A DNA stretch of 64,000 bases, from positions 733,265 through 797,264 of the forward strand of contig NZ_BBRJ01000002.1 of NCBI RefSeq assembly GCF_002090095.1. The letters are read 5' to 3'. The number at the start of each line of letters is the position of its first letter. The first letter of the stretch is position 1. The stretch comes from Demequina sp. NBRC 110053. GTDB taxonomy: Bacteria; Actinomycetota; Actinomycetes; Actinomycetales; Demequinaceae. The notes under the pieces were generated by a model, which was not told where the DNA came from, did not search any database, and worked only from the letters and a program-made list of their open reading frames with translations. The position numbers and the translations under genes were made by a program. Of this stretch, positions 1-64,000 are shown piece by piece.

Positions 1-532
1 CCGTCTCGACCGAGACGTACAGGTGGCCCGCGATCTCCTGGTTGGAGTGGCCGCGCGCGAGCTCGCGCAGGACGTCCTGCTCGCGCTCGGTGAGGTCGGG
101 CAGCTCGTAGCCGCCCGCCTCGGAGAACCGTTCGATCACCGCCCTCGTCGATGCGGGGAACAGCAGCGACTCTCCCGTCGCGACCACGCGCACCGCCTCG
201 ATGAGCTCGGGGGGCGGCACGCGCTTGAGGACGAACCCTGCGGCCCCGGACCGCATCGCCTCGAACACGTACTCGTCCACCTCGAACGTCGTGAGCACCA
301 GGACCTTCGCGGGCGAGCCCGAGTCCACGATGAGGCGGGTGGCCTCGAGGCCGTCCATGCCGGGCATGCGCACGTCCATGAGCACCACGTCGGGCGAGGC
401 GCGCCGCACCTCGGCGACAGCGGCCGAGCCGTCGCCGGCCTCGGCCACCACCGTCCACCCCTCCTCGGACTGGAGGATCGCCTTCAGGCCCATGCGCACC
501 AAGGGGTCGTCGTCGACGATCACGATCCTCAT
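1..532 (-). CDS. LuxR/NarL-family response regulator, 3' end cut by window
   Basis: DNA-binding response regulator, the output half of a two-component system. The visible 177 residues start MRIVIVDDDP, carry the phospho-acceptor Asp near residue 53 (VLMDVRMPGMDG) and the conserved Lys (FVLKRV), and run into a LuxR-type helix-turn-helix (LTEREQDVLRELARG). The last part of the HTH lies beyond position 1. Its ATG overlaps the stop of the upstream histidine kinase by 4 nt (ATGA), so the two are co-translated. The MMPL exporter diverges just beyond the kinase and is a plausible target; that link is inference from position. Confidence 0.95.
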   Translation of the reverse strand, partial: MRIVIVDDDPLVRMGLKAILQSEEGWTVVAEAGDGSAAVAEVRRASPDVVLMDVRMPGMDGLEATRLIVDSGSPAKVLVLTTFEVDEYVFEAMRSGAAGFVLKRVPPPELIEAVRVVATGESLLFPASTRAVIERFSEAGGYELPDLTEREQDVLRELARGHSNQEIAGHLYVSVET

Positions 533-1935
533 GCGCTCACCTTGGCACGGACCCTGTCCCAAGGACAGTCGCTCAGCGTCGGGTCCGAGCCCGCTGGCGA
601 CAGCTGCAGCTCAAGCGGGATCAGCACCAGCACCTCGTAGCCCCCGTCGTCGGTCGGGCCGATGACGCTCGCGCCGCCCAGCAGGGCGGCGCGGTCGCGG
701 ATCCCGGCGATGCCGTGGCGAATGCCGGGCCGCGCGTGGCGAAGCGCGGCGATGGGCTCGGCGCCGGCGGAGGCAGGGCCGTTCACGACCGACAGCCCGA
801 GCGCGTCCTCGAGCGTGGCGGTGTGGACAGCGATGGTCGAGCCCGGGGCGTGCTTCGCGGCGTTCGTCAACCCCTCTCGGATTATCGCGTAGCCGGCCCT
901 GGACAGCGCCACGGGCGGTGGCTCGGCCGCCAGCCGCTCGTCGATGGTGAGACCGGCCGCCCGCGCCTGCGAGAGCAGCAGGGGAAGGTCATCGAGCGTC
1001 GGCAGGGGTGCGCGGGGCTCCGCGTCGTCGCCGCGGATGGTGGCGATGATGCGGTCGAGCTCGCCCATCGCGACTCGACCGCGCTCCTCGATGTTGCGCA
1101 GCGCCTGGCGCGCGAACTCGGGGTCGGAGTCGAACACGTGCGCGCCGGCGCCCGCCTGGACGATGTTCATGGTGATCATGTGGCCGATGGAGTCGTGCAG
1201 CTCCTGGTCGATCCGCACCTGGGTCTCGGCGAGCTCAGCGCGCTCCGTCGCGTGCGCCACGCGATCCTCGTCGCAGGGACCGAGGGCCCAGCGCGCGAAC
1301 GCCGTCTGCAGCGACGTGTAATGGTGCGACACCCACGCGAACATCGGGATCGCCGCGAGGATGACCGGGGCACCCACGAGCACCCAGAAGCTCACGAGGT
1401 CGACGATCTTCTGGGCGGTCGGCTCGTCCGCCCCTGGTCCGTGCAGGATGCCGGTGACGTGGCCGAGCGCCGTCAGCCACGCGCCGATGAGGCTGATCGG
1501 GACGACGACGGCCAGCAGCGCGAGCACGAAACCCACGGGGCCGAGCACGATGCGCCCCATCAGCCAGGCGAGGATGCGCCAGCTCTGGCCGTCGTGAAGG
1601 AGCGCGTGGCCCCAGCGGCCCCACTCGGCGACAGTGGGCGTCTGGCCCTTCTCGTGGATCCGATAGCTTCGCCCCGGCGGCGCCTCGATGCCCGCATCGA
1701 GGAAGCGGTTGGCCGTCGCCCGCTCGAGCTCGCCCACAGGCCGCAGTGACCACTGTGCGAATGCCAGGACGACCACGCCCACCCAGATGATGAGCAGGCT
1801 GATCCCGACGGCGTACATGGTCACCACGTAGGTGAACCACACGATCGAGACTGGCAGGCCGAGCAGGAGGTAGCCGATCTCGCGCCAGGTGCGCGACGAC
1901 CAGGTCACGGCGAAGTAGCGGCGTGCGGCTTCCAT
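529..1935 (-). CDS. Membrane sensor histidine kinase (DesK/LuxR-partner type)
   Basis: Sensor kinase of 468 aa that phosphorylates the response regulator encoded just downstream. N-terminal half has two pairs of hydrophobic segments (about residues 20-60 and 125-205) around a soluble stretch, as in the actinobacterial sensor-domain kinases. The H-box is QELHDSIGHM with the His near residue 247 (HisKA_3 dimerisation domain), followed by an N-box (EGLTNAAKHA) and an ATP-binding end. I start at the ATG at 1935 (MEAARRYF) because it sits just before the first membrane segment; the open frame continues upstream to 2061 but that part is Arg/Gly-rich and unlike a signal. Signal sensed is unknown. 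Confidence 0.92.
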   Translation of the reverse strand: MEAARRYFAVTWSSRTWREIGYLLLGLPVSIVWFTYVVTMYAVGISLLIIWVGVVVLAFAQWSLRPVGELERATANRFLDAGIEAPPGRSYRIHEKGQTPTVAEWGRWGHALLHDGQSWRILAWLMGRIVLGPVGFVLALLAVVVPISLIGAWLTALGHVTGILHGPGADEPTAQKIVDLVSFWVLVGAPVILAAIPMFAWVSHHYTSLQTAFARWALGPCDEDRVAHATERAELAETQVRIDQELHDSIGHMITMNIVQAGAGAHVFDSDPEFARQALRNIEERGRVAMGELDRIIATIRGDDAEPRAPLPTLDDLPLLLSQARAAGLTIDERLAAEPPPVALSRAGYAIIREGLTNAAKHAPGSTIAVHTATLEDALGLSVVNGPASAGAEPIAALRHARPGIRHGIAGIRDRAALLGGASVIGPTDDGGYEVLVLIPLELQLSPAGSDPTLSDCPWDRVRAKVSA

Positions 1936-2108
1936 TGCTCCATCCTGCCTGGCATCGCGGCCGAGCCCCCACACTCGCACGGCCAGTCGTGCCTCCCCCG
2001 CACGGGTGATCGGGCATCGGCCACGCTCCCCCGGCACCGCCTCACAGATCCCCCTAACCACGTCGCATCTCGCTCGCCAGCGGGCAGACCTGCGCCCTCA
2101 GCGGTCCC

Positions 2109-2114
2109 TAGCGT
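2109..2114 (+). promoter_or_regulatory. Putative -10 element for the MMPL gene
   Basis: TAGCGT lies 46 nt before the MMPL start, placing transcription near 2121 and leaving room for the AAGGAGG ribosome site at 2150-2156. No convincing -35 is visible. Confidence 0.4.
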
Positions 2115-2160
2115 CGAAACGTCTCGATCCATGAGCACCCCTCACCATCAAGGAGGCACC

Positions 2161-4365
2161 ATGTCCAGGGGATTCACCGGGCGCATCGCCCGAGCCACGG
2201 CGTCACGGCCGTGGGTGACCATCGGGGTGTGGCTCGTCGCCCTCGCCGGCGCGATCTACGCCGCGGGCGGGCTGGGCGACGCGCTCACCCAGGAGGAGAG
2301 GGTCCTCGTCGACGTCGAGTCGGGGACGGTCGAGGAGCTGGAGGAGCGGCTGCGCTCGCGCGAGGGCGACGGCGCCGGCGCCGGCGCCGCGGGCCACCAG
2401 GAGACGGTAATCGTGCAGTCCGACTCCGCAGCGTTCGGCGACGCGGCGTTCGATGCCACGCTGACCTCCCTCGCTGACGTCATGGGCGAGATGCCCGAGG
2501 TCGAGTCGGTCTCCGTGCCCACCGCCGAGCAGCCGATGCCGGTGTCAGCGGACGGCTCGACGGCTCTCGCGACGGTGATCTTCGATCCGACCATCGACGC
2601 CGAGATCGCGGAGGACTATCTCGCTGCGCTCGACTCCATCGAGGGCGAGGGCATCGTGATCACCTCCGTGGGCGACGTGTCCGGCGAGCACATGTTCGAC
2701 ACCCTCGCCGAGGAGGGCCTCATCCGGGGCGAGGCCATCGGCATCGGCGTCGCGCTGCTGATCCTGCTGGTCGTATTCGGCGCGCTGGTCGCCGCCGGGA
2801 TCCCGCTGCTGGTGGCGATCGTGTCGATCGTCATGGCGGTGGGCGCGACGGCGCTCGTGGGGCAGGCATTCGAGCTGTCCTTCTTCGTGGTCAACATGAT
2901 CACGATGATGGGTCTCGCGCTGGGCATCGACTACTCGCTCGTGATGGTGCAGCGCTTCCGCGAGGAGCTGCACCACGGCCACGACGTCATGGAGGCCGTC
3001 CAGATCGCGGGCAGCACGGCGAACCGGGCGGTGCTGTTCTCCGGCATCACGGTGGTGATCGCGCTCGTGGGCCTGCTCATCGTGCCGTCGACCATCATGC
3101 GCTCGCTGGGCGCTGGCGCCATCGTCGTGGCGATCATGGCGGTCGTCACGTCGCTCACGCTGCTGCCGGCCGTGCTCAGGCTGCTGGGCCACCGCGTCAA
3201 CAAGGGCCGCGTGCCCTTCCGCAACCCGGACGCCGAGCCGCGACGCTGGAACGCGATCGCGCGCGTCGTGACCGGACGCCCCGTGCTGTGGGCGACCGCG
3301 AGCATCGCTCTGCTGGCGCTGCTCGCGATCCCCGCGACCCAGATGCGCCTGACGTTCCCCGGCATCGACGCCCTCCCGGAGGACAACGAGCTGCGCGTAG
3401 GCGTCGAGGCGCTCACGACCGAGTTCGACCAGGGGCAGTCCGCGACCGTCGTCGTAATCGAGGATGCGGCTGGCGCCGAGGCCCAGGTCGAGGCGCTCGC
3501 CGCGACCATCGAGGATGACCCCGCGTTCGCCGACACGGCGATCGACTGGCGAGGTGACGTGGCCTTCATCGACACTCAGGACGTCTACGATGCGGCGGAC
3601 CCGCGCGCCGAGGAGGCCGTCGACCGACTGCGGGACACGGTGGTTCCCGACGGGCTCGCCGGCACGGCCGCCGTCGGGCACGTCGGGGGCGAGCAGGCTG
3701 GCGGCATGGACTTCACGGACGTCATCACCGGCATGACGCCATGGGTGCTGCTCATCGTGCTGGGCGCGAGCTTCCTGCTCCTGCTCGTTGCCTTCCGTTC
3801 CGTGGTGGTCCCGACGATGGCGATCGTTCTCAACCTGCTGTCGGCGGGCGCGGCATTCGGCCTGCTGGTGGCGGTGTTCCAGTGGGGATGGGGCGCTGAG
3901 CTGCTCGGTTTCGCCCAGGTCGACGGCATCGCGCCGTGGATCCCGCTGTTCACGTTCGCGGTGCTGTTCGGCCTGTCGATGGACTATCACGTGTTCCTGC
4001 TCAGCCGCATCCGCGAGCGTCACGACCAAGGGGCCTCGACCCGCGAGGCGATCGCCTATGGCCTGACGCGCACTGGACTGCTGATCACGGGCGCGGCGCT
4101 CATCATGGTCGCGGTGTTCGGCGGATTCGCGCTCGGCGACCTGTCCGAGTTCGCGCAGATGGGCTTCGGGCTCGCGGCCGCCGTCATCATCGACGCGACC
4201 ATCGTCCGTTCCGTCGTGGTGCCGTCCGTGATGACGCTGCTCGACAGGCACAACTGGTACCTGCCGCGCTGGCTCGAGTGGCTGCCGCGCGTGAACGTCG
4301 AGGGCGAGGCGGCCGAGGAGCGGGTCAAGCCGGAGCCCGCCCTCGTGCCCGCTCGGCTGCGATAG
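2161..4365 (+). CDS. MMPL/RND-family exporter
   Basis: Proton-driven membrane exporter of the MMPL branch of the RND superfamily, 734 aa, usual size for the short form. Arrangement is two repeats of one helix, a large extracellular loop (about 36-185 and 395-525) and a five-helix bundle (about 190-350 and 530-700). The TM4-type signature MMGLALGIDYSLVMVQRF and its second-half match FGLSMDYHVFLLSRIRERHD carry the Asp-Tyr pairs used for proton relay in this family. Start chosen at 2161 because a strong AAGGAGG lies 4 nt upstream. It diverges from the two-component genes, which suggests regulated efflux of a lipid or drug; the substrate cannot be read from sequence. A long hairpin terminator follows. 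Confidence 0.93.
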   Translation: MSRGFTGRIARATASRPWVTIGVWLVALAGAIYAAGGLGDALTQEERVLVDVESGTVEELEERLRSREGDGAGAGAAGHQETVIVQSDSAAFGDAAFDATLTSLADVMGEMPEVESVSVPTAEQPMPVSADGSTALATVIFDPTIDAEIAEDYLAALDSIEGEGIVITSVGDVSGEHMFDTLAEEGLIRGEAIGIGVALLILLVVFGALVAAGIPLLVAIVSIVMAVGATALVGQAFELSFFVVNMITMMGLALGIDYSLVMVQRFREELHHGHDVMEAVQIAGSTANRAVLFSGITVVIALVGLLIVPSTIMRSLGAGAIVVAIMAVVTSLTLLPAVLRLLGHRVNKGRVPFRNPDAEPRRWNAIARVVTGRPVLWATASIALLALLAIPATQMRLTFPGIDALPEDNELRVGVEALTTEFDQGQSATVVVIEDAAGAEAQVEALAATIEDDPAFADTAIDWRGDVAFIDTQDVYDAADPRAEEAVDRLRDTVVPDGLAGTAAVGHVGGEQAGGMDFTDVITGMTPWVLLIVLGASFLLLLVAFRSVVVPTMAIVLNLLSAGAAFGLLVAVFQWGWGAELLGFAQVDGIAPWIPLFTFAVLFGLSMDYHVFLLSRIRERHDQGASTREAIAYGLTRTGLLITGAALIMVAVFGGFALGDLSEFAQMGFGLAAAVIIDATIVRSVVVPSVMTLLDRHNWYLPRWLEWLPRVNVEGEAAEERVKPEPALVPARLR

Positions 4366-4380
4366 GGCCGTCGTAGAAGA

Positions 4381-4432
4381 GCGCCGATGCGTGGGCGGGG
4401 TCCCGTACAGGACCCCGCCCGCGCATCGGCGC
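4381..4432 (+). terminator. Long hairpin terminator after MMPL gene
   Basis: A 23-bp stem (4381-4403 with 4410-4432, single G-T wobble) and a 6-nt loop CGTACA. No U-run follows, as is usual in high-GC actinobacteria. The right arm includes one exact copy of the recurring 11-mer CGCGCATCGGC (4420-4430). Confidence 0.85.
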
Positions 4433-4539
4433 TGCTGGCGGTCGACGCTGGCTGATCCCGGCCCCATGGCCAGCGAGAGGCACCCCACTCGGTGGCCTGC
4501 GGGCGCAGGACAGCGGACATGGACCGCCGGAACGCCCAC

Positions 4540-4545
4540 TACCCT
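4540..4545 (+). promoter_or_regulatory. -10 element of leaderless L,D-transpeptidase promoter
   Basis: TACCCT followed by 6 nt and then the GTG start at 4552, so the transcript should begin at or within a base of the start codon. Confidence 0.65.
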
Positions 4546-4551
4546 GATCGG

Positions 4552-5427
4552 GTGTCAGACCCCGAGGAGCGCCCGCATCAGCCGAGCGCAGCGCCCGCGC
4601 GAGCCGCCGCTCCACGACGGCGGCTGCGGTTCATCGCAACAGGCGTGGTCGCCGTCGCGGCCATCGTCGCCGTCGTCGTGATCGCCACGCGCAACGAGCC
4701 GCGCGCCACCCAGGAGGCCCTGCGTGCGGTCACGACCACGCCGTCGCCGTCGGCGGAGACCACCGCCGCGCCAGAGCCGTCACCCGAGGCGGCCATCGCG
4801 CCCGGCGCCCTCGTGGTGTCGCCGGCCGGCGAGTCCCTCGCGGTCTACCCCGCCGCAGGCGACGCCGAGCCGTCCGAGTCGCTCGGGCAGTGGACCGCGC
4901 TGGGCGCATCGACGACCCTGCTGGGATTCGCCACCGAGACGGTCGGGGATGCGGAATGGATCCAGGTCGAGCTGCCCGGCGCGCCCAACCATCGGGAGGG
5001 GTGGGTGCGGGCGGACGACGTCCAGACCTCTGCGACCGACGTGCGCATCGACATCTATCTCGACGAGCGCGAGCTCGATCTCACCGACGGCGGCACGGTC
5101 GAGCTGACATCGGAGGTCGTCATCGGCGCCGACGAGTCACCCACGCCGCTCGGGGTGTTCTGGGTCACCGACCCCCTCGACTTCAGCGCCAACGACAGCG
5201 GTGTCTACGGGTCCTTCGCCATGGGGCTCAACGGCTGGTCCGAGGCGCTCTCCGAGTTCAACGGAGGAGTCCCGCAGATCGCCGTCCACGGCACCAACCA
5301 GCCGGAGCTCATGGGTCAGGCAGTGTCGAACGGATGCATCCGCGTGCCCAACGACATCGCGACGGCGCTGGGCGCGGTCGCCGCGCCCGGCACGCCCGTG
5401 GTGATCCACCAGTCGCGCTCGGCCTAG
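4552..5427 (+). CDS. L,D-transpeptidase (YkuD domain), membrane-anchored
   Basis: Makes 3-3 cross-links in peptidoglycan or attaches proteins to it, outside the cell. 291 aa: short cytoplasmic Arg-rich tail, one membrane segment near residues 27-45, a Ser/Pro/Glu-rich spacer, an SH3-like part, then a YkuD domain with the catalytic signature HGTNQPE...SNGCIRVPN (His, then Ser-Asn-Gly-Cys) near residues 250-270. GTG at 4552 is preferred over the upstream ATGs because a TACCCT -10 lies exactly 6 nt before it, the leaderless pattern repeated elsewhere in this window. It stands alone between a terminator and a small membrane gene. Confidence 0.92.
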   Translation: MSDPEERPHQPSAAPARAAAPRRRLRFIATGVVAVAAIVAVVVIATRNEPRATQEALRAVTTTPSPSAETTAAPEPSPEAAIAPGALVVSPAGESLAVYPAAGDAEPSESLGQWTALGASTTLLGFATETVGDAEWIQVELPGAPNHREGWVRADDVQTSATDVRIDIYLDERELDLTDGGTVELTSEVVIGADESPTPLGVFWVTDPLDFSANDSGVYGSFAMGLNGWSEALSEFNGGVPQIAVHGTNQPELMGQAVSNGCIRVPNDIATALGAVAAPGTPVVIHQSRSA

Positions 5428-5508
5428 TGGGCTGTCGTCGCCCGATTCTCGCGGGCGCCGGTCGTGCACCACGCGCGCGTGCGCTCCGCGGTGCCTCATG
5501 CTTCGCAC

Positions 5509-5514
5509 CCTATG
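5509..5514 (+). promoter_or_regulatory. Putative -10 for the DUF2510 gene
   Basis: TATGCT, predicting a start near 5521 and a leader of about 22 nt that contains the AGGAGGG ribosome site. Confidence 0.45.
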
Positions 5515-5542
5515 CTCGGCGCAGGCGCTGAGGAGGGCACCG

Positions 5543-5971
5543 ATGACCGAGATCGCCGCGGGCTGGTACACCGACCCGTCGAGTCCCATGCAGGTTCGCT
5601 ACTGGGATGGGAGCGCATGGACCCACCAGGTCGCGCCGCATCCGGCCGTGCCCCCTCCCGCACCCGCGAGGGTCTCCGAGGACCTGGGCCCTGGCTCAGC
5701 GCTGCACTACTTGGTGCCGGTGGGCCGCTCATGGCAGGCCGTCGCCGCCCCGTGGATCGGCCTCGCCGCCCTCGTGCTCTTCTGGGTGCCGGCGGTAGGC
5801 CTGGGGGTGGGAGCGACGGCGGTCGCCATCGGCATCGCCGCGCTGCGCCGCGCTCGCTCCGGCGGCCACGGCAGCGGGCGCGCCATCGTCGGCATCGTGC
5901 TGGGCGCGGTGGGCGCCATCGTCGGTGCGATCGTGACCTTCGTCGTCGTGACCAGCTGGTTGGGCACCTAG
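5543..5971 (+). CDS. DUF2510 domain plus two membrane helices
   Basis: 142 aa. The N-terminus has the short DUF2510 module (GWYTDPSSP..RYWDGSAWT), a Trp-rich motif common at the start of actinobacterial envelope proteins and of unknown function. A Pro/Ala linker and two hydrophobic helices (about 66-90 and 110-138) follow, with a Gly/Arg hairpin between them, resembling DUF4190-type proteins. ATG at 5543 has AGGAGGG 5 nt upstream. Its stop codon overlaps the stop of the convergent lactate dehydrogenase gene by 3 nt. Function unknown. Confidence 0.8.
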   Translation: MTEIAAGWYTDPSSPMQVRYWDGSAWTHQVAPHPAVPPPAPARVSEDLGPGSALHYLVPVGRSWQAVAAPWIGLAALVLFWVPAVGLGVGATAVAIGIAALRRARSGGHGSGRAIVGIVLGAVGAIVGAIVTFVVVTSWLGT

Positions 5972-6927
5972 GCGGCGACCGCGCCGAACCGTTCGGCCGT
6001 CTCGCGGATCGAGCGGGCGGAGGCCGCGAGGGCGGTGCGCTCGGCCTCGTCGACCGGCACCTCGACCTGGTGCTCGATGCCGCGTCGCCCCACCACGGCG
6101 GGCAGCGACATGCACACCTCGCCCACGCCCGGGTAGTCGATGAGCGTGGATACCGGAAGCACGCGGCGCTGATCGCCCAGCACCGCTTCGACGATGCGCG
6201 CGCCCGCGGCGCCGATGGCGTAGTTCGTGGCGCCCTTGCCCTCGATGATCGTGTACGCCGAGCGCATCACGTCGTGGTGGATGCGCTCGCGTACCGAGTC
6301 CGTCATGACCACCGTGCCGTCGCGTCCCTTCCACTCGTTGAGGGGGAGCCCACCGATGGTGGCCGAGGACCACAGCGCGACCTCGGTGTCTCCATGCTCG
6401 CCCGCGATGTACGCATGCACGTTGCCCACCGCCACCTGACACTCCGCAGCGATCTCGTGGCGCAGCCGCGAGCTGTCGAGCACCGTGCCCGAGCCGAACA
6501 TCCGCGCGGGATCCATGCCGGACTTCTTGATCGCGGCGAGCGTCACCACGTCGACCGGGTTGGTGACGAGGATGTAGATCGCGTTGGGCGCGGTCTCGAG
6601 CAGCGGAGGCAGGACCTTGTCCATGAGAGAGATCGTCGCGCCGGCGAGCTCCATGCGCGACTGTCCTGGCTGCTGCTTGGCGCCCGCCGTGATGACGACC
6701 ACGTCGGAGCCCTCGACGACGCCCACATCATCGGATCCCAGCACCGTTGCCTCGGGCATGAACTGAATGCCCTGGGCGAGGTCGAGCGCCTCGGCCTCGA
6801 CCTTGGCCCTGTTGATGTCGTAGAGGGCCACCGTGCGCGCGAAGCCGCGCATCAGGCCTGCATAGGCGAGGGTCGCCCCCACCGCGCCAGCGCCGACGAT
6901 GGACACCTTCGAGGTCTTGGACTCCAC
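5968..6927 (-). CDS. ldh: L-lactate dehydrogenase
   Basis: Interconverts pyruvate and L-lactate with NAD(H), 319 aa, the usual size. NAD-binding motif GAGAVGATLAY is near the start, the substrate-specificity loop reads GAKQQPGQSRMEL (Gln before the Arg marks lactate rather than malate dehydrogenase), and the catalytic His is in AGEHGDTEVALWS. GTG at 6927 is chosen because GGAGG lies 5 nt before it and the protein then begins VESKTSKVSIVGAG, as in relatives; the open frame extends 31 codons further without similarity. A TACGCT (6959-6964 on this strand) could be its -10. Together with xfp and pta-ackA it points to mixed-acid fermentation. Confidence 0.95.
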   Translation of the reverse strand: MESKTSKVSIVGAGAVGATLAYAGLMRGFARTVALYDINRAKVEAEALDLAQGIQFMPEATVLGSDDVGVVEGSDVVVITAGAKQQPGQSRMELAGATISLMDKVLPPLLETAPNAIYILVTNPVDVVTLAAIKKSGMDPARMFGSGTVLDSSRLRHEIAAECQVAVGNVHAYIAGEHGDTEVALWSSATIGGLPLNEWKGRDGTVVMTDSVRERIHHDVMRSAYTIIEGKGATNYAIGAAGARIVEAVLGDQRRVLPVSTLIDYPGVGEVCMSLPAVVGRRGIEHQVEVPVDEAERTALAASARSIRETAERFGAVAA

Positions 6928-7095
6928 GCGCTCCTCCAGTTCTCGTGCCTGCTCGTCCAGCGTAGCGAGCGCGCGGCGCGGGTGTCCGTCTAGGCTCGGA
7001 TCGACAGGCGGCGGCGACACGCGGCATCTTCACGCACCAGCGATACCGAGCAGCGATCATGCGAGGGTCCGCGCACGACCAGAACGGGGGGCACC

Positions 7096-8535
7096 ATGCC
7101 ACGACCGACGAAGGCCGAGATCGAGGCCCGGCTGCTGGAGCTGGAGGCCGAGAACGCACAGCTGCGCGCCGCAGCCCAGGAACCACGCATCGCCCAGGAG
7201 CCACCCATCGACCCGGCGCACGCCGCCTCCCCGGCGCGCGAGCGGCGACACGGTCGCGGACGGGCGATCCTCGCCACCGTGCTGATCGTCGTGGGCGCGC
7301 TGCTCGCCCCCGTCGCCACCGTGGGGGCCTTCGGAGCGCGCCAGATGAGCGACACCGACGTGTTCGTCGAGACCCTCGCCCCCCTGGCCAGCGACCCTGC
7401 CATCCAGCAGCTGATCGTGGACGAGGCCAGCGCTGCCATCGACAGCGCGCTCGACACGGACGCTCTGGTCGCGGACCTCGTCGACTCGCTCTTCGACGAG
7501 GATGCGCGACCGCGACTCGCGGCGGCGTCCGAGCGGCTGGCACCCCTGCTCGCCGACCAAGCTCGCAACGCCACCCGCGCGGCGCTCACGCGCGTCGTCG
7601 AATCCGATGCCTTCCCCGCCATCTGGGAGCAGGCACTGCGGGTGACCCACGTCCAGATGGTCGGGGTGCTCGAGGCGGACGAGACGGGCGGCGTCACCAT
7701 CAGCGACGCCGGCGTGGTCGCGATCCAGCTGGAGCCGATCATCGCGGCGATCAAGCCCGCACTCGTCGATGCCGGCTTCGAGCTCGCCAACTCGATCCCC
7801 CAGGTCGACGCCACCATCGTCGTCGCGGAGATCCCGCAGATCGCGCAGGCCCGGCTGGGCTACTCGCTCCTGCTGACGGTGGGCCTGGTGCTGCCGTGGC
7901 TCGCGATCGGCCTTCTCGTGGTGGGCGTCGTGATCCACCCACGCTCGTCGCGCGGGGTCGTGCTCGCCGGGACGCTGCTCCTGATCGAGGGCGCGCTGCT
8001 GGGGAGCGCGATCGCCATCGGCGGCTCCGTGGTCGCCGCTGCCATCGCATCGCAGGTGCCGACCGCAGCGACCGACGTGGTCTACCAGGCGCTCACCGCG
8101 GAAGTCGCGGCTGTGATGCTCGCCTACGTCGCCGTCGGCGCGATCGCGATCCTCGCGGGCCTGATCGCTGGCCGCAGCCTTCCGGCGATGCGGGCCCGCG
8201 CCGCGGGGTCGAGAGGCCTGGCGCGCGTGACGGCGTGGCTCGACCGCCGCGGCTGGCGCTCGCAGCGGATCACGGCGGCGCTGCGACCCAACGGCTGGAT
8301 CCTGTGGGTGCTCATCGGCGCGCTGTTCGTGATCCTCGCCGCCTCCATGCGCCCCCTGTCTCCTGGTGACGTCGCCTGGGGCGCGGTCATCCTCGCCGTG
8401 GTCGCCGTGCTGTTCTGGATCCTGCGCGGGCCCGACGTCGACGACGCCCCCGCGTCCAGCACAGGCGACGACGACGTCAGCAGCGCGAGGCAGCAGGACC
8501 GGACGACCGAGGCGGACCCCGCGGTCGTCATCTGA
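7096..8535 (+). CDS. Polytopic membrane protein with N-terminal coiled coil, unknown
   Basis: 479 aa, not assigned to a named family by me. A short N-terminal heptad stretch (IEARLLELEAENAQLRA) and an Arg-rich tail precede one membrane helix near residue 60. An extracellular domain of about 180 residues, rich in Asp and Ala, follows, then about five helices (about 258-280, 290-315, 335-357, 398-413, 418-436) and an acidic C-terminal tail. This one-helix, ectodomain, helix-bundle order is seen in conserved actinobacterial membrane proteins of unknown role. Start at 7096 is supported by GGGGGGC 5 nt before it. It diverges from ldh and converges with a secreted protein gene. Confidence 0.82.
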   Translation: MPRPTKAEIEARLLELEAENAQLRAAAQEPRIAQEPPIDPAHAASPARERRHGRGRAILATVLIVVGALLAPVATVGAFGARQMSDTDVFVETLAPLASDPAIQQLIVDEASAAIDSALDTDALVADLVDSLFDEDARPRLAAASERLAPLLADQARNATRAALTRVVESDAFPAIWEQALRVTHVQMVGVLEADETGGVTISDAGVVAIQLEPIIAAIKPALVDAGFELANSIPQVDATIVVAEIPQIAQARLGYSLLLTVGLVLPWLAIGLLVVGVVIHPRSSRGVVLAGTLLLIEGALLGSAIAIGGSVVAAAIASQVPTAATDVVYQALTAEVAAVMLAYVAVGAIAILAGLIAGRSLPAMRARAAGSRGLARVTAWLDRRGWRSQRITAALRPNGWILWVLIGALFVILAASMRPLSPGDVAWGAVILAVVAVLFWILRGPDVDDAPASSTGDDDVSSARQQDRTTEADPAVVI

Positions 8536-8549
8536 CCGGCGTCAGCGGT

Positions 8550-9179
8550 TCAGCTCGCGAGCTGGTCGAAGCACGTGGGTGTCTCGGGCTCGACGGCGCG
8601 GCCCTCCAGCACCGACCCGCTGAGCACCGTGACGCCCAGGTCGTCGTCGATGCACCACACCATGTCGCCGCCGACGAGCTCTGCGCCCGAGGACCCCAGG
8701 GAGTAGTCCCCGACCCACGACGCGCTCGCACCGTCGGGCCCGTCGCTGCGCACGCGCATCACGATGGCCGTGCCGTCGCACCGCGTGCCGAGGTCGGACC
8801 CGGGAGCGCCCGACGTGAAGCCGCCGGCCGCATCCTCCTCCGGCCCCGGGAGCCATGGCTCGCCGCACCGTGGGTTGACGAGCGACGCCCATCCCTCGAG
8901 CTCGTCCACGTCGCCGTCGCACGCGTCGGTAGGGCTCACGGTGATGGTCGGGTCGAGGAGCGTGGCGTCGAGCGACACGATCGTGCCGGTGTCGATCAGC
9001 GGCACTCGCCGCCCGACCTCCGCGGTGCCATCCACCGTGACCTCGCCGCAGTGCCCTTCCTCCGACGCCGTCACCGTGAAGGGGACGACCGAGGACTCGC
9101 CATCGCGCACGGGCACGATCAAGGCCGCTCCGAGCACGAGCAGCACGGCGACGGCTCCTGCGACGATCCACCCGCGCAT
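8550..9179 (-). CDS. Secreted or membrane-tethered Cys-containing protein, unknown
   Basis: 209 aa. One hydrophobic N-terminal segment (MRGWIVAGAVAVLLVLGAAL) acts as signal or anchor; there is no lipobox. The exported part has six Cys residues (EGHCGE, DACDGD, NPRCGEP, GTRCDGT, MVWCIDD, TPTCFDQ), enough for three disulfides, and an acidic composition. ATG at 9179 has a GAGGGGGG ribosome site. No family recognised. It lies between a convergent membrane protein gene and the helicase gene 54 bp upstream on the same strand. Confidence 0.72.
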   Translation of the reverse strand: MRGWIVAGAVAVLLVLGAALIVPVRDGESSVVPFTVTASEEGHCGEVTVDGTAEVGRRVPLIDTGTIVSLDATLLDPTITVSPTDACDGDVDELEGWASLVNPRCGEPWLPGPEEDAAGGFTSGAPGSDLGTRCDGTAIVMRVRSDGPDGASASWVGDYSLGSSGAELVGGDMVWCIDDDLGVTVLSGSVLEGRAVEPETPTCFDQLAS

Positions 9180-9233
9180 GCGCCCCCCTCGGTGCCGGTG
9201 AGGACGACTCTAGGCCCGGGATGACGCGGAGCG

Positions 9234-11618
9234 CTACAGCTTGTCGAGGCTGTTGAAGCGCAGCACCAGGCGCTTCACCCCGCCATCGCCGAAGTCGACG
9301 ACGACCACTGCGTTGCGGCCGGCGCCCTCGGTGCCGACGACCTTGCCCATGCCGAACTTGTCGGAGATCACGCGCTCGCCCACCTCGAAGCCCACGTCGC
9401 CTGCGCCGCCCGGGGGCGATGGCGGCACGCGGCGGGTCTGCACGGCACCGGCGCGCGCGTACGTGTTGCCGTCCTCGCGGTCCTGGCTGCCTCCGTAACC
9501 GCCAGAACCGTACCCGCCGGACCCGTAGCCCATGCCGGACCATGACCCGGATCCGCGCCGGTCGCCGCGGCCGCGCGAGCCCACCGATGACGTCTCGGAG
9601 ACGGTCCACTCGATGAGCTCGGCGGGGATCTCGTCGCAGAACCGCGAGACCCCGAAGTACTGGGGCGCACCCCAGCTCGCGCGCACCTGCGCGCGGGTGA
9701 GGTAGAGCCGCTCGCGCGCCCGCGTGAGGCCCACATAGGCGAGGCGGCGCTCCTCCTCCATGTCCTTGGGCACGCCGGACTCGATGGACCGCATATGGGG
9801 GAAGGTGCCGTCCTCCATGCCCGTGAGGAACACGACCGGGAACTCGAGTCCCTTCGCCGTGTGCAGGGTCATGAGCGTCACGACGCCGCCCGAGCCGTCG
9901 GCGTCGGGCAGCTGGTCGGCGTCCGCGACCAGCGCGACCTTCTCGAGGAAGTCGGCGAGCGTGCCGTCGGGGTTCTCCTCCGAGAACTCCCGACCCACCG
10001 CGACGAGCTCCATGATGTTCTCCACGCGGCTTGCGTCCTGCGGGTCGTCCGACGCGCGGTACGCGGCCAGCATCCCCGACCGGTCGGCGATCGCGTCGAG
10101 CACGCCCGCCGGCCCATTGTCCGCGGCGAGCGAGCGCAGGTCGTCCATGAGCGACACGAACTGCTCGATCGCGCGCACCGCGCGCGCCTGCAGCCCGGCG
10201 TCCGACGCGAACCGCAGCGCGCCGCCGAAGCTGACGGGCGCATCGGCCGTGGTTCGTGCCCGCCGCACCCGGTCGATCGCCTCGACCGACGTGTCGCCGA
10301 TCGCCCGCTTGGGCGTGTTGATGATGCGCCGCGTCGCCACATCGTCGGCCTCGTTCACGACAGCCGCCAGGTAGGCGAGCATGTCCTTGATCTCCTTGCG
10401 CTCGTAGAAGCGCGTGCCGCCCACCACCTTGTAGGGGATGTCAGCGCGCATGAAGCGCTCCTCGATCACACGCGACTGGGCGTTGGCGCGGTACATGACG
10501 GCGACATCGGCGGGCGCGAGATCGTGCTCGCGCATGAGCCGACCGATCTCGTCCGCGATGAACGCCGCCTCCTCCTGCTCGGTCTCGCCCGCGTAGCCAC
10601 GGATCCTCTCGCCGGCGCCTGAGTCGGTCCACAGGTTCTTGGGCAGGCGGCCATCGTTGTTGGCGATGACCGCATTCGCGGCGGAGAGGATGTTCTGCGT
10701 GGACCGGTAGTTCTGCTCGAGGCGCACGGTGTGGGCGGTCGGGTAGTCCTTCTCGAACTCCAGGATGTTGCGGATGGTCGCGCCGCGGAACGCGTAGATG
10801 GACTGGTCCGAGTCGCCCACGACGGTGAGCTCGCCGGCGGGCAGCGACGCATCGTCCGCGGGACCCACGAGCTCGCGCACCAGCACGTACTGCGCGTGGT
10901 TGGTGTCCTGATACTCGTCGACGAGGATGTGCCGGAACCGCGTCCTGTACTCGCGGGCGATGTCGGGGTTGTCCTGCAGCAGGCGCACGGTCTTGACGAT
11001 GATGTCGTCGAAGTCGACGGCGTTGGCAGCCTCGAGCCGGCGCTGGTACTCGCCGTACGCGCGACCGGCTGCATGCTCGATCGAGAAGCGTGATGCCATC
11101 TCCGAGGCCGCGAGCGCATCGGCCGGCGTGATCAGCTCGTCCTTGTAGGTCCCGATGCGGTTGAGCAGCGCCTTCGCCGTGAACTTCTTGGGGTCGATGT
11201 CCAGCTCCTTCATGACCAGCTTCATGAGGTTCTGGGAGTCCGCGGCGTCATAGATCGAGAAGGTCGACTTGAGCCCTGCGGCCTCGTGGTCGGCGCGCAG
11301 GATCCGCACGCACGCGGAGTGGAACGTCGCGACCCACATGCGCCGCGCTTCCGGACCCACCAGCGCGGCGACGCGCTCGCGCATCTCGCCGGCGGCCTTG
11401 TTGGTGAAGGTGATCGCGAGGATCTCATGGGGACGCGCGCGGCCCGACTCGAGCAGGTGAGCGACGCGGTGCGTCAGGACGCGGGTCTTCCCCGAGCCCG
11501 CGCCGGCGATGATCAGCAGCGCCTCACCTTCGTGCAGGACGGCCTCGGCCTGCGAAGGGTTCAGGCCCTCCACGAGCGGGGAGTGGGGGGAGCTGTCGAT
11601 ATCGAAGAGCGCATCCAT
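9234..11618 (-). CDS. pcrA: ATP-dependent DNA helicase PcrA/UvrD
   Basis: Superfamily 1A 3'-5' helicase used in nucleotide excision repair, mismatch processing and clearing of RecA filaments or stalled RNA polymerase. 794 aa. Motif I is GAGSGKTRVLTHRV (about 37-50), motif II VDEYQDTN, motif III GDSDQSIYAFRGA, motif IV-VI region includes LTRARERLYLTRAQV. After a Gly/Ser-rich linker the C-terminus folds as the Tudor-like tail seen in PcrA (GERVISDKFGMGKVVG), which contacts RNA polymerase. An almost leaderless promoter, TAGACT at 11628-11633, lies 9 nt before the ATG. Confidence 0.95.
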   Translation of the reverse strand: MDALFDIDSSPHSPLVEGLNPSQAEAVLHEGEALLIIAGAGSGKTRVLTHRVAHLLESGRARPHEILAITFTNKAAGEMRERVAALVGPEARRMWVATFHSACVRILRADHEAAGLKSTFSIYDAADSQNLMKLVMKELDIDPKKFTAKALLNRIGTYKDELITPADALAASEMASRFSIEHAAGRAYGEYQRRLEAANAVDFDDIIVKTVRLLQDNPDIAREYRTRFRHILVDEYQDTNHAQYVLVRELVGPADDASLPAGELTVVGDSDQSIYAFRGATIRNILEFEKDYPTAHTVRLEQNYRSTQNILSAANAVIANNDGRLPKNLWTDSGAGERIRGYAGETEQEEAAFIADEIGRLMREHDLAPADVAVMYRANAQSRVIEERFMRADIPYKVVGGTRFYERKEIKDMLAYLAAVVNEADDVATRRIINTPKRAIGDTSVEAIDRVRRARTTADAPVSFGGALRFASDAGLQARAVRAIEQFVSLMDDLRSLAADNGPAGVLDAIADRSGMLAAYRASDDPQDASRVENIMELVAVGREFSEENPDGTLADFLEKVALVADADQLPDADGSGGVVTLMTLHTAKGLEFPVVFLTGMEDGTFPHMRSIESGVPKDMEEERRLAYVGLTRARERLYLTRAQVRASWGAPQYFGVSRFCDEIPAELIEWTVSETSSVGSRGRGDRRGSGSWSGMGYGSGGYGSGGYGGSQDREDGNTYARAGAVQTRRVPPSPPGGAGDVGFEVGERVISDKFGMGKVVGTEGAGRNAVVVVDFGDGGVKRLVLRFNSLDKL

Positions 11619-11672
11619 GACCCGACGAGTCTAGGCGCTGGGACCGACGCTGGCCGACCTCTCCCCGTCGCG

Positions 11673-12164
11673 TCAGGAGGCCTGGGCCGCCACGGTCACG
11701 GCCACTGCGCCGTGCCGCTCGAGCGCGGCCAGGGCCGCATCCGCGGCGGTGCGAACTGCCGCGTCCTCGTCGTACTTGGCCAGACCCAGCAGCATCCGCC
11801 ACACCTCGCGATCCGCCGGGGCGCGCCCCGCCGTGGCGAGGATGCCGAAGCAGCGCGCGACGGTCGCCCGAACGGCCGGCCGGGAGTCGCTCGCCATGAC
11901 CTTGAGCTGGGGAACCATCGCCGCCAGCTCGCCGATGCGCTGGTCGCGTGCCGCGGCGCGCGCGGCCCGATCCTCCGGCGACGCTCCCAGGGCCTCGGAC
12001 GCCACGACTCCCACGGCGGTGACCGCGGCGCGCGACCTGACCGCTGGAGCCGGCCCGATCCGCGGGGCCGGCTCGTGCGCCTGATGGTGTCCCACCCAGA
12101 ACGCGAGGGCGCGCAGGCGCGCGTCCTCCTCGTGGCGGACCGCCACGCCTGCCATCGTGCTCAT
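11673..12164 (-). CDS. HEAT-like repeat small protein, unknown function
   Basis: 163 aa. The C-terminal two thirds are amphipathic Ala-rich helices with HEAT-type spacing (PQLKVMASDSRPAVRATVARC, then LGLAKYDEDAAVRTAADAALAAL), suggesting a small alpha-solenoid for protein binding. Start taken at the ATG at 12164; an in-frame ATG three codons later is possible. A promoter TTGTCA-N16-TACTTT lies upstream at 12205-12232, just after the stop of the preceding gene. No enzyme motif seen. Confidence 0.62.
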   Translation of the reverse strand: MSTMAGVAVRHEEDARLRALAFWVGHHQAHEPAPRIGPAPAVRSRAAVTAVGVVASEALGASPEDRAARAAARDQRIGELAAMVPQLKVMASDSRPAVRATVARCFGILATAGRAPADREVWRMLLGLAKYDEDAAVRTAADAALAALERHGAVAVTVAAQAS

Positions 12165-12204
12165 GCCATCCGGGCGCGCCCTTGGCACCCGCTCCTGGAG
12201 CACC

Positions 12205-12232
12205 AAAGTACTCCACTTCGGCCGTCTGACAA
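12205..12232 (-). promoter_or_regulatory. Sigma-70-type promoter for the HEAT-like gene
   Basis: On the minus strand TTGTCA (12227-12232), 16-nt spacer, TACTTT (12205-12210). It reads toward the gene starting at 12164, with an AGGAG further downstream in the leader. Confidence 0.55.
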
Positions 12233-12241
12233 GTGGGCAGG

Positions 12242-12775
12242 TCAGGACGCCAGTCGCGGCACCTCCGAGCGGCCGGCGAAGGCCGGGAGGACGTGGCGCT
12301 GGACGCCCGCGAGGATCTCGGCGGCCAGCCGGGTCGGGTCCTCGTCGGCGCGCACGGCCCACTTCACATCGGTGCCGTCGCCGAGCATCTCGCGCAGGCG
12401 AGCGCGCAGGCCGCCGACAGCGGCCACGTCCTGTGGCCAGTAGATGGTGGGATCGGGCGCGTCCGGCAATGCCGGCTCCGCCTCGCGCCACTGCGCCCAG
12501 GCCTCGCGCGGCACGGCGAGCACGTGGACGTCGAACCGCAACGAGCCCACGGTTCCCCACGCGAGCGGAGCGAATCCCACGCCCAGGTGCCACACCGAGC
12601 TCGGGTAGGCGAAGGCGTCGTCCTCGCGCGTCAGCCCCCAGGACTCCAGCACGGGCGCGATCTGCCCGTCGAGCATCGCTCGGTAGGCGCGTCGAGCGGT
12701 CGGCTCCGCCTCCACCTTCGGCAGCTCCGCGCGAAGCCGACGGGACCTGCTGCGCTCCGCGAAAGGCACGCTCAT
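12242..12775 (-). CDS. DUF4304-like hypothetical protein
   Basis: 177 aa, cytoplasmic, no signal peptide. The pattern of an N-terminal RxxYRAMLDGQIAPVL helix, an aromatic middle (SSVWHLGVGF) and a C-terminal helix ending VLPAF resembles the DUF4304 family, whose role is unknown; the match is by eye and tentative. ATG at 12775 follows both a very close AGGAG and a TAGAAC -10 spaced 7 nt, so it may be translated from a leaderless mRNA. The HEAT-like gene follows on the same strand 77 nt downstream but has its own promoter. Confidence 0.62.
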   Translation of the reverse strand: MSVPFAERSRSRRLRAELPKVEAEPTARRAYRAMLDGQIAPVLESWGLTREDDAFAYPSSVWHLGVGFAPLAWGTVGSLRFDVHVLAVPREAWAQWREAEPALPDAPDPTIYWPQDVAAVGGLRARLREMLGDGTDVKWAVRADEDPTRLAAEILAGVQRHVLPAFAGRSEVPRLAS

Positions 12776-13040
12776 AGCTCCTGTTCTACACAAACACCGT
12801 GATTCCGGCACGCGGAGAACCGGGGGTTCATCGAGTGTTCAGCCGCTGGGGAGGGCCGATGCACGTGCTGGCTTGGGCGCGGACGATGCGCTCAGGCGGC
12901 CCTCGAGTGGCGCACTCGGCGGCTGCCAAGAGGCACAGTACCGGAACGATGCGCCCCGGCCGTCGTGCGGTCGAGCATCAGGACGACCACGGACGCTCGG
13001 CCACCGCCACGGCTCTCGGCGACCGCCCGGGCGCCGTGGG
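12776..13040. other. Intergenic region, 265 bp
   Basis: No credible gene. It holds the TAGAAC -10 (12783-12788, minus strand) for the DUF4304-like gene. A weak 7-bp stem (13007-13013 with 13033-13039, 19-nt loop) sits directly after the stop of the response regulator and could end that transcript. A near-copy of the recurring motif, GCCGATGCACG, occurs near 12855. Confidence 0.4.
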
Positions 13041-13691
13041 CTAGACGATGCGGCGCTGGGCCGCCCAGTGGGCGAGCTCGTGCCGGTTGGTGAGCTGCAG
13101 CTTGTGCAGCACCTTGCCCACGTGCGTCTCGACCGTCTTGATCGAGATGAACAGCTTCTCGCCCACCTCGCGATAGGTGTACCCGCGCGCGATGAGGCGC
13201 ATGACCTCCTGCTCGCGCGCCGTCAGCTTGTCGAGGTCCTCGTCCGCAGCTGCGACCTCACCTCCCGCCGCCCCGAAGGCGTCGAGCACGAAGCCGGCCA
13301 GGCGCGGCGAGAACACGGCGTCGCCCGATGCGACCCGCCTCACCGCATCCGACAGATCGGGACCCGAGATCGACTTGGTGACGTAGCCGCGCGCACCGGC
13401 GCGAATCACGGACACGACGTCCTCAGCCGAGTCTGACACGGACAGGGCGAGAACCTTCGTGCCGTCGATCCGGCCCTTCAGCTCAGCGAGGACGTCGAGC
13501 GCACCGCCGCCCTCGCCGCCGGGCAGGTGCACATCGAGGATCACCACCTGCGGCCGCGTGTCGAGGATCTCCGCGACGGCGGACTCGACGTCGCGGGCCT
13601 CACCCACCACGTCGATGTCGTCGTCGAGCGATTCACGCACGCCTACCCTGATCACATCGTGGTCGTCCACGATCACCACTGTCACGCTCAT
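13041..13691 (-). CDS. LuxR-family response regulator of the PspC-linked system
   Basis: 216 aa. Receiver domain begins VTVVIVDDHDVIRVGVRESL with the phospho-acceptor Asp in VVILDVHLPGGEGG and the Lys in GYVTKSISG; the C-terminal LuxR helix-turn-helix is LTAREQEVMRLIARGYTYRE...IKTVETHVGKVLHKL. Its ATG overlaps the histidine kinase stop by 4 nt (ATGA), so the pair is one operon. The kinase gene diverges from a PspC-domain gene, an arrangement conserved in actinobacteria and linked to envelope stress; that role here is inference. Confidence 0.95.
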   Translation of the reverse strand: MSVTVVIVDDHDVIRVGVRESLDDDIDVVGEARDVESAVAEILDTRPQVVILDVHLPGGEGGGALDVLAELKGRIDGTKVLALSVSDSAEDVVSVIRAGARGYVTKSISGPDLSDAVRRVASGDAVFSPRLAGFVLDAFGAAGGEVAAADEDLDKLTAREQEVMRLIARGYTYREVGEKLFISIKTVETHVGKVLHKLQLTNRHELAHWAAQRRIV

Positions 13692-14710
13692 CGCGCGCCT
13701 CCCGTCGGCATCTGAATGGTCACCTCGGTGCGTGAGCCAGGGGAGCTGCGCAGCTCTGCGCTGCCGCCGTGACGCTCCACCCTCCCCATGATCGAATGGC
13801 GGATCCCGAGGCGATCGCTCGGGACGGCGCCGGGGTCGAAGCCTGGGCCGCCGTCGCGCACGAACACCTCGTACGTGCTGCCGGCGACCTCGGCGTACAC
13901 GCTGATCGGGCCCTCGGCGTGCCGTGCGGCATTCGCGACCGCCTCTCGGGACGCGTGGACCGCCGCCCACAGTCGCTCGTCGGTGGGCGCGTCGCCCACG
14001 CACACCACCTCGATCGCGACACCGTGCGTGTCCTCGACCTCGGCGACCGCGTCCTTCAACGCCTGCGCCACGGACTCCTCGACGCTCGGCCGGTCCTGAT
14101 ACAGGTAGGAGCGCAGGTCGCGCTCCTGCGCGCGAGCGAGCCGGGCGACGGCGTCGGGGTCATCGGCCCGCGCGCGAATCAGCGTGAGGGTCTGCAGCAC
14201 GGAGTCGTGCAGGTGTGCGGCGATGTCCGCTCGCTCGTACTCGCGGATGCGCTCCTCGCGCTCGATGCCCACCTGGCGGATCAGACGCAGCCACCACGGC
14301 GCGAGCAGCAGCGCAGCGCCCACCGCCACGACGATGGGCGTCACGATGGCGCGCACCACCATCGTCTCGGTGTAGTCCCATGCGGCGAACCACCACAGGG
14401 CGCCCACCCCCAGCGCGAGGCCCACCAGCAGCCGCAGCCACGCGTCCCGCCGGAAGATGCCGGCGACGTCGAGCCGGCGCGCATCCTGCCCGAACGCGCC
14501 GTCGAGCGGGCTCCAGACCAGCCCCAGCCCCGCGAGATAGATCACCAGTGGAATCACCCAGGGCGCGAGCTCCTCGGTGCCCCACCGGTCGACCGCGAGC
14601 GCGCCGGCTACCGTGAGAAGAGCCGCGCCCACGAGCACCTGCCAGATCACGGGCGCCGAGCGACGGCGCTCGAGCGGGCGCGCGATCGGGCCCCTGGTCT
14701 GGCTGGTCAT
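13688..14710 (-). CDS. PspC-associated sensor histidine kinase
   Basis: 340 aa. Four to five hydrophobic segments in the first 160 residues form the sensor part, with no large extracellular loop, so it likely reads a signal within or at the membrane. The dimerisation box is DIAAHLHDSVLQTLTLIRA (HisKA_3-like, His-Asp) and the ATPase part ends with DGGPGFDPG and GLGIRHS-type glycine boxes (RLGIRHSIMGRVERHGG). I start at the ATG at 14710 (MTSQTRGP) rather than the longer open frame. The facing gene encodes a PspC protein; in related actinobacteria the PspC domain and kinase form one signalling unit. Confidence 0.92.
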   Translation of the reverse strand: MTSQTRGPIARPLERRRSAPVIWQVLVGAALLTVAGALAVDRWGTEELAPWVIPLVIYLAGLGLVWSPLDGAFGQDARRLDVAGIFRRDAWLRLLVGLALGVGALWWFAAWDYTETMVVRAIVTPIVVAVGAALLLAPWWLRLIRQVGIEREERIREYERADIAAHLHDSVLQTLTLIRARADDPDAVARLARAQERDLRSYLYQDRPSVEESVAQALKDAVAEVEDTHGVAIEVVCVGDAPTDERLWAAVHASREAVANAARHAEGPISVYAEVAGSTYEVFVRDGGPGFDPGAVPSDRLGIRHSIMGRVERHGGSAELRSSPGSRTEVTIQMPTGGAR

Positions 14711-14745
14711 GGAGCAATCGTCACACAGCAGCACCGGGACAGGAG

Positions 14746-14756
14746 CGCGCATCGGC
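14746..14756 (-). repeat. Copy of recurring 11-mer GCCGATGCGCG
   Basis: Exact copy in the divergent region between the kinase gene and the PspC gene. One of six intergenic copies in this window. Confidence 0.6.
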
Positions 14757-14905
14757 TCGTCTCAGGGGTGCTCCCGCACGAAGTTCAGGGGCGCGATCAG
14801 GGTGATACCTCATAGCGCGACCCCGTGGCCGATGCCGACACTGATACCAGCGCGGCGCCCCACCTGGCGTCCGTACCCGTAACGGCACGGCCGATGGAGA
14901 GACAC

Positions 14906-16678
14906 ATGAGCGAGACCCCGCAGCCTCAGAAGGAGGCCGCGTTCTTCACCTCGATTCGCAGCTGGGGCCTGACCCGCGGCGACAACGGCGTGGTCGGCGG
15001 CGTGGTGGAGGGACTCGGCCAGCGCATCGGTATGGCACGAGTGCCCGCTCGGCTGCTCGTCGTCCTCGCATGGATCCTGCTGCCCGGTGTCGTCATGCTC
15101 GGCTACGCCGCGGCGTGGGGACTGCTGCCCGACCGCCGGGGCACCATCATCATCCAGAACTTTGGCCGTGGCGTCACCAACGTGGGGGCGCTCCTGGGCA
15201 TCGCGGTGCTGACCTTGTTCGGCGTGGGCGCCCTCAACAGCGGGCCCTTCCCCCTCGGGTGGGGCGGCGACCCGTTCCCGTGGGACGACATCAGCGTCAA
15301 TGGGCCGCTCGAGGCCGTCGGGACGCTGATGGCCGTGGGGTTCACCCTCGCCATCCTCGGAGGACTCGCCGCGCTGATCTTCGTGCTCGTCCGCCGGTCG
15401 CGCAGCGCTGAGCCGCCCGGCACGGGTGGCCCCCACGCCGGCGGTGCGCCCACCACTCCTCCGGCCGCGACGCCCGGCGGGGCAGCAGCCCCTGCCGGCC
15501 CGGCCGCCCCGGCGTCGCCCACCGGCGATGGCGTCGCCGGCCAGGATCCCGACGGCGCGACCCCAGGCGAGTCCACGGACCCGACTGCGGCCCCCGCGCC
15601 AGGACGCGACGTCACGGACGAGCCGGCGACCGCATCGTCGCCCCTGACGGCGGCGATCCCGGTCGCCAGCGCTCCCCAGCCATGGGAGCCCGCCCTGCTT
15701 CCCGGCGATGCCCGAGCAGGTGTGGCTCCTTCTCGAGGAGCGGCAGCCGGCGCCGCGAGCGCCGCGGCGTGGGCGCACGCGCCCTCGGGCGGCTGGCCGA
15801 GCCACGAGACGCCCCCCACGCCGCCTCATCACGCTCCCCCACCACCTTCCGCGGCCGCTCGCCCAGCGCAGCCTCGCGCGCCGCGCGTCCCCGGGCCGGG
15901 CAAGGCGGCCTGGATCGCCTTCCTGGGCGTGATGCTGGTCTCGGCGGCCGTGGTCTTCGGGATCGGACGCTCCGGACAGCTCGCGGTCCCGGCGCCGCTC
16001 GCATGGGGAGCATGCGTGACGATCGGCCTGGGCGCGATCATGGTGATCGTCGCGCTGACGGGTCGGCGTCTGGGCTTCCTGGGGTTCCTCACCATCCCGG
16101 CAGTGCTCCTGAGCGTCCTGTTCGCCAGCAATGCGGGCGAGATCCGCGACGGGTTCGATGGCAGAGGCGACTGGTGGCAGGGCGACACGGTCATGTACGG
16201 CGAGGTGTCGGACCCCGAGGTCACAGCGGTCGGGCCCGACGAGCCGGAGACCACGCCCGTCGACCTCGGCTCCGCGCTGAGCTCCGACTACTCGACCATC
16301 ATCGCCGCAGGCGCGTGCACCACCCCCATCGTCGCGCAGACGTGGGAGGAGGTCTCGCTCTGGGGCGAGGACAGCGCCACCGTTCGCATCGGTGAGATCG
16401 CGGCCGACACCGACCTGGAACTGACGGCCACCGCGACCCGCGTCGCCTTCCCGGCCGGGACCAGCATCGAGATCCTCGGCTCAGGCGAGACCACCGTGAT
16501 CTGGGAGGACCGCGACGTGAGCTGTTACGACTGGAGCGAGGCGGCTCTCGACGAGTGGGGCGAGCCCACCGGCGCGGATCCGAGCACCGTGCTCCGTGCT
16601 TCCAACGCCGATCAGCCCGTCCTGACCCTCTCGGGCCGCGATGGCGCCGTCATCTACCTCGAGGAGGTCGTCCAGTGA
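14906..16678 (+). CDS. PspC-domain envelope-stress membrane protein
   Basis: 590 aa. A PspC domain occupies about residues 18-78 (RGDNGVVGGVVEGLGQRIGM...GYAAAWGLLPD) with its amphipathic and membrane helices. Two more helices (about 95-112, 137-162) follow, then an unusually long low-complexity Ala/Pro/Gly linker (about 170-335), a three-helix block (about 340-430) and an extracellular C-terminal domain of about 150 residues beginning EIRDGFDGRGDWW. PspC proteins bind membranes and signal envelope damage. ATG at 14906 has GGAGA 6 nt upstream. The next gene overlaps by 4 nt. The C-terminal domain is Thr/Asp-rich and resembles the DUF2154-like ends seen on other PspC proteins; that is tentative. 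Confidence 0.88.
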   Translation: MSETPQPQKEAAFFTSIRSWGLTRGDNGVVGGVVEGLGQRIGMARVPARLLVVLAWILLPGVVMLGYAAAWGLLPDRRGTIIIQNFGRGVTNVGALLGIAVLTLFGVGALNSGPFPLGWGGDPFPWDDISVNGPLEAVGTLMAVGFTLAILGGLAALIFVLVRRSRSAEPPGTGGPHAGGAPTTPPAATPGGAAAPAGPAAPASPTGDGVAGQDPDGATPGESTDPTAAPAPGRDVTDEPATASSPLTAAIPVASAPQPWEPALLPGDARAGVAPSRGAAAGAASAAAWAHAPSGGWPSHETPPTPPHHAPPPPSAAARPAQPRAPRVPGPGKAAWIAFLGVMLVSAAVVFGIGRSGQLAVPAPLAWGACVTIGLGAIMVIVALTGRRLGFLGFLTIPAVLLSVLFASNAGEIRDGFDGRGDWWQGDTVMYGEVSDPEVTAVGPDEPETTPVDLGSALSSDYSTIIAAGACTTPIVAQTWEEVSLWGEDSATVRIGEIAADTDLELTATATRVAFPAGTSIEILGSGETTVIWEDRDVSCYDWSEAALDEWGEPTGADPSTVLRASNADQPVLTLSGRDGAVIYLEEVVQ

Positions 16679-17115
16679 CCACTGCAGCACCACGGCGTCG
16701 CGCAGGAAGGCGCATCTCCGCAGCTCTATGGGGCCTGCTCGTGATCGGCGCCGGCATCCTGTCGATCGTCGCCTACTCGGGCTACGAGATCGACCTCGAG
16801 CTCGCCGCCATCATCCTCCTGGCAGCGGTGGGCGGCTGGATGCTGCTGTCCGCAGCCGTATCGGGGCTCGGTCGCAAGCGCGAGGCGGCCGCCGCGACGG
16901 CGCCAGTCGTCGAGGAGACCACCGTCAAGCCGACCGACCAGCCGTCCTCGACCGCGGGCGACCTTGAGACGGTCGCAGCGGACGGCGCGGTGGACTCTGA
17001 GCAGGACTCGGGATCGCAGGATGGCTCGCGGGAGCCCGCGGTACCCGCCGACGATCTGGAGCCCGAGCGGGAGACCGATGCTGATGGCCGGAACGGTGGT
17101 CGCGCCGCACGCTGA
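16675..17115 (+). CDS. Small two-helix membrane protein coupled to PspC gene
   Basis: 146 aa. Arg-rich N-terminus, two hydrophobic helices (about 16-34 and 40-60), then a long acidic, disordered tail rich in Glu, Asp and Ser. GTG at 16675 overlaps the PspC stop (GTGA) and has GAGGAGG 7 nt before it, so it is translationally coupled. Likely an accessory part of the PspC system; family not recognised, function unknown. Confidence 0.78.
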   Translation: MTTAAPRRRAGRRISAALWGLLVIGAGILSIVAYSGYEIDLELAAIILLAAVGGWMLLSAAVSGLGRKREAAAATAPVVEETTVKPTDQPSSTAGDLETVAADGAVDSEQDSGSQDGSREPAVPADDLEPERETDADGRNGGRAAR

Positions 17116-17212
17116 CAACGGACGACCGCGCGACAAGGGACCATGCGGGAAGGCTGCCGGCCGGGCCCGCGTTGGACTCGGTGACCGACCGACCGGACCC
17201 ATGGAGTGAACC

Positions 17213-17935
17213 GTGACCTCATCCCGATGGAACGCCCCGGTGCTCGCAACCCCTGTGCTCGCAGCCCCGGTGCTCGCAGCCCTGATGCTCGCGGGCTGCT
17301 CGGGAGACGAGGGCGCGCAGCCAGACGCCACGCCCACGCCCTCTGATGTCGTCGCCTGGTCCCAGGCCACCGAGCCACCGACCTCGTCCACGTCGGAGCC
17401 ATCGGTCGACGTCGGCTCCGACGGAGACTCGACAGCCGACGCCCAGGACGCCGAGGGCATCGCCGCCCTCGGCACGGCGGTGGCCACGATCCGTGTGCCG
17501 CTTCCAGACGATTGGCAGTACGAGGGCACCTATGGCGACGGCACCCTGCCGTACGCCGTGCTCGTGGACGCGTCGCGACCCTTCGACCTGTCGGAGCCCG
17601 GCTCCGACGCCTATCGAGACTCAGTGTGGGTGCAGGTAGAGACCTACGCCGTCGGCGGCGACTCCCCCGTGGGTGAGGTGCCTCGCGAGGCTCAGGAGCT
17701 CGCTGACCTCCTCGCCGAGTCCTACGGAGCCGAGGCAGAGGTGATCGCCGGCGACGTGCCGACCGTCCATGTCGCGCCTGACGACGAGCAGGGCGGCGTG
17801 ATCCACGAGCTGTATGCGCGCCATGGCGACATCTGGATCCTGGCACGACCGCACAACGTGGACGTCGACGCCTACCTCGACGGCGAGGACGTCCCGATCC
17901 TGCACGCGGTCCTCGAGGACTCCGAGATCGCCTGA
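17213..17935 (+). CDS. Lipoprotein, unknown function
   Basis: 240 aa. Signal peptide ends in a lipobox LMLAGC near residue 28, followed by a Ser/Thr/Glu-rich spacer and a mixed alpha/beta domain (about 90-240) with no motif I recognise; its two acidic ends and the pattern VPLPDDWQYEG resemble PsbP-like or DUF-type actinobacterial lipoproteins, which is uncertain. GTG at 17213 has GGAG 6 nt upstream. The signal peptide core is built from a 15-bp tandem repeat. It lies 97 bp after the PspC-coupled gene, same strand, and could share its transcript. Confidence 0.75.
   Translation: MTSSRWNAPVLATPVLAAPVLAALMLAGCSGDEGAQPDATPTPSDVVAWSQATEPPTSSTSEPSVDVGSDGDSTADAQDAEGIAALGTAVATIRVPLPDDWQYEGTYGDGTLPYAVLVDASRPFDLSEPGSDAYRDSVWVQVETYAVGGDSPVGEVPREAQELADLLAESYGAEAEVIAGDVPTVHVAPDDEQGGVIHELYARHGDIWILARPHNVDVDAYLDGEDVPILHAVLEDSEIA
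17237..17296 (+). repeat. Four tandem 15-bp units inside a signal peptide
   Basis: Units 17237-17251, 17252-17266, 17267-17281 and a diverged fourth 17282-17296, consensus CCGGTGCTCGCAGCC. They encode PVLAT, PVLAA, PVLAA, LMLAG, forming the hydrophobic core of the lipoprotein signal peptide. Confidence 0.9.
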
Positions 17936-17962
17936 CCACGGCGGCCCGCAGGTGGAGCGGAC

Positions 17963-19549
17963 CTACTCGCGCTCGAAGGTGCTGGGCACAGGGAACATGG
18001 TCTCGAGGAAGGCAGGGACCACGCGGTCGAGGTGGGCGGACTGCTCGGGCGACGCGTTCGTCTCGTTGAGACAGAACACATCCACCTTGCGGTTGTGGCG
18101 CAGCCGCGCCAACCAGAGGTCGACGTCGCGGCGCGCGAGGTCGATGTAGGAGTAGCGGATCTCGCCCTCGTGCGCGCGGCCCGACGCGTAGGCCCAGTAG
18201 TGGTGCAGCGCAGACGCGATGGAGATGTCCCACGGGTGGCGGAGCGAGGATCGGCTCGTGCTCGCGAACACCGCCGGCAGGCTCGCCTCCAGCTCCTCGA
18301 GCACATCCTTGCGCTGCGGATGGGGCGTGTGCTTGAACTTGTTCGCAACGGTGACGCAAAACGCATCGGCGATCAGCTGGCGGTTGTTCTTGGCGGCCGA
18401 GAGGACAGGAAGGTCGCGCGGCGACGGCGGCGCGATGTCCAGCACCGCGTTGGACCGGAAGAACTTGGTGACCCCGCCTGGGCCGAAGAAGAGCGTCGGC
18501 GATACCGGGCGGCCGAACATGATGTCGTCGTTCAGGTAGAGGTAGCGGTCGCTCAGGCCCGGGATGTGGTGCAGCTGCGACTCGATCGCGTGCGAGTTGA
18601 ACACCGGCAGGACGGAGGGATCGGTGAAGATCTCCTCATGGTCGATCACGGTGACCCGCGGGTGGTCCTCGACGAGCCACGAGGGTCGCTGACGGTCCGT
18701 GACGATGTAGACGTGCCGCACCCATGGCACGTGCATCTCGAGGGATCGCAGCGAGTACCGCAGCTCGTCCCGGTTGGCGAACCTGGACGCCACGTCCGCC
18801 GCGTCGTTGTAGCCCTCGGTCTGGATCGATCCGGTCTTGCGGGCCTTGCGCTCGAGCCAGTGCGGATCGCTGCCATCGACCCAGGTGTAGACGACGTCGA
18901 TGGGATCCACCACCGCATCGATCAGGGGCGGCAGGTCGGGCGTCGCCCGAGAGTCGCCCGCGTACGACTCCCATTCGCGCGGCTCGAAGTACGCGAACGG
19001 CGTCGCCGGCTGGGATGTGCGACGGTGGAGCGTGCCCCGTTCGAAGGTCTCGCCATCGACGCGCGGGGTGCCGGCCTCCAGCTCGGCGAAGGCGAGGATC
19101 CGCACCGTCTCGCGCTTGGACGTCAACCGGCGCTCCGGTCCGTCGATGTTCCTCCACGCCTTCGCGACGAGGAAGTCCGAGCTGTCACCGCCCGCGCGCT
19201 GGCTCGTCTCTCGGAAGGTCACGGACCATCCATCGGTGGACGACAGGCCCGCGAGCGCACGGCGGACCGCCATCGCATCCGACGCGCTGACGACGAGCTT
19301 CGGGGAGAACTCGTCCTTCGCCGGCAGGAGGAGGTGACGCACTCCCTGCTCGTCGAGCGCCGTTCGCACGCGCGCGAGGTTGTCGCGGACGACCTGCCCG
19401 GAGGAGTGCCCGCGCTGCGCGGGTATCCATGCTGCGCGGGCCTCCCGCGCCCGGCTCCGAGACCACTTGAGATCGAGGTACCGGATCAGGAGAGTCGCTG
19501 ACAGACGCCCCGCCACGGCCGCGCGTACACGCCGCATGAGTCGTCTCAC
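17963..19549 (-). CDS. Stealth-family sugar-phosphate transferase
   Basis: Stealth proteins move a hexose-1-phosphate from a nucleotide sugar to a glycan acceptor, making phosphodiester-linked surface polymers. 528 aa. Conserved regions are visible: CR1 IDVVYTWVDGSDPHW (about 217-231), CR2 from FANRDELRYSLRSLE through YLYLNDDIMFG (about 257-345), CR3 around KFKHTPHPQRKDVL to SLRHPWDIS (about 404-442), and CR4 near DVFCLNETN (about 490-498). The N-terminal 200 residues are a basic, variable region. GTG at 19549 is preferred: AGAGGAA lies 7 nt before it; a TTG nine codons upstream is the alternative. No other polysaccharide genes are adjacent. Confidence 0.9.
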   Translation of the reverse strand: MRRLMRRVRAAVAGRLSATLLIRYLDLKWSRSRAREARAAWIPAQRGHSSGQVVRDNLARVRTALDEQGVRHLLLPAKDEFSPKLVVSASDAMAVRRALAGLSSTDGWSVTFRETSQRAGGDSSDFLVAKAWRNIDGPERRLTSKRETVRILAFAELEAGTPRVDGETFERGTLHRRTSQPATPFAYFEPREWESYAGDSRATPDLPPLIDAVVDPIDVVYTWVDGSDPHWLERKARKTGSIQTEGYNDAADVASRFANRDELRYSLRSLEMHVPWVRHVYIVTDRQRPSWLVEDHPRVTVIDHEEIFTDPSVLPVFNSHAIESQLHHIPGLSDRYLYLNDDIMFGRPVSPTLFFGPGGVTKFFRSNAVLDIAPPSPRDLPVLSAAKNNRQLIADAFCVTVANKFKHTPHPQRKDVLEELEASLPAVFASTSRSSLRHPWDISIASALHHYWAYASGRAHEGEIRYSYIDLARRDVDLWLARLRHNRKVDVFCLNETNASPEQSAHLDRVVPAFLETMFPVPSTFERE

Positions 19550-19893
19550 GGAGCGATTCCTCTCTCGGTCAAGCAACAGTGGCGCCTACGCGCCCGCGAA
19601 CACCCTGCATGCGTCGCGCCCGACGACTTAGTGGACAGCTGCCGGGTGGGAACGTGACGATCCTACGTGCCTGCCGAGCGGTCCTGCCCCACGCGCCGCG
19701 GACGGAGGCGCGTTCGGGAGACGAGAGAGCAGTGACGGGCCGTGGGTGCGATTGCGCAAGGTCGCCCGGCCCTGTGATCTATGGCACTCCCGCTACGCCG
19801 CTGTGACCGCGTTGCGCCACAATCGCGCCAGGACGGACGTCGTCCATTGCTGAGGCGGCAACTTCCGCTCTCCCTTCATCTCCAAGGAGCACC
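19550..19893. other. Divergent intergenic region, 344 bp
   Basis: Lies between the leftward Stealth gene and the rightward four-repeat gene. It has the ribosome site of each gene at its ends (AGAGGAA on the minus strand, AAGGAG on the plus). A CRP-like but imperfect TGTGATCTATGGCACT sits near 19771-19786, and a short dyad GGACG-N5-CGTCC near 19833-19847. No reading frame here looks like a gene, and I cannot pick a confident promoter. Confidence 0.4.
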
Positions 19894-20961
19894 ATGATCC
19901 GGAAGGCACTGACCGTCGTCGCCGTCGCGTCTCTCGCCACCTTCGGCATCGCCGGTCCCGCCGCAGCCGACAAGACGGCAGCCGTGGACAAGGCGGAGTT
20001 CGACCTCGTCAAGGTCGGGCACACGCTCGGCTACGTCAACTCTGTGTTCGACTCGCTCGGAACCCAGACCTCGAGCCGCACCAGCGGCACGTCCAAGACT
20101 CAGACCCGCGCGTGGGACACGGTCTACGGGGACTACGGGACCGTGACCCTCAACTTCGTCGCCAAGAACGGCACGTGGGTGGTGACGAGCAAGCACGTGT
20201 ACTGGGACCGCGACGCCGAGCGGACCGCCAACAAGGCCGTGAAGTCCGAGTACGACGCGGTCAAGATCGGCATGTCGATCGCCGACGTCCGCAAGAAGTT
20301 CGGAACCGCCGGCACGGTCACCGCTCAGTACCAGTCGAAGTCCAGCATCTACGCCGACCTCTCCTGGCCAGTCGAGGACGAGTACGGATCGGTGGATGTC
20401 GACTTCAAGTGGTCCAACGGCACCTACCGCGTGATCAGCAAGCTCGCCTACTGGGGCTCGGACATCGTCGATACCGCGAACAAGGCCACCAAGGCCGAGT
20501 ACGACAAGGTGCCGCTGGGCACGTCCATCGCCGACGTGCGCAAGACGTTCGGCACCGCGGGCACCGTCACCGCGCACTACCAGGACAGCAGCACCGTCTA
20601 CGCCGCCGTGTCCTGGCCTACTGAGGACGCGGACGGTTGGGTCGATGTCGAGTTCGAATGGTCCCAAGGCACGTACCGGGCCACGACCAAGTCCGCGCTC
20701 TGGACGTTCGACCCCGTGCCGACCGCTGACACAGCGACCCAGTCCGAGTACGCGAAGGTCACCATGGGTATGTCGATCACCGACGTGCGCAAGACGTTTG
20801 GCACGTCGGGGACCGTGGTGTACCAGCATCACGGCAATGGCACCTTGGCGGCTGACGTCTCCTGGCCCACGGATTCCGCGTACGGGTGGGTCAACGTGGA
20901 GTTCGAGTGGAGCAACGGCACCTACCGCGTGGTCGCCAAGGACGCCTACTGGGGCATCTGA
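19894..20961 (+). CDS. Secreted protein of four BLIP/SmpA-like repeats
   Basis: 355 aa. Cleavable signal peptide (about 1-26, ends GPAAADK). The mature part is four repeats of about 72 residues at an 83-84 residue period: about 33-104, 117-187, 200-270 and 283-353. Each has the pattern EYDxVKIGMSIADVRKxFGT, then SWPxEDxYGxVxVxFxWSNG and a closing YW. A short helix-loop-helix followed by a four-stranded sheet with this GMS..DV signature is the fold of beta-lactamase inhibitor protein BLIP and of SmpA/BamE domains. No lipobox or membrane anchor, so it should be released or wall-bound. AAGGAG lies 6 nt before the ATG. A terminator follows. Specific function unknown. Confidence 0.85.
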   Translation: MIRKALTVVAVASLATFGIAGPAAADKTAAVDKAEFDLVKVGHTLGYVNSVFDSLGTQTSSRTSGTSKTQTRAWDTVYGDYGTVTLNFVAKNGTWVVTSKHVYWDRDAERTANKAVKSEYDAVKIGMSIADVRKKFGTAGTVTAQYQSKSSIYADLSWPVEDEYGSVDVDFKWSNGTYRVISKLAYWGSDIVDTANKATKAEYDKVPLGTSIADVRKTFGTAGTVTAHYQDSSTVYAAVSWPTEDADGWVDVEFEWSQGTYRATTKSALWTFDPVPTADTATQSEYAKVTMGMSITDVRKTFGTSGTVVYQHHGNGTLAADVSWPTDSAYGWVNVEFEWSNGTYRVVAKDAYWGI

Positions 20962-20986
20962 CGCCTCTCGCATGTCACCGCTGAGC

Positions 20987-21016
20987 CGCCCAGTGCTGAT
21001 CCGTCAGCACTGGGCG
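20987..21016 (+). terminator. Perfect hairpin between repeat protein gene and guaA
   Basis: 13-bp perfect stem (20987-20999 with 21004-21016), 4-nt loop TCCG. It lies between convergent genes and can serve both directions. Confidence 0.88.
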
Positions 21017-21082
21017 ATGCGCTGCTCGCCCGTCACGCGGTCTGGCGGGCCGGCGTGGCGGGGCGGGTGGCGGTAGGCCCCG

Positions 21083-22654
21083 TCACTCCCACTCGATGGT
21101 GCCCGGCGGCTTGCTCGTGACGTCGAGCACCACCCGGTTCACCTCGGACACCTCGTTCGTGATGCGATTCGAGATGTGCGCGAGCACGTCGTACGGCAGG
21201 CGCGACCAGTCGGCGGTCATCGCGTCCTCGGAGGACACGGGACGCAGCACCACCGGGTGGCCGTAGGTGCGGCCGTCCCCTTGCACGCCCACGGACCGAA
21301 CGTCCGCGAGCAGCACCACCGGGCACTGCCAGATCTCCTGGTCGAGTCCCGCGCGGGTCAGCTCCTCGCGCGCGATCGCGTCCGCTCTGCGCAGGATCTC
21401 GAGCCGCTCCCAGGTGACCTCGCCGATGATGCGGATGCCGAGCCCAGGGCCGGGGAACGGCTGGCGGCCGACGATCTCCTCGGGGATGCCCAGCTCACGG
21501 CCCACGGCGCGGACCTCATCCTTGAACAGCGTGCGCAACGGCTCGACCAGAGAGAACTGCAGGTCGTCGGGCAGGCCGCCCACGTTGTGGTGGCTCTTGA
21601 TGTTCGCGGCGCCCTCGCCGCCGCCTGACTCCACGACGTCGGGGTACAGCGTGCCCTGCACGAGGAACTCGACATCCTCGCCGTGGGCGCCCGCCTCCTC
21701 GACCACCTGACGCGCGGAGTCCTCGAACACGCGGATGAACTCGCGGCCGATGATCTTGCGCTTCTCCTCGGGGTCGCTCACGCCAGCGAGCGCAGTGAGG
21801 AACCGCTCCTTCTCGTCGCGGATGATGAGGCGCACGCCGGTCGACGCGACGAAGTCCTTCTCGATCTGCTCGACCTCGCCCGCACGCATGAGGCCGTGAT
21901 CGACGTGGATGCACGTGAGCTGATCGCCCACGGCCTTCTGCACGATCGCGGCGGCGACAGCGGAGTCGACGCCACCCGAGAGCGCGCAGATGACGCGCTT
22001 GTCACCGACCTGGGCACGGATCCGCTCGACCTGCTCCTCGATCACGTTCTCGCTGGTCCAGTCGGGCTGAAGGCCCGCGACGTTGTAGAGGAAGTTCTCG
22101 ATCGCGGCCTGACCCAGCGGCGAGTGCTTGACCTCGGGATGCCACTGCACGCCGCACATGCGCCGCTCGAGGTCCTCGAAGGCCGCGACGGGCGCGCCCT
22201 CGGTGGTCGCGAGCACCTCGAAGCCGGGAGGCGCGGCCTGCACGGCATCGCCGTGGCTCATCCACACCTCCTGCACGGCGGGGCTGCCCGCGAGCGACTG
22301 GCCGGGCGCACCGACCGTCGCCTGGGTCCGGCCGTACTCGCGCCGTCCCGTCTGCGCGACCGTCCCGCCGAGCGCCTGCGCCATCGCCTGGAAGCCGTAG
22401 CAGATGCCCATCACCGGCACGCCGGCCTCGAACAGCGCGGGATCGATCGTGGGCGCGCCGTCCGCGTAGACCGAGGAGGGGCCTCCGGACAGGATCACGG
22501 CGGCAGGATCCTTCGCGAGCATGTCAGCCGCGCTCATCGAGTGCGGCACGATCTCCGAGTACACGGCCGCCTCTCGCACGCGTCGCGCGATCAGCTGCGC
22601 GTACTGGGCGCCGCAGTCGACGACCAGGACCGGCCGGTGCTGGGTCTGGGTCAC
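21083..22654 (-). CDS. guaA: GMP synthase (glutamine-hydrolysing)
   Basis: Converts XMP, ATP and glutamine to GMP, the last step of guanine nucleotide synthesis; cytoplasmic. 523 aa, normal length. The class I amidotransferase half has the catalytic Cys in GICYGFQ and the His-Glu in QWHPEVKHS; the ATP-pyrophosphatase half has the P-loop [12 protein letters not shown], and the C-terminal dimerisation part ends KPPGTIEWE as in all GuaA. It begins 3 nt after the stop of the DUF3817 gene, so it is the distal gene of a run that starts with GGDEF cyclase genes. Confidence 0.98.
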
Positions 22655-22657
22655 GGT

Positions 22658-23053
22658 TCAGCCCTCCTGAGCGGCGCGCACCTCGCGCGTCACCCGGTGC
22701 TCGATGAAGAACGACAGCAGCGGCACGATGCCGCCGAAGAACATGGTCGCGAGGCGGCCGTAGCCCCAGCGCGCCTGCAGCCACAGCTGCATCACGGTCA
22801 CCAGGTAGATCACGTAGATGAACCCGTGCACCTGCGACAGGACGCCGAGCCAGTGATCGACGTCCTCGGTGCGCTCGAAGAGCGGGGTGTACGACAGCAG
22901 ACCGAGGAAAACGAGGATCAGCATGACGCCGGTGACGATCGCCATCGCGCGGTAGCGCGTCAGCGCACCTGCGGTGACGGCCGATGCGCGGGTCGGGGAG
23001 GCCGCGTCCGCCGAGGTGGCGTTCGCGTCGGGTGCGGTCTCGGGTTCCGTCAC
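22658..23053 (-). CDS. DUF3817 membrane protein
   Basis: 131 aa, three hydrophobic helices with the DUF3817 pattern (RYRAMAIVTGVMLIL, HWLGVLSQVHGFIYVIYLVTV, FFGGIVPLLSFFIEH). The N-terminal 35 residues are disordered and Thr/Ala-rich. GTG at 23053 overlaps the SURF1-like stop (GTGA) and has GGAG 7 nt upstream. DUF3817 proteins often sit beside respiratory genes in actinobacteria; role unknown. A second DUF3817 gene is at 58450. Confidence 0.85.
   Translation of the reverse strand: MTEPETAPDANATSADAASPTRASAVTAGALTRYRAMAIVTGVMLILVFLGLLSYTPLFERTEDVDHWLGVLSQVHGFIYVIYLVTVMQLWLQARWGYGRLATMFFGGIVPLLSFFIEHRVTREVRAAQEG
22980..22990 (+). repeat. Copy of recurring 11-mer GCCGATGCGCG
   Basis: Exact copy inside the 5' part of the DUF3817 gene. 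Confidence 0.5.
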
Positions 23054-23871
23054 GTGGCTTCTCCGGGCTGTGAGGCGGGCGACTCGGCTGGCGACGCAGG
23101 CGGGGCCTGCGGGCGCGCGCGTCCATTGTCCCGTATCCAGCGCATGCCCACGAACACGAAGAACGCCCCGAACAGCCACCACTCGATCGCGTACGTCAGC
23201 GAGCGGAAGTCGAGAGACCGCTCGGCCTCAGGCTCCGGCAGCACGCGCAGGCCGGGACCGGGCTCGTGCGCGGTGAGCAGAGCCGAGTACAGCGGGCTCT
23301 CCCAGTGCTGCGCGAGCACCGCTGGCGACAGCCTGTCGGCCCAGAACGCGCCCTGCGGCGCCTGCAGGTCGGGGTCCTGTGCGGGCGCGGCGCCCTCCGC
23401 CGAGCGCATCACCCCGTCGATCCGGGTCGTCTCTGGAGCCGAGGTGTCGAATCCGGCGACGTCCTCGGGCGCGAGCCAGCCGACGACCACGGGGAGAGTC
23501 GCGGGCTCGCCCGTGCCTGTGGCATCCGCGCTCACCGCGAACGCGCGCACCACCATCACGGCCTCCGCACCGTCGACCTCGCGGCCGGGCACGAGCGCGA
23601 CGTCGGCATCGGCCCACGCGCCGTCGGCCCACACGTCGCGTCCGATCGCCGTGTCAGCGGTCGTCGCTGGAGCGGCGACCTCGGCGATCGCGACCGGCGG
23701 GTCCGGCTGGCGCACCTCGCCCTGCTCGGACGCGCGGTTCCACTGCCACATCCCCAGCGCGCCGCACACCGCCAGGGCGCCCAGCACGAGGACGGCGGCG
23801 GGAATCACGTGACCCCAGCGGATCCGTCCGGCGGCGCGCTCGGGAGGACCCTGGTCGCGCGGAGGCGTCAT
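23050..23871 (-). CDS. SURF1-like cytochrome oxidase assembly protein
   Basis: 273 aa. SURF1 proteins help insert haem a into cytochrome c oxidase at the membrane. Two terminal helices bracket an extracellular domain: the first (about 20-42) ends with the family signature GALGMWQWNRA, the second (about 228-247) lies in YAIEWWLFGAFFVFVGMRW. Middle motifs such as VVGWLAPED match the family. ATG overlaps the stop of the upstream GGDEF gene by 4 nt, and its own stop overlaps the DUF3817 start, so three genes are tightly coupled. The C-terminal tail is Pro/Ala-rich. Confidence 0.88.
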   Translation of the reverse strand: MTPPRDQGPPERAAGRIRWGHVIPAAVLVLGALAVCGALGMWQWNRASEQGEVRQPDPPVAIAEVAAPATTADTAIGRDVWADGAWADADVALVPGREVDGAEAVMVVRAFAVSADATGTGEPATLPVVVGWLAPEDVAGFDTSAPETTRIDGVMRSAEGAAPAQDPDLQAPQGAFWADRLSPAVLAQHWESPLYSALLTAHEPGPGLRVLPEPEAERSLDFRSLTYAIEWWLFGAFFVFVGMRWIRDNGRARPQAPPASPAESPASQPGEAT

Positions 23872-25058
23872 CGAGCGGAACGGCTCGCAGGAGCGGCGGC
23901 GGACGTCGTCCCGTGCGTGCCGGTCGCCGCGCGCTCGAGCGAGACGACGCGGTCGCGTCCCGCGTCCTTGGCGCGATACAGCGCCTCGTCGGCACGCAGG
24001 ATCGCGTGGTGCGGGGTGCCAGAGGCGTCGCCTTCCGTGAGACCGATCGACACCGTGACGTAGTGCTCTCGGCCGTCATGCACCACCGGCGATGAGCCCA
24101 CGCGCGACCGCACCCGCTCCATCATGATGCGCGCATCGGACATGCTCGCTCCCGGCAACACGAAGATGAACTCCTCACCGCCCCAGCGTCCCACAGAATC
24201 GCTCACCCTCAGCGCGCCGCGGAGTCGCGCACCGACGGCTGCGAGCACCGCATCGCCGCAGTCGTGCCCGAACTCGTCGTTGATGAGCTTGAATCGGTCG
24301 AGATCCGCGATCGCCAGGCAGAACGGCTCGTGCGCCGATCCGCTCAGGACCTCGAGCCGCTCCATCACCGGCCGGCGTGTCGCGAGCCCCGTGAGCGCAT
24401 CCGTGTTGGCGAGGTACTCGGCGCGGGCCGCGCTCTCGGCCGCCTCCGATCGCGCCTGCTCGGCGCGGAAGTGACTGTAGGCCGCGAGCACGAACAGCGT
24501 GCCGGCGACCAGCACCGCGTTCACGGACAGCATCGCGTTGAGAACGAGCTCCGGCAGCTCGACCTCCGCGCCTGACGAGGGCATACGGAGCTGCGCGTAC
24601 AGGAACGCTGCGAGCGCGAGTGCGGCGAACACCCACCTCAGCGCGCGCTGCCGCTCCGTGAGGATGAGGAACACCAGCTGTCCGGCGAGCAGCAGGTAGA
24701 GGTGGAGGCCCGCCTCCCACCCCACCCATGCGGTCGCGATGAGGAGCTGTCCGATCACCATCGACAGCAGCACGAGCGCCGCCGTCAGCTGACGCCCCAG
24801 CCGGGCGAGCAGCACGATCGCGACGTAGCCGATCGCGAAGCCCGAGTTGAGCGCCACGAGGCTCGAGAAGCCGGTGAAGTCGAACGTCATGAAGAACGCC
24901 GAGTACGACAGCGTCACGATCAGCCCGAACACAGCGAACGCGTGGGTGGTCGACACAGCCCGGCCAGCAGCGCCGCCCAGCCGCCCCACCTTGCGATCGA
25001 GCATGCGGTCCACGACGTCGCTCAACTGGCGCGCTCGCGCGCGGTCCCCCTGGTCCAC
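23868..25058 (-). CDS. Membrane diguanylate cyclase (GGDEF) with I-site
   Basis: Makes c-di-GMP from two GTP. 396 aa: about six membrane helices in residues 35-215, a short coiled segment (HFRAEQARSEAAESAARAEYL), then a GGDEF domain (about 225-375). The active-site loop is RWGGEEF and the preceding RVSD, five residues upstream, matches the RxxD product-inhibition site, so feedback control by c-di-GMP is expected. GTG at 25058 is the best start I see, with GGAGG rather far (10 nt) upstream. The 4-nt overlap with the SURF1-like gene couples them. Confidence 0.92.
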   Translation of the reverse strand: MDQGDRARARQLSDVVDRMLDRKVGRLGGAAGRAVSTTHAFAVFGLIVTLSYSAFFMTFDFTGFSSLVALNSGFAIGYVAIVLLARLGRQLTAALVLLSMVIGQLLIATAWVGWEAGLHLYLLLAGQLVFLILTERQRALRWVFAALALAAFLYAQLRMPSSGAEVELPELVLNAMLSVNAVLVAGTLFVLAAYSHFRAEQARSEAAESAARAEYLANTDALTGLATRRPVMERLEVLSGSAHEPFCLAIADLDRFKLINDEFGHDCGDAVLAAVGARLRGALRVSDSVGRWGGEEFIFVLPGASMSDARIMMERVRSRVGSSPVVHDGREHYVTVSIGLTEGDASGTPHHAILRADEALYRAKDAGRDRVVSLERAATGTHGTTSAAAPASRSAR

Positions 25059-25168
25059 CCTTGGTCTCCCTCCGCACGGCCCCCGTGCCCGCCTGAAGCG
25101 GATCACGGCCCCCGGCCGAGACTCCACCCTACTCAGCGAGCGGCGGCCTCTCCAGGGCAAGGCCCGCT

Positions 25169-25179
25169 CGCGCATCGGC
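25169..25179 (-). repeat. Copy of recurring 11-mer GCCGATGCGCG
   Basis: Exact copy in the 122-bp gap between the two GGDEF genes, immediately after the stop of the upstream one. Confidence 0.6.
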
Positions 25180-25180
25180 G

Positions 25181-26311
25181 CTACTGGACGGCCTCTCCCA
25201 GCGACGAGCCCACGACGAGGTTGCGACCGGAGGCCTTCGCCTCGTAGAGCATGGCGTCCGCGACCCGCAGGACCTCGTCCTTGCCCGTGTGCTGCACCGC
25301 ATGGGCGACGCCCACGGACATGGTCACCGGCTCGAGCACCGATGCGTCCGCGAACTCGGCCTCCAGCGCCCGCCGTGCGCCCTCCATGCACTCCACGCCT
25401 TCCGCGAGCGTCATCCCCGGCAGCACCACCAGGAACTCCTCGCCTCCCCAGCGCGCCACCGTCCCGCGCCCTTCGACGGCCTCCGCGAGGGTGCGGGCCA
25501 CGTGGGACAGCACCACGTCGCCGGCGCCGTGACCCAGCCGATCATTGATGCGCTTGAAGCGGTCGAGGTCCGCGAGCGCGACGCAGTGCTCGCCGTCGCG
25601 TGCCGCCTGCGTGAGCACAGGAGCCACCCCGCGGCGATTGAACACCTCGGTGAGCGAGTCCGTGCGCGCGGCCACCTCCGCGTCCGCGAGCAGTCGCTCG
25701 TTGCGCAGGCGCTCACGCATGAAGAAGTAGGTGTTGAACCACGCGAGGATCGACACGATCAGCACGACGAGCCCGACGTTGGCGATCGCGAAGGTGCGCA
25801 CCTGCTCCTGCGTGACATCGGCAGACCCGTCCTCGAACGGGCGGCTCCCGTACGTCCACACCAGCGCAGCGGTGGCGAGCGCGGTCATCGCCGCCGCCCC
25901 GGGCCACTCGCGTGGCGCGTAGAACACGAACGCGAGAGCCCCCACCGTCAGCAGCGGCAGCTGGAACCCGGCATCGACGGAGAACACCGAGGCGAGGTAG
26001 GTGAACTGCGCGATGGGGACGAGGAGTCCACCCGTTGCGGCGCTGAGGTACAGCTGGCGACGGTTGAGCTCGATGCAGATCACCCACACGCAGATCATCG
26101 CGAGGTGCGTGAGCGCGGGGGCGACGGTCGTGGGAGGGTCCGCGAGCGCGACGAAGGGCACCCACGGAAGCGAGATCAGCGCCGCCAGCAGGAAGAACCG
26201 GTTGGCGCCCATGACGGACCGAGCGCGCATGCGGTTGAGGGGCGTGACGCCTGCGTTGAGCACCCCCGTGACGGCGCGCGACACCGGCCCGCGAGCACGG
26301 GTCTTCGTCAT
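25181..26311 (-). CDS. Membrane diguanylate cyclase (GGDEF) without I-site
   Basis: 376 aa: about six membrane helices (residues 35-205) and a GGDEF domain (about 220-370) with intact active-site loop RWGGEEF and catalytic-fold motifs DLDRFKRINDRLGHGAGD. The position of the RxxD inhibitory site reads EGRG, so this enzyme should lack product feedback, unlike its neighbour. ATG at 26311 follows AAGGCGG. The two cyclases share topology and probably arose by duplication; their helices probably sense different inputs. Upstream, pta diverges. Confidence 0.92.
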   Translation of the reverse strand: MTKTRARGPVSRAVTGVLNAGVTPLNRMRARSVMGANRFFLLAALISLPWVPFVALADPPTTVAPALTHLAMICVWVICIELNRRQLYLSAATGGLLVPIAQFTYLASVFSVDAGFQLPLLTVGALAFVFYAPREWPGAAAMTALATAALVWTYGSRPFEDGSADVTQEQVRTFAIANVGLVVLIVSILAWFNTYFFMRERLRNERLLADAEVAARTDSLTEVFNRRGVAPVLTQAARDGEHCVALADLDRFKRINDRLGHGAGDVVLSHVARTLAEAVEGRGTVARWGGEEFLVVLPGMTLAEGVECMEGARRALEAEFADASVLEPVTMSVGVAHAVQHTGKDEVLRVADAMLYEAKASGRNLVVGSSLGEAVQ

Positions 26312-26549
26312 GGCGCCGCCTTGGTTCGTCGGATGGCCGCGCAGCGGGCACGCGTCGCCAACGCATCCCCCCTGGTACGGCTCCCTTCGCGCGGGAGTCA
26401 TCTGAGTCTAGGCCCGCGCCGCCCGCCGCGGAATCGACTGTGGCGCGCTGCACATGCTCCGCCGCCTGCGCGCGGGGCATCCCGGGCCCCTCACCGCGCA
26501 GGACCGTCGTCACGGGCGCCCACGTCAGGCCCATGGAAGGATGGGCAGC

Positions 26550-28622
26550 GTGGCACGGAGCATCTACATCGCGTCAGCCGAGGGCGACAGCGGCAAGTCC
26601 ACCGTCGCGCTCGGGATCACCAACCTGCTGGCCCGCACCGGCGGGCGCGTAGGCGTGTTCCGGCCCGTCGCGCGAGTCGCGGACGGCTCGGACTACGTCC
26701 TCGACCTGCTGCTGGGCCACGACGCCGTCGACCTGACCTACGAGGAGGCAGTGGGCGTCACGTACGAGGACGTCCATGACGACCCCGAGCGCGCGCTCGC
26801 CACCATCGTCACGCGCTTCCACCAGGTCGCGGCCAAGGCCGATGCGGTCGTGATCGTCGGCACCGACTACACCGACGTCTCCGGCGCGGCGGAGTTCGAG
26901 TTCAACGCCAGGATCGCCGCGAACCTCGGCTCGCCGGTCGCGCTGGTGGTGCACGGCCGCGGCCGCACTCCGGAGGAGATCGCCCGCGTGGTCGAGCAGT
27001 CGCGCGCAGAGCTGGAGGACAGCCACGCGCGAGTCGCGGCCGTGTTCGCCAATCGCTGCGACCCGGCTCAGCTGGACGCGGTGCGAGCGGTGCTTCCCGA
27101 CGGGATCGGCATGGGGGCGCTGCCCGAGGACCCCATCCTCGTCGCTCCCCTGCTGTCCGCGCTCATGGGCGCCGTGGACGGCCGGCTCGTCGCCGGCGAT
27201 GAGGCGATGCTCTCGCGCGAGGTGCGCGCGGTGCTCATCGGCGCGATGACGCCCGAGCACCTTCTCGAGCACCTGGTCGAGGGCGCGGTGGTGATCACCC
27301 CCGGCGACCGGGCGGACGCGCTCGTGACGCTGATGTCCGCTCACGCGTCCGACAGCTATCCCTCCCTCGCCGGCATCATCCTCAACGGCGGCTTCGCCAC
27401 GCCCGAGCCGGTCGCCCGGCTGGTCGAGGGGCTGGGCTCGGCACTGCCGATCATCGCGACCGACCACGGGACGTTCGGCACCGCTCGCCGCGCGTGGGCG
27501 ACGCGCGGTCGGCTGTCGCGCGAGTCCCAGCTCAAGGTGGACCTCGCGCTGGCCATGTTCGATCGCCACGTCGACACCGAAGGACTCTCGAAGGTGCTGG
27601 ATCTCGCGCGCACCGACGTCATCACTCCGCTGATGTTCGAGTACGACCTCATCGACCGCGCACGCGGCTCGCGACAGCGCATCGTGCTGCCCGAGGGCGA
27701 GGACGACCGGATCCTGCGCGCCGCGTCGACCCTGCTCACGCGAGACGTCTGCGACCTCACGATCCTCGGGACCGAGGCCACCGTCCGCAGCCGCGTTGCT
27801 GAGCTGGGGCTCGACCTGGACGCCGCCACCGTGGTGTCTCCCCACGATCCCGAGCTCGTGGAGCGCTTCGCCACGAAGTACTACGAGATGCGCAAGCACA
27901 AGGGCGCGACCATCGACGCGGCGCGCGATCGCGTGCAGGACGTGAGCTACTTCGGCACGATGATGGTGCAGCTCGGTCTCGCCGACGGCATGGTGTCAGG
28001 CGCCGCCCACACGACGGCGCACACCATCACCCCGTCGTTCCAGATCATCAGGACCGCGCCGGGCACGTCGATCGTCTCCTCGGTGTTCTTCATGTGCCTG
28101 GCGGACCGCGTGCTCGTCTACGGCGACTGCGCGGTCAACCCCGACCCCACGGCCGAGCAGCTCGCGGACATCGCCATCTCCTCGGCGGACACGGCCCAGC
28201 AGTTCCACATCGAGCCGCGCGTGGCGATGCTGTCGTACTCGACCGGCGAGTCCGGCTCCGGCTCCGACGTCGACAAGGTCAGAGAGGCGACCCGGCTGGT
28301 CCGCGAGCGCCGCCCCGACCTGCTGGTCGATGGGCCCATGCAGTACGACGCGGCCGTCGAGCCGTCGGTCGCCCGCTCGAAAGCGCCCGACTCTCCCGTC
28401 GCTGGCCAGGCGACCGTGCTCGTCTTCCCCGACCTCAACACCGGCAACAACACCTACAAGGCCGTGCAGCGCTCGGCCGGCGCGGTCGCAGTCGGGCCGG
28501 TCCTCCAGGGCCTCAACAAGCCGGTCAACGACCTCTCGCGCGGAGCGCTCGTGCAGGACATCGTCAACACCGTCGCCATCACGGCGATCCAGGCGCGGGG
28601 CCTGGACGCTCAGGAGGAATAG
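26550..28622 (+). CDS. pta: Phosphate acetyltransferase, long form
   Basis: Interconverts acetyl-CoA and acetyl phosphate. 690 aa, the long form: an N-terminal P-loop NTPase-like domain (IASAEGDSGKSTVALG, residues about 7-22), a central DRTGG domain (about 215-325), and the C-terminal catalytic domain (about 370-685) with VSGAAHTTAHTITPSFQ and FPDLNTGNNTYKAVQR. GTG at 26550 (VARSIYIASAEGDSGKS) fits homologues and follows GGAAGG by 9 nt; an ATG three codons earlier is possible. ackA follows after 3 nt. Confidence 0.96.
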   Translation: MARSIYIASAEGDSGKSTVALGITNLLARTGGRVGVFRPVARVADGSDYVLDLLLGHDAVDLTYEEAVGVTYEDVHDDPERALATIVTRFHQVAAKADAVVIVGTDYTDVSGAAEFEFNARIAANLGSPVALVVHGRGRTPEEIARVVEQSRAELEDSHARVAAVFANRCDPAQLDAVRAVLPDGIGMGALPEDPILVAPLLSALMGAVDGRLVAGDEAMLSREVRAVLIGAMTPEHLLEHLVEGAVVITPGDRADALVTLMSAHASDSYPSLAGIILNGGFATPEPVARLVEGLGSALPIIATDHGTFGTARRAWATRGRLSRESQLKVDLALAMFDRHVDTEGLSKVLDLARTDVITPLMFEYDLIDRARGSRQRIVLPEGEDDRILRAASTLLTRDVCDLTILGTEATVRSRVAELGLDLDAATVVSPHDPELVERFATKYYEMRKHKGATIDAARDRVQDVSYFGTMMVQLGLADGMVSGAAHTTAHTITPSFQIIRTAPGTSIVSSVFFMCLADRVLVYGDCAVNPDPTAEQLADIAISSADTAQQFHIEPRVAMLSYSTGESGSGSDVDKVREATRLVRERRPDLLVDGPMQYDAAVEPSVARSKAPDSPVAGQATVLVFPDLNTGNNTYKAVQRSAGAVAVGPVLQGLNKPVNDLSRGALVQDIVNTVAITAIQARGLDAQEE

Positions 28623-28625
28623 CAC

Positions 28626-29762
28626 GTGACCGTCACCTACACGGGCATCGCCCTGGTCCTCAACTGCGGCTCGAGCTCGATCAAGTACCAGGTGGTCGAC
28701 ACCACCCGGGACGAGCCGCTCGCATCCGGCCTGGTCGAGCGCGTGAGCCAGCATTCCGAGGCGATCAAGGAGATCATCGGGTCGCTGTCGGCGGCCGACT
28801 CGGGAGTGGACCTCGACGCGCTGACGGTGGTCGGTCACCGGGTGGTCCAGGGCGGCGCCGAGTTCTCCGCCCCCACCATCATCGACGACGACGTCGAGCG
28901 GCAGATCGCGCTGCTCGCGACCCTGGCGCCGCTGCACAACCCGCCCAACCTTGCGGGTATCAGCGCCGCTCGCGACGCTTTCCCGCACCTTCCTCACGTC
29001 GCCATCTTCGACACGGCCTTCCACGCGACGCTGCCCGAGGCCGCCTACACCTATGCGATCGACCGGCGGGTGGCCCAGGAGCACGGCGTGAGGCGCTACG
29101 GGTTCCACGGCACCTCGCACAGCTATGTCGCGCGCGAGACGGCGCGACTCATGGGCCGCAGCTCCTCGGACCTCTCGCTCGTGGTGCTGCACCTGGGCAA
29201 CGGCGCATCGGCCGCGGCCATCAAGGGCGGCGTCTCCGTCGACACCTCGATGGGCCTCACCCCGCTCGAGGGCCTCGTGATGGGCACGCGCTCCGGCGAC
29301 ATCGACCCGGCCGTGACGCTCCACCTCGCTCGGACGGCCGGCATGAGCATCGACGAGGTCGATGCGCTCCTCAACCGGCAGTCGGGCATGCTGGGGCTCA
29401 CGGGCTACTCGGACATGCGGGACGTCTGGAAGGCCGCGGAGCAGGGCTCACGCGAGGCGGAGCTCGGGCTCGAGGTGTACTGCCGCCGCATCCGCGGGTA
29501 TGTGGGCCAGTACTTCGCCCAGATGGGCGCCCTGGATGCCGTCACGTTCACGGCCGGCGTCGGCGAGAACGACCACCGCGTGCGGCTGCACGCCCTCGCG
29601 GGACTCGAGGCGCTCGGCATCGTCATCGACGAGGATCGCAACGACGGTCGCAAGCAGGAGCCCGCACTCATCAGCGCAGACTCTTCGAGGGTGCAGGTAT
29701 GGGTGGTCCCCACCGACGAGGAGCGGGAGATCGCCCTTCAGTCGATCGCAGCGGTGTCCTGA
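28626..29762 (+). CDS. ackA: Acetate kinase
   Basis: Converts acetyl phosphate and ADP to acetate and ATP, the energy-yielding end of acetate fermentation and of the phosphoketolase route. 378 aa. Nucleotide and substrate motifs LNCGSSSIKYQ, GFHGTSHSYVARE and LHLGNGASAAAI are intact. GTG at 28626 has AGGAGGA overlapping the end of pta, so translation is coupled. After the stop comes a dense regulatory region for the next gene rather than a terminator. Confidence 0.97.
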   Translation: MTVTYTGIALVLNCGSSSIKYQVVDTTRDEPLASGLVERVSQHSEAIKEIIGSLSAADSGVDLDALTVVGHRVVQGGAEFSAPTIIDDDVERQIALLATLAPLHNPPNLAGISAARDAFPHLPHVAIFDTAFHATLPEAAYTYAIDRRVAQEHGVRRYGFHGTSHSYVARETARLMGRSSSDLSLVVLHLGNGASAAAIKGGVSVDTSMGLTPLEGLVMGTRSGDIDPAVTLHLARTAGMSIDEVDALLNRQSGMLGLTGYSDMRDVWKAAEQGSREAELGLEVYCRRIRGYVGQYFAQMGALDAVTFTAGVGENDHRVRLHALAGLEALGIVIDEDRNDGRKQEPALISADSSRVQVWVVPTDEEREIALQSIAAVS

Positions 29763-29791
29763 GTCGTCACGTTCGCGGGGATTGCCCCCTG

Positions 29792-29807
29792 TGTGACAAA
29801 TGCCACA
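29792..29807. promoter_or_regulatory. CRP/FNR-superfamily-like operator
   Basis: TGTGACAAATGCCACA matches the CRP/GlxR half-sites (TGTGA-N6-TCACA) with one mismatch. It is 37 bp upstream of a -10 (TACTCT, 29841-29846), on the promoter of the phosphoketolase-like gene. Confidence 0.5.
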
Positions 29808-29820
29808 TAAACGGGTTCCC

Positions 29821-29838
29821 GTGTGCGATAACGCACAC
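29821..29838. promoter_or_regulatory. Perfect dyad in promoter spacer
   Basis: GTGTGCGATAACGCACAC: 7-bp perfect arms around ATAA. It lies directly before the TACTCT -10, that is, in the spacer, and its centre is 30 bp from the centre of the CRP-like site. It also keeps TGTG-N8-CACA. Confidence 0.6.
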
Positions 29839-29840
29839 CC

Positions 29841-29846
29841 TACTCT
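29841..29846 (+). promoter_or_regulatory. -10 element of the phosphoketolase-like gene
   Basis: TACTCT, predicting transcription from about 29853 and a leader near 42 nt. Confidence 0.5.
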
Positions 29847-29880
29847 TGCCTGATCGCTCCTCAGCAGGATCAACAGGCAA
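29846..29880. promoter_or_regulatory. Inverted repeat over the predicted transcription start
   Basis: TTGCCTGATC (29846-29855) faces GATCAACAGGCAA (29868-29880): ten paired positions with a 3-nt bulge in the right arm. Because the left arm touches the -10, a protein operator is more likely than an RNA hairpin. Confidence 0.5.
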
Positions 29881-29894
29881 GGCAGATATCCCCC

Positions 29895-30659
29895 GTGATC
29901 GACGTGACCACCTGGACCGCGCACTTGACGCGAGAGCCGGATGACTCCTTCCTGAGCGCCATGGACCGGCGTTGGCGCGACGGCCTCGCCTCGCCTGTCG
30001 CGCAGTGCGCCTGGAGCCGCTGCCCTCTGCACACGCTCGCCCTGCTGCACCTCGATCGGGCCGCACACAAGCGCCGCCTGCACGCGCGCTACTTCGGCGC
30101 GGGCTCCTGTGAGGTGACCGGCCACGGATTCACGCCCATGTCCGACCTCATCCCAGGAGACAAGTACGGCCCCGAGTGCATCGATGTCGCCCACGTCGGC
30201 TCGGCGTCCACTTTGGCCGCGGCGATCGCCGCGATCAAGGAGGACAGGCACCTGCTGGCCTGCGCCGTCGTCACCGAGGCGCAGTTCGTCGCGATCGACA
30301 CCTTCGACGACCACTCTGCGGCGCTGCTGAGGCCCGGTTCCCACGGCGCCATCGTTCCGTTCGTGTACGCCGCCGAGGACGAGTCGGAGGACGAGGCGTG
30401 GGAGCGCGAGGATCTGCTGCGCGCCAACGGCTACTCGACGTACACCGTGGACGTCTCGTCGATGGGCGACGACCCCCTCGCGGTCCACCGCAACCTCGCG
30501 GGCCTCATGGAGGACGTCCTCGACGAGATCGCGAACCTCAAGGCGGACGCCGCCGCGAACATCGCGTCGGACGGCGCACTGTGGCCCCTGATCGTGGTGC
30601 GCGCGCCGGACAGCTGGAACCCTGCGCTGGCCACGGACCGCGCACAGTCCCACCGCTGA
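29895..30659 (+). CDS. Phosphoketolase N-domain-like protein lacking ThDP motifs
   Basis: 254 aa. Residues about 147-242 align with residues about 200-301 of the true phosphoketolase encoded at 37452: AGLMEDVLDEIANLKADAA against [19 protein letters not shown], then LWPLIVVRAPDSW against [13 protein letters not shown]. Weaker similarity reaches back to CPLHTLALLHLD ([11 protein letters not shown]). The thiamine-diphosphate motifs are gone: HWGTTPG is replaced by [15 protein letters not shown] by TEAQFVAID, and the HGGPG loop and the whole C-terminal half are absent. It therefore cannot be a normal phosphoketolase. Position right after ackA, under its own dyad-rich promoter, suggests a regulatory or binding role in the acetyl-phosphate pathway. 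GTG at 29895 has only a weak AAGG upstream; start uncertain. Confidence 0.75.
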   Translation: MIDVTTWTAHLTREPDDSFLSAMDRRWRDGLASPVAQCAWSRCPLHTLALLHLDRAAHKRRLHARYFGAGSCEVTGHGFTPMSDLIPGDKYGPECIDVAHVGSASTLAAAIAAIKEDRHLLACAVVTEAQFVAIDTFDDHSAALLRPGSHGAIVPFVYAAEDESEDEAWEREDLLRANGYSTYTVDVSSMGDDPLAVHRNLAGLMEDVLDEIANLKADAAANIASDGALWPLIVVRAPDSWNPALATDRAQSHR

Positions 30660-30691
30660 CCCCTTCCGCCATTGGCCCCTCCCGCTGGTTG

Positions 30692-31375
30692 TCAGGACTG
30701 GAGAGCGCGCAGCCAGTCCCTGATGAGCAGCACACCCGCGGCGGCCGCCTCATCCGCAACCTCAGCCGTGCGTGCGCGCAGCCCTGCCGCGTCGACCCCG
30801 CGCGCCGCGAGCTCGACCGAGTGACCGATGAGCCACTGCTCGATACGCTCGCCGTCTGCCTCGGCGTGAAACTGCAGTGCGAGTGCCGAGCCCACCGTGA
30901 AGGCCTGGCACGGCGTCGCTGGCGTCGACGCCAGCACCGTCGCGCCGGGCGGCGGCGTGATCGCGTCTCCGTGCCAGTGGAGGATCGGAGCGCCCTCGAG
31001 CCGCGCGAGCGGGGTGCGTTCGGCCGCCTCGGCCAGGTCGACGCGCCCCCAGCCGATCTCCGGCACGCCCGGCGCCACCGAGCCTCCCATCGCGGCCGCG
31101 ATGAGCTGCGCGCCCAGGCACACCCCCACCGTCGGGCGGCCGGCGTCGACGCGCTCACGCAGCAGGAGCATCTCCGTGGCGAGGATGGGATAGGCCTCGA
31201 CGTCGCCGACCCCGATGGGGCCGCCCAGCATCACCGCGAGATCCGCGTCGACGAGCGGCGCGAGGTCGTCGACGCCCGCGTCGAGGTACGCCACCTCGTA
31301 GCCGTGCGCGGCGATCTCCGCCTCCCACACTCCCAGGTCTTCGAAGGCCACATGGCGCACCGCGACGCATCTCAT
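30692..31375 (-). CDS. Class I glutamine amidotransferase-like protein
   Basis: 227 aa, stand-alone. Catalytic nucleophile Cys in VGVCLGAQLIA (about residue 85), and the His-Glu partner in QFHAEADGERI (about 169-171). Similar to the GMP-synthase-like amidotransferases (YfeJ/GuaA-like group) that are often annotated as gamma-glutamyl hydrolases or peptidases; substrate unknown. ATG at 31375 is leaderless: TAGGCT at 31383-31388 ends 7 nt before it. It shares a 43-bp divergent region with the ABC-F gene. Confidence 0.88.
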   Translation of the reverse strand: MRCVAVRHVAFEDLGVWEAEIAAHGYEVAYLDAGVDDLAPLVDADLAVMLGGPIGVGDVEAYPILATEMLLLRERVDAGRPTVGVCLGAQLIAAAMGGSVAPGVPEIGWGRVDLAEAAERTPLARLEGAPILHWHGDAITPPPGATVLASTPATPCQAFTVGSALALQFHAEADGERIEQWLIGHSVELAARGVDAAGLRARTAEVADEAAAAGVLLIRDWLRALQS

Positions 31376-31382
31376 GGCGGCG

Positions 31383-31388
31383 AGCCTA
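31383..31388 (-). promoter_or_regulatory. -10 of leaderless amidotransferase promoter
   Basis: TAGGCT on the minus strand, 7 nt before the ATG at 31375. Confidence 0.65.
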
Positions 31389-31406
31389 GCGCCGGGTGCC
31401 CGCGAC

Positions 31407-31412
31407 TACCCT
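31407..31412 (+). promoter_or_regulatory. -10 of leaderless ABC-F promoter
   Basis: TACCCT, 6 nt, then GTG at 31419. The same layout as the L,D-transpeptidase promoter. Confidence 0.7.
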
Positions 31413-31418
31413 TGATGG

Positions 31419-33377
<1,959 letters not shown>

Positions 33378-33383
<6 letters not shown>

Positions 33384-33393
33384 GCGCTCAGCC
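33378..33393. terminator. Perfect palindrome spanning both convergent stop codons
   Basis: GGCTGAGCGCTCAGCC contains the TGA of the ABC-F gene and the TGA of the opposing permease gene. With no loop it is a weak hairpin; as a terminator it is tentative. Confidence 0.35.
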
Positions 33394-34566
33394 CTGCCTG
33401 AGCGCGTCGCGCAGCTTCATGCGGCCGCCGGTGTTGAGCACTGCGCCCGCGTAGACCCGTCCGGCGATCCACGTCAGGACCGGGATGGAGATCACGCAGA
33501 TGACGATGGAGATCGCCACCTCAGCGGTCGTGATCTCGCCAAAGGCCGCGCGCATGGGCACCAGGAACGGCGCGAAGAACGGGACGTAGGTCAGCACCTG
33601 CGTGATCATCCCGTCAGGGTTGTTGGGCACCAGGTAGATCGCGAGATAGAGCGGCACCATCATGAGCAGCATCATGGGCGTGGTGACCGCCCCGATGTCC
33701 TCCTGACGCGACACGAGCGCCGCGAGCCCGCCGAAGAACACCGTGAACACGGCGAAGCCGAGGACGAACCACACGGCGAAGTTGACCAACAGCGGCCCCA
33801 TCTCGATCTCGAGCGTCGACAGCAGGTCGAGATACCACGCGGCGAACAGCAGCGGCACGACCATCGAGGCTGCCTGGACGAGCGCGTACAACCCCACGCC
33901 CAGCACCTTGCCTCCCAGCAGCGTCGCCGGTCGCACCGTCGCGAGCAGGATCTCGACCACCCGCGAGGACTTCTCCTCGACCACGCCCATCATGATCACG
34001 GACGCGCTCTGGATGAGGATCACGAACAGCACGACGATGACGACGAGGCCGGCGAAGAACGTGCCACCGTCGAACTCGCTGGTGTCGCCGACCATCGTCA
34101 CGGTCGGCTCGGCGGCCGCGAGCGACTCGCCCACCACGGCGGGGTCGCCGCCGAGCGCGCTGACCTCGGCGTCCAACGCGACCGCCTGGGAGGCGCCGCC
34201 GACGAGGCGTGAGAGCGTCTCGTCCCCGCCACCGAGGTAGAGCTCGGGAGAGATGGGCTCGCCCGCGACGAGAGCGTGGACGCCGTCGGGCATCTCGCCA
34301 TCGGCGGCCGGAGGCGAGACGTCGGTCTCCTCGAAGGCGTAGTTCGCGTCCTGCGCCTGGGCCGAGCTCTCGAGGTAGGGGATCAGCTCGGCCGTGGCCG
34401 TGTCGACCTCGACGAGCGCAGGCTCGTCGTCCCCGGTCAGGAACGGCTTCAGGATCATCGCGGCGGCCACGATCAGCACGATCATGATCGAGCTCGAGAT
34501 GATGTTCGCCTTCGACAGCGTGCGCGTGCGGAACTCCCGCTTGGCGATCAGCCACACCATGCTCAC
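33388..34566 (-). CDS. ABC-2 type exporter permease (NatB-like)
   Basis: 392 aa. One N-terminal helix (about 22-42), a large extracellular domain (about 43-185), then five to six helices (about 190-385), the layout of NatB/YhaP permeases that pair with a NatA-type ATPase to export Na+, peptides or antimicrobials. EEKSSRVVEILLATVRP is the conserved cytoplasmic loop of this family. GTG at 34566 overlaps the ATPase stop by 4 nt and has GAGGAGG 4 nt upstream; an ATG two codons later is possible. Substrate unknown. Confidence 0.9.
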   Translation of the reverse strand: MSMVWLIAKREFRTRTLSKANIISSSIMIVLIVAAAMILKPFLTGDDEPALVEVDTATAELIPYLESSAQAQDANYAFEETDVSPPAADGEMPDGVHALVAGEPISPELYLGGGDETLSRLVGGASQAVALDAEVSALGGDPAVVGESLAAAEPTVTMVGDTSEFDGGTFFAGLVVIVVLFVILIQSASVIMMGVVEEKSSRVVEILLATVRPATLLGGKVLGVGLYALVQAASMVVPLLFAAWYLDLLSTLEIEMGPLLVNFAVWFVLGFAVFTVFFGGLAALVSRQEDIGAVTTPMMLLMMVPLYLAIYLVPNNPDGMITQVLTYVPFFAPFLVPMRAAFGEITTAEVAISIVICVISIPVLTWIAGRVYAGAVLNTGGRMKLRDALRQG

Positions 34567-35462
34567 GCCACCTCCTCGGTCTCGGAGACCACGTCTCGGA
34601 ACAGGTCGGTCAAGGACGGCCGGACGGGCGTGAACTCGGTGACCGTTCCGGACGCGACGGCCGACGCGAGGACGGCTTGGCCGACCTCCGCGGACTCCGC
34701 GTCGACGCGCCAGCGACCCGGCCCGTCGGCCGTGAGCGTCACGCCCGCCGGCGCTTGAGGCTCCCCGCCTGACATGGCCAGCGTCCAGGCGGCGCGATCC
34801 GTCGCTCGGAGCTGGTCGATGGTGCCGTTGGCGACCAGTCGCCCCGACCTCACGATGCCCACGCGGTCGCACAGCCGCTCCACGAGCTCGAGCTGATGCG
34901 AGGAGAAGATCACGGGAACGCCGCGCTCCGCCTGCGCGCGCAGCACGTCGCTCATGACGCCGACCGCCACGGGGTCGAGCCCCGAGAACGGCTCGTCGAG
35001 GACCAGGATGTCGGGGTCGTGCACGAGCGCCGATGCGAGCTGCACCCGCTGCTGGTTGCCCAAGGAGAGCTTCTCGACCTCGTCGCCACGCCTCTCGGCC
35101 ACGCCGAGAGTGTCGGTCCACTGCTCCATGGCAGCGACCGCATCGGCCTGGCTCAATCCATGCAGGCGCGCGAGGTAGACCAGCTGCTCGCCGACCTTCA
35201 TGCGCGGATAGAGCCCACGCTCCTCGGGCATGTAGCCGATGCGTCGGCGCACGGCGAGGTCGACGGGAGCCCCGTTCCATCGGACCGCTCCACCGTCGGG
35301 CCGGAGCACCCCCAGGATGATGCGCATGGTGGTGGTCTTGCCGGCGCCGTTCGAGCCGACGAACCCGAACAGCTCGCCTCCCGGCACGTCGAACGAGACG
35401 TCCTGCAGTGCCTTCACCGTTCCATAGGACTTGGTGAGGCCATCGATCTCGAGCGTGGTCAC
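34563..35462 (-). CDS. ABC exporter ATPase (NatA-like)
   Basis: 299 aa ATPase partner of the permease. Walker A GSNGAGKTTTMR (about 36-47), Q-loop YMPEERGLYPRMKV, signature LSLGNQQRVQLA (an LSxGNxQ variant typical of NatA/YhaQ), Walker B ILVLDEPFSGLDP, switch His in SSHQLELVE. The last 90 residues form the usual C-terminal extension. GTG at 35462 follows AGGAGGA. Operon order ATPase then permease. Confidence 0.93.
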   Translation of the reverse strand: MTTLEIDGLTKSYGTVKALQDVSFDVPGGELFGFVGSNGAGKTTTMRIILGVLRPDGGAVRWNGAPVDLAVRRRIGYMPEERGLYPRMKVGEQLVYLARLHGLSQADAVAAMEQWTDTLGVAERRGDEVEKLSLGNQQRVQLASALVHDPDILVLDEPFSGLDPVAVGVMSDVLRAQAERGVPVIFSSHQLELVERLCDRVGIVRSGRLVANGTIDQLRATDRAAWTLAMSGGEPQAPAGVTLTADGPGRWRVDAESAEVGQAVLASAVASGTVTEFTPVRPSLTDLFRDVVSETEEVA

Positions 35463-35586
35463 GCGGGCTCCTCCTGCGTTGCGGGGCGGTCCCGCACCAC
35501 CCTAAGGAACGTCCTGGCAGACCGCCATCCTCCACGCGGAGGAGCGCATCGGGCCACGCTGCTCGTGTCGAGACGGGCCCATCCCG

Positions 35587-36429
35587 TCAGCCCACGCGCT
35601 GGCGCCCGATCGCGTCGAGGAACGCCAGCTTCTCCGCGCTCGGCGATCCCGGCGTCGCTGTGAACACCAGCAGCGTCTGCAGCTGCGAGGGGTCGTGCAG
35701 GTGCTGGCAGTGGACGTCGATGATGCCGACCTCGGGATGCAGCAGGCGCTTCTGGTCGTGATGGCGTCCGACCTCGTGACGGGACCAGATCGCCGCGAAC
35801 TCATCGCTGCGCTCGAGGAGCGCATCGACCACGTCCCTGAGCCGCTTCTCATCGGGGAAGCGTGCGAGCGACTCGCGCAGGTCCGAGGCGAACGTCCTGG
35901 CGAGGTGGTCCCGGTCACCCTCGGGATAGATCTCGCGCGCCCCCGGCGTCGCGAAGAATCGGTACGTCGCGTTGCGCTCGAGACCGTCCAGCCCGACCTG
36001 GTCGCCCAGCATCGCCACGGCGGCCGCCGTCTGCACGAGGGTCTCGCCGAGGACGTTCATCACCTGCGCCGGGGTGTCCTGCAGGCGGTCGAGCACCCGC
36101 ATGAGGCCAGGTGAGATGTGATCCAGACGGACGGATCGCGATGGCGTGCCGTGGCCCGCGAGCCGGAACAGGTGGTCGCGCTCGTCGAGCGACAGCCGCA
36201 GAGCCCTGGAGATGGCGGCGAGCATCGGCTCGCTCGGCTGCGGCCCGCGCCCCTGCTCAAGCCGCGTGTAGTAGTCGACGGACATCTGCGCGAGCGCCGC
36301 GACCTCCTCGCGCCGCAGCCCGGCAGTGCGCCGGCGCGGACCGCGTGGCAGCCCCACGTCCTCCGGCGCGAGCGCCTCACGGCGAGTGCGCAGAAGGTCG
36401 GCGAGCTGCCCGCGATCCATGCCAGTCAT
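35587..36429 (-). CDS. XRE-family regulator with MmyB-like ligand domain
   Basis: 280 aa. Helix-turn-helix at about 10-75 (LRREEVAALAQMSVDYYTRLEQG) and a C-terminal MmyB-type PAS-like domain (about 105-275) that in relatives binds a small molecule or fatty acid. Motifs YRFFATPGAREIY and SRHEVGRHHDQKRLLHPEVG are characteristic. The SDR gene lies 18 nt upstream on the same strand, so both are probably one transcript; such regulators usually control the neighbouring oxidoreductase. Confidence 0.9.
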   Translation of the reverse strand: MTGMDRGQLADLLRTRREALAPEDVGLPRGPRRRTAGLRREEVAALAQMSVDYYTRLEQGRGPQPSEPMLAAISRALRLSLDERDHLFRLAGHGTPSRSVRLDHISPGLMRVLDRLQDTPAQVMNVLGETLVQTAAAVAMLGDQVGLDGLERNATYRFFATPGAREIYPEGDRDHLARTFASDLRESLARFPDEKRLRDVVDALLERSDEFAAIWSRHEVGRHHDQKRLLHPEVGIIDVHCQHLHDPSQLQTLLVFTATPGSPSAEKLAFLDAIGRQRVG

Positions 36430-36447
36430 GCGCCCCTTTCTACCCTC

Positions 36448-37209
36448 CTAGAGCCGCATCCCGCCGGATGCCTCGATCCTCTGGCCCGTGACCCATCCGG
36501 TGGGTCCGGTCAGCAGGGAGGCGATGAGGGGGCCGATGTCCTCGGGCTCGCCCACCCTTCCCATCGCGGTGGACGAGGCCACGAAGGCCCGGGACTGCTC
36601 GTCGTCCCTGTTCTTTCCGCCAGCGAAGTCCGTGGCGATGGCGCCGGGCGCGACCGCGTTGACGCGAATGCCACGCGGGCCCAGCTCCGCCGCCCAGTAC
36701 CGAGTGAGGTGCTCGAGCCCGGCCTTGAGAGATCCGTAGGCCGAGTAGCCCGGCGACGAGAAGCGAGCGAGGCCGGTGGACAGGTTGACGATCGCCCCGC
36801 CGTCGGCCAGCAGGGGCGCGACGGCCTGCGTCAGCAGGAAGGGCCCGCGGAAGTGGACGGCGTAGAGGCCGTCCAGTGTCTCCGCGTCGGTGTGGCCCAG
36901 CGCTGTCACGGCGCCGTGGCCCGCGTTGTTGACCAGGTAGTCGAGCTGCTCGCGACCGCAGGCGTCGCGCGCGATCTCCGGGAGGTCCCGGCCGAGTGCG
37001 GCGATCGCATCCGGATCCCCGACATCGAGCTGGAACGCGGCGACGGTCGCGCCCAGCTCGCCGGCCTCCTCGACCACCCGTGCGGCGTCCGCCTCTCCCG
37101 AGCGGAACGTGATGATCGCATCGGCTCCCTGGCGAGCCAGGGCGAGCGTGGTCGAGCGGCCGAGGCCCCGGCTGCCGCCGGTGACGAGGGCGAGGGGTCG
37201 AGTGATCAT
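36448..37209 (-). CDS. Short-chain dehydrogenase/reductase
   Basis: 253 aa classical SDR. NAD(P) motif TGGSRGLGRS (about 10-19), NNAGHG, catalytic Ser in NLSTGLARF, and Tyr-Lys in YSAYGSLKAG. ATG at 37209 has AAGGAG 5 nt upstream. Substrate unknown; the MmyB-type regulator just downstream suggests induction by its ligand. Confidence 0.9.
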   Translation of the reverse strand: MITRPLALVTGGSRGLGRSTTLALARQGADAIITFRSGEADAARVVEEAGELGATVAAFQLDVGDPDAIAALGRDLPEIARDACGREQLDYLVNNAGHGAVTALGHTDAETLDGLYAVHFRGPFLLTQAVAPLLADGGAIVNLSTGLARFSSPGYSAYGSLKAGLEHLTRYWAAELGPRGIRVNAVAPGAIATDFAGGKNRDDEQSRAFVASSTAMGRVGEPEDIGPLIASLLTGPTGWVTGQRIEASGGMRL

Positions 37210-37309
37210 GGCGTCTCCTTGCATCGTGGATGGATGACTCCACCGTGCCGCGCCCAGCGTGCCCGATGAAGGCCGCGTGCAACCAGGGATCGGGAAGGCC
37301 AGGATGAGG

Positions 37310-37320
37310 GCCGATGCGCG
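37310..37320 (+). repeat. Copy of recurring 11-mer GCCGATGCGCG
   Basis: Exact copy in the divergent region between the SDR gene and xfp; a second copy in opposite orientation lies 84 bp away. Confidence 0.6.
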
Positions 37321-37393
37321 GGCCGGCCGGCATCGCAGGTCGCGTCTCGCCCGACTCGAGTGAACGTCGGATGACGGTCGCGACCCTCGACCT

Positions 37394-37404
37394 CGCGCAT
37401 CGGC
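37394..37404 (-). repeat. Copy of recurring 11-mer GCCGATGCGCG
   Basis: Exact copy 48 bp before the xfp start, in inverted orientation to the copy at 37310. Confidence 0.6.
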
Positions 37405-37451
37405 GCGACCGGTGCAATGCTGGGACGACCAGCGACAGCACGGAGGTCAGC

Positions 37452-39908
37452 ATGACGGGCACGGCTTGGCGCACACGTACGAGCGACGCGGCGTCGCCCG
37501 ACGAGATCGGCGCGGTCGACCGCTGGTGGCGCGCCACGAACTACCTGAGCGTCGGGCAGATCTACCTGCTGGACAACCCGCTGCTGCGCGAGCCGCTGCA
37601 CCGCGACCACGTCAAGCCGCGCCTCGTGGGCCACTGGGGCACCACCCCTGGCCTGAACTTCCTGTACGCACACCTCAACCGCATGATCAAGGCGCGCCAG
37701 CAGGAGACGATGTACGTGATCGGCCCCGGCCACGGGGGGCCCGGGCTGATCGCCTCCAGCTACCTGGATGGCACCTACACCGAGACCTATCAGGACATCA
37801 CCTACGACGAGGCCGGCGTCCAGAAGCTGTGCAAGCGATTCTCGTTCCCCGGCGGCGTGCCGTCCCACGTGGCCCCGGAGACGCCAGGATCGATTCACGA
37901 GGGCGGCGAGCTGGGCTACTCCCTGTCCCACGCGTATGGCGCCGCCTTCGACAACCCCGACCTGCTCGTGGCCACGATCGTGGGCGACGGCGAGGCGGAG
38001 ACGGGCGCGTTGGCGACCGGCTGGCACTCGAACAAGTTCGTGCACCCCGTCACCGACGGCGTCGTGCTGCCGATCCTGCACCTGAACGGCTACAAGATCG
38101 CGAATCCCACGCTTCTGGCGCGCATCGGCGAGGATGAGCTGGACGCCCTGATGCGGGGCTACGGCCACAAGCCGCACGTGTTCACCGCTGGCTTCGACGA
38201 TGAGTCCCACGAGTCGATCCATGGTCGGTTCGCGGCGCTGCTCGACGACGTGATGGACGAGATCGCCGCGATCAAGGCTGAGGCCGCGGACGACCCGGAC
38301 ATCGAGCGCCCCCTGTGGCCCATGATCGTGTTCCGTACGCCGAAGGGCTGGACCTGCCCCGCCGAGATCGACGGCGAGAAGACCGAGGGATCATGGCGTG
38401 CCCACCAGGTGCCGCTGTCGAGCGCCCGCGACACCGATGAGCATCTGCAGGTCCTCGAGGACTGGCTGAGGTCGTACCGCCCTCACGAGCTGTTCGACGA
38501 GGACGGCGCACTGAAGCCCGAGACCATCGAGATCGCACCCCAGGGTCACCTGCGCATGTCCGCCTCGCCGCACGCGAACGGCGGCTCCGTGCTGCGGGAT
38601 CTGCGGATGCCGGACTTCCGCGACTTCGCCGTGGACGTGCCGAGCCCAGGCTCCGGTCCTGCCGAGGCGACCAAGCAGTTGGGCGAGATGCTGCGGTCCG
38701 TGGTCGAGATGAACCCCGACAACTTCCGCATCTTCGCCCCGGACGAGCTCGCCTCGAACCGTCTCCAGGCGGTGCTCGAGGTCACGTCGAAGGTGTGGGA
38801 GGGCGAGCGTGAGGACGATGGCACCCATACGGGTCCCAGCGGCCGCGTGCTGGAGATGCTGTCAGAGCATCAGTGCCAGGGCTGGCTCGAGGGCTACCTC
38901 CTCACCGGTCGCCACGGCCTGTTCACGTCCTACGAGGCGTTCGTCCACATCATCGACTCGATGTTCAACCAGCACGCGAAGTGGCTCAAGGTGTCGCGCG
39001 AGCTGCCATGGCGGCTGCCCATCGCGTCCCTGAACTACCTGCTGTCCAGCCATGTGTGGCGCCAGGATCACAACGGCTTCTCCCACCAGGACCCGGGCTT
39101 CATCGACCACGTAGTCAACAAGAAGGCGGAGATCGTGCGGGTGTACCTGCCGCCGGACGCGAACACGCTGCTGTCGACCTACGACCACTGCCTGCGTTCG
39201 CGCGACTACGTCAACGTGGTCATCGCGGGCAAGCAGCCGCAGGCGCAGTGGCTGACGATGGAGGAGGCGATCGACCACTGCACGCGAGGCCTGGGAATCT
39301 GGGACTTCGCCTCCTCCGTGCCGCTGGGCGAGGAGCCGGACGTGGTGCTCGCGGCCGCGGGGGACGTGCCCACGATCGAGGTGCTCGCGGCGGTCGACAT
39401 CCTGCGCCAGGAGCTGCCGGATCTGAAGGTGCGCATGATCAACGTCGTGGATCTCATGCGGCTGCAGCCCGACGAGGAGCACCCCCACGGTCTTCCCGAG
39501 CGGGAGTTCGACCACCTGTTCACCACGAACAAGCCGATCATCTTCAACTACCACGGCTACCCGTGGCTCATCCATCGCCTCACGTACCGGCGCAACGGTC
39601 ACCAGAACATCCACGTGCGCGGATACAAGGAGGAGGGCACCACCACCACGCCATTCGACATGGCGATGATGAACGACATCGACCGCTACCACCTGGTCAT
39701 GGACGTCATCGACCGCGTGCCGCACCTCGGCTCGCGCGCCGCGTCGCTGCGTCAGGACATGCATGACCGGCGTCTCGCGGCGCGCAGGTACGCGCGCGAG
39801 CACGGCACGGACATCCCCGTGGTCCGCGACTGGGTGTGGCCGGATGCGGACGAGAGCACCAGGCAGGCGATGCAGGGCACGCAGTCCACGGGCGGTGACA
39901 ACGACTAG
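37452..39908 (+). CDS. xfp: Xylulose-5-phosphate/fructose-6-phosphate phosphoketolase
   Basis: Thiamine-diphosphate enzyme that splits xylulose-5-P or fructose-6-P to acetyl phosphate plus glyceraldehyde-3-P or erythrose-4-P. 818 aa, normal length. XFP N-domain motifs [10 protein letters not shown] (about 61-70), GPGHGGPG (91-98), ThDP/Mg site GDGEAETG (178-185), then [10 protein letters not shown]; central and C-terminal domains with [14 protein letters not shown] and [15 protein letters not shown] at 37452 has GGAGG 5 nt upstream; the frame is open further upstream but lacks family similarity. Its product feeds ackA and pta at 26.5-29.8 kb. The upstream region carries two copies of the 11-mer motif. 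Confidence 0.97.
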
Positions 39909-39976
39909 GGCGCCGCTGCGCGGGTTCGGGCGGACATGCGCGGCGCCCGCGGCCGGGGAGCACCGGCAGCACACCC

Positions 39977-39982
39977 TACGAT
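39977..39982 (+). promoter_or_regulatory. -10 of leaderless promoter
   Basis: TACGAT, 6 nt, then ATG at 39989. Confidence 0.65.
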
Positions 39983-39988
39983 CGGCAC

Positions 39989-40399
39989 ATGCCATCACGA
40001 GAGCCCGCGAGCGCGTTGGTATGGTTCGCGCCCACCCCGACGGAGGTGCAGCTGCTCGCCTCGTGGGTCGACGCCTGGAACGACCGAACGGGAGACAGCG
40101 CCGTGGTCGGACCCGACGTCCGAGTTCGTCAGCGCAATCCCGACCTGCGCTACCCGAGCTTCATCGCCTCGCCCATCGCCCTCTCGCCCTCGCACGCTCC
40201 CACCTGGCCACTGATCTTCTCGTGCCATGCGATGTGGCCAGACGGCACGGAGGCCGCCGGGATCTGGGTCCGGGCAGGGGACGAGGCGCTCGCGGATCGT
40301 GAGGTGAGCTTCGACATCACCGCCGCCTGGTACGACGGCTGGGTCATCCGGCCGGATGAGATGCTGTTCACGCTGAGCTCGCCCGACCGCGACACGTGA
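39989..40399 (+). CDS. Small cytoplasmic protein, unknown
   Basis: 136 aa, no signal or membrane segment. Rich in Trp (seven) and acidic residues, ending in strands such as REVSFDITAAWYDGWVIR. The frame start coincides with a leaderless promoter, which supports it as a real gene. No family recognised. It follows xfp by 80 bp but has its own promoter. Confidence 0.65.
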   Translation: MPSREPASALVWFAPTPTEVQLLASWVDAWNDRTGDSAVVGPDVRVRQRNPDLRYPSFIASPIALSPSHAPTWPLIFSCHAMWPDGTEAAGIWVRAGDEALADREVSFDITAAWYDGWVIRPDEMLFTLSSPDRDT

Positions 40400-40477
40400 A
40401 CCCTAGGGCCGTGCGGCGAGCCGGTGCGCGACCTGGCTGGGCATGGGCTGTCAGGCGACCTCGACGAAAGTCCTGTC

Positions 40478-41068
40478 CTAGTCGGCCCCGCCTTGCGCGA
40501 CAGCCACGCCCAGGGGGTCCTCCCCCACGTGGGTGTGCATCCGCTCGCCGGCCTCGTTGAAGATCGACAGCACCTCTGCGGGACGGCCGCGTGCGGCGCT
40601 CATCGCGTGCGGCACGCGGGTGTCGAACTCCGCCGCCTCTCCTGCCGTCAGCAGCAGCTCCTGCTCACCGAGGTGCAGCCGCAGTTCTCCCGACAGCACA
40701 TAGAGCCACTCGTGCCCGTCGTGCACGCGCGGGGCAGGTGTCTCGGCGACAGGCGGGTACGTGATCCGGTAGGCGCGCAGCGTCGACGACTCCGGCGCGA
40801 GCGGCACCATCACCAGGCCGCCGCGCCTGATCGGCGCCCGCCGCACGCGGGGGTCGCGGTCCGCCGGCGGGAGCAGATCATCCACCCTGATCCCCAGCTG
40901 CCGCGTCAGCGGCAGCAGCAGCTCGAGCGTGGCCTGGCGCTTGCCGGACTCGAGCCGCGACAGCGTGCTCGCGGACACCGAGGCGCGCGTCGCGAGGTCC
41001 TCGAGCGTCCACCCACGCGCCTGCCGCGCGGCTCGCAGCCGCGGACCGACCTGCGACAGCTCATCCAT
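40478..41068 (-). CDS. XRE-cupin transcriptional regulator
   Basis: 195 aa. Helix-turn-helix at about 10-65 (GWTLEDLATRASVSASTLSRLE) and a C-terminal cupin (about 110-185; VHDGHEWLYVLSGELRLHLGEQE) that binds a ligand or metal. Diverges from the reductase-methyltransferase gene; a clear CTTGCA-type operator over the shared promoter suggests it represses itself and its neighbour. ATG at 41068 chosen because the HTH then starts at the usual distance. Confidence 0.93.
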   Translation of the reverse strand: MDELSQVGPRLRAARQARGWTLEDLATRASVSASTLSRLESGKRQATLELLLPLTRQLGIRVDDLLPPADRDPRVRRAPIRRGGLVMVPLAPESSTLRAYRITYPPVAETPAPRVHDGHEWLYVLSGELRLHLGEQELLLTAGEAAEFDTRVPHAMSAARGRPAEVLSIFNEAGERMHTHVGEDPLGVAVAQGGAD

Positions 41069-41077
41069 CGCTCCAGC

Positions 41078-41104
41078 CTTGCATATTCTGCAAGATGACT
41101 TGCA
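41078..41104. promoter_or_regulatory. Operator: perfect dyad plus third half-site
   Basis: CTTGCA-TATTC-TGCAAG (41078-41094) is a perfect 6+6 dyad; a third CTTGCA follows at 41099-41104. It covers the likely -10 (TATGCA on the minus strand) of the XRE-cupin gene and lies 32 bp before the divergent gene. Confidence 0.7.
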
Positions 41105-41135
41105 CATCAGCATCGGGAAGGCGCAGTCTCGTCAC

Positions 41136-42710
41136 ATGACACATCACCACGCCTCCATGGAGGTCCCCTGGGACGCCATCATCGTCGGCGGCGGCGCCGC
41201 CGGACTGTCGGCCGCGCAGATGCTCGGGCGCTCGAAGCGGCGCACGCTCGTCGTCGACGCCGGGAGTCCGCGCAACCGCTTCGCGTCGCACATGCATGGG
41301 GTCCTGGGCCATGACGGCCGCAGCCCCGCCGAGCTCCTCGAGATCGGGCGGCGGGAGCTCGAGCCGTACGGCGTCGAGGTGCGCAACGCCTCCGTGACCC
41401 ACGTCGCCGACGAGGACGACGTCCTCGTGGTCACCACGCCGGACGGGACAGAGCGCACCCGCGCGCTGCTGCTCGCGACCGGCATCACCGACCAGCTGCC
41501 CGACGTGCCGGGCCTCGCGGAGCGCTGGGGCGCATCGGTCTTCCACTGCCCCTACTGTCACGGCTGGGAGGTGCGCGACACCCGGATCGGTGTCGTGGTC
41601 GCGGCTCCGGCACAGGTGCACCTGGCCTTCATGCTGCGCCAGCTGAGCGAGTCCGTCACCGTCTTCCTGCAGGCCGGCGTGGAGATCGAGGATGCGGACC
41701 GCACGCGCCTGGCCTCCCGCGGCGTCGACATCGTCGACAGCGCCGTCGCCGAGGTCCGCGGCGCCGGGCGGAGCGTCGAGGATGTCCTCACCGCAGACGG
41801 CCGCGTCGTCCCCCTCGACGCGCTGTTCGCCGGCGGCGCTCCCGCACCGCACGACGACGCCGTCTCGCCCCTGGGGCTCGAACGCGCCGACATGTTCGGC
41901 ATGAGCTTCATCCAGGTCGACGACTCCGGCGCGACGAGCCACCCCCGCGTGTGGGCGGCTGGCAACGTCGTCCAGCCCATGGCCAACGTTCCGATGGCCG
42001 CGAGCGCCGGGGCGTGGGCCGGCGCGCACATCAACGGATTCCTGGTGGGCGAGGACTTCGACCGTGCCGAGATCGCCCGCCGCGCCTGGCCCGAGCAGGC
42101 TCCCGCCGATTTCTGGGAGGCGCGCTACGAGGGCGACGGTCCCGCATGGTCGGGCCAGGTGAACGCCACCCTCGCCGATGCGGTGGCCGGCCTGGAACCG
42201 GGCCGCTCGCTCGACCTCGGGTGCGGTGAGGGCGCCGACGTCATCCATCTCGCCCAGAAGGGCTGGGATGCCACAGGGCTCGACATCTCGGCCACAGCGA
42301 TCGAGCGCGCGCGACAGGCGGCCGCCGATGCGGGCGCGGGCTCCGCAGCCTTCCTCGCCCAGGACCTGGCGGAGTGGGAGCCGGACGGCCACTACGACCT
42401 CGTCACCGCATCGTTCTTCCACTCGCCCGTCCACCTCGACAGGACGGCGATACTGCGACGCGCATCGGCCGCGGTCCGGCCAGGCGGCCACCTTCTCGTC
42501 GTGACCCATGCGGCTGCACCGCCGTGGGCGGACCCCGAGCACGTGCGCCACCACACGTTCATGAGCGCCCGCGAAGAGGCCGACGCACTGGCGCTCGACG
42601 ACGCCGACTGGGATGAGGTGCGAGTCGAGGAGGTCGAGCGAGAGGCCATCGGCCCCGACGGGCGCGCAGGCCACCTCACCGACGGCGTGGTGCTGGCTCG
42701 CCGACGATGA
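41136..42710 (+). CDS. Thioredoxin-reductase-like flavoprotein fused to SAM methyltransferase
   Basis: 524 aa fusion. Residues about 10-305 are an FAD/NAD(P) pyridine nucleotide-disulfide reductase of the low-molecular-weight thioredoxin-reductase type, with FAD motif IIVGGGAAGLSAAQ and redox pair CPYC at 138-141. Residues about 325-524 are a class I methyltransferase with motif I LDLGCGEGADVI (359-370) and Asp-Ile at TGLDISATA. Start at 41136 (MTHHHASME). The fused domain resembles tellurite/thiopurine-type methyltransferases, hinting at methylation of a reduced thiol or metalloid; this is inference. Regulated with the divergent XRE-cupin gene through the operator between them. Confidence 0.93.
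   Translation: MTHHHASMEVPWDAIIVGGGAAGLSAAQMLGRSKRRTLVVDAGSPRNRFASHMHGVLGHDGRSPAELLEIGRRELEPYGVEVRNASVTHVADEDDVLVVTTPDGTERTRALLLATGITDQLPDVPGLAERWGASVFHCPYCHGWEVRDTRIGVVVAAPAQVHLAFMLRQLSESVTVFLQAGVEIEDADRTRLASRGVDIVDSAVAEVRGAGRSVEDVLTADGRVVPLDALFAGGAPAPHDDAVSPLGLERADMFGMSFIQVDDSGATSHPRVWAAGNVVQPMANVPMAASAGAWAGAHINGFLVGEDFDRAEIARRAWPEQAPADFWEARYEGDGPAWSGQVNATLADAVAGLEPGRSLDLGCGEGADVIHLAQKGWDATGLDISATAIERARQAAADAGAGSAAFLAQDLAEWEPDGHYDLVTASFFHSPVHLDRTAILRRASAAVRPGGHLLVVTHAAAPPWADPEHVRHHTFMSAREEADALALDDADWDEVRVEEVEREAIGPDGRAGHLTDGVVLARRR
42459..42469 (-). repeat. Copy of recurring 11-mer GCCGATGCGCG
   Basis: Exact copy inside the methyltransferase half of the fusion gene. Confidence 0.45.
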
Positions 42711-42719
42711 TGGCCCTGG

Positions 42720-43262
42720 CTACTCCGTGATGGTGTGGCTCCAGATCTCGGTGCCGTCCGCGTTGCGGTAGATGTAGACGGCCGACTTCTGCCCTTCGAC
42801 GCCTGCCGCCTCCAACGCAGGGAACACCGCGGACGTCACGAGCGTCTCGATCGTCTCGATCGTCGCGTCCTGGGTCTGGGAGAACACCTCGGGGTCGACC
42901 TCGTCAGCGAACGTGTACGAGTACTCGACGGTGGCGGGCGGCACGGCGGTCACCGTGATGTCCGAGTAGAGCACGTCGAGCGACTCCGACATCGCCTCGA
43001 GCTGGTCGCGCTCGAGCTGCACGTAGGCCTCGAGGGCCTCCGACGGCGAGGACTCCTCCGCGGGGTCCGTCTCGGGCGCAGTATCCGCCGTCTCGTCGGG
43101 AACGGTCGAGCTCTCCGCGGCCGCCGCATCGACCGTGGGAGCGACGGCCTCCTCCGGATCGGAGGGCGATGAGCAGCCCGCCAGAGCCACCGCTGCGACG
43201 AGCGCGGCGGCGGACAGTGAACGGACGACGGCAGCGGGGCGCTGCGTGCCGCGTGAGGTCAT
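42720..43262 (-). CDS. Lipoprotein with DUF4854-like domain
   Basis: 180 aa. Signal peptide with lipobox VALAGCSS (Cys near residue 30), an acidic Ser/Thr/Glu spacer (about 31-75) and a C-terminal domain of about 100 residues (SESLDVLYSDITVTAVPP...VYIYRNADGTEIWS) whose pattern resembles DUF4854; tentative. GAGGGGG lies 5 nt before the ATG at 43262. Function unknown. Confidence 0.78.
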   Translation of the reverse strand: MTSRGTQRPAAVVRSLSAAALVAAVALAGCSSPSDPEEAVAPTVDAAAAESSTVPDETADTAPETDPAEESSPSEALEAYVQLERDQLEAMSESLDVLYSDITVTAVPPATVEYSYTFADEVDPEVFSQTQDATIETIETLVTSAVFPALEAAGVEGQKSAVYIYRNADGTEIWSHTITE

Positions 43263-43334
43263 GGGGTCCCCCTCAGGAGTTGTCGGTGCCGCCAACCTAG
43301 CAGCGGTGCCCGACACCGCACGCGGTCCCGCGCG

Positions 43335-44462
43335 TCACGAGCCGGGGTGGTACGGCGAGACCACCACGTCCACGCGCTGGAACTCCTTGAGGTCCGAGTA
43401 GCCCGTGGTCGCCATCGACCGGCGCAGCGCTCCCATGATGTTGGTGGTGCCATCCGCCCGGTGGCCGGGTCCCTGGATGATCTCCTCGAGGGTGCCGGTC
43501 GTGCCCACCTCGACGCGCTCGCCGCGCGGCAGCTCGGCGTGGTAGGCCTCCTGACCCCAATGGAAGCCTTTGCCGGGCGCCTGCGAGGAACGCGCGAGAG
43601 CGGCGCCCAGCATGACCGCATCGGCCCCGCACGCGAACGCCTTCACCAGGTCCCCCGCCTTGCCGAGGCCGCCGTCAGCGATCACATGCACGTAGCGGCC
43701 GCCGGACTCGTCCAGGTAGTCGCGGCGCGCCGCGGCGACGTCTGACACGGCCGTGGCCATCGGCGCGTGGATGCCGAGCGTGGTGCGGGTGCGCTGGGCC
43801 GAGCCGCCTCCGAAGCCCACGAGCACGCCGGCGGCGCCGGTGCGCATGAGGTGCAGCGCCGCCTGGTACGTGGACGCTCCGCCCACGATGACGGGCACGT
43901 CGAGGTCATAGATGAACTTCTTGAGGTTGAGCGCCTCGGCGTCGCCGGAGACGTGCTCCGCGCTCACCGTCGTGCCGCGGATCACGAACAGGTCCACGCC
44001 GGCCTTGAGGACCGTCTCGTAGTGCTCCTGCGTGCGCTGCGGGCTCAGGGCGCCGGCGACCGGCACGCCCGCGGCGCGGATCTGCTGGAGACGGGCCGCG
44101 ATCAGCTCGTCCTTGATGGGCTCGCGGTAGATCTCCTGGAGGCGTCCGGTCGCGTCCGCGGCGTCGAAGCCGGCGATCTGCTTGAGAAGAGGCTCCGGGT
44201 CCTCGTAGCGAGTCCACAGGCCCTCGAGGTCGAGCACGCCGAGGCCGCCCAGGCGGCCGAGCTCGATGGCCGTCGCGGGGCTCATCACCGAGTCCATGGG
44301 CGCAGCGATCACCGGGATGTCGAACTGGAAGGCGTCGATCTGCCAGGACAGGCTCACCTGCTCGGGAGCACGCGTGCGCCGTGACGGCACCACGGCGACG
44401 TCGTCGAAGGAGTATGCGCGCCGTCCGCGCTTGCCGCGCCCGATCTCGATCTCGTTGCTCAC
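43335..44462 (-). CDS. guaB3: GuaB3-family IMP dehydrogenase-related protein
   Basis: 375 aa TIM barrel without CBS domains. Highly conserved actinobacterial GuaB3 segments are present: RAYSFDDVAVVPSRRTR, PMDSVMSPATA, VIRGTTVSAEHVSG, VIADGGLGKAGD. In the catalytic loop, where IMP dehydrogenase has GSICTTR, this protein reads GSAQRTRTTLGI, so the active Cys is missing, as in other actinobacterial members. Role in purine metabolism is unsettled. The GTG start is leaderless, with TAGGCT ending 6 nt upstream. Confidence 0.94.
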   Translation of the reverse strand: MSNEIEIGRGKRGRRAYSFDDVAVVPSRRTRAPEQVSLSWQIDAFQFDIPVIAAPMDSVMSPATAIELGRLGGLGVLDLEGLWTRYEDPEPLLKQIAGFDAADATGRLQEIYREPIKDELIAARLQQIRAAGVPVAGALSPQRTQEHYETVLKAGVDLFVIRGTTVSAEHVSGDAEALNLKKFIYDLDVPVIVGGASTYQAALHLMRTGAAGVLVGFGGGSAQRTRTTLGIHAPMATAVSDVAAARRDYLDESGGRYVHVIADGGLGKAGDLVKAFACGADAVMLGAALARSSQAPGKGFHWGQEAYHAELPRGERVEVGTTGTLEEIIQGPGHRADGTTNIMGALRRSMATTGYSDLKEFQRVDVVVSPYHPGS

Positions 44463-44468
44463 CGGGAC

Positions 44469-44474
44469 AGCCTA
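44469..44474 (-). promoter_or_regulatory. -10 of leaderless guaB3 promoter
   Basis: TAGGCT on the minus strand, 6 nt before GTG at 44462. Confidence 0.65.
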
Positions 44475-44549
44475 TCGGCCCAGGCCCCAGCGGGCGCCGG
44501 GCTCCGTCACGGAGCGTGCGCTGTCAGCCTCGCGTGGGAGAGTGTCACC

Positions 44550-45302
44550 ATGACCTGGCTAGACGAGACCATGGTGGGCTTCGACACCGAGACCACGGGC
44601 ATCTCCACCGAGAACGATCGGATCGTGACGGCGGCGATCATCACGAGGTCGGGTGACCAGGTGCGGACCCGCACGTGGCTCATCGATCCAGGAGTCGAGA
44701 TCCCGGCCGGCGCGACCGCCGTCCACGGCATCACCACGGAGCTGGCGCGCGCGGAGGGGATGCGGCCAGCCGATGCGCTCGAGGAGATCGCGACGGTGCT
44801 CGCGGAGGCGCTGGCCGCCGGCATCCCCGTCGTGGGCTTCAACGTCCAGTTCGACCTGTCCATCGTCGAGGCCGAGCTCGAGCGCCATGGGCGCGCGTCG
44901 CTCGCGTCGCGCGTTCCCCAGGGAGTGCGCCCTATCGTCGATCCGTACGTGCTCGACCGCCACCTCGATCGCTACCGCAAGGGCAAGCGCAAGCTCATCG
45001 ACCTGTGCACCCTCTACGCCGTGCCGGTGGTCGCGGACGACCTCCATGCTGCGGATGCCGATGTGCTCGCGACCCTCGACCTGGTGCACGCGCTCGCCGC
45101 CGCCTACCCGACCATCGGGACGGTCGAGCTCGATGCCCTGCACGACCAGCAGGTGGCCGCGCACCGAGACTGGGCCGTGGGCTTCGCCGCGTGGCTGACC
45201 TCCCGCGGACGCACCGAGGACCTGCCGCGTCCCGAGTGGCCGGTGGCGAGCACTCAGGTCCAGCCTGCGCGAGGCGCGACCACGTCCGAGTCGCTGTTCT
45301 GA
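44550..45302 (+). CDS. DnaQ-like 3'-5' exonuclease
   Basis: 250 aa DEDDh exonuclease. ExoI FDTETTGIS (about 11-19), ExoII FNVQFDLSIVEAE, ExoIII HAADADVLATLDL with the His and Asp. Similar to the stand-alone epsilon-like exonucleases of actinobacteria, which proofread or process DNA ends. ATG at 44550 has no strong ribosome site. It diverges from guaB3 and precedes the dehydrogenase gene by 40 bp. Confidence 0.92.
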   Translation: MTWLDETMVGFDTETTGISTENDRIVTAAIITRSGDQVRTRTWLIDPGVEIPAGATAVHGITTELARAEGMRPADALEEIATVLAEALAAGIPVVGFNVQFDLSIVEAELERHGRASLASRVPQGVRPIVDPYVLDRHLDRYRKGKRKLIDLCTLYAVPVVADDLHAADADVLATLDLVHALAAAYPTIGTVELDALHDQQVAAHRDWAVGFAAWLTSRGRTEDLPRPEWPVASTQVQPARGATTSESLF

Positions 45303-45342
45303 GCCGCGCGGCGTTAGCGTGAGGACATGATGACGAGGTCAC

Positions 45343-46611
45343 ATGTCCGCTGAGGCACCCCCTCCCCCGGCGGCGGGTCCCCTCGCCGATGCGCGCGCTC
45401 AGCTGGCGGAGGCGATCGAGCACCTGGGCGTGGACGCCGGCACCCACCGCATGCTCGCGACGAGCCGCCGGGAGATGGCGGTATCGGTGCCGCTGCGCAG
45501 GGATGACGGCACCATCGCGACCTACGAGGGCTTTCGCGTGCAGCACAACTTCTCGCGCGGCCCCGCGAAGGGTGGGCTCAGGTTCTCGACCGCCGTCGAC
45601 CTCGACGAGGTGCGTGCCCTCGCGATGTGGATGAGCTGGAAGTGCGCGCTGGTCGACGTGCCCTATGGCGGCGCCAAGGGCGGCGTCGCGATCGAGCCCC
45701 GTGACCACTCGCTCGCGGAGCTCGAGCGCGTCACCCGTCGCTATACCTCCGAGATCCTGCCGATCATCGGGCCCGAGGTGGACATCCCGGCGCCCGACAT
45801 CGGCACCGATGAGCGCACGATGGCGTGGATCATGGACACCTACTCGGCGTCGAAGGGCTTCACCGTCACCGGGGTGGTGACGGGCAAGCCCATCAGCCTG
45901 GGTGGCTCGCTCGGTCGCGCGATGGCGACGTCACGCGGCGTCGCCCATGTGGCGCTCATGGCGATGGCGAGCCGAGGGCTGGACCCGACCGGCGCATCGG
46001 CTGCCGTGCAGGGGTTCGGCAAGGTGGGACGCGGCGCGGCACGCCTGCTGGCCGAGGCCGGCGTGCGCGTGCAGGCCGTCAGCGACGTCGACGGCGCCGT
46101 GTGGTCGGAGGCGGGACTGGACATCGCCCGCCTGGGCGACCACGTGGACGAGCATGGCACCGTGGTGGGTTTCGACGGAGCCGAGGCGATGGACGCCGGC
46201 GGCCTCGTGACCCTCGACGTCGACGTGCTGGTCCCCGCTGCGGTCGAGGGCGTCATCACCGCAGACAACGCCGCTGACGTCAGGGCGCGCATCCTCGTCG
46301 AGGGTGCGAACGGTCCCACCACGAGCGCGGCGGACGCGATCCTCGCGGACATGGACGTGCTGATCGTGCCCGACATCCTCGCCAACGCGGGCGGTGTCAT
46401 CGTGTCCTACTTCGAGTGGGTGCAGTCCAATCAGGCATACCGATGGTCGGAGCGCGAGGTCAATGACAAGCTCGAGGAGCGCATGACGCGGTCGTGGCAC
46501 GACGTGGTCGACTACTCGGGCGTCCACGGCCTCTCCTATCGTCAGGCCGCGACGGCCCTCGCGGTGAGGCGCGTGATCGAGGCGCACGAGCTGCGCGGAC
46601 TGTATCCCTGA
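45343..46611 (+). CDS. Glu/Leu/Phe/Val dehydrogenase, GdhA-like
   Basis: 422 aa hexameric-type amino-acid dehydrogenase, most like glutamate dehydrogenase: interconverts 2-oxoglutarate plus ammonia with glutamate. Substrate Lys in RGPAKGGLRFS, catalytic Lys in VDVPYGGAKGGV, Asp in EVDIPAPDIGT, NAD-binding VQGFGKVGRGAA. Cofactor preference cannot be told. ATG at 45343 has ACGAGG 4 nt upstream. An exact 11-mer copy lies at 45385-45395 inside the coding start. Confidence 0.93.
   Translation: MSAEAPPPPAAGPLADARAQLAEAIEHLGVDAGTHRMLATSRREMAVSVPLRRDDGTIATYEGFRVQHNFSRGPAKGGLRFSTAVDLDEVRALAMWMSWKCALVDVPYGGAKGGVAIEPRDHSLAELERVTRRYTSEILPIIGPEVDIPAPDIGTDERTMAWIMDTYSASKGFTVTGVVTGKPISLGGSLGRAMATSRGVAHVALMAMASRGLDPTGASAAVQGFGKVGRGAARLLAEAGVRVQAVSDVDGAVWSEAGLDIARLGDHVDEHGTVVGFDGAEAMDAGGLVTLDVDVLVPAAVEGVITADNAADVRARILVEGANGPTTSAADAILADMDVLIVPDILANAGGVIVSYFEWVQSNQAYRWSEREVNDKLEERMTRSWHDVVDYSGVHGLSYRQAATALAVRRVIEAHELRGLYP
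45385..45395 (+). repeat. Copy of recurring 11-mer GCCGATGCGCG
   Basis: Exact copy 42 bp after the start codon of the amino-acid dehydrogenase gene. Confidence 0.45.
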
Positions 46612-46650
46612 TCCGCCGCACCCCAAGCTCGGGCGGCGCAGGGGCAGGGC

Positions 46651-48111
46651 TCAGCCAGCCGAGGTGCGCGCAGGCTCCGGCCCCTCGTGCGCGCTCAGCC
46701 CGTGCTCGGTCTTCTCCCAGTAGTGGGGCCGGACGATGAGCTGACCCAGCCCCTTGTACGCGGCGATCGAGTGGAGCACCCAGTACAGCGGGTTGAGCAG
46801 GGCCCACGGCACCAGCCAGAAGGCGCCGCGCTTGAACGGTCCCATCATGTTGAGGTAGATGATCAGGCCATTGCCGATGAGGAAGTTGAGCAGGCAGACT
46901 GCCAGCACAGCCGGCGGGAAGTAGGCATCGAAGAACTCCTCGGGCGTCAACCACGTCACGACGGTGATCACCATGAAGGGCAGCACCCCGAGGAAGGTCA
47001 GCGGCGTGCCCCCGATCAGCAGCGCGAAGCCCCAGACGCGCCGCCACCCCAGCTCGCGCACCAGTCGCCGAGGCGACCGCGCGTGCACCAGCGAGGTCTG
47101 CATGTAGCCCTTGATCCAGCGGCTGCGCTGGCGGATGAAGTTCGGGATCGAGGTGTTGGCCTCCTCCCACGTCACGGAGTCGACGATGCCCACGCGATAG
47201 CCGAGCGCGCCGGCGCGGATGCCCAGGTCGGCGTCCTCGGTCACGTTGAAGGGATCCCACCCGCCCAGCTCCCTGAGCATGCTCGTGCGGAAGTGGTTCG
47301 ACGTGCCGCCCAAGGGGATGGGAAGGGTGTCGACGTCGAGCCCGGGCAGCATGTAGTCGAACCAGTAGGAGTACTCGAGCGTGAACATGCGCGTCAGCAG
47401 GTTCTCGCGCGCGTTGAAGTAGTTGAGCTGGGCCTGCATCACGGCGGTGCGCTCACCGGCATGGCGGAACGCGAGGAAGGACTTCTTGAGCTGCAGCGGG
47501 TCGGGTGCGTCCTCGGCGTCGTAGATCACCACGAACTCGCCCGTGCACATGGCGAGCCCCACGTTGCACGCGCGCGGCTTGGTCTGGGGCTTGCCCCGCG
47601 GCACCACGACCACCGTCATGTAGTCGGGGGTTCCGGACGCCTCGATCGCATCGCGGGTCTCATCGTCCTCCCCCTCGACGAGGATCAGCACCTCGAGCTT
47701 GTCGGTCGGATAGTCGAGCGCTCCGAGGTTCGTGACGAGCCGATGCACGATGTTCGCCTCGCGGAAGACGGGCACGAGCACGGTGTAGACCGGCAGCTCG
47801 CTGTCCTCCAGCGCCTCGATCTCCGCTGGATCGATGTGGTCCACCAGGTCGTAGCGCGCCCCCCGGAGAGACACCCAGAACTTGAACGCCGTCGACGCCA
47901 GGAAGACCACGCTCGAGACGCCGAGGACCGCGATGATCGTGCCGACAGGAGCGATCACCAGCGCCACCACGAAGGCGATGAGCGCGACGGCGAGCACGAT
48001 CTTCTGGGAGCGCAGCACCACCACCCGCGCAGACAGCCGCGGGTCGCGCTCCCACAGTCCGTACGTGGCCTCGTGCGCGACGTCCGCCGAGGCGGTGCGG
48101 ATCCGGCTCAC
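46651..48111 (-). CDS. Family 2 glycosyltransferase, cellulose-synthase-like
   Basis: 486 aa processive-type GT2. Two N-terminal helices (about 35-75), a cytoplasmic catalytic domain with YTVLVPVFREANIV, Asp residues in VIYDAEDAPDP and FNVTEDADLGIRA, and the QxxRW motif as RQRSRWIKGY; then four C-terminal helices (about 345-460). QxxRW marks polymer-making or lipid-linked transfer. GTG at 48111 overlaps the upstream membrane gene by 4 nt and has GAGGGGG 8 nt before it. The frame is open much further upstream, but that is the shadow of the other gene. Confidence 0.92.
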   Translation of the reverse strand: MSRIRTASADVAHEATYGLWERDPRLSARVVVLRSQKIVLAVALIAFVVALVIAPVGTIIAVLGVSSVVFLASTAFKFWVSLRGARYDLVDHIDPAEIEALEDSELPVYTVLVPVFREANIVHRLVTNLGALDYPTDKLEVLILVEGEDDETRDAIEASGTPDYMTVVVVPRGKPQTKPRACNVGLAMCTGEFVVIYDAEDAPDPLQLKKSFLAFRHAGERTAVMQAQLNYFNARENLLTRMFTLEYSYWFDYMLPGLDVDTLPIPLGGTSNHFRTSMLRELGGWDPFNVTEDADLGIRAGALGYRVGIVDSVTWEEANTSIPNFIRQRSRWIKGYMQTSLVHARSPRRLVRELGWRRVWGFALLIGGTPLTFLGVLPFMVITVVTWLTPEEFFDAYFPPAVLAVCLLNFLIGNGLIIYLNMMGPFKRGAFWLVPWALLNPLYWVLHSIAAYKGLGQLIVRPHYWEKTEHGLSAHEGPEPARTSAG

Positions 48112-49301
48112 GACGGCCACCCCCTCGCGAGGGCGTCCATCCAGTCCTGCGACGCCGGGTACAGCACGAACGCCGTCACCCACGCGACCACGGCCTGGCT
48201 CACGGCCAGTCCTATGACCAGCGCCAGGTAGCCGCCTCGCGGGCGCCGAGGAAGCAACGCGATGCCGATCGTGAGGAGCAGCAGGAACGTCACTCCCGCA
48301 GAGCCGCTCGGCGTCGCGCCCAGCACGACGGAGAGAAGGATCGACGCCGTGACGAGCGGCGGCATGAGCGCGAGCAGAGGGCGCCGGACTGCGAGCGCGA
48401 AGGCCACCCCGGCCACGGCGGGAGCGAAGTAGAGCCAGCCCCACGGCCCGGTGAGCACGTCTCGCACGAGCAGAGCGCGCTCGAGATCGAACTGCAGGCC
48501 CTGCCCGCCGAACACGAAGAGCAGGTCGGAGCGGAACACGAGCCCCAGGACCGACACGGCCCCGAAGGCAGCGACGGTCGGGAAGACGATGACGAAGGCG
48601 TTCGCGAGCCTCGCGCCGCGACGGGAGTGCACGAGGAACGGCACCACGCAGCCAGCGATCACGATGGAGAACAGGAACGCCGGCGCGGAGAGCGCGGCGA
48701 GCGCGAAGAGGATGCCCGCGCGGAAGCCCGCCTGGGTGTTGGCGAAGACGATGAAGCGGACCACGTCGACGAGCCCTAGCCCGAAGAGCGCGAGCGCCAG
48801 AGTGATCTCGAGGTTGGTCGTCACGTTGGCTGCGAACAGCGGCGTGGCACCCAGCATGAGCAGCAGCACCACGCGCTCCGGCCACCCGTAGTCCTGCCGG
48901 CGCAGCCATTCGAGGACACGCTGCAGGAAGAAGCCGGCGATGAGCGAGCCGACGATCGCGAGCCCGACCGCACCGCCGGGCACGAGGAGCGCGGTCACGC
49001 TCGTCACGGGCGGGTACAGCCGCACCAGGATGTCCACGTCGGCCGGAGCCGCCGAGAGGGCCGACACCTGGTCCACGAGAGCGGCGTTCGGAGTCGCGGT
49101 GGAGAAGTACTCCTCCGGGTCGGCGGCGAGGGCTGCCGAGATCACCAGGAAGGGCACCGCGAAGGCGAGCCGCAGGGCCCACCGCGCAAGGCGCGAGGCC
49201 GGATACTTCGGGAGGGGGCCCCGACCCAAGCCCTCCCGCCGAGACGGCCGCGCCGCGTCGAGCGCGTGCGCGGGACTCGGGAGGGACATATCGACCATCA
49301 T
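48108..49301 (-). CDS. Polytopic membrane protein paired with GT2
   Basis: 397 aa with roughly ten hydrophobic helices and a short extracellular loop after the first helix (EEYFSTATPN..), a layout like GT-C-fold glycosyltransferases that use lipid-linked sugars; an acidic residue pair (DPEEY) follows helix 1 as in that fold, but the match is only topological. It is translationally coupled to the GT2 gene, so the two probably make or export one glycan. Start placed at 49301 (MMVDMSLPS); 49289 is an alternative. Confidence 0.72.
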   Translation of the reverse strand: MMVDMSLPSPAHALDAARPSRREGLGRGPLPKYPASRLARWALRLAFAVPFLVISAALAADPEEYFSTATPNAALVDQVSALSAAPADVDILVRLYPPVTSVTALLVPGGAVGLAIVGSLIAGFFLQRVLEWLRRQDYGWPERVVLLLMLGATPLFAANVTTNLEITLALALFGLGLVDVVRFIVFANTQAGFRAGILFALAALSAPAFLFSIVIAGCVVPFLVHSRRGARLANAFVIVFPTVAAFGAVSVLGLVFRSDLLFVFGGQGLQFDLERALLVRDVLTGPWGWLYFAPAVAGVAFALAVRRPLLALMPPLVTASILLSVVLGATPSGSAGVTFLLLLTIGIALLPRRPRGGYLALVIGLAVSQAVVAWVTAFVLYPASQDWMDALARGWPS

Positions 49302-49388
49302 GGCACCGGGTTCGCGCGGCGCAACTGCCAGGGGGGATCGGTGTGACCAAGTGGGCACGCGCGCGCCACGCCCCGCCACGATCCTGCG

Positions 49389-50138
49389 TCAGGCGACGAG
49401 CACGCGCCACAGCATCGTGAGCGACACCACGACGATGAGGACCCGCAGCACGAGCGGGTTCACCCGCAGCAGGATGTGGGAGCCGATGTACGCGCCGATG
49501 AGCTGCCCGACGATCATCACGCCGCCGATGACCCACACCACCTTGCCGGCGAACGCGAACACGATCAGCGACGCGACGTTGGTGGCGAAGTTCAGGGTCT
49601 TCGCGATGGCGGTGGAACGCCTGAGCGGGAGAGCGCGCAGCGCGACGCCGGAGAGCGCGAACAGGGACCCGGTGCCGGGGCCGAAGGCGCCGTCGTACGC
49701 GCCGATCGCCGGCACCACGGTCGCCTCATAGGCCGGATCCGACATGCGCGGCCGAGCCGGAGGGTGATGCGCGCGGGGGACGAACAGGAAGTAGGCCGCG
49801 ATGACGGCGAGCACCACGGGAATGACGATCTCGAGCGCGTCCGGCGACGCGAACAGGATCGCGATCGACCCCGCGATGGAGCCGAGGAACGCCCACAGCA
49901 TGGGCCAGCGAACGTCGCGCCATCGGACCCCGTGCTTGCGCAGCACCTGGTAGGTCGCCATGCCCGTCCCGGCGGGAGCCTGCAGCTTGTTGGTGCCCAG
50001 CGCCTGGAGCGGCGGCACGCCAGCGAGCAGCAGCGCCGGCACCGTCAGCAGCCCACCACCGCCCGCGAGGGTGTCGAGGCATCCGGCGACGAGCGCGACG
50101 AGTGCGAGGACCGCGAGCAGCTGCCAGGTGATCTCCAC
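49389..50138 (-). CDS. TauE/SafE (TSUP) family permease
   Basis: 249 aa, about eight helices. Both half-signatures of the family are present: GCLDTLAGGGGLLTVPALLLAGVPP near the start and GAYDGAFGPGTGSLF in the middle (shown in parts), with LGTNKLQ. Members export or import sulfonates, sulfite or other organic anions; substrate unknown here. GTG start at 50138, 37 bp downstream of the guaB stop on the same strand. Confidence 0.9.
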   Translation of the reverse strand: MEITWQLLAVLALVALVAGCLDTLAGGGGLLTVPALLLAGVPPLQALGTNKLQAPAGTGMATYQVLRKHGVRWRDVRWPMLWAFLGSIAGSIAILFASPDALEIVIPVVLAVIAAYFLFVPRAHHPPARPRMSDPAYEATVVPAIGAYDGAFGPGTGSLFALSGVALRALPLRRSTAIAKTLNFATNVASLIVFAFAGKVVWVIGGVMIVGQLIGAYIGSHILLRVNPLVLRVLIVVVSLTMLWRVLVA

Positions 50139-50175
50139 GCGTCAGCGCCTGTCCATGGTGCCGGCGGCGCGCCGG

Positions 50176-51696
<1,521 letters not shown>

Positions 51697-51839
51697 CGGA
51701 ACTTCGACGCGGGCGCGGAACGCGCCGCTGACGGCCCGATGACGGCCCGGTGAAGCCGCGAAGAAGGGCCTTCCCATCGACTGAACTTCCAGGTATGAAT
51801 GGAGGAGTGCACAATCTGTACGACGGATGTTATCGACTG

Positions 51840-51869
51840 TTGACCTATCCGATATGTCCGGAATACGGT
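51840..51869 (+). promoter_or_regulatory. Promoter of the WhiB-family gene
   Basis: TTGACC (51840-51845), 18-nt spacer, TACGGT (51864-51869), giving a leader of about 65 nt. The flanking region is notably AT-richer than the rest of the window. Confidence 0.5.
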
Positions 51870-51940
51870 GAGGTGTACCACCCGAGGTCGGGCTCAATGG
51901 AGAGCCTGAACCGTTTCCCAACACCAAGAATGGGGGCGCG

Positions 51941-52231
51941 ATGGATTCGGTAGCGAAGCTTCCGGCACCGACGCAGGATCAGTGGGAATGGCAGTACGAC
52001 GGAGCATGCCGGGATGCAGACCCCGACCTGTTCTTCCACCCCGAGGGCGAGCGCGGCGCGGCGCGACGTCGGCGGGCCGAAGCGGCCAAGCAGTACTGCG
52101 AGCAGTGCCCGGTGCTCGAGACATGTCGGGAGCGCTCCCTCATGGCTCGCGAGCCCTTCGGAGTGTGGGGAGGCATGAGCGAGGACGAGCGCCACGCGAT
52201 GCTCGCGGGACGCCTGAAGAAGGCGAGCTGA
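51941..52231 (+). CDS. WhiB-family iron-sulfur regulator
   Basis: 96 aa. Four Cys at 23, 53, 56 and 62 (C-X29-C-X2-C-X5-C) ligate a [4Fe-4S] cluster; GVWGG at 74-78 is the family turn that contacts sigma factor, and the basic tail GRLKKAS binds DNA. FFHPEGERGAARR places it near the WhiB2/WhiB4 groups, but I cannot fix which. Redox- or NO-responsive transcription control is the family role. A strong terminator follows. Confidence 0.95.
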   Translation: MDSVAKLPAPTQDQWEWQYDGACRDADPDLFFHPEGERGAARRRRAEAAKQYCEQCPVLETCRERSLMAREPFGVWGGMSEDERHAMLAGRLKKAS

Positions 52232-52253
52232 CGACCGCCGCACCTCAGACGCA

Positions 52254-52287
52254 CGAAGGCCCCGGAGAACGATCTCCGGGGCCTTCG
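52254..52287. terminator. Bidirectional terminator between whiB-type gene and groES
   Basis: 15-bp perfect stem (52254-52268 with 52273-52287), loop ACGA, core GGCCCCGGAGA. It has an A-rich and T-bearing end on each side and lies between convergent genes. Confidence 0.9.
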
Positions 52288-52306
52288 CCGCATTCTGGGG
52301 CTGCGA

Positions 52307-52600
52307 TCAGCCGACCACGCCCAGCAGGTCGCGCGCCGAGAGGATCAGCAGATCCTCGCCGCCGTACTTGACCTCGGTGCCGCCGTACTTGCTGTAGATG
52401 ACCTTGTCACCCACCGCGACGTCCAGCGGGATGCGGTTGCCGTTGTCGTCGACGCGACCCGGACCCACCGCGAGGACCTCGCCCTCCTGGGGCTTCTCCT
52501 TGGCGGTTTCCGGGATCACGAGGCCGGAGGCGGTGGTCTGCTCGGCTGCTGCCGGCTTCACCACGACCTTGTCCTCAAGAGGCTTGATAGAGACCGACAC
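52307..52600 (-). CDS. groES: Co-chaperonin GroES
   Basis: 97 aa lid of the GroEL chaperonin. Mobile-loop and roof motifs are intact: [55 protein letters not shown] at 52600 gives the family N-terminus and has GAGG 6 nt upstream. A perfect CIRCE operator lies 124 bp upstream, so HrcA should control it. No groEL follows: the next gene is the convergent whiB-type gene beyond a terminator. Confidence 0.97.
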
Positions 52601-52688
52601 TGCGGACCTCACCTTCCATTCATCCAAGTTCTACACGTGGATCGCGACCGTCTCACGCCCTGCCGTCGCGGGGGTCAGAGCGTCAGGC

Positions 52689-52703
52689 GAGTGCCGCGCA
52701 CTC
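52689..52703. promoter_or_regulatory. Second dyad in the groES promoter region
   Basis: GAGTGC-CGC-GCACTC is a perfect 6+6 dyad that reuses the CIRCE half-site core (GCACTC/GAGTGC) in reversed order. Followed by a small dyad CTCCG-TT-CGGAG (52701-52712). Confidence 0.4.
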
Positions 52704-52723
52704 CGTTCGGAGCACTGCCCAAT

Positions 52724-52750
52724 TTAGCACTCACACCCAGCGAGTGCTAA
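52724..52750. promoter_or_regulatory. CIRCE operator (HrcA binding site)
   Basis: TTAGCACTC (52724-52732), 9-nt spacer, GAGTGCTAA (52742-52750): exact consensus CIRCE. It sits between groES and the divergent methyltransferase-like gene. Confidence 0.95.
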
Positions 52751-52803
52751 CCGACACCAGACGGTTCGCGCAGCGTGAAGGAGGCCCGTGAAAGGATCGC
52801 CCC

Positions 52804-54030
52804 ATGGACGTCGTGATGGCCCGCGCGCTGGCCTCTCCCGAGGGCCTCTCACTGCTCGACGCCCTGCCGCCCTACTCGCCATCGGAGGCTGAGCGCGTGG
52901 GGCGTGAGCTGCGGGCCGGCGGCATCGCCCCTGAGCTCGTGGCCGCCGTCCTCACCCAGTCGCGGCTGAGAGCCGATGCGCGGGCGAAGTTCGGCGACTT
53001 CGCCGCCGGGATGCTCCTCACCCAGGCGGGACTCGAGCAGGCGACGCGGCTGCAGGTGGCAGCGCTCCACGCGCAGCGCTTCCGCGCGGCGGGTGCCCAC
53101 AGGATCGCTGACCTGACGTGTGGGATCGGCGCCGACGCGATGGCGGCCGCGGCGCTGGGCCTCGGTGTCACGGCCTGTGAGCGCGACGAGGCGACGGCAC
53201 TGTTCGCGGACCACAATCTCCGTCACTGGGACGACGCCCGCGTGGTGCACGCGGACGCGATGGACGTCGCGCATGCGCTCGACGTGGACGGCATCTTCGC
53301 GGATCCGGCGCGTCGGACGGCGCGCGGCAGGCGCCACGACCCGCGCGACTACTCCCCCGCCCTGGACGCGGTGCTCGCGCTGCGCGAGCGCGTCCCCGCG
53401 CTCGGCGTCAAGGTAGGCCCCGCCATCCCGCACGAGGCGGTGCCCGAGGACGCCGAGGCCGAGTGGGTGAGCGTGGAAGGGGCCGTGGTCGAGGCCGGCT
53501 TGTGGTGCGGACCGCTCGCCACCACCGCCGGGCACGCGGCGCTCGTGATCGACTCCGCTGGCGCGCACCGGCTCACCGGGTCGACCGATCGAGCCGCGGC
53601 AGGCGACCTGGGCGAGCACCTCTACGAGCCCGACGGCGCCGTGATCCGCGCTGGACTCGTGGGCGAGCTCGCGCAGCGCCTGGGCGCCCGTCTGGTGGAT
53701 CCGACCATCGCGTACCTCGCAACAGACGCGGCGGTCGAGACGCCCTTCGCCCGCGGCTATCGAGTGGTCGAGGCCCTGCCGTTCAAGGTGAAGTCGCTCG
53801 CGGGCGCGCTGCGCGAGCGCGGGATCGGCACCGTCGACATCAAGAAGCGCGGCGTCGACATCACCCCAGAACAGCTGCGCCCCCAGCTGAGGCTGCGCGG
53901 TGACGGGCGCATCACCGTGATCCTCACGCGCATCGGCGACCGCCGCCTGGCGCTGCTCGCCGAGCCGCACCACCGCAGGCCCGCCCACGAGGCGGCCCAC
54001 CCCACGAGTCGGCGCAGCGGCCCCTCCTGA
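52804..54030 (+). CDS. Class I SAM methyltransferase with THUMP-like C-terminus
   Basis: 408 aa. Residues about 85-270 are a Rossmann methyltransferase with motif I ADLTCGIGADAMAAAALG, acidic GVTACERDEATA, and motif IV FADPARRTARGRR. The C-terminal about 120 residues (VVEALPFKVKSLAGALRERG...VDIKKRGVDITPEQLR) form the THUMP-like domain seen in conserved actinobacterial RNA methyltransferase-like proteins. An RNA substrate is likely but not shown. ATG has AAAGGA 7 nt upstream. It diverges from groES and may be affected by the CIRCE region. Confidence 0.88.
   Translation: MDVVMARALASPEGLSLLDALPPYSPSEAERVGRELRAGGIAPELVAAVLTQSRLRADARAKFGDFAAGMLLTQAGLEQATRLQVAALHAQRFRAAGAHRIADLTCGIGADAMAAAALGLGVTACERDEATALFADHNLRHWDDARVVHADAMDVAHALDVDGIFADPARRTARGRRHDPRDYSPALDAVLALRERVPALGVKVGPAIPHEAVPEDAEAEWVSVEGAVVEAGLWCGPLATTAGHAALVIDSAGAHRLTGSTDRAAAGDLGEHLYEPDGAVIRAGLVGELAQRLGARLVDPTIAYLATDAAVETPFARGYRVVEALPFKVKSLAGALRERGIGTVDIKKRGVDITPEQLRPQLRLRGDGRITVILTRIGDRRLALLAEPHHRRPAHEAAHPTSRRSGPS
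52972..52982 (+). repeat. Copy of recurring 11-mer GCCGATGCGCG
   Basis: Exact copy inside the 5' part of the THUMP-like methyltransferase gene. Confidence 0.45.
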
Positions 54031-54042
54031 CGTACCCGATGC

Positions 54043-54708
54043 TCACAGCCCGAGCAGCAGTGTCACCGCGAGTCCAGCCATGATGGCGGCGATGGCGCCG
54101 TCGAGCACGCGCCAGGCGCCGGGGCGCGCGAGCACGCCAGAGAGCAGCCGGGCGCCGAAGCCCAGGCCAGCGAACCACACGATCGAGCCCGTCATCGCGC
54201 CGGCGGCGAAGACCCATGGTGCGGCCTGCGTCGCTGCGACCGTGCCGAGCAGCAGGACGGCGTCGAGGTACACATGGGGGTTGAGCCACGTGAGGGCGAG
54301 CGCCGTGGTAGCGACCGACGCCACGGTCGCGGCGCGCACGGCGACCACGCCGGCGGAGGCCGGGCCCGGCGCGCCGACGGCAGCAGCCTCAGCGCCGCCC
54401 GCGCCTGCTTCCGGCTCGAGCGCGCCATCGGGTGGGCGCCAAGCGCGGCGGGCAGCGACCACCGCATAGCCCAGGAGGAACGCCGCACCTGCGACACGCG
54501 CCGCGCCGGCGATCCACGAATGCGAGACGACGAAGGCTCCGAGGCCGGCCGTTCCCGCGGCGATCAGCACGGCGTCGGACAGCGCGCAGATGACAACCAC
54601 CACGCCCACGTGCTCGCGCCGCAGTCCCTGACGCAGGACGAAGACGTTCTGGGCGCCGATGGCGATGATGAGCGAGAGCCCGAGACCTAGGCCGGACAGG
54701 AAGATCAT
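54043..54708 (-). CDS. lysE: LysE/ArgO-family basic amino acid exporter
   Basis: 221 aa, six helices. Family signatures IIAIGAQNVFVLRQGLRREH at the N-terminus and ALTWLNPHVYLDAVLLLG in the middle. Exports L-lysine and L-arginine. An Ala/Gly/Pro-rich cytoplasmic loop (about 90-120) is longer than usual. Divergent from a LysG/ArgP-type activator, as in Corynebacterium. Confidence 0.92.
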   Translation of the reverse strand: MIFLSGLGLGLSLIIAIGAQNVFVLRQGLRREHVGVVVVICALSDAVLIAAGTAGLGAFVVSHSWIAGAARVAGAAFLLGYAVVAARRAWRPPDGALEPEAGAGGAEAAAVGAPGPASAGVVAVRAATVASVATTALALTWLNPHVYLDAVLLLGTVAATQAAPWVFAAGAMTGSIVWFAGLGFGARLLSGVLARPGAWRVLDGAIAAIMAGLAVTLLLGL

Positions 54709-54741
54709 GCATCCACGCTAGGAGGATCCGATGTGAAGCAC

Positions 54742-54776
54742 CAGCAAGGGAACCTCACGCTCCATTAGCCTTGCTG
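54742..54776. promoter_or_regulatory. Putative LysG operator
   Basis: CAGCAAGG (54742-54749) faces CCTTGCTG (54769-54776), perfect 8-bp arms 19 nt apart, in the lysE/lysG divergent region. The right arm overlaps the -10 (TAGCCT, 54766-54771) of the regulator gene, fitting autorepression. Confidence 0.55.
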
Positions 54777-54778
54777 AT

Positions 54779-55687
54779 ATGAAGGTGTCCCCGGATCTCG
54801 CCCTCACCCTCGCCGCCGCCGTCGACACCGGGTCCCTCGAGGCGGCCGCGCGCGCCCTGCACCTCACCCAGTCGGCGGTGAGCCAGCGCATCGCCGCCCT
54901 CGAGCGCCTCACCGGACAGGTGCTGCTCGTCAGGTCGCGGCCGGTGCGAGCGACGCCCTCAGGAGAGGCCGTCATCCGGTACGCGCGCCAGCTCGAGCAC
55001 CTCGACGAGGACCTCGCGCACGGGCTGGGCCTCGATACGGCGGCCTCCGCACCGCTGCGACTCGCCGTCAATGCCGACTCGCTGTCCACGTGGCTGCTCC
55101 CCCCGCTCGCCCAGGCCTGCGCGCAGCTCTCGATCACGGTCGAGCTCCTCCGCGAGGACGAGGCGCGCACGGCAGACCTCCTGGCACGTGGCGAGGTGCT
55201 GGCCGCCATCACCACGCGCTCCCGGCCCGTGCCGGGGTGCACCGTCACCGGGCTCGGGTCCATGTCCTACCGCGCCTTCGCCACTCGCGACTACATGGCC
55301 CGATGGATGCCGGCAGGCGTGACCGTCGACGCTCTCGCCGCGGCGCCGGTCGTGGACTTCGATGGCAGCGACGACCTGCAGACACGGTGGCTGCGATCGT
55401 GGTCAGGCGACCTTGCTCCGCCTCGCCACCAGGTGCCCTCGTCCTCGGAGTTCGCGCAGGCCATCGCGCTCGGCATGGGCTGGGGCATGCTCGTCTCGGC
55501 CAACCCTGACGGCGCGGACCTGGTCGACCTCGGCGGCCCGACGATCGACGTGCCGCTGCATTGGCAGCAGTGGCGACTGGCGTCGACGAGCCTCCGGGCG
55601 GTCGCGGACGCTCTCGTGGCCGCCGCTCGCGCCGAGCTCGCGGCGACGCCAGGGCGTCAGGTCTCCTCAGCGCCGCACACGGCGTAG
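54779..55687 (+). CDS. lysG: LysR-type activator of lysE (LysG/ArgP-like)
   Basis: 302 aa. N-terminal winged helix-turn-helix (LEAAARALHLTQSAVSQRIAALE, given in part) and a C-terminal effector domain (about 95-290) with ITTRSRPVPGC and YRAFATRDYMARWM, characteristic of the ArgP/LysG group that senses Lys, Arg or His. ATG at 54779 lies 7 nt after TAGCCT, a leaderless promoter. Its 3' end overlaps the convergent GH3 gene by 31 bp. Confidence 0.93.
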   Translation: MKVSPDLALTLAAAVDTGSLEAAARALHLTQSAVSQRIAALERLTGQVLLVRSRPVRATPSGEAVIRYARQLEHLDEDLAHGLGLDTAASAPLRLAVNADSLSTWLLPPLAQACAQLSITVELLREDEARTADLLARGEVLAAITTRSRPVPGCTVTGLGSMSYRAFATRDYMARWMPAGVTVDALAAAPVVDFDGSDDLQTRWLRSWSGDLAPPRHQVPSSSEFAQAIALGMGWGMLVSANPDGADLVDLGGPTIDVPLHWQQWRLASTSLRAVADALVAAARAELAATPGRQVSSAPHTA

Positions 55688-57354
55688 GGCAGATCGACGG
55701 CGACCGGCCAGGAGCCTCCCGGATCCCGTGCTCCGGTGAGGACGTCGACCAGCCCAGCCAGCGCATCGTCGGAGCGCCCGTACAGCGCGACGAAGACGTC
55801 CGCGTCACCGCGTTCGAGGACCCACGGCGCTCCCAGCGCGACCAGCACCTCCGCGTCGGGCACATCGGCGCCAGGGCCGACCAGAGCGATCACGGTCTCC
55901 GGCTCTGGCGCCGGATCGGGCGTTGCATCAGAGTCGGAGCCTTTGGAGCCGCGCCGCCCGGCAGTCGCCTCGATGCCGGCCGCAGCGAGCCCGCGGGCGA
56001 CCTGCTCGCGCTGGGCGGTCGTGCCCCCGGTGACCAGCGCGGGCGCCGCCACGAGAGGAGGGGCGCACTCGCGGGCCGCCACGGTGGCGCCGGCGACCGC
56101 CAGCTCGCGCCCGTAGTTCTCGCCAGTGTCGACGAGCGGGCCGAGCCCGTCCTGCCAGCGTTGCAGGGCGATGAGCCTGGCGGCTGCCTCGTCCAGCCGC
56201 TCCCGCGGCACGTCGCCCGAGGATACGGCCGCGACCACGGCGTCCCGCGCGGCGATGGGATCGGCGGGCATGAGCAGCACGTCCGCGCCGGCGGCGAGAG
56301 CCTTGACGCTCGCCTCGCCAGGGTCGTGCGTCTGCGTGATCGCCCCCATGTCGAGGGCGTCGGTGATCAGGAGTCCGTCGAAGCCCAGCTCGCCGCGCAC
56401 ATACGCGTACGCGGCGGGCTCGAGCGTCGCCGGCGACGCGCCCCACTCGGCGACCGCGATATGAGCCATCATCAGCGCCGGCGCACCGGCGTCGACGGCG
56501 TGGGCGAAGGGTGCGATGTCGCGCTTCTCGAGCGCGGCGACGCTCGCACGTTGCACGGGCAGGCCCAGATGCGAGTCGGTGGTGACGGAGCCGTGGCCAG
56601 GGAAGTGCTTGATCACGGGCACCACCCCGCCGGCGAGGTAGCCGTCCACCGCGGCCTCGACGGTCGCGGAGACGTCATCGACCTGATCGCCCGCCGAGCG
56701 CGTGCCGATGGTCGGATCCGCCGGGCCGATCGTCATGTCTGCGACCGGCGCGAAGTTCATGGAGAAGCCCAGCCCGCGCATGTCGACCGCGGCCTGCGCG
56801 TAGACGTGCGAGACCTCCGCGGGATCGTGAGCAGCCCCGGCGGCCATGAAGGCGGGCAGGTCGGGCACCAGCCCTGCCAGCCGCGCCACGGTGCCGCCCT
56901 CCTGGTCGACGCTGACGATCGCGTCCCACGGGTGCACGGATGCACGCGAGATCGCGTTCGTCAGGGCGCGCACCTGAGCGGCCGAGTCGACTGCGCTACC
57001 CATCACGATGAGACCGCCGAACTTCCCGGCGGCCATGAAGCGGGCGGCCGCATCGGCATCCGGACTCGACCAGCGCGGGACGATCACGAGACCAGCCGCC
57101 TGCTCGAGGGAGAGCGCCTGGGCGTCCGCGAGCGCGCGCCGCCACTCGACGTCGCTCGGTCCCCACGCTCGGTCGGGCCCGGAGATGGGAGCCGTCACCT
57201 CGCGCCGTCCGTCGGGATCGGATGGAGCCGATGTGCTGGTTGCGCCCACTCCCGGCTCGCCTGTGCGCGGGTGCAGCAGAGCCGGGGCGACGATCGCGGC
57301 CGTCACGGCCACGACGGCACCCAGCGCCACCGCGGCGCGCACGACGGGAGTCAC
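55657..57354 (-). CDS. Exported GH3 beta-N-acetylhexosaminidase-like protein
   Basis: 565 aa. A signal anchor (about 5-27) and Ser/Pro spacer precede a GH3 barrel (about 80-400) with VDQEGGTVARL, the NagZ-type KHFPGHG loop and LLITDALDMGAI carrying the nucleophile Asp. A C-terminal domain of about 165 residues follows, as in two-domain Gram-positive NagZ. It should trim GlcNAc from peptidoglycan fragments outside the cell. GTG at 57354 follows GAGG by 5 nt and lies 7 nt after tsaD. Confidence 0.9.
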   Translation of the reverse strand: MTPVVRAAVALGAVVAVTAAIVAPALLHPRTGEPGVGATSTSAPSDPDGRREVTAPISGPDRAWGPSDVEWRRALADAQALSLEQAAGLVIVPRWSSPDADAAARFMAAGKFGGLIVMGSAVDSAAQVRALTNAISRASVHPWDAIVSVDQEGGTVARLAGLVPDLPAFMAAGAAHDPAEVSHVYAQAAVDMRGLGFSMNFAPVADMTIGPADPTIGTRSAGDQVDDVSATVEAAVDGYLAGGVVPVIKHFPGHGSVTTDSHLGLPVQRASVAALEKRDIAPFAHAVDAGAPALMMAHIAVAEWGASPATLEPAAYAYVRGELGFDGLLITDALDMGAITQTHDPGEASVKALAAGADVLLMPADPIAARDAVVAAVSSGDVPRERLDEAAARLIALQRWQDGLGPLVDTGENYGRELAVAGATVAARECAPPLVAAPALVTGGTTAQREQVARGLAAAGIEATAGRRGSKGSDSDATPDPAPEPETVIALVGPGADVPDAEVLVALGAPWVLERGDADVFVALYGRSDDALAGLVDVLTGARDPGGSWPVAVDLPYAVCGAEET

Positions 57355-57361
57355 CGGCGCC

Positions 57362-58402
57362 TCAGGCGAGGATGCGGGTGAGCGGCATCGACGAGTCGAC
57401 GCCGTAGCCGAGCGCGCTGGGCGCCAGCTCGCGCCGGGCCACCGCCGAGCCCAGCGCGGCGATCATCGCGCCGTTGTCCGTGCAGTAGCGGATGGGCGGG
57501 ATCCGCACGTCGATGCCAGCGGCCTCGCCGCGCGCGACCGCCATCTCGCGCAGCTGGGAGTTCGCGGAGAAGCCGCCGCCGATCACCAGCGTCTCGACGC
57601 CGTGCTCTCGGCAGGCGTTGAGGGTCTTCATGACGAGGACGTCAGCCACCGCGTCGGCGAAAGACGCCGCGACGTCGGCCACGGGGACCTCGCGGCCCGC
57701 GTCGCGCTCGCGCTCGACCCATCGTGCGACGGCGGTCTTGAGCCCCGAGAATGAGAAGTCGTAGGCGTGCCTGTCCTGGAACTTGGGCGCCGTGAGCGCC
57801 CGCGGGAACGGGATCGCCGTGGGATCGCCGTCGCGTGCGAGTCGGTCGATGTGCGGGCCGCCGGGATAGGGCAGTCCCAGCAGTCGTCCCACCTTGTCGA
57901 AGGCCTCTCCTGCAGCGTCATCGAGCGTGTGTCCCAGCTCGGTCACGGAGGTCGCGACGTCGTCGATGAGCAGCAGCGAGGTATGGCCTCCTGACACCAC
58001 CAGCGCCATCGTGCGGTCGGGGAACTCGCCGTGCACCAGCTCGTCCACGGCAGCATGGCCGATCACGTGGTTGACGCCGTAGAGGGGACGGTCGAGCGCG
58101 AGCGCCAAGGACTTGGCGGCAGCATTGCCCACGGTGAGCGACCCCACCAGGCCAGGCCCCGCGGCGACCGCGACCGCATCCACGTCGGACAGCGTGCGAC
58201 CCGCGCGCGTGAGCGCCTCCTCGAGCGTGGGGATGAACGCCTCCAGGTGCGCCCGCGAGGCGACCTCGGGCACGATGCCGCCAAAGCGGGCATGCTCGTC
58301 CATCGACGAGGCCGTCACGTCCACCAGCAGCTCCGTGCCCTGGACGAGCGCCACGCCCGTCTCGTCGCACGTGCTCTCGATTCCCAGCACCAACGGATCC
58401 AC
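57362..58402 (-). CDS. tsaD: tRNA N6-threonylcarbamoyladenosine transferase TsaD
   Basis: Transfers the threonylcarbamoyl group to A37 of ANN-decoding tRNAs, with TsaB and TsaE. 346 aa. ASKHA fold with ESTCDET, metal-binding HVIGHAAV (His-X3-His), [24 protein letters not shown] at 58402 is leaderless (TACGCT, 6 nt). A DUF3817 gene on the opposite strand separates it from rimI and tsaB. Confidence 0.97.
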
Positions 58403-58408
58403 GCGACC

Positions 58409-58414
58409 AGCGTA
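58409..58414 (-). promoter_or_regulatory. -10 of leaderless tsaD promoter
   Basis: TACGCT on the minus strand, 6 nt before the GTG at 58402. Confidence 0.65.
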
Positions 58415-58449
58415 GCCGTGGTCGTGGGCACGCCTGGCTCTGCGAGAGA

Positions 58450-58827
58450 ATGACGGCCATGCCCTCGAGCCTCGGATCCGCCGCCGACCCACGCCCGCCG
58501 ATGCCCGCCTCACGACTCGGTCGCGCGTTCGTCGCGATCGCGGTGGTCGAGGCCGTGACGTGGACGGGCCTCCTGATCGGCATGCTGCTCGAGCATGTGC
58601 TGGACGTCACCGATCTGGGCGTGAGCGTCTTCGGCCCGCTCCACGGCGTGGCCTTCCTCGTCTACTGCGCGCTGGCGCTGGCCTGCGCGATCCGCTTCCG
58701 ATGGGGCGTGGGGCTGACGCTCGTGGCGTGGATCGCGGCGGTGCCGCCCCTGACCACCATCCCGATGGAGCGGTGGCTGCGCCGGCGCGAGCGGCTGGGC
58801 ACCTCCGAGCCGGCCACGTCCGCCTGA
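58450..58827 (+). CDS. DUF3817 membrane protein
   Basis: 125 aa, three hydrophobic helices (about 25-45, 57-77, 82-100) with the DUF3817 signature [19 protein letters not shown] at 58450; an ATG at 58459 is possible. It runs against the surrounding tRNA-modification genes: its 5' end faces tsaD and its stop lies 1 nt from the rimI stop. Role unknown; paralogue of the gene at 22658. Confidence 0.82.
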
Positions 58828-58828
58828 G

Positions 58829-59335
58829 TCAGGCGCCCACGCGGCGCATGACCAGCGCGTCCACGCCCTCCGGCTGGTAGTACTTCCTGCGTACCCGCAC
58901 GTCCTCGAAGCCATGCGCTCGGTAGAGCGCGAGCGCCGCCCCATTGGTGACGGCGACCTCGAGCCATACGTCGGGAGCGGCGAGCCTCGCCGCCTCGGCG
59001 AGGAGGTCCGCCATCAGCGCTCGGGCGAGCCCGCGCCCACGAGCCTCCGGCGCGACCGCGAGATTCATGAGGTGGAACGCGTCGCCCTCGAAGCCGTAGA
59101 CGGCATAGGCGGCCAGGGAGCCGTCCTGGTCGATTCCCCGCCAGCGCGAGAACCCGACGAGCAGCTCCTCGCGAATCAGCGCGGGCGACCACGCGGAGCG
59201 TCCGAAGATCTGCTGCTCGAGCGCGGCCACGCGCGGCACGTCGCCATCCGCGAGGTCGCGGATGAGCGCCGATGCGACCGCGGGTTGGCCGTCGCCCTCC
59301 CGTTCGAGCTGGTCGTCGCCGCTGCGCTCGGCCAT
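58829..59335 (-). CDS. rimI: Ribosomal-protein/N-terminal alanine acetyltransferase RimI
   Basis: 168 aa GNAT acetyltransferase. Acetyl-CoA loop VAPEARGRGLARALMADL (about 93-110), and RimI-type LEVAVTNGAALALYRAHGFED plus the closing RRKYY. In most bacteria it sits between tsaB and tsaD, as partly here. ATG at 59335 lies 8 nt after the tsaB stop, without a clear ribosome site, suggesting coupled translation. Confidence 0.93.
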   Translation of the reverse strand: MAERSGDDQLEREGDGQPAVASALIRDLADGDVPRVAALEQQIFGRSAWSPALIREELLVGFSRWRGIDQDGSLAAYAVYGFEGDAFHLMNLAVAPEARGRGLARALMADLLAEAARLAAPDVWLEVAVTNGAALALYRAHGFEDVRVRRKYYQPEGVDALVMRRVGA

Positions 59336-59343
59336 GGAGGGGC

Positions 59344-59949
59344 TCAGGCGCCGGGGACGCCGTGCACGTCCGGCCGGCGCAGGTACAGCGGCTCGAGCGG
59401 GAAGTCCGTCTCACCGGCGGCGAGCGCGGACTCGACGACGCCCACGAGCGCCGCGGGGTCGGGATCGGCGGCGATGGCGCCGGGGAACTCTTCGGGGTAC
59501 AGCGTGGCGCCGCGGCCCACCACGTTGCCCGCCACAGGCACGTCGACCGGCGCCGCGACGGCTGGGCCGTCGACCCGCACGCCGCCCTCGTAGCGAGCCC
59601 AGTAGACCTCCTTGCGACGCGCGTCGGCCACGACCGTCGCGTCGCCGTGGATGGCGCCGACCGCGTCGAGCGAGCAGGCGCCGCGGACGGGAACCCCCCA
59701 CGCGAAGCCCAAGGTGCGGGCGGTCACCAGGCCCACGCGCAGCCCCGTGAACGGAGCCGGGCCCGTGCCGACCACGATCGACGCGACGCCACCACGCGAC
59801 GCTCCCGCATGCGCGAGGACCTCCTCGACCATGCCGGCGAGCAGCTCGGCGTGGCCGCGGGGCGCGAACGCGGAGCGCGATGCCAGGGTCTCGCCGTCGC
59901 GCACGAGCGCGACCGCGACAGCGGCGGAGGTGTCGATGGCGAGGATCAC
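59344..59949 (-). CDS. tsaB: TsaB, scaffold subunit of t6A synthesis
   Basis: 201 aa, degenerate ASKHA protein that dimerises with TsaD. Typical N-terminus LAIDTSAAVAVAL, GTGPAPFTGLRVGL, DARRKEVYWARYE. GTG at 59949 has TAGGCT 6 nt upstream: a leaderless promoter whose TAG is the tsaE stop codon. Confidence 0.95.
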   Translation of the reverse strand: MILAIDTSAAVAVALVRDGETLASRSAFAPRGHAELLAGMVEEVLAHAGASRGGVASIVVGTGPAPFTGLRVGLVTARTLGFAWGVPVRGACSLDAVGAIHGDATVVADARRKEVYWARYEGGVRVDGPAVAAPVDVPVAGNVVGRGATLYPEEFPGAIAADPDPAALVGVVESALAAGETDFPLEPLYLRRPDVHGVPGA

Positions 59950-59955
59950 GCGTCC

Positions 59956-59961
59956 AGCCTA
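59956..59961 (-). promoter_or_regulatory. -10 of leaderless tsaB promoter, overlapping tsaE stop
   Basis: TAGGCT on the minus strand; its first three bases are the tsaE stop. Six nt separate it from the tsaB GTG. Confidence 0.6.
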
Positions 59962-60453
59962 GAGCTGCGGCAGCTCGACGGCGTCCCACCGCCGGCCGTG
60001 CGAGGTGATGCGGACGCGCCGCTCGCCGCCCGAGGGATCGTCCATGTCGAAGACGCCGCCGCGCTCACGCAGGATGGTGAGGTGCAGGCGGTCGTCGGAC
60101 AGCGCCGCCGCATCGTCGCCCCACTCGACCACGGTCACGGCGTCCTCGAGGGACGTGTCCAGATCGAGGTCGTCGAGCTCTGCGAGAGTGGTCAGCCGGT
60201 ACGCGTCGACGTGGACCAGGTCCGGTCCGTCGGTGAGCGACGGGTGGGTCCGCGCGATGATGAAGGTGGGGCTCGCGACGTCGCCGCGCACTCCCAGCGC
60301 CGCGCCCAGGCCCTGCGTCAGGGTGGTCTTGCCCGCACCCAGGTCGCCCGTGAGGATCACCAGGTCGCCCGCCTGCAGCACCGGCGCGAGCACGTCGGAG
60401 CCCAGCCTGCGCATCGTCTCCGCGTCCGGGACCGTCACGGTGCGGTCGATCAC
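59959..60453 (-). CDS. tsaE: TsaE, ATPase of t6A synthesis
   Basis: 164 aa P-loop ATPase that activates the TsaB-TsaD pair. Walker A LTGDLGAGKTTLTQGL (about 39-54), SPTFIIARTHP, HVDAYRL and VVEWGDD. GTG at 60453 overlaps the alr stop by 4 nt and has AAGGAG 5 nt upstream. Confidence 0.96.
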   Translation of the reverse strand: MIDRTVTVPDAETMRRLGSDVLAPVLQAGDLVILTGDLGAGKTTLTQGLGAALGVRGDVASPTFIIARTHPSLTDGPDLVHVDAYRLTTLAELDDLDLDTSLEDAVTVVEWGDDAAALSDDRLHLTILRERGGVFDMDDPSGGERRVRITSHGRRWDAVELPQL

Positions 60454-61559
60454 GCTCGCTCCTTGTCGCGCAGCGCGCCAAAGCGGCACACCACCTCGTA
60501 GTCGATGGTCTCGATCGCGCGGGCCCACTCCGTGGCGGTGGGACCGTCGGGACCGATGAGAGTGACGGTGTCGCCCGCGCGCACCTCGGTCACGGGGCCC
60601 AGGTCCACGACGAACTGGTCCATGCACACTCGCCCGGCGATGCGGTAGCGCCGCCCGCGTATCGACACCTCGGCACGATTGCCGGCGCTGCGGAACACGC
60701 CATCCGCGTAGCCTGCGCTCACGAGCCCGAGCGAGGTCGGGTACGGGGTCACGTAGTCGTGGCCGTAGCTCACGCCGTGGCCTGCGGGCACGTCCTTGAC
60801 GAGGATCACCTCGGAGCGCACCGACATGGCCCGCGTGAGGCCGAAGTCACGGCCGTCGGGGTCCGGCACGGGCGGCAGCCCGTAGATCGCGATCCCCGGG
60901 CGCACGAGGTCGAAGTGCAGGTCCGGGCGCGTGAGAGTGCACGCCGAGTTCGCGAGGTGACGCACCTCCAGGTCCAGCGAGCGCTCCTGCGCGATCGCGA
61001 GCGCCGTGCGGAAGTTCGTCGCCTGATCGTCGATCGTGGGGTGACCGGGTGCATCGGCCCAGGCAAGGTGCGACCACATCCCCACCACGGTGATGAGGCC
61101 CTCGGCCTGCGCGGCGCTCGCGACGTCGAGCAGCGACTCGAGCTCGCGCAGCGGCACGCCTTCGCGTCCCAGGCCCGTGTCGACGCACACGTGCACGCGC
61201 GCCGCGACCCCCAGGTCCCGTGCCGTCGCGGCGATCGCTCCCACGACCTCGGGCGACGAGGCCGACAGATCGACGTCCGCGATGATGAGCTCGCGCACCG
61301 GGAAGTCCGGTCCGTACAGCCACGTGAGGATGCGGCCGGTGTCACCGCTGGCGCGCAGCGCGAGCGCCTCCGACGGCTGCGCCACTCCGAGCCAGGCTGC
61401 GCCGCCGCTGCGGGCTGCCCGCCCGCTCTCGACCAGGCCGTGACCGTAGGCATCGGCCTTGACGACGGCCATCACGTCGGCGGCGCTGGCGCGCCCACGC
61501 AGCACCTCGACGTTGCGGGTGATCGCGGCGTAATCGACCATGACCTCGAGCGCGCTCAT
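60450..61559 (-). CDS. alr: Alanine racemase
   Basis: Makes D-alanine for peptidoglycan. 369 aa. PLP Lys in [11 protein letters not shown] (about 35-45), catalytic Tyr in [12 protein letters not shown] and second-domain [13 protein letters not shown] overlaps the acpS stop (ATGA) and its own stop overlaps tsaE, so acpS-alr-tsaE are translated as a coupled set. Confidence 0.97.
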
Positions 61560-61915
61560 CCGTCGGACTCCGCGATCACCACGGCGGACGCGATGCCCGC
61601 ATCGTGCGACAGCGACAGGTGGAAGCGGGCGATGCCCAGCTGCGCCGCTCGCGCGGCCACGGTGCCGCGCACCTCGAGCTGGGGTCGGCCGCCGTCGGCG
61701 CGCAGCACCTCGGCGTCGTGCCACTGGAGACCGGCCGGCGCCCCGAGCGCCTTCGCGAGCGCCTCCTTGGCAGCCCACCTGGCCGCCAGGCTGTGAGTGC
61801 CGAACTCTCGCTCGGGCGGCGTGAACACACGCTCGAGGAAGCCGGGCGTGCGCTCCAGCGTCTCCTCGAACCGAGCGATCGCGACCACGTCGATCCCCAC
61901 TCCCACGACGGCCAC
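61556..61915 (-). CDS. acpS: Holo-acyl-carrier-protein synthase
   Basis: 119 aa, transfers phosphopantetheine from CoA to acyl carrier protein. Motifs [14 protein letters not shown] (Mg-binding Asp at 9) and [15 protein letters not shown] (Glu). GTG start, 2 nt after the glmS stop. Fatty-acid cofactor supply placed in a wall-precursor operon. Confidence 0.95.
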
Positions 61916-61917
61916 GG

Positions 61918-63783
61918 CTACTCGACCGTGACGGACTTCGCGAGGTTGCGCGGCTGGTCGACGTCGTATCCCTTCGCTGCGGCAAGCTCGAGGGCGAAGA
62001 TCTGCAGCGGGATCACGCTCAGCAGCGGCGCCATCAGCACCGGGGCGTGGGGAACGTAGAAGACCTCATCCGCATGCGTCGCGGCGACCTCATCGCCCTC
62101 CTCGGCGATCACGAGCGTGCGCGCGCCGCGGGCACGCACCTCCTGCACGTTCGAGAGCACCTTCGCATGCAGCGACTCGCGCCCACGAGGGCTGGGCAGC
62201 ACCACGAACACCGGCTGGTCCTGCTCGATGAGCGCGATCGGTCCGTGCTTGAGCTCGCCGGCGGCGAATCCCTCGGCGTGGATGTACGCGAGCTCCTTGA
62301 GCTTGAGGGCGCCCTCGAGCGCGATCGGAAAGCCCACATGCCGCCCCAGGAACAGGACCGTGCGCTCGTCGGCCATGGAGGCCGCCACCTCGCGGATGGG
62401 CGCCGACGTGTCGAGGACGCGCTGGATCTTCGCGGGGATCTGGTCGAGCTCCTTGAGCAGCGCATCGATCTCGTCGGGGAACTTGTTGCCGCGCAGCTCG
62501 GCGAGGTAGATGCCCAGCAGATAGCCGGCGGTGATCTGGGCGACGAACGCCTTGGTCGACGCCACCGCGATCTCGGGTCCCGCGCGCGTGTAGAGCACCG
62601 CGTCGGCCTCGCGGGCGATGGTGGAGCCCTGAGCGTTGACGATGCCGATGACGGTGGCGCCCTGGCTCTGCGCGTGGCGCACCGCCATGATCGTGTCCAT
62701 CGTCTCGCCCGACTGGCTGATGGCCACCACGAGGGTCTTGATGGACACGATCGGGTCGCGATAGCGGAACTCGTGCGCAAGCTCGACCTCGACGGGGATG
62801 CGCGTCCAGTGCTCGATCGCGTAGCGGGCGGCGAGCCCGGCGTAGGAGGCGGTGCCACACGCGATCACGATGATCTTGTCGATCGACTTCAGCACGTACT
62901 CGTCGACCATGCCCTCGTCGAGCTTGAGGCGCCCCTGCTGGTCGACGCGTCCGCGCAGCGTGTCGGCGACGGCCGTGGGCTGGTCGTGGATCTCCTTGTC
63001 CATGAAGGTCGCGAAGCCGCCCTTCTCCGCGGCGGCGGCGTCCCAGTCCACGGAGTAGGGCTCGCGCTCGACGATCTCGCCACGACCGTTCGTCACGGTG
63101 ACGGAGTCGGGGGTGATCTCGACCACCTCGTCCTGGCCGAGCTCGAGCGCGGTGCGGGTGTGCTCGATGAAGGCGACCACGTCCGACCCGAGGTAGTTCT
63201 CGCCATCGCCCAGCCCCACCACGAGCGGAGAGTTGCGGCGAGCGCCCACGACCGTGCGCGGGTCATGCGCGTCGACGGCCAGCAGGGTGAAGGCACCCTC
63301 GAGTCGGCCAGCGACCGCCCGCATCGCGTCCGCCAGGGCCAGCCCCTGCTCGACGTACGACGCGAGCAGGTGGCCGGCGACCTCCGTGTCCGTCTCGGAC
63401 AGGAAGTCGACGCCGGCCGACGCCAGCTCGTCGCGCAGGACGGCGTGGTTCTCGATGATGCCGTTGTGGATGATCGCGAGACGGCCACCAGCCGCGAGAT
63501 GCGGGTGCGCGTTGACGTCGGTGGGCGCACCGTGCGTGGCCCAGCGAGTGTGCCCGATCGCCGCCGTCGCCGGCGGGAGCGGCTCATCGGCGATCGCCTT
63601 CGCCAACCGCTCGAGCTTGCCCGACTTCTTGGCGACCGCGACCCGCTCGGGGTCCGACCCGACCAGCGCGATGCCGGCCGAGTCGTAGCCGCGGTACTCG
63701 AGCCGCGCGAGGCCCCCCATGATGACGCCCTCGGGCCTGTCTCCCGGCTCACGCGAGCTCACGTATCCGACGATTCCACACAT
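61918..63783 (-). CDS. glmS: Glutamine-fructose-6-phosphate aminotransferase
   Basis: Makes glucosamine-6-P, first step to UDP-GlcNAc. 621 aa. N-terminal amidotransferase with catalytic Cys2 (MCGIVGYV), GHTRWATHG and two SIS domains ([21 protein letters not shown]) ending LAKSVTVE. Start fixed by Cys2; TAGACT lies 7 nt before the ATG, so the mRNA is leaderless, leaving no room for a glmS ribozyme. Confidence 0.98.
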
Positions 63784-63790
63784 GCGTCGA

Positions 63791-63796
63791 AGTCTA
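63791..63796 (-). promoter_or_regulatory. -10 of leaderless glmS promoter
   Basis: TAGACT on the minus strand, 7 nt before the ATG at 63783. Confidence 0.65.
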
Positions 63797-63817
63797 CGTG
63801 GCGACGCGAGACCCGCC

Positions 63818-63828
63818 CGCGCATCGGC
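63818..63828 (-). repeat. Copy of recurring 11-mer GCCGATGCGCG
   Basis: Exact copy in the glmS/coaA divergent region, 22 bp upstream of the glmS -10. Confidence 0.6.
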
Positions 63829-63903
63829 CTGCTCCACCTCCTCGCCTCCCCACGCCTGCCCTCGTCCCGCCCGGCGTGGCGCGGTGCCGTGAGACCGATG
63901 CGG

Positions 63904-63909
63904 TTGAAT
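63904..63909 (+). promoter_or_regulatory. Possible -10 of leaderless coaA promoter
   Basis: TTGAAT, 6 nt, then GTG at 63916; weaker match to TANNNT than the others. Confidence 0.45.
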
Positions 63910-63915
63910 GGTCGC

Positions 63916-64000
63916 GTGAACGAGGTCAGCAAGGAGGACGTCGACAGTCCGTTCGTCACCCTGACACGTCCCGAGTGGTCCGCGCTCGCTCGATCGACCC
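63916..64000 (+). CDS. coaA: Pantothenate kinase type I, N-terminal fragment
   Basis: Only 28 codons are visible before the window ends: VNEVSKEDVDSPFVTLTRPE and WSALARST. The pattern SPFVTLTRPEWSAL matches the N-terminus of type I pantothenate kinase (SPY..FDR..W..L), the first step of CoA synthesis, and coaA commonly lies beside glmS in actinobacteria. Called on a short fragment plus context. Confidence 0.7.
   Translation, partial: MNEVSKEDVDSPFVTLTRPEWSALARST

Follow-up and report, generated by a model that had tools for sequence, protein, structure and literature searches.

Immediately downstream of ackA, the window (the whole 64,000-nucleotide stretch of Demequina DNA analysed here, from a 2.5 Mb source genome in three contigs) contains a short gene (29895-30659, + strand), which encodes a phosphoketolase N-domain of the PP (phosphate-binding) type lacking the thiamine diphosphate (ThDP)/Mg site and both other domains of the enzyme. 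This is a real gene, which part of the genus Demequina maintains under purifying selection, and it occupies the slot after pta-ackA that in many relatives is taken by the phosphoketolase gene xfp itself. The descent of its product from the Xfp N-domain is secure. What the protein does is a matter of interpretation, and the explanation that we tentatively prefer is that it may be a non-catalytic paralogue acting on Xfp.

A phosphoketolase N-domain without its cofactor site

The short protein has 254 residues (GTG start), compared to about 820 in Xfp/Xpk, and represents the first third of that enzyme. A reading made from the DNA sequence alone had described it as a pseudoenzyme derived from the Xfp N-domain, on the basis of a likeness between its C-terminal 96 residues and the full-length Xfp of the window, and had proposed comparison with the XFP_N profile and structure prediction as checks. 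The identities counted in that reading, 12/19 across AGLMEDVLDEIANLKADAA and 8/13 across LWPLIVVRAPDSW, were confirmed by eye. In Pfam the protein matched XFP_N (PF09364) above the cut-off (E 3.1e-10, 39.9 bits, cut-off 23.7), with residues 106-242 on positions 145-285 of the profile, and each of the 19 full-length short proteins of the genus gave a hit to this family with an E-value no higher than 0.1, the lowest being 3.4e-13. The likeness is real, but it extends far beyond the C-terminal part: because a profile-profile alignment with 14 Xfp N-domains (hhalign, E 1.2e-25) covers residues 4-245, the whole protein is, judged by sequence, the counterpart of the Xfp N-domain. A PDB search with the profile of the 19 relatives, in which E-values as high as 10 were allowed, found only phosphoketolases (9 distinct sequences, best 1.9e-14).

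Apart from XFP_N, no Pfam or NCBIfam family was above its cut-off in the search with the short protein. The NCBIfam phosphoketolase models reached at best 46 bits, the cut-off for full-length enzymes being 962, and a KCT2 match (E 0.092) was under its Pfam cut-off. Other Pfam matches among the 19 proteins were to DUF7158 in three (best E 0.0019) and, more weakly, to KCT2 in two and DUF7351 in one. Neither the middle (PF03894) nor the C-terminal (PF09363) phosphoketolase domain was found by Pfam in the 254 residues, in agreement with the earlier statement that the C-terminal half is missing. PADLOC, with two of the 19 short proteins searched, gave no match.

The AlphaFold2 model, built from the 19 sequences, had a mean pLDDT of 88.2 and a pTM of 0.88. 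The first 19 Foldseek matches of this model were all phosphoketolases. In a second structural comparison 3ahi was the best match (Z 18.1, rmsd 3.5, 225 residues aligned), residues 2-254 of the model superposing on residues 5-326 of the 3ahi chain, and 13 phosphoketolase entries (Z 14.5-18.1; 16-20% identity across 208-232 aligned residues) ranked before the first other family (Z 10.6). Structure prediction thus placed the protein in the phosphoketolase fold and not in an unrelated one.

To see what was lost and what was kept, the 19 short proteins were compared with 25 Xfps (18 of the genus and 7 others), using B. breve numbering transferred by an alignment that is uncertain near the shortened loops of the short proteins. 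Positions fixed in all 25 Xfps but lost in the short proteins are H64, H142, G155, GDG, N215 and Y217. H64 is replaced and H142 deleted in every short protein, and G155 is still G in 4/19. The Mg/ThDP motif is absent from all 19, with GDG changed to T/S-E-x and N215 to P, A or S, and the reported absence of GDGEAETG was thus borne out. Glu128 stands, again in 19/19, in place of the Mg-binding Asp of Xfp, so that a carboxylate is kept there. A His-Gly is aligned at H97 in all the short proteins; H64, H97 and H142 are presumably the N-domain histidines with roles in phosphoketolase. The HGGPG loop had been described as absent as well, and this was only partly so: its His-Gly aligns with the invariant His77-Gly78, but the rest of the loop does not align. 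Residues fixed in Xfps and kept in the short proteins include H52, R55, H77, G78, H100, H198, D210 and P231, among others. In fold, in the order of its elements and in these scaffold residues the short protein is therefore like the N-terminal PP domain (PF09364) of Xfp/Xpk.

The idea of a rebuilt active site, by which invariant residues should cluster in the former ThDP loops, was dropped after the invariant columns were counted, 7/63 in the loops of the former cofactor side vs. 4/44 in the opposite ones (Fisher p 0.50; loop classes assigned from DSSP order, not from coordinates). In the model the helix following GDGE, which we take to belong to the normal PP-Pyr contact, is interrupted: residues 128-131 form one helix, and a further stretch of three residues lies near 138. 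This speaks against a plain swap of the short protein into the Xfp dimer.

Place, distribution and selection

The short gene follows a long-form pta (26454-28622, + strand; PF01515 PTA_PTB, E 1.2e-134, with DRTGG and AAA_26) and ackA (28626-29762, + strand; PF00871 Acetate_kinase, E 2.4e-141). The pta coordinates are those of the open reading frame, whose start is uncertain, and 26544 was taken as the start in the searches. From the ackA stop to the GTG start of the short gene there are 132 bp; in 17 relatives the codon at or near the aligned start is ATG in 12, GTG in 2 and TTG or CTG in 2 to 3. The full-length xfp, which represents the parent family, is at 37452-39908 (+ strand), a start inferred from alignment in a frame opening at 37314; PF09364, PF03894 and PF09363 all match, and its N-domain matches 3ahc with E 5.4e-172. 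Upstream of pta there are two overlapping minus-strand frames (23868-25391 and 25181-26401), both with a GGDEF domain (E 2.1e-37 and 6.7e-35), the first also with a MASE7 sensor domain.

With ten proteins of the window as queries, we surveyed the neighbourhood in 44 Demequina genomes, the window's own and 43 others (G001-G043). The short gene is present in 18 of them, and in all 18 it is the next recognised gene 3' of ackA, at a distance of 119-374 bp by match ends. In the 16 carriers with xfp in the fetched region, xfp is 4.6-14 kb downstream; in G007 and G021 it is on other contigs. For the 26 genomes without the short gene, the distance between ackA and xfp is at most 500 bp in 14, 1.7-28 kb in 8 and indeterminable in 4 (G005, G013, G019, G023). 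G018 has a second, 63% identical xfp (contig C1, 2949905-2952274, minus strand), whose match contains a single in-frame TGA.

In a pta+ackA tree (midpoint-rooted, the root not inferred; G013 left out; support of the carrier split not printed) all 18 carriers are on one side, together with 5 non-carriers (G005, G008, G009, G035, G042). This distribution fits a single origin and a few losses. In the Xfp tree, from which the xfp rows of G008 and G009 were dropped as their best match began too late, the short proteins group together with 100/100 support, and the stem leading to them has in all about 2.7 changes per site. This tree gives them no firm position among the Xfps, with long-branch effects likely. 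A local duplication of xfp would be the origin suggested by place and distribution.

The sequence-only reading had also proposed a survey for short XFP_N proteins beside ackA. They were found in Demequina, on one side of the tree, but nowhere else among the genomes searched. No short form was present in 105 relatives outside the genus, where all matches listed were in frames of at least 767 aa. Across 396 genomes of the phylum (the window's own included), with up to six candidates scored per genome, the non-window matches were in frames of 406-1416 aa, a frame of 658 aa (G509) among them. A contig search, confined to close relatives, gave 9 loci, all from Demequina, and neither plasmids nor viral contigs yielded a short form. 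The 406-aa frame, from a distant actinobacterium (G279), has the N-domain only and was tried as a relative of the short protein; it was rejected as an interrupted ordinary xfp, since it keeps GDGEAETG and HGGPG and since the xfp middle and C-terminal domains are about 8 kb from this N-domain (C10:80000-86000), on the same strand.

We collected 19 full-length copies of the short gene from 16 genomes, with mutual identities of 31-95%. In G003, G018 and G032 two diverged copies stand in tandem. The ackA-adjacent copy is the more conserved one when G003 is compared with G032 (95% vs. 83% identity), yet it is on a long stem (1.02) in the Xfp tree. The dN/dS of the short gene was 0.02-0.38 in 11/11 pairs (Nei-Gojobori, own script), the ratios being rough in the 6 pairs with dS >1, which include the 0.02 pair. 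In five genome pairs the values were 0.04-0.13 for ackA and 0.04-0.19 for xfp. In four of these the short gene was above both; in the pair G003/G032 one short copy (0.062) was between ackA and xfp and the other (0.020) below both. In G041 the short copy is broken, as are pta, ackA and xfp in this assembly (50% complete); the copy of G007 is incomplete, cut off at a contig end.

The state of xfp was compared between carriers and non-carriers. It is one open frame in all 17 adequately assembled carriers. Of the 5 non-carriers on the carriers' side of the tree, G035 and G042 have an intact xfp, while no xfp was found in G005 (85% complete). In G008 and G009, two otherwise well-assembled genomes with pta, ackA and the ABC-F gene each in one piece, xfp has a frameshift within the N-domain, which may be a sequencing error. 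Among the remaining genomes, G041 is the only one with a broken xfp, and G013 has a fragment of it. On the carriers' side of the tree the short gene is associated with intact xfp (Fisher p 0.0065, or 0.029 without G005, kinship being ignored in both values), with about three loss events if G005/G009 and G035/G042 are each counted once. The association is suggestive only, because the losses are few, the genomes are related and xfp is intact in G035 and G042.

The region upstream of the short gene

About 88 bp before the start codon there is a Crp/GlxR-type palindrome, TGTGACAAATGCCACA (29792-29807, + strand). A similar palindrome (TGTGR-N6-YCACA-like, 8-10 of 10 positions matching) was found 88-118 bp before the start in 14 of the 18 carriers; in the other four (G003, G018, G032, G007) no Crp-type site is at that place. 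When all 1024 palindromic half-sites were examined, only TGTGA and the overlapping GTGTG occurred in at least 14 genomes within a 31-bp band. In single-genome shuffles P was 0.05-0.08 in 3 of the 14. The palindrome resembles the GlxR consensus TGTGANNTANNTCACA (PMC4254451).

Counting sites with at least 8 matches, we found them in 2/14 ackA-xfp gaps and in 18/39 regions upstream of pta, so by sequence pta may share its regulator with the short gene. Displaced xfp genes, taken from carriers as well as non-carriers, had no such site in their 250-bp upstream regions (0/23), and the short gene and xfp are thus not obviously co-regulated by it. In the source genome (G000) the pattern occurs at 10 places vs. 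6 for the reversed control. A Crp-family profile gave seven matches in this genome, one of them above the cut-off; the Crp-family protein matches Crp/Fnr-family structures with E 2e-68 to 3e-67, and we take GlxR to be among these structures.

A simple scan of the gap between ackA and the short gene, in the window and in G015, revealed neither a sigma-70-like promoter nor a terminator. By eye, the corresponding gaps of G015, G041 and G007 contain strong inverted repeats, possible ackA terminators. Just 3' of the Crp-type site the window has a second perfect palindrome, GTGTGCG-ATAA-CGCACAC (29821-29838), which, also by eye, is absent from the aligned gaps of relatives.

Possible roles of the short protein

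The description of the short protein as a pseudoenzyme derived from the Xfp N-domain has held up with respect to profile, fold, neighbourhood and selection. From its descent, the loss of its site, the selection on it and its place, we infer a partner and a mechanism. Keeping the N-domain scaffold without the cofactor site, the protein would bind Xfp at a subunit or a dimer-dimer interface; once bound, it would change the amount or the working of the active Xfp oligomer, and with it how much acetyl phosphate reaches AckA and Pta. The amount of the short protein would be set separately from xfp, by a Crp/GlxR-type regulator. Acetyl phosphate is common to Xfp, Pta and AckA, a branch point used in the design of carbon-conserving pathways. 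The suggestion of the sequence-only reading that the protein may regulate or scaffold acetyl-phosphate metabolism would fit both the fixed place of the gene after pta-ackA and the pattern of xfp loss. From the longum octamer (PMC10365998) it follows that an N-domain-only paralogue has surfaces for possible binding.

Human TKTL1 offers a comparison. According to two reports (PMC6555833; PMC3485151), this paralogue of transketolase, a thiamine-dependent sugar enzyme, lacks 38 active-site residues in a deletion that removes part of the cofactor-binding N-domain, and it forms heterodimers with transketolase and alters its activity. A deletion of this type, in the ThDP-binding part of the N-domain, is present in the short protein. 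TKTL1 however keeps the rest of the enzyme, which the short protein does not, and the origins of the two are separate; the activity of TKTL1 itself is disputed (PMC6334435). The two would work alike only if our preferred explanation is right. In that case the short protein would be a natural regulator that is made from the Xfp N-domain and tunes Xfp, a bacterial parallel to TKTL1. In its fullest form the proposal reads that the short protein is the first phosphoketolase pseudo-subunit, a copied Xfp PP domain which lacks the cofactor, is under Crp/GlxR control, docks on Xfp and tunes acetyl-phosphate output, having arisen once within Demequina, duplicated and diverged in some species, and been lost when xfp decays; so much taken together is doubtful. 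In the open-licence literature we found no regulator of such kind for phosphoketolases and never Demequina and phosphoketolase together, and the one naming of XFP_N was in a table of Pfam families (PMC4241727).

A somewhat less probable alternative is that the protein works away from Xfp, as a ligand-binding sensor or adaptor that takes up acetyl phosphate, a sugar phosphate or a similar phosphorylated metabolite on its rebuilt cofactor side and acts on AckA, Pta or another protein. The adjacency to ackA in 18/18 carriers and the many invariant charged residues and histidines (Glu128 in 19/19, His77, His140, Arg171-Glu172) are in its favour, but the loops of the former cofactor side show no enrichment of invariant columns over the opposite loops (7/63 vs. 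4/44, p 0.50), and the pattern of xfp loss would have to be a coincidence. It is rather improbable that the protein is a small enzyme whose new activity is independent of thiamine diphosphate. The invariance of His, Glu, Arg and Lys residues across proteins down to 31% identity, and the tandem diverged copies of three genomes, would suit such an enzyme; against it, XFP_N was the sole Pfam family above cut-off, with none in NCBIfam, and we know of no PP-type fold that catalyses on its own.

Very little probability goes to the short protein being one half of a split thiamine-dependent enzyme with the Pyr half in another protein. A PP domain on a separate chain does form one half of such enzymes, as in the split-gene transketolase 6yak, whose chain AAA was in the fold list (Z 10.3). 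6yak is, according to the title of the entry, an active alpha2beta2 heterotetramer, whereas the short protein lacks the cofactor-binding residues, and no partner half was found in the genome: there is no lone XFP middle domain (the single match is the full xfp), and of four Transket_pyr matches elsewhere, three belong to frames 625-1299 aa long, and the fourth, which alone has a short frame (442 aa), is E1-beta-like, with its own E1-alpha-like gene adjoining (by eye).

That the short gene is a decaying remnant of an xfp copy once located 3' of ackA, akin to the frameshifted remnant that the sequence-only reading had named as a refuting outcome, is barely credible: it does occupy the slot filled by xfp in 14/26 genomes of the genus without it, and it has seemingly been lost several times, but the frames are open and conserved in 19 full-length copies from 16 genomes, dN/dS is low in every pair, the upstream site is conserved, and the two defective copies stand in the poor assembly of G041 and at the contig end in G007.
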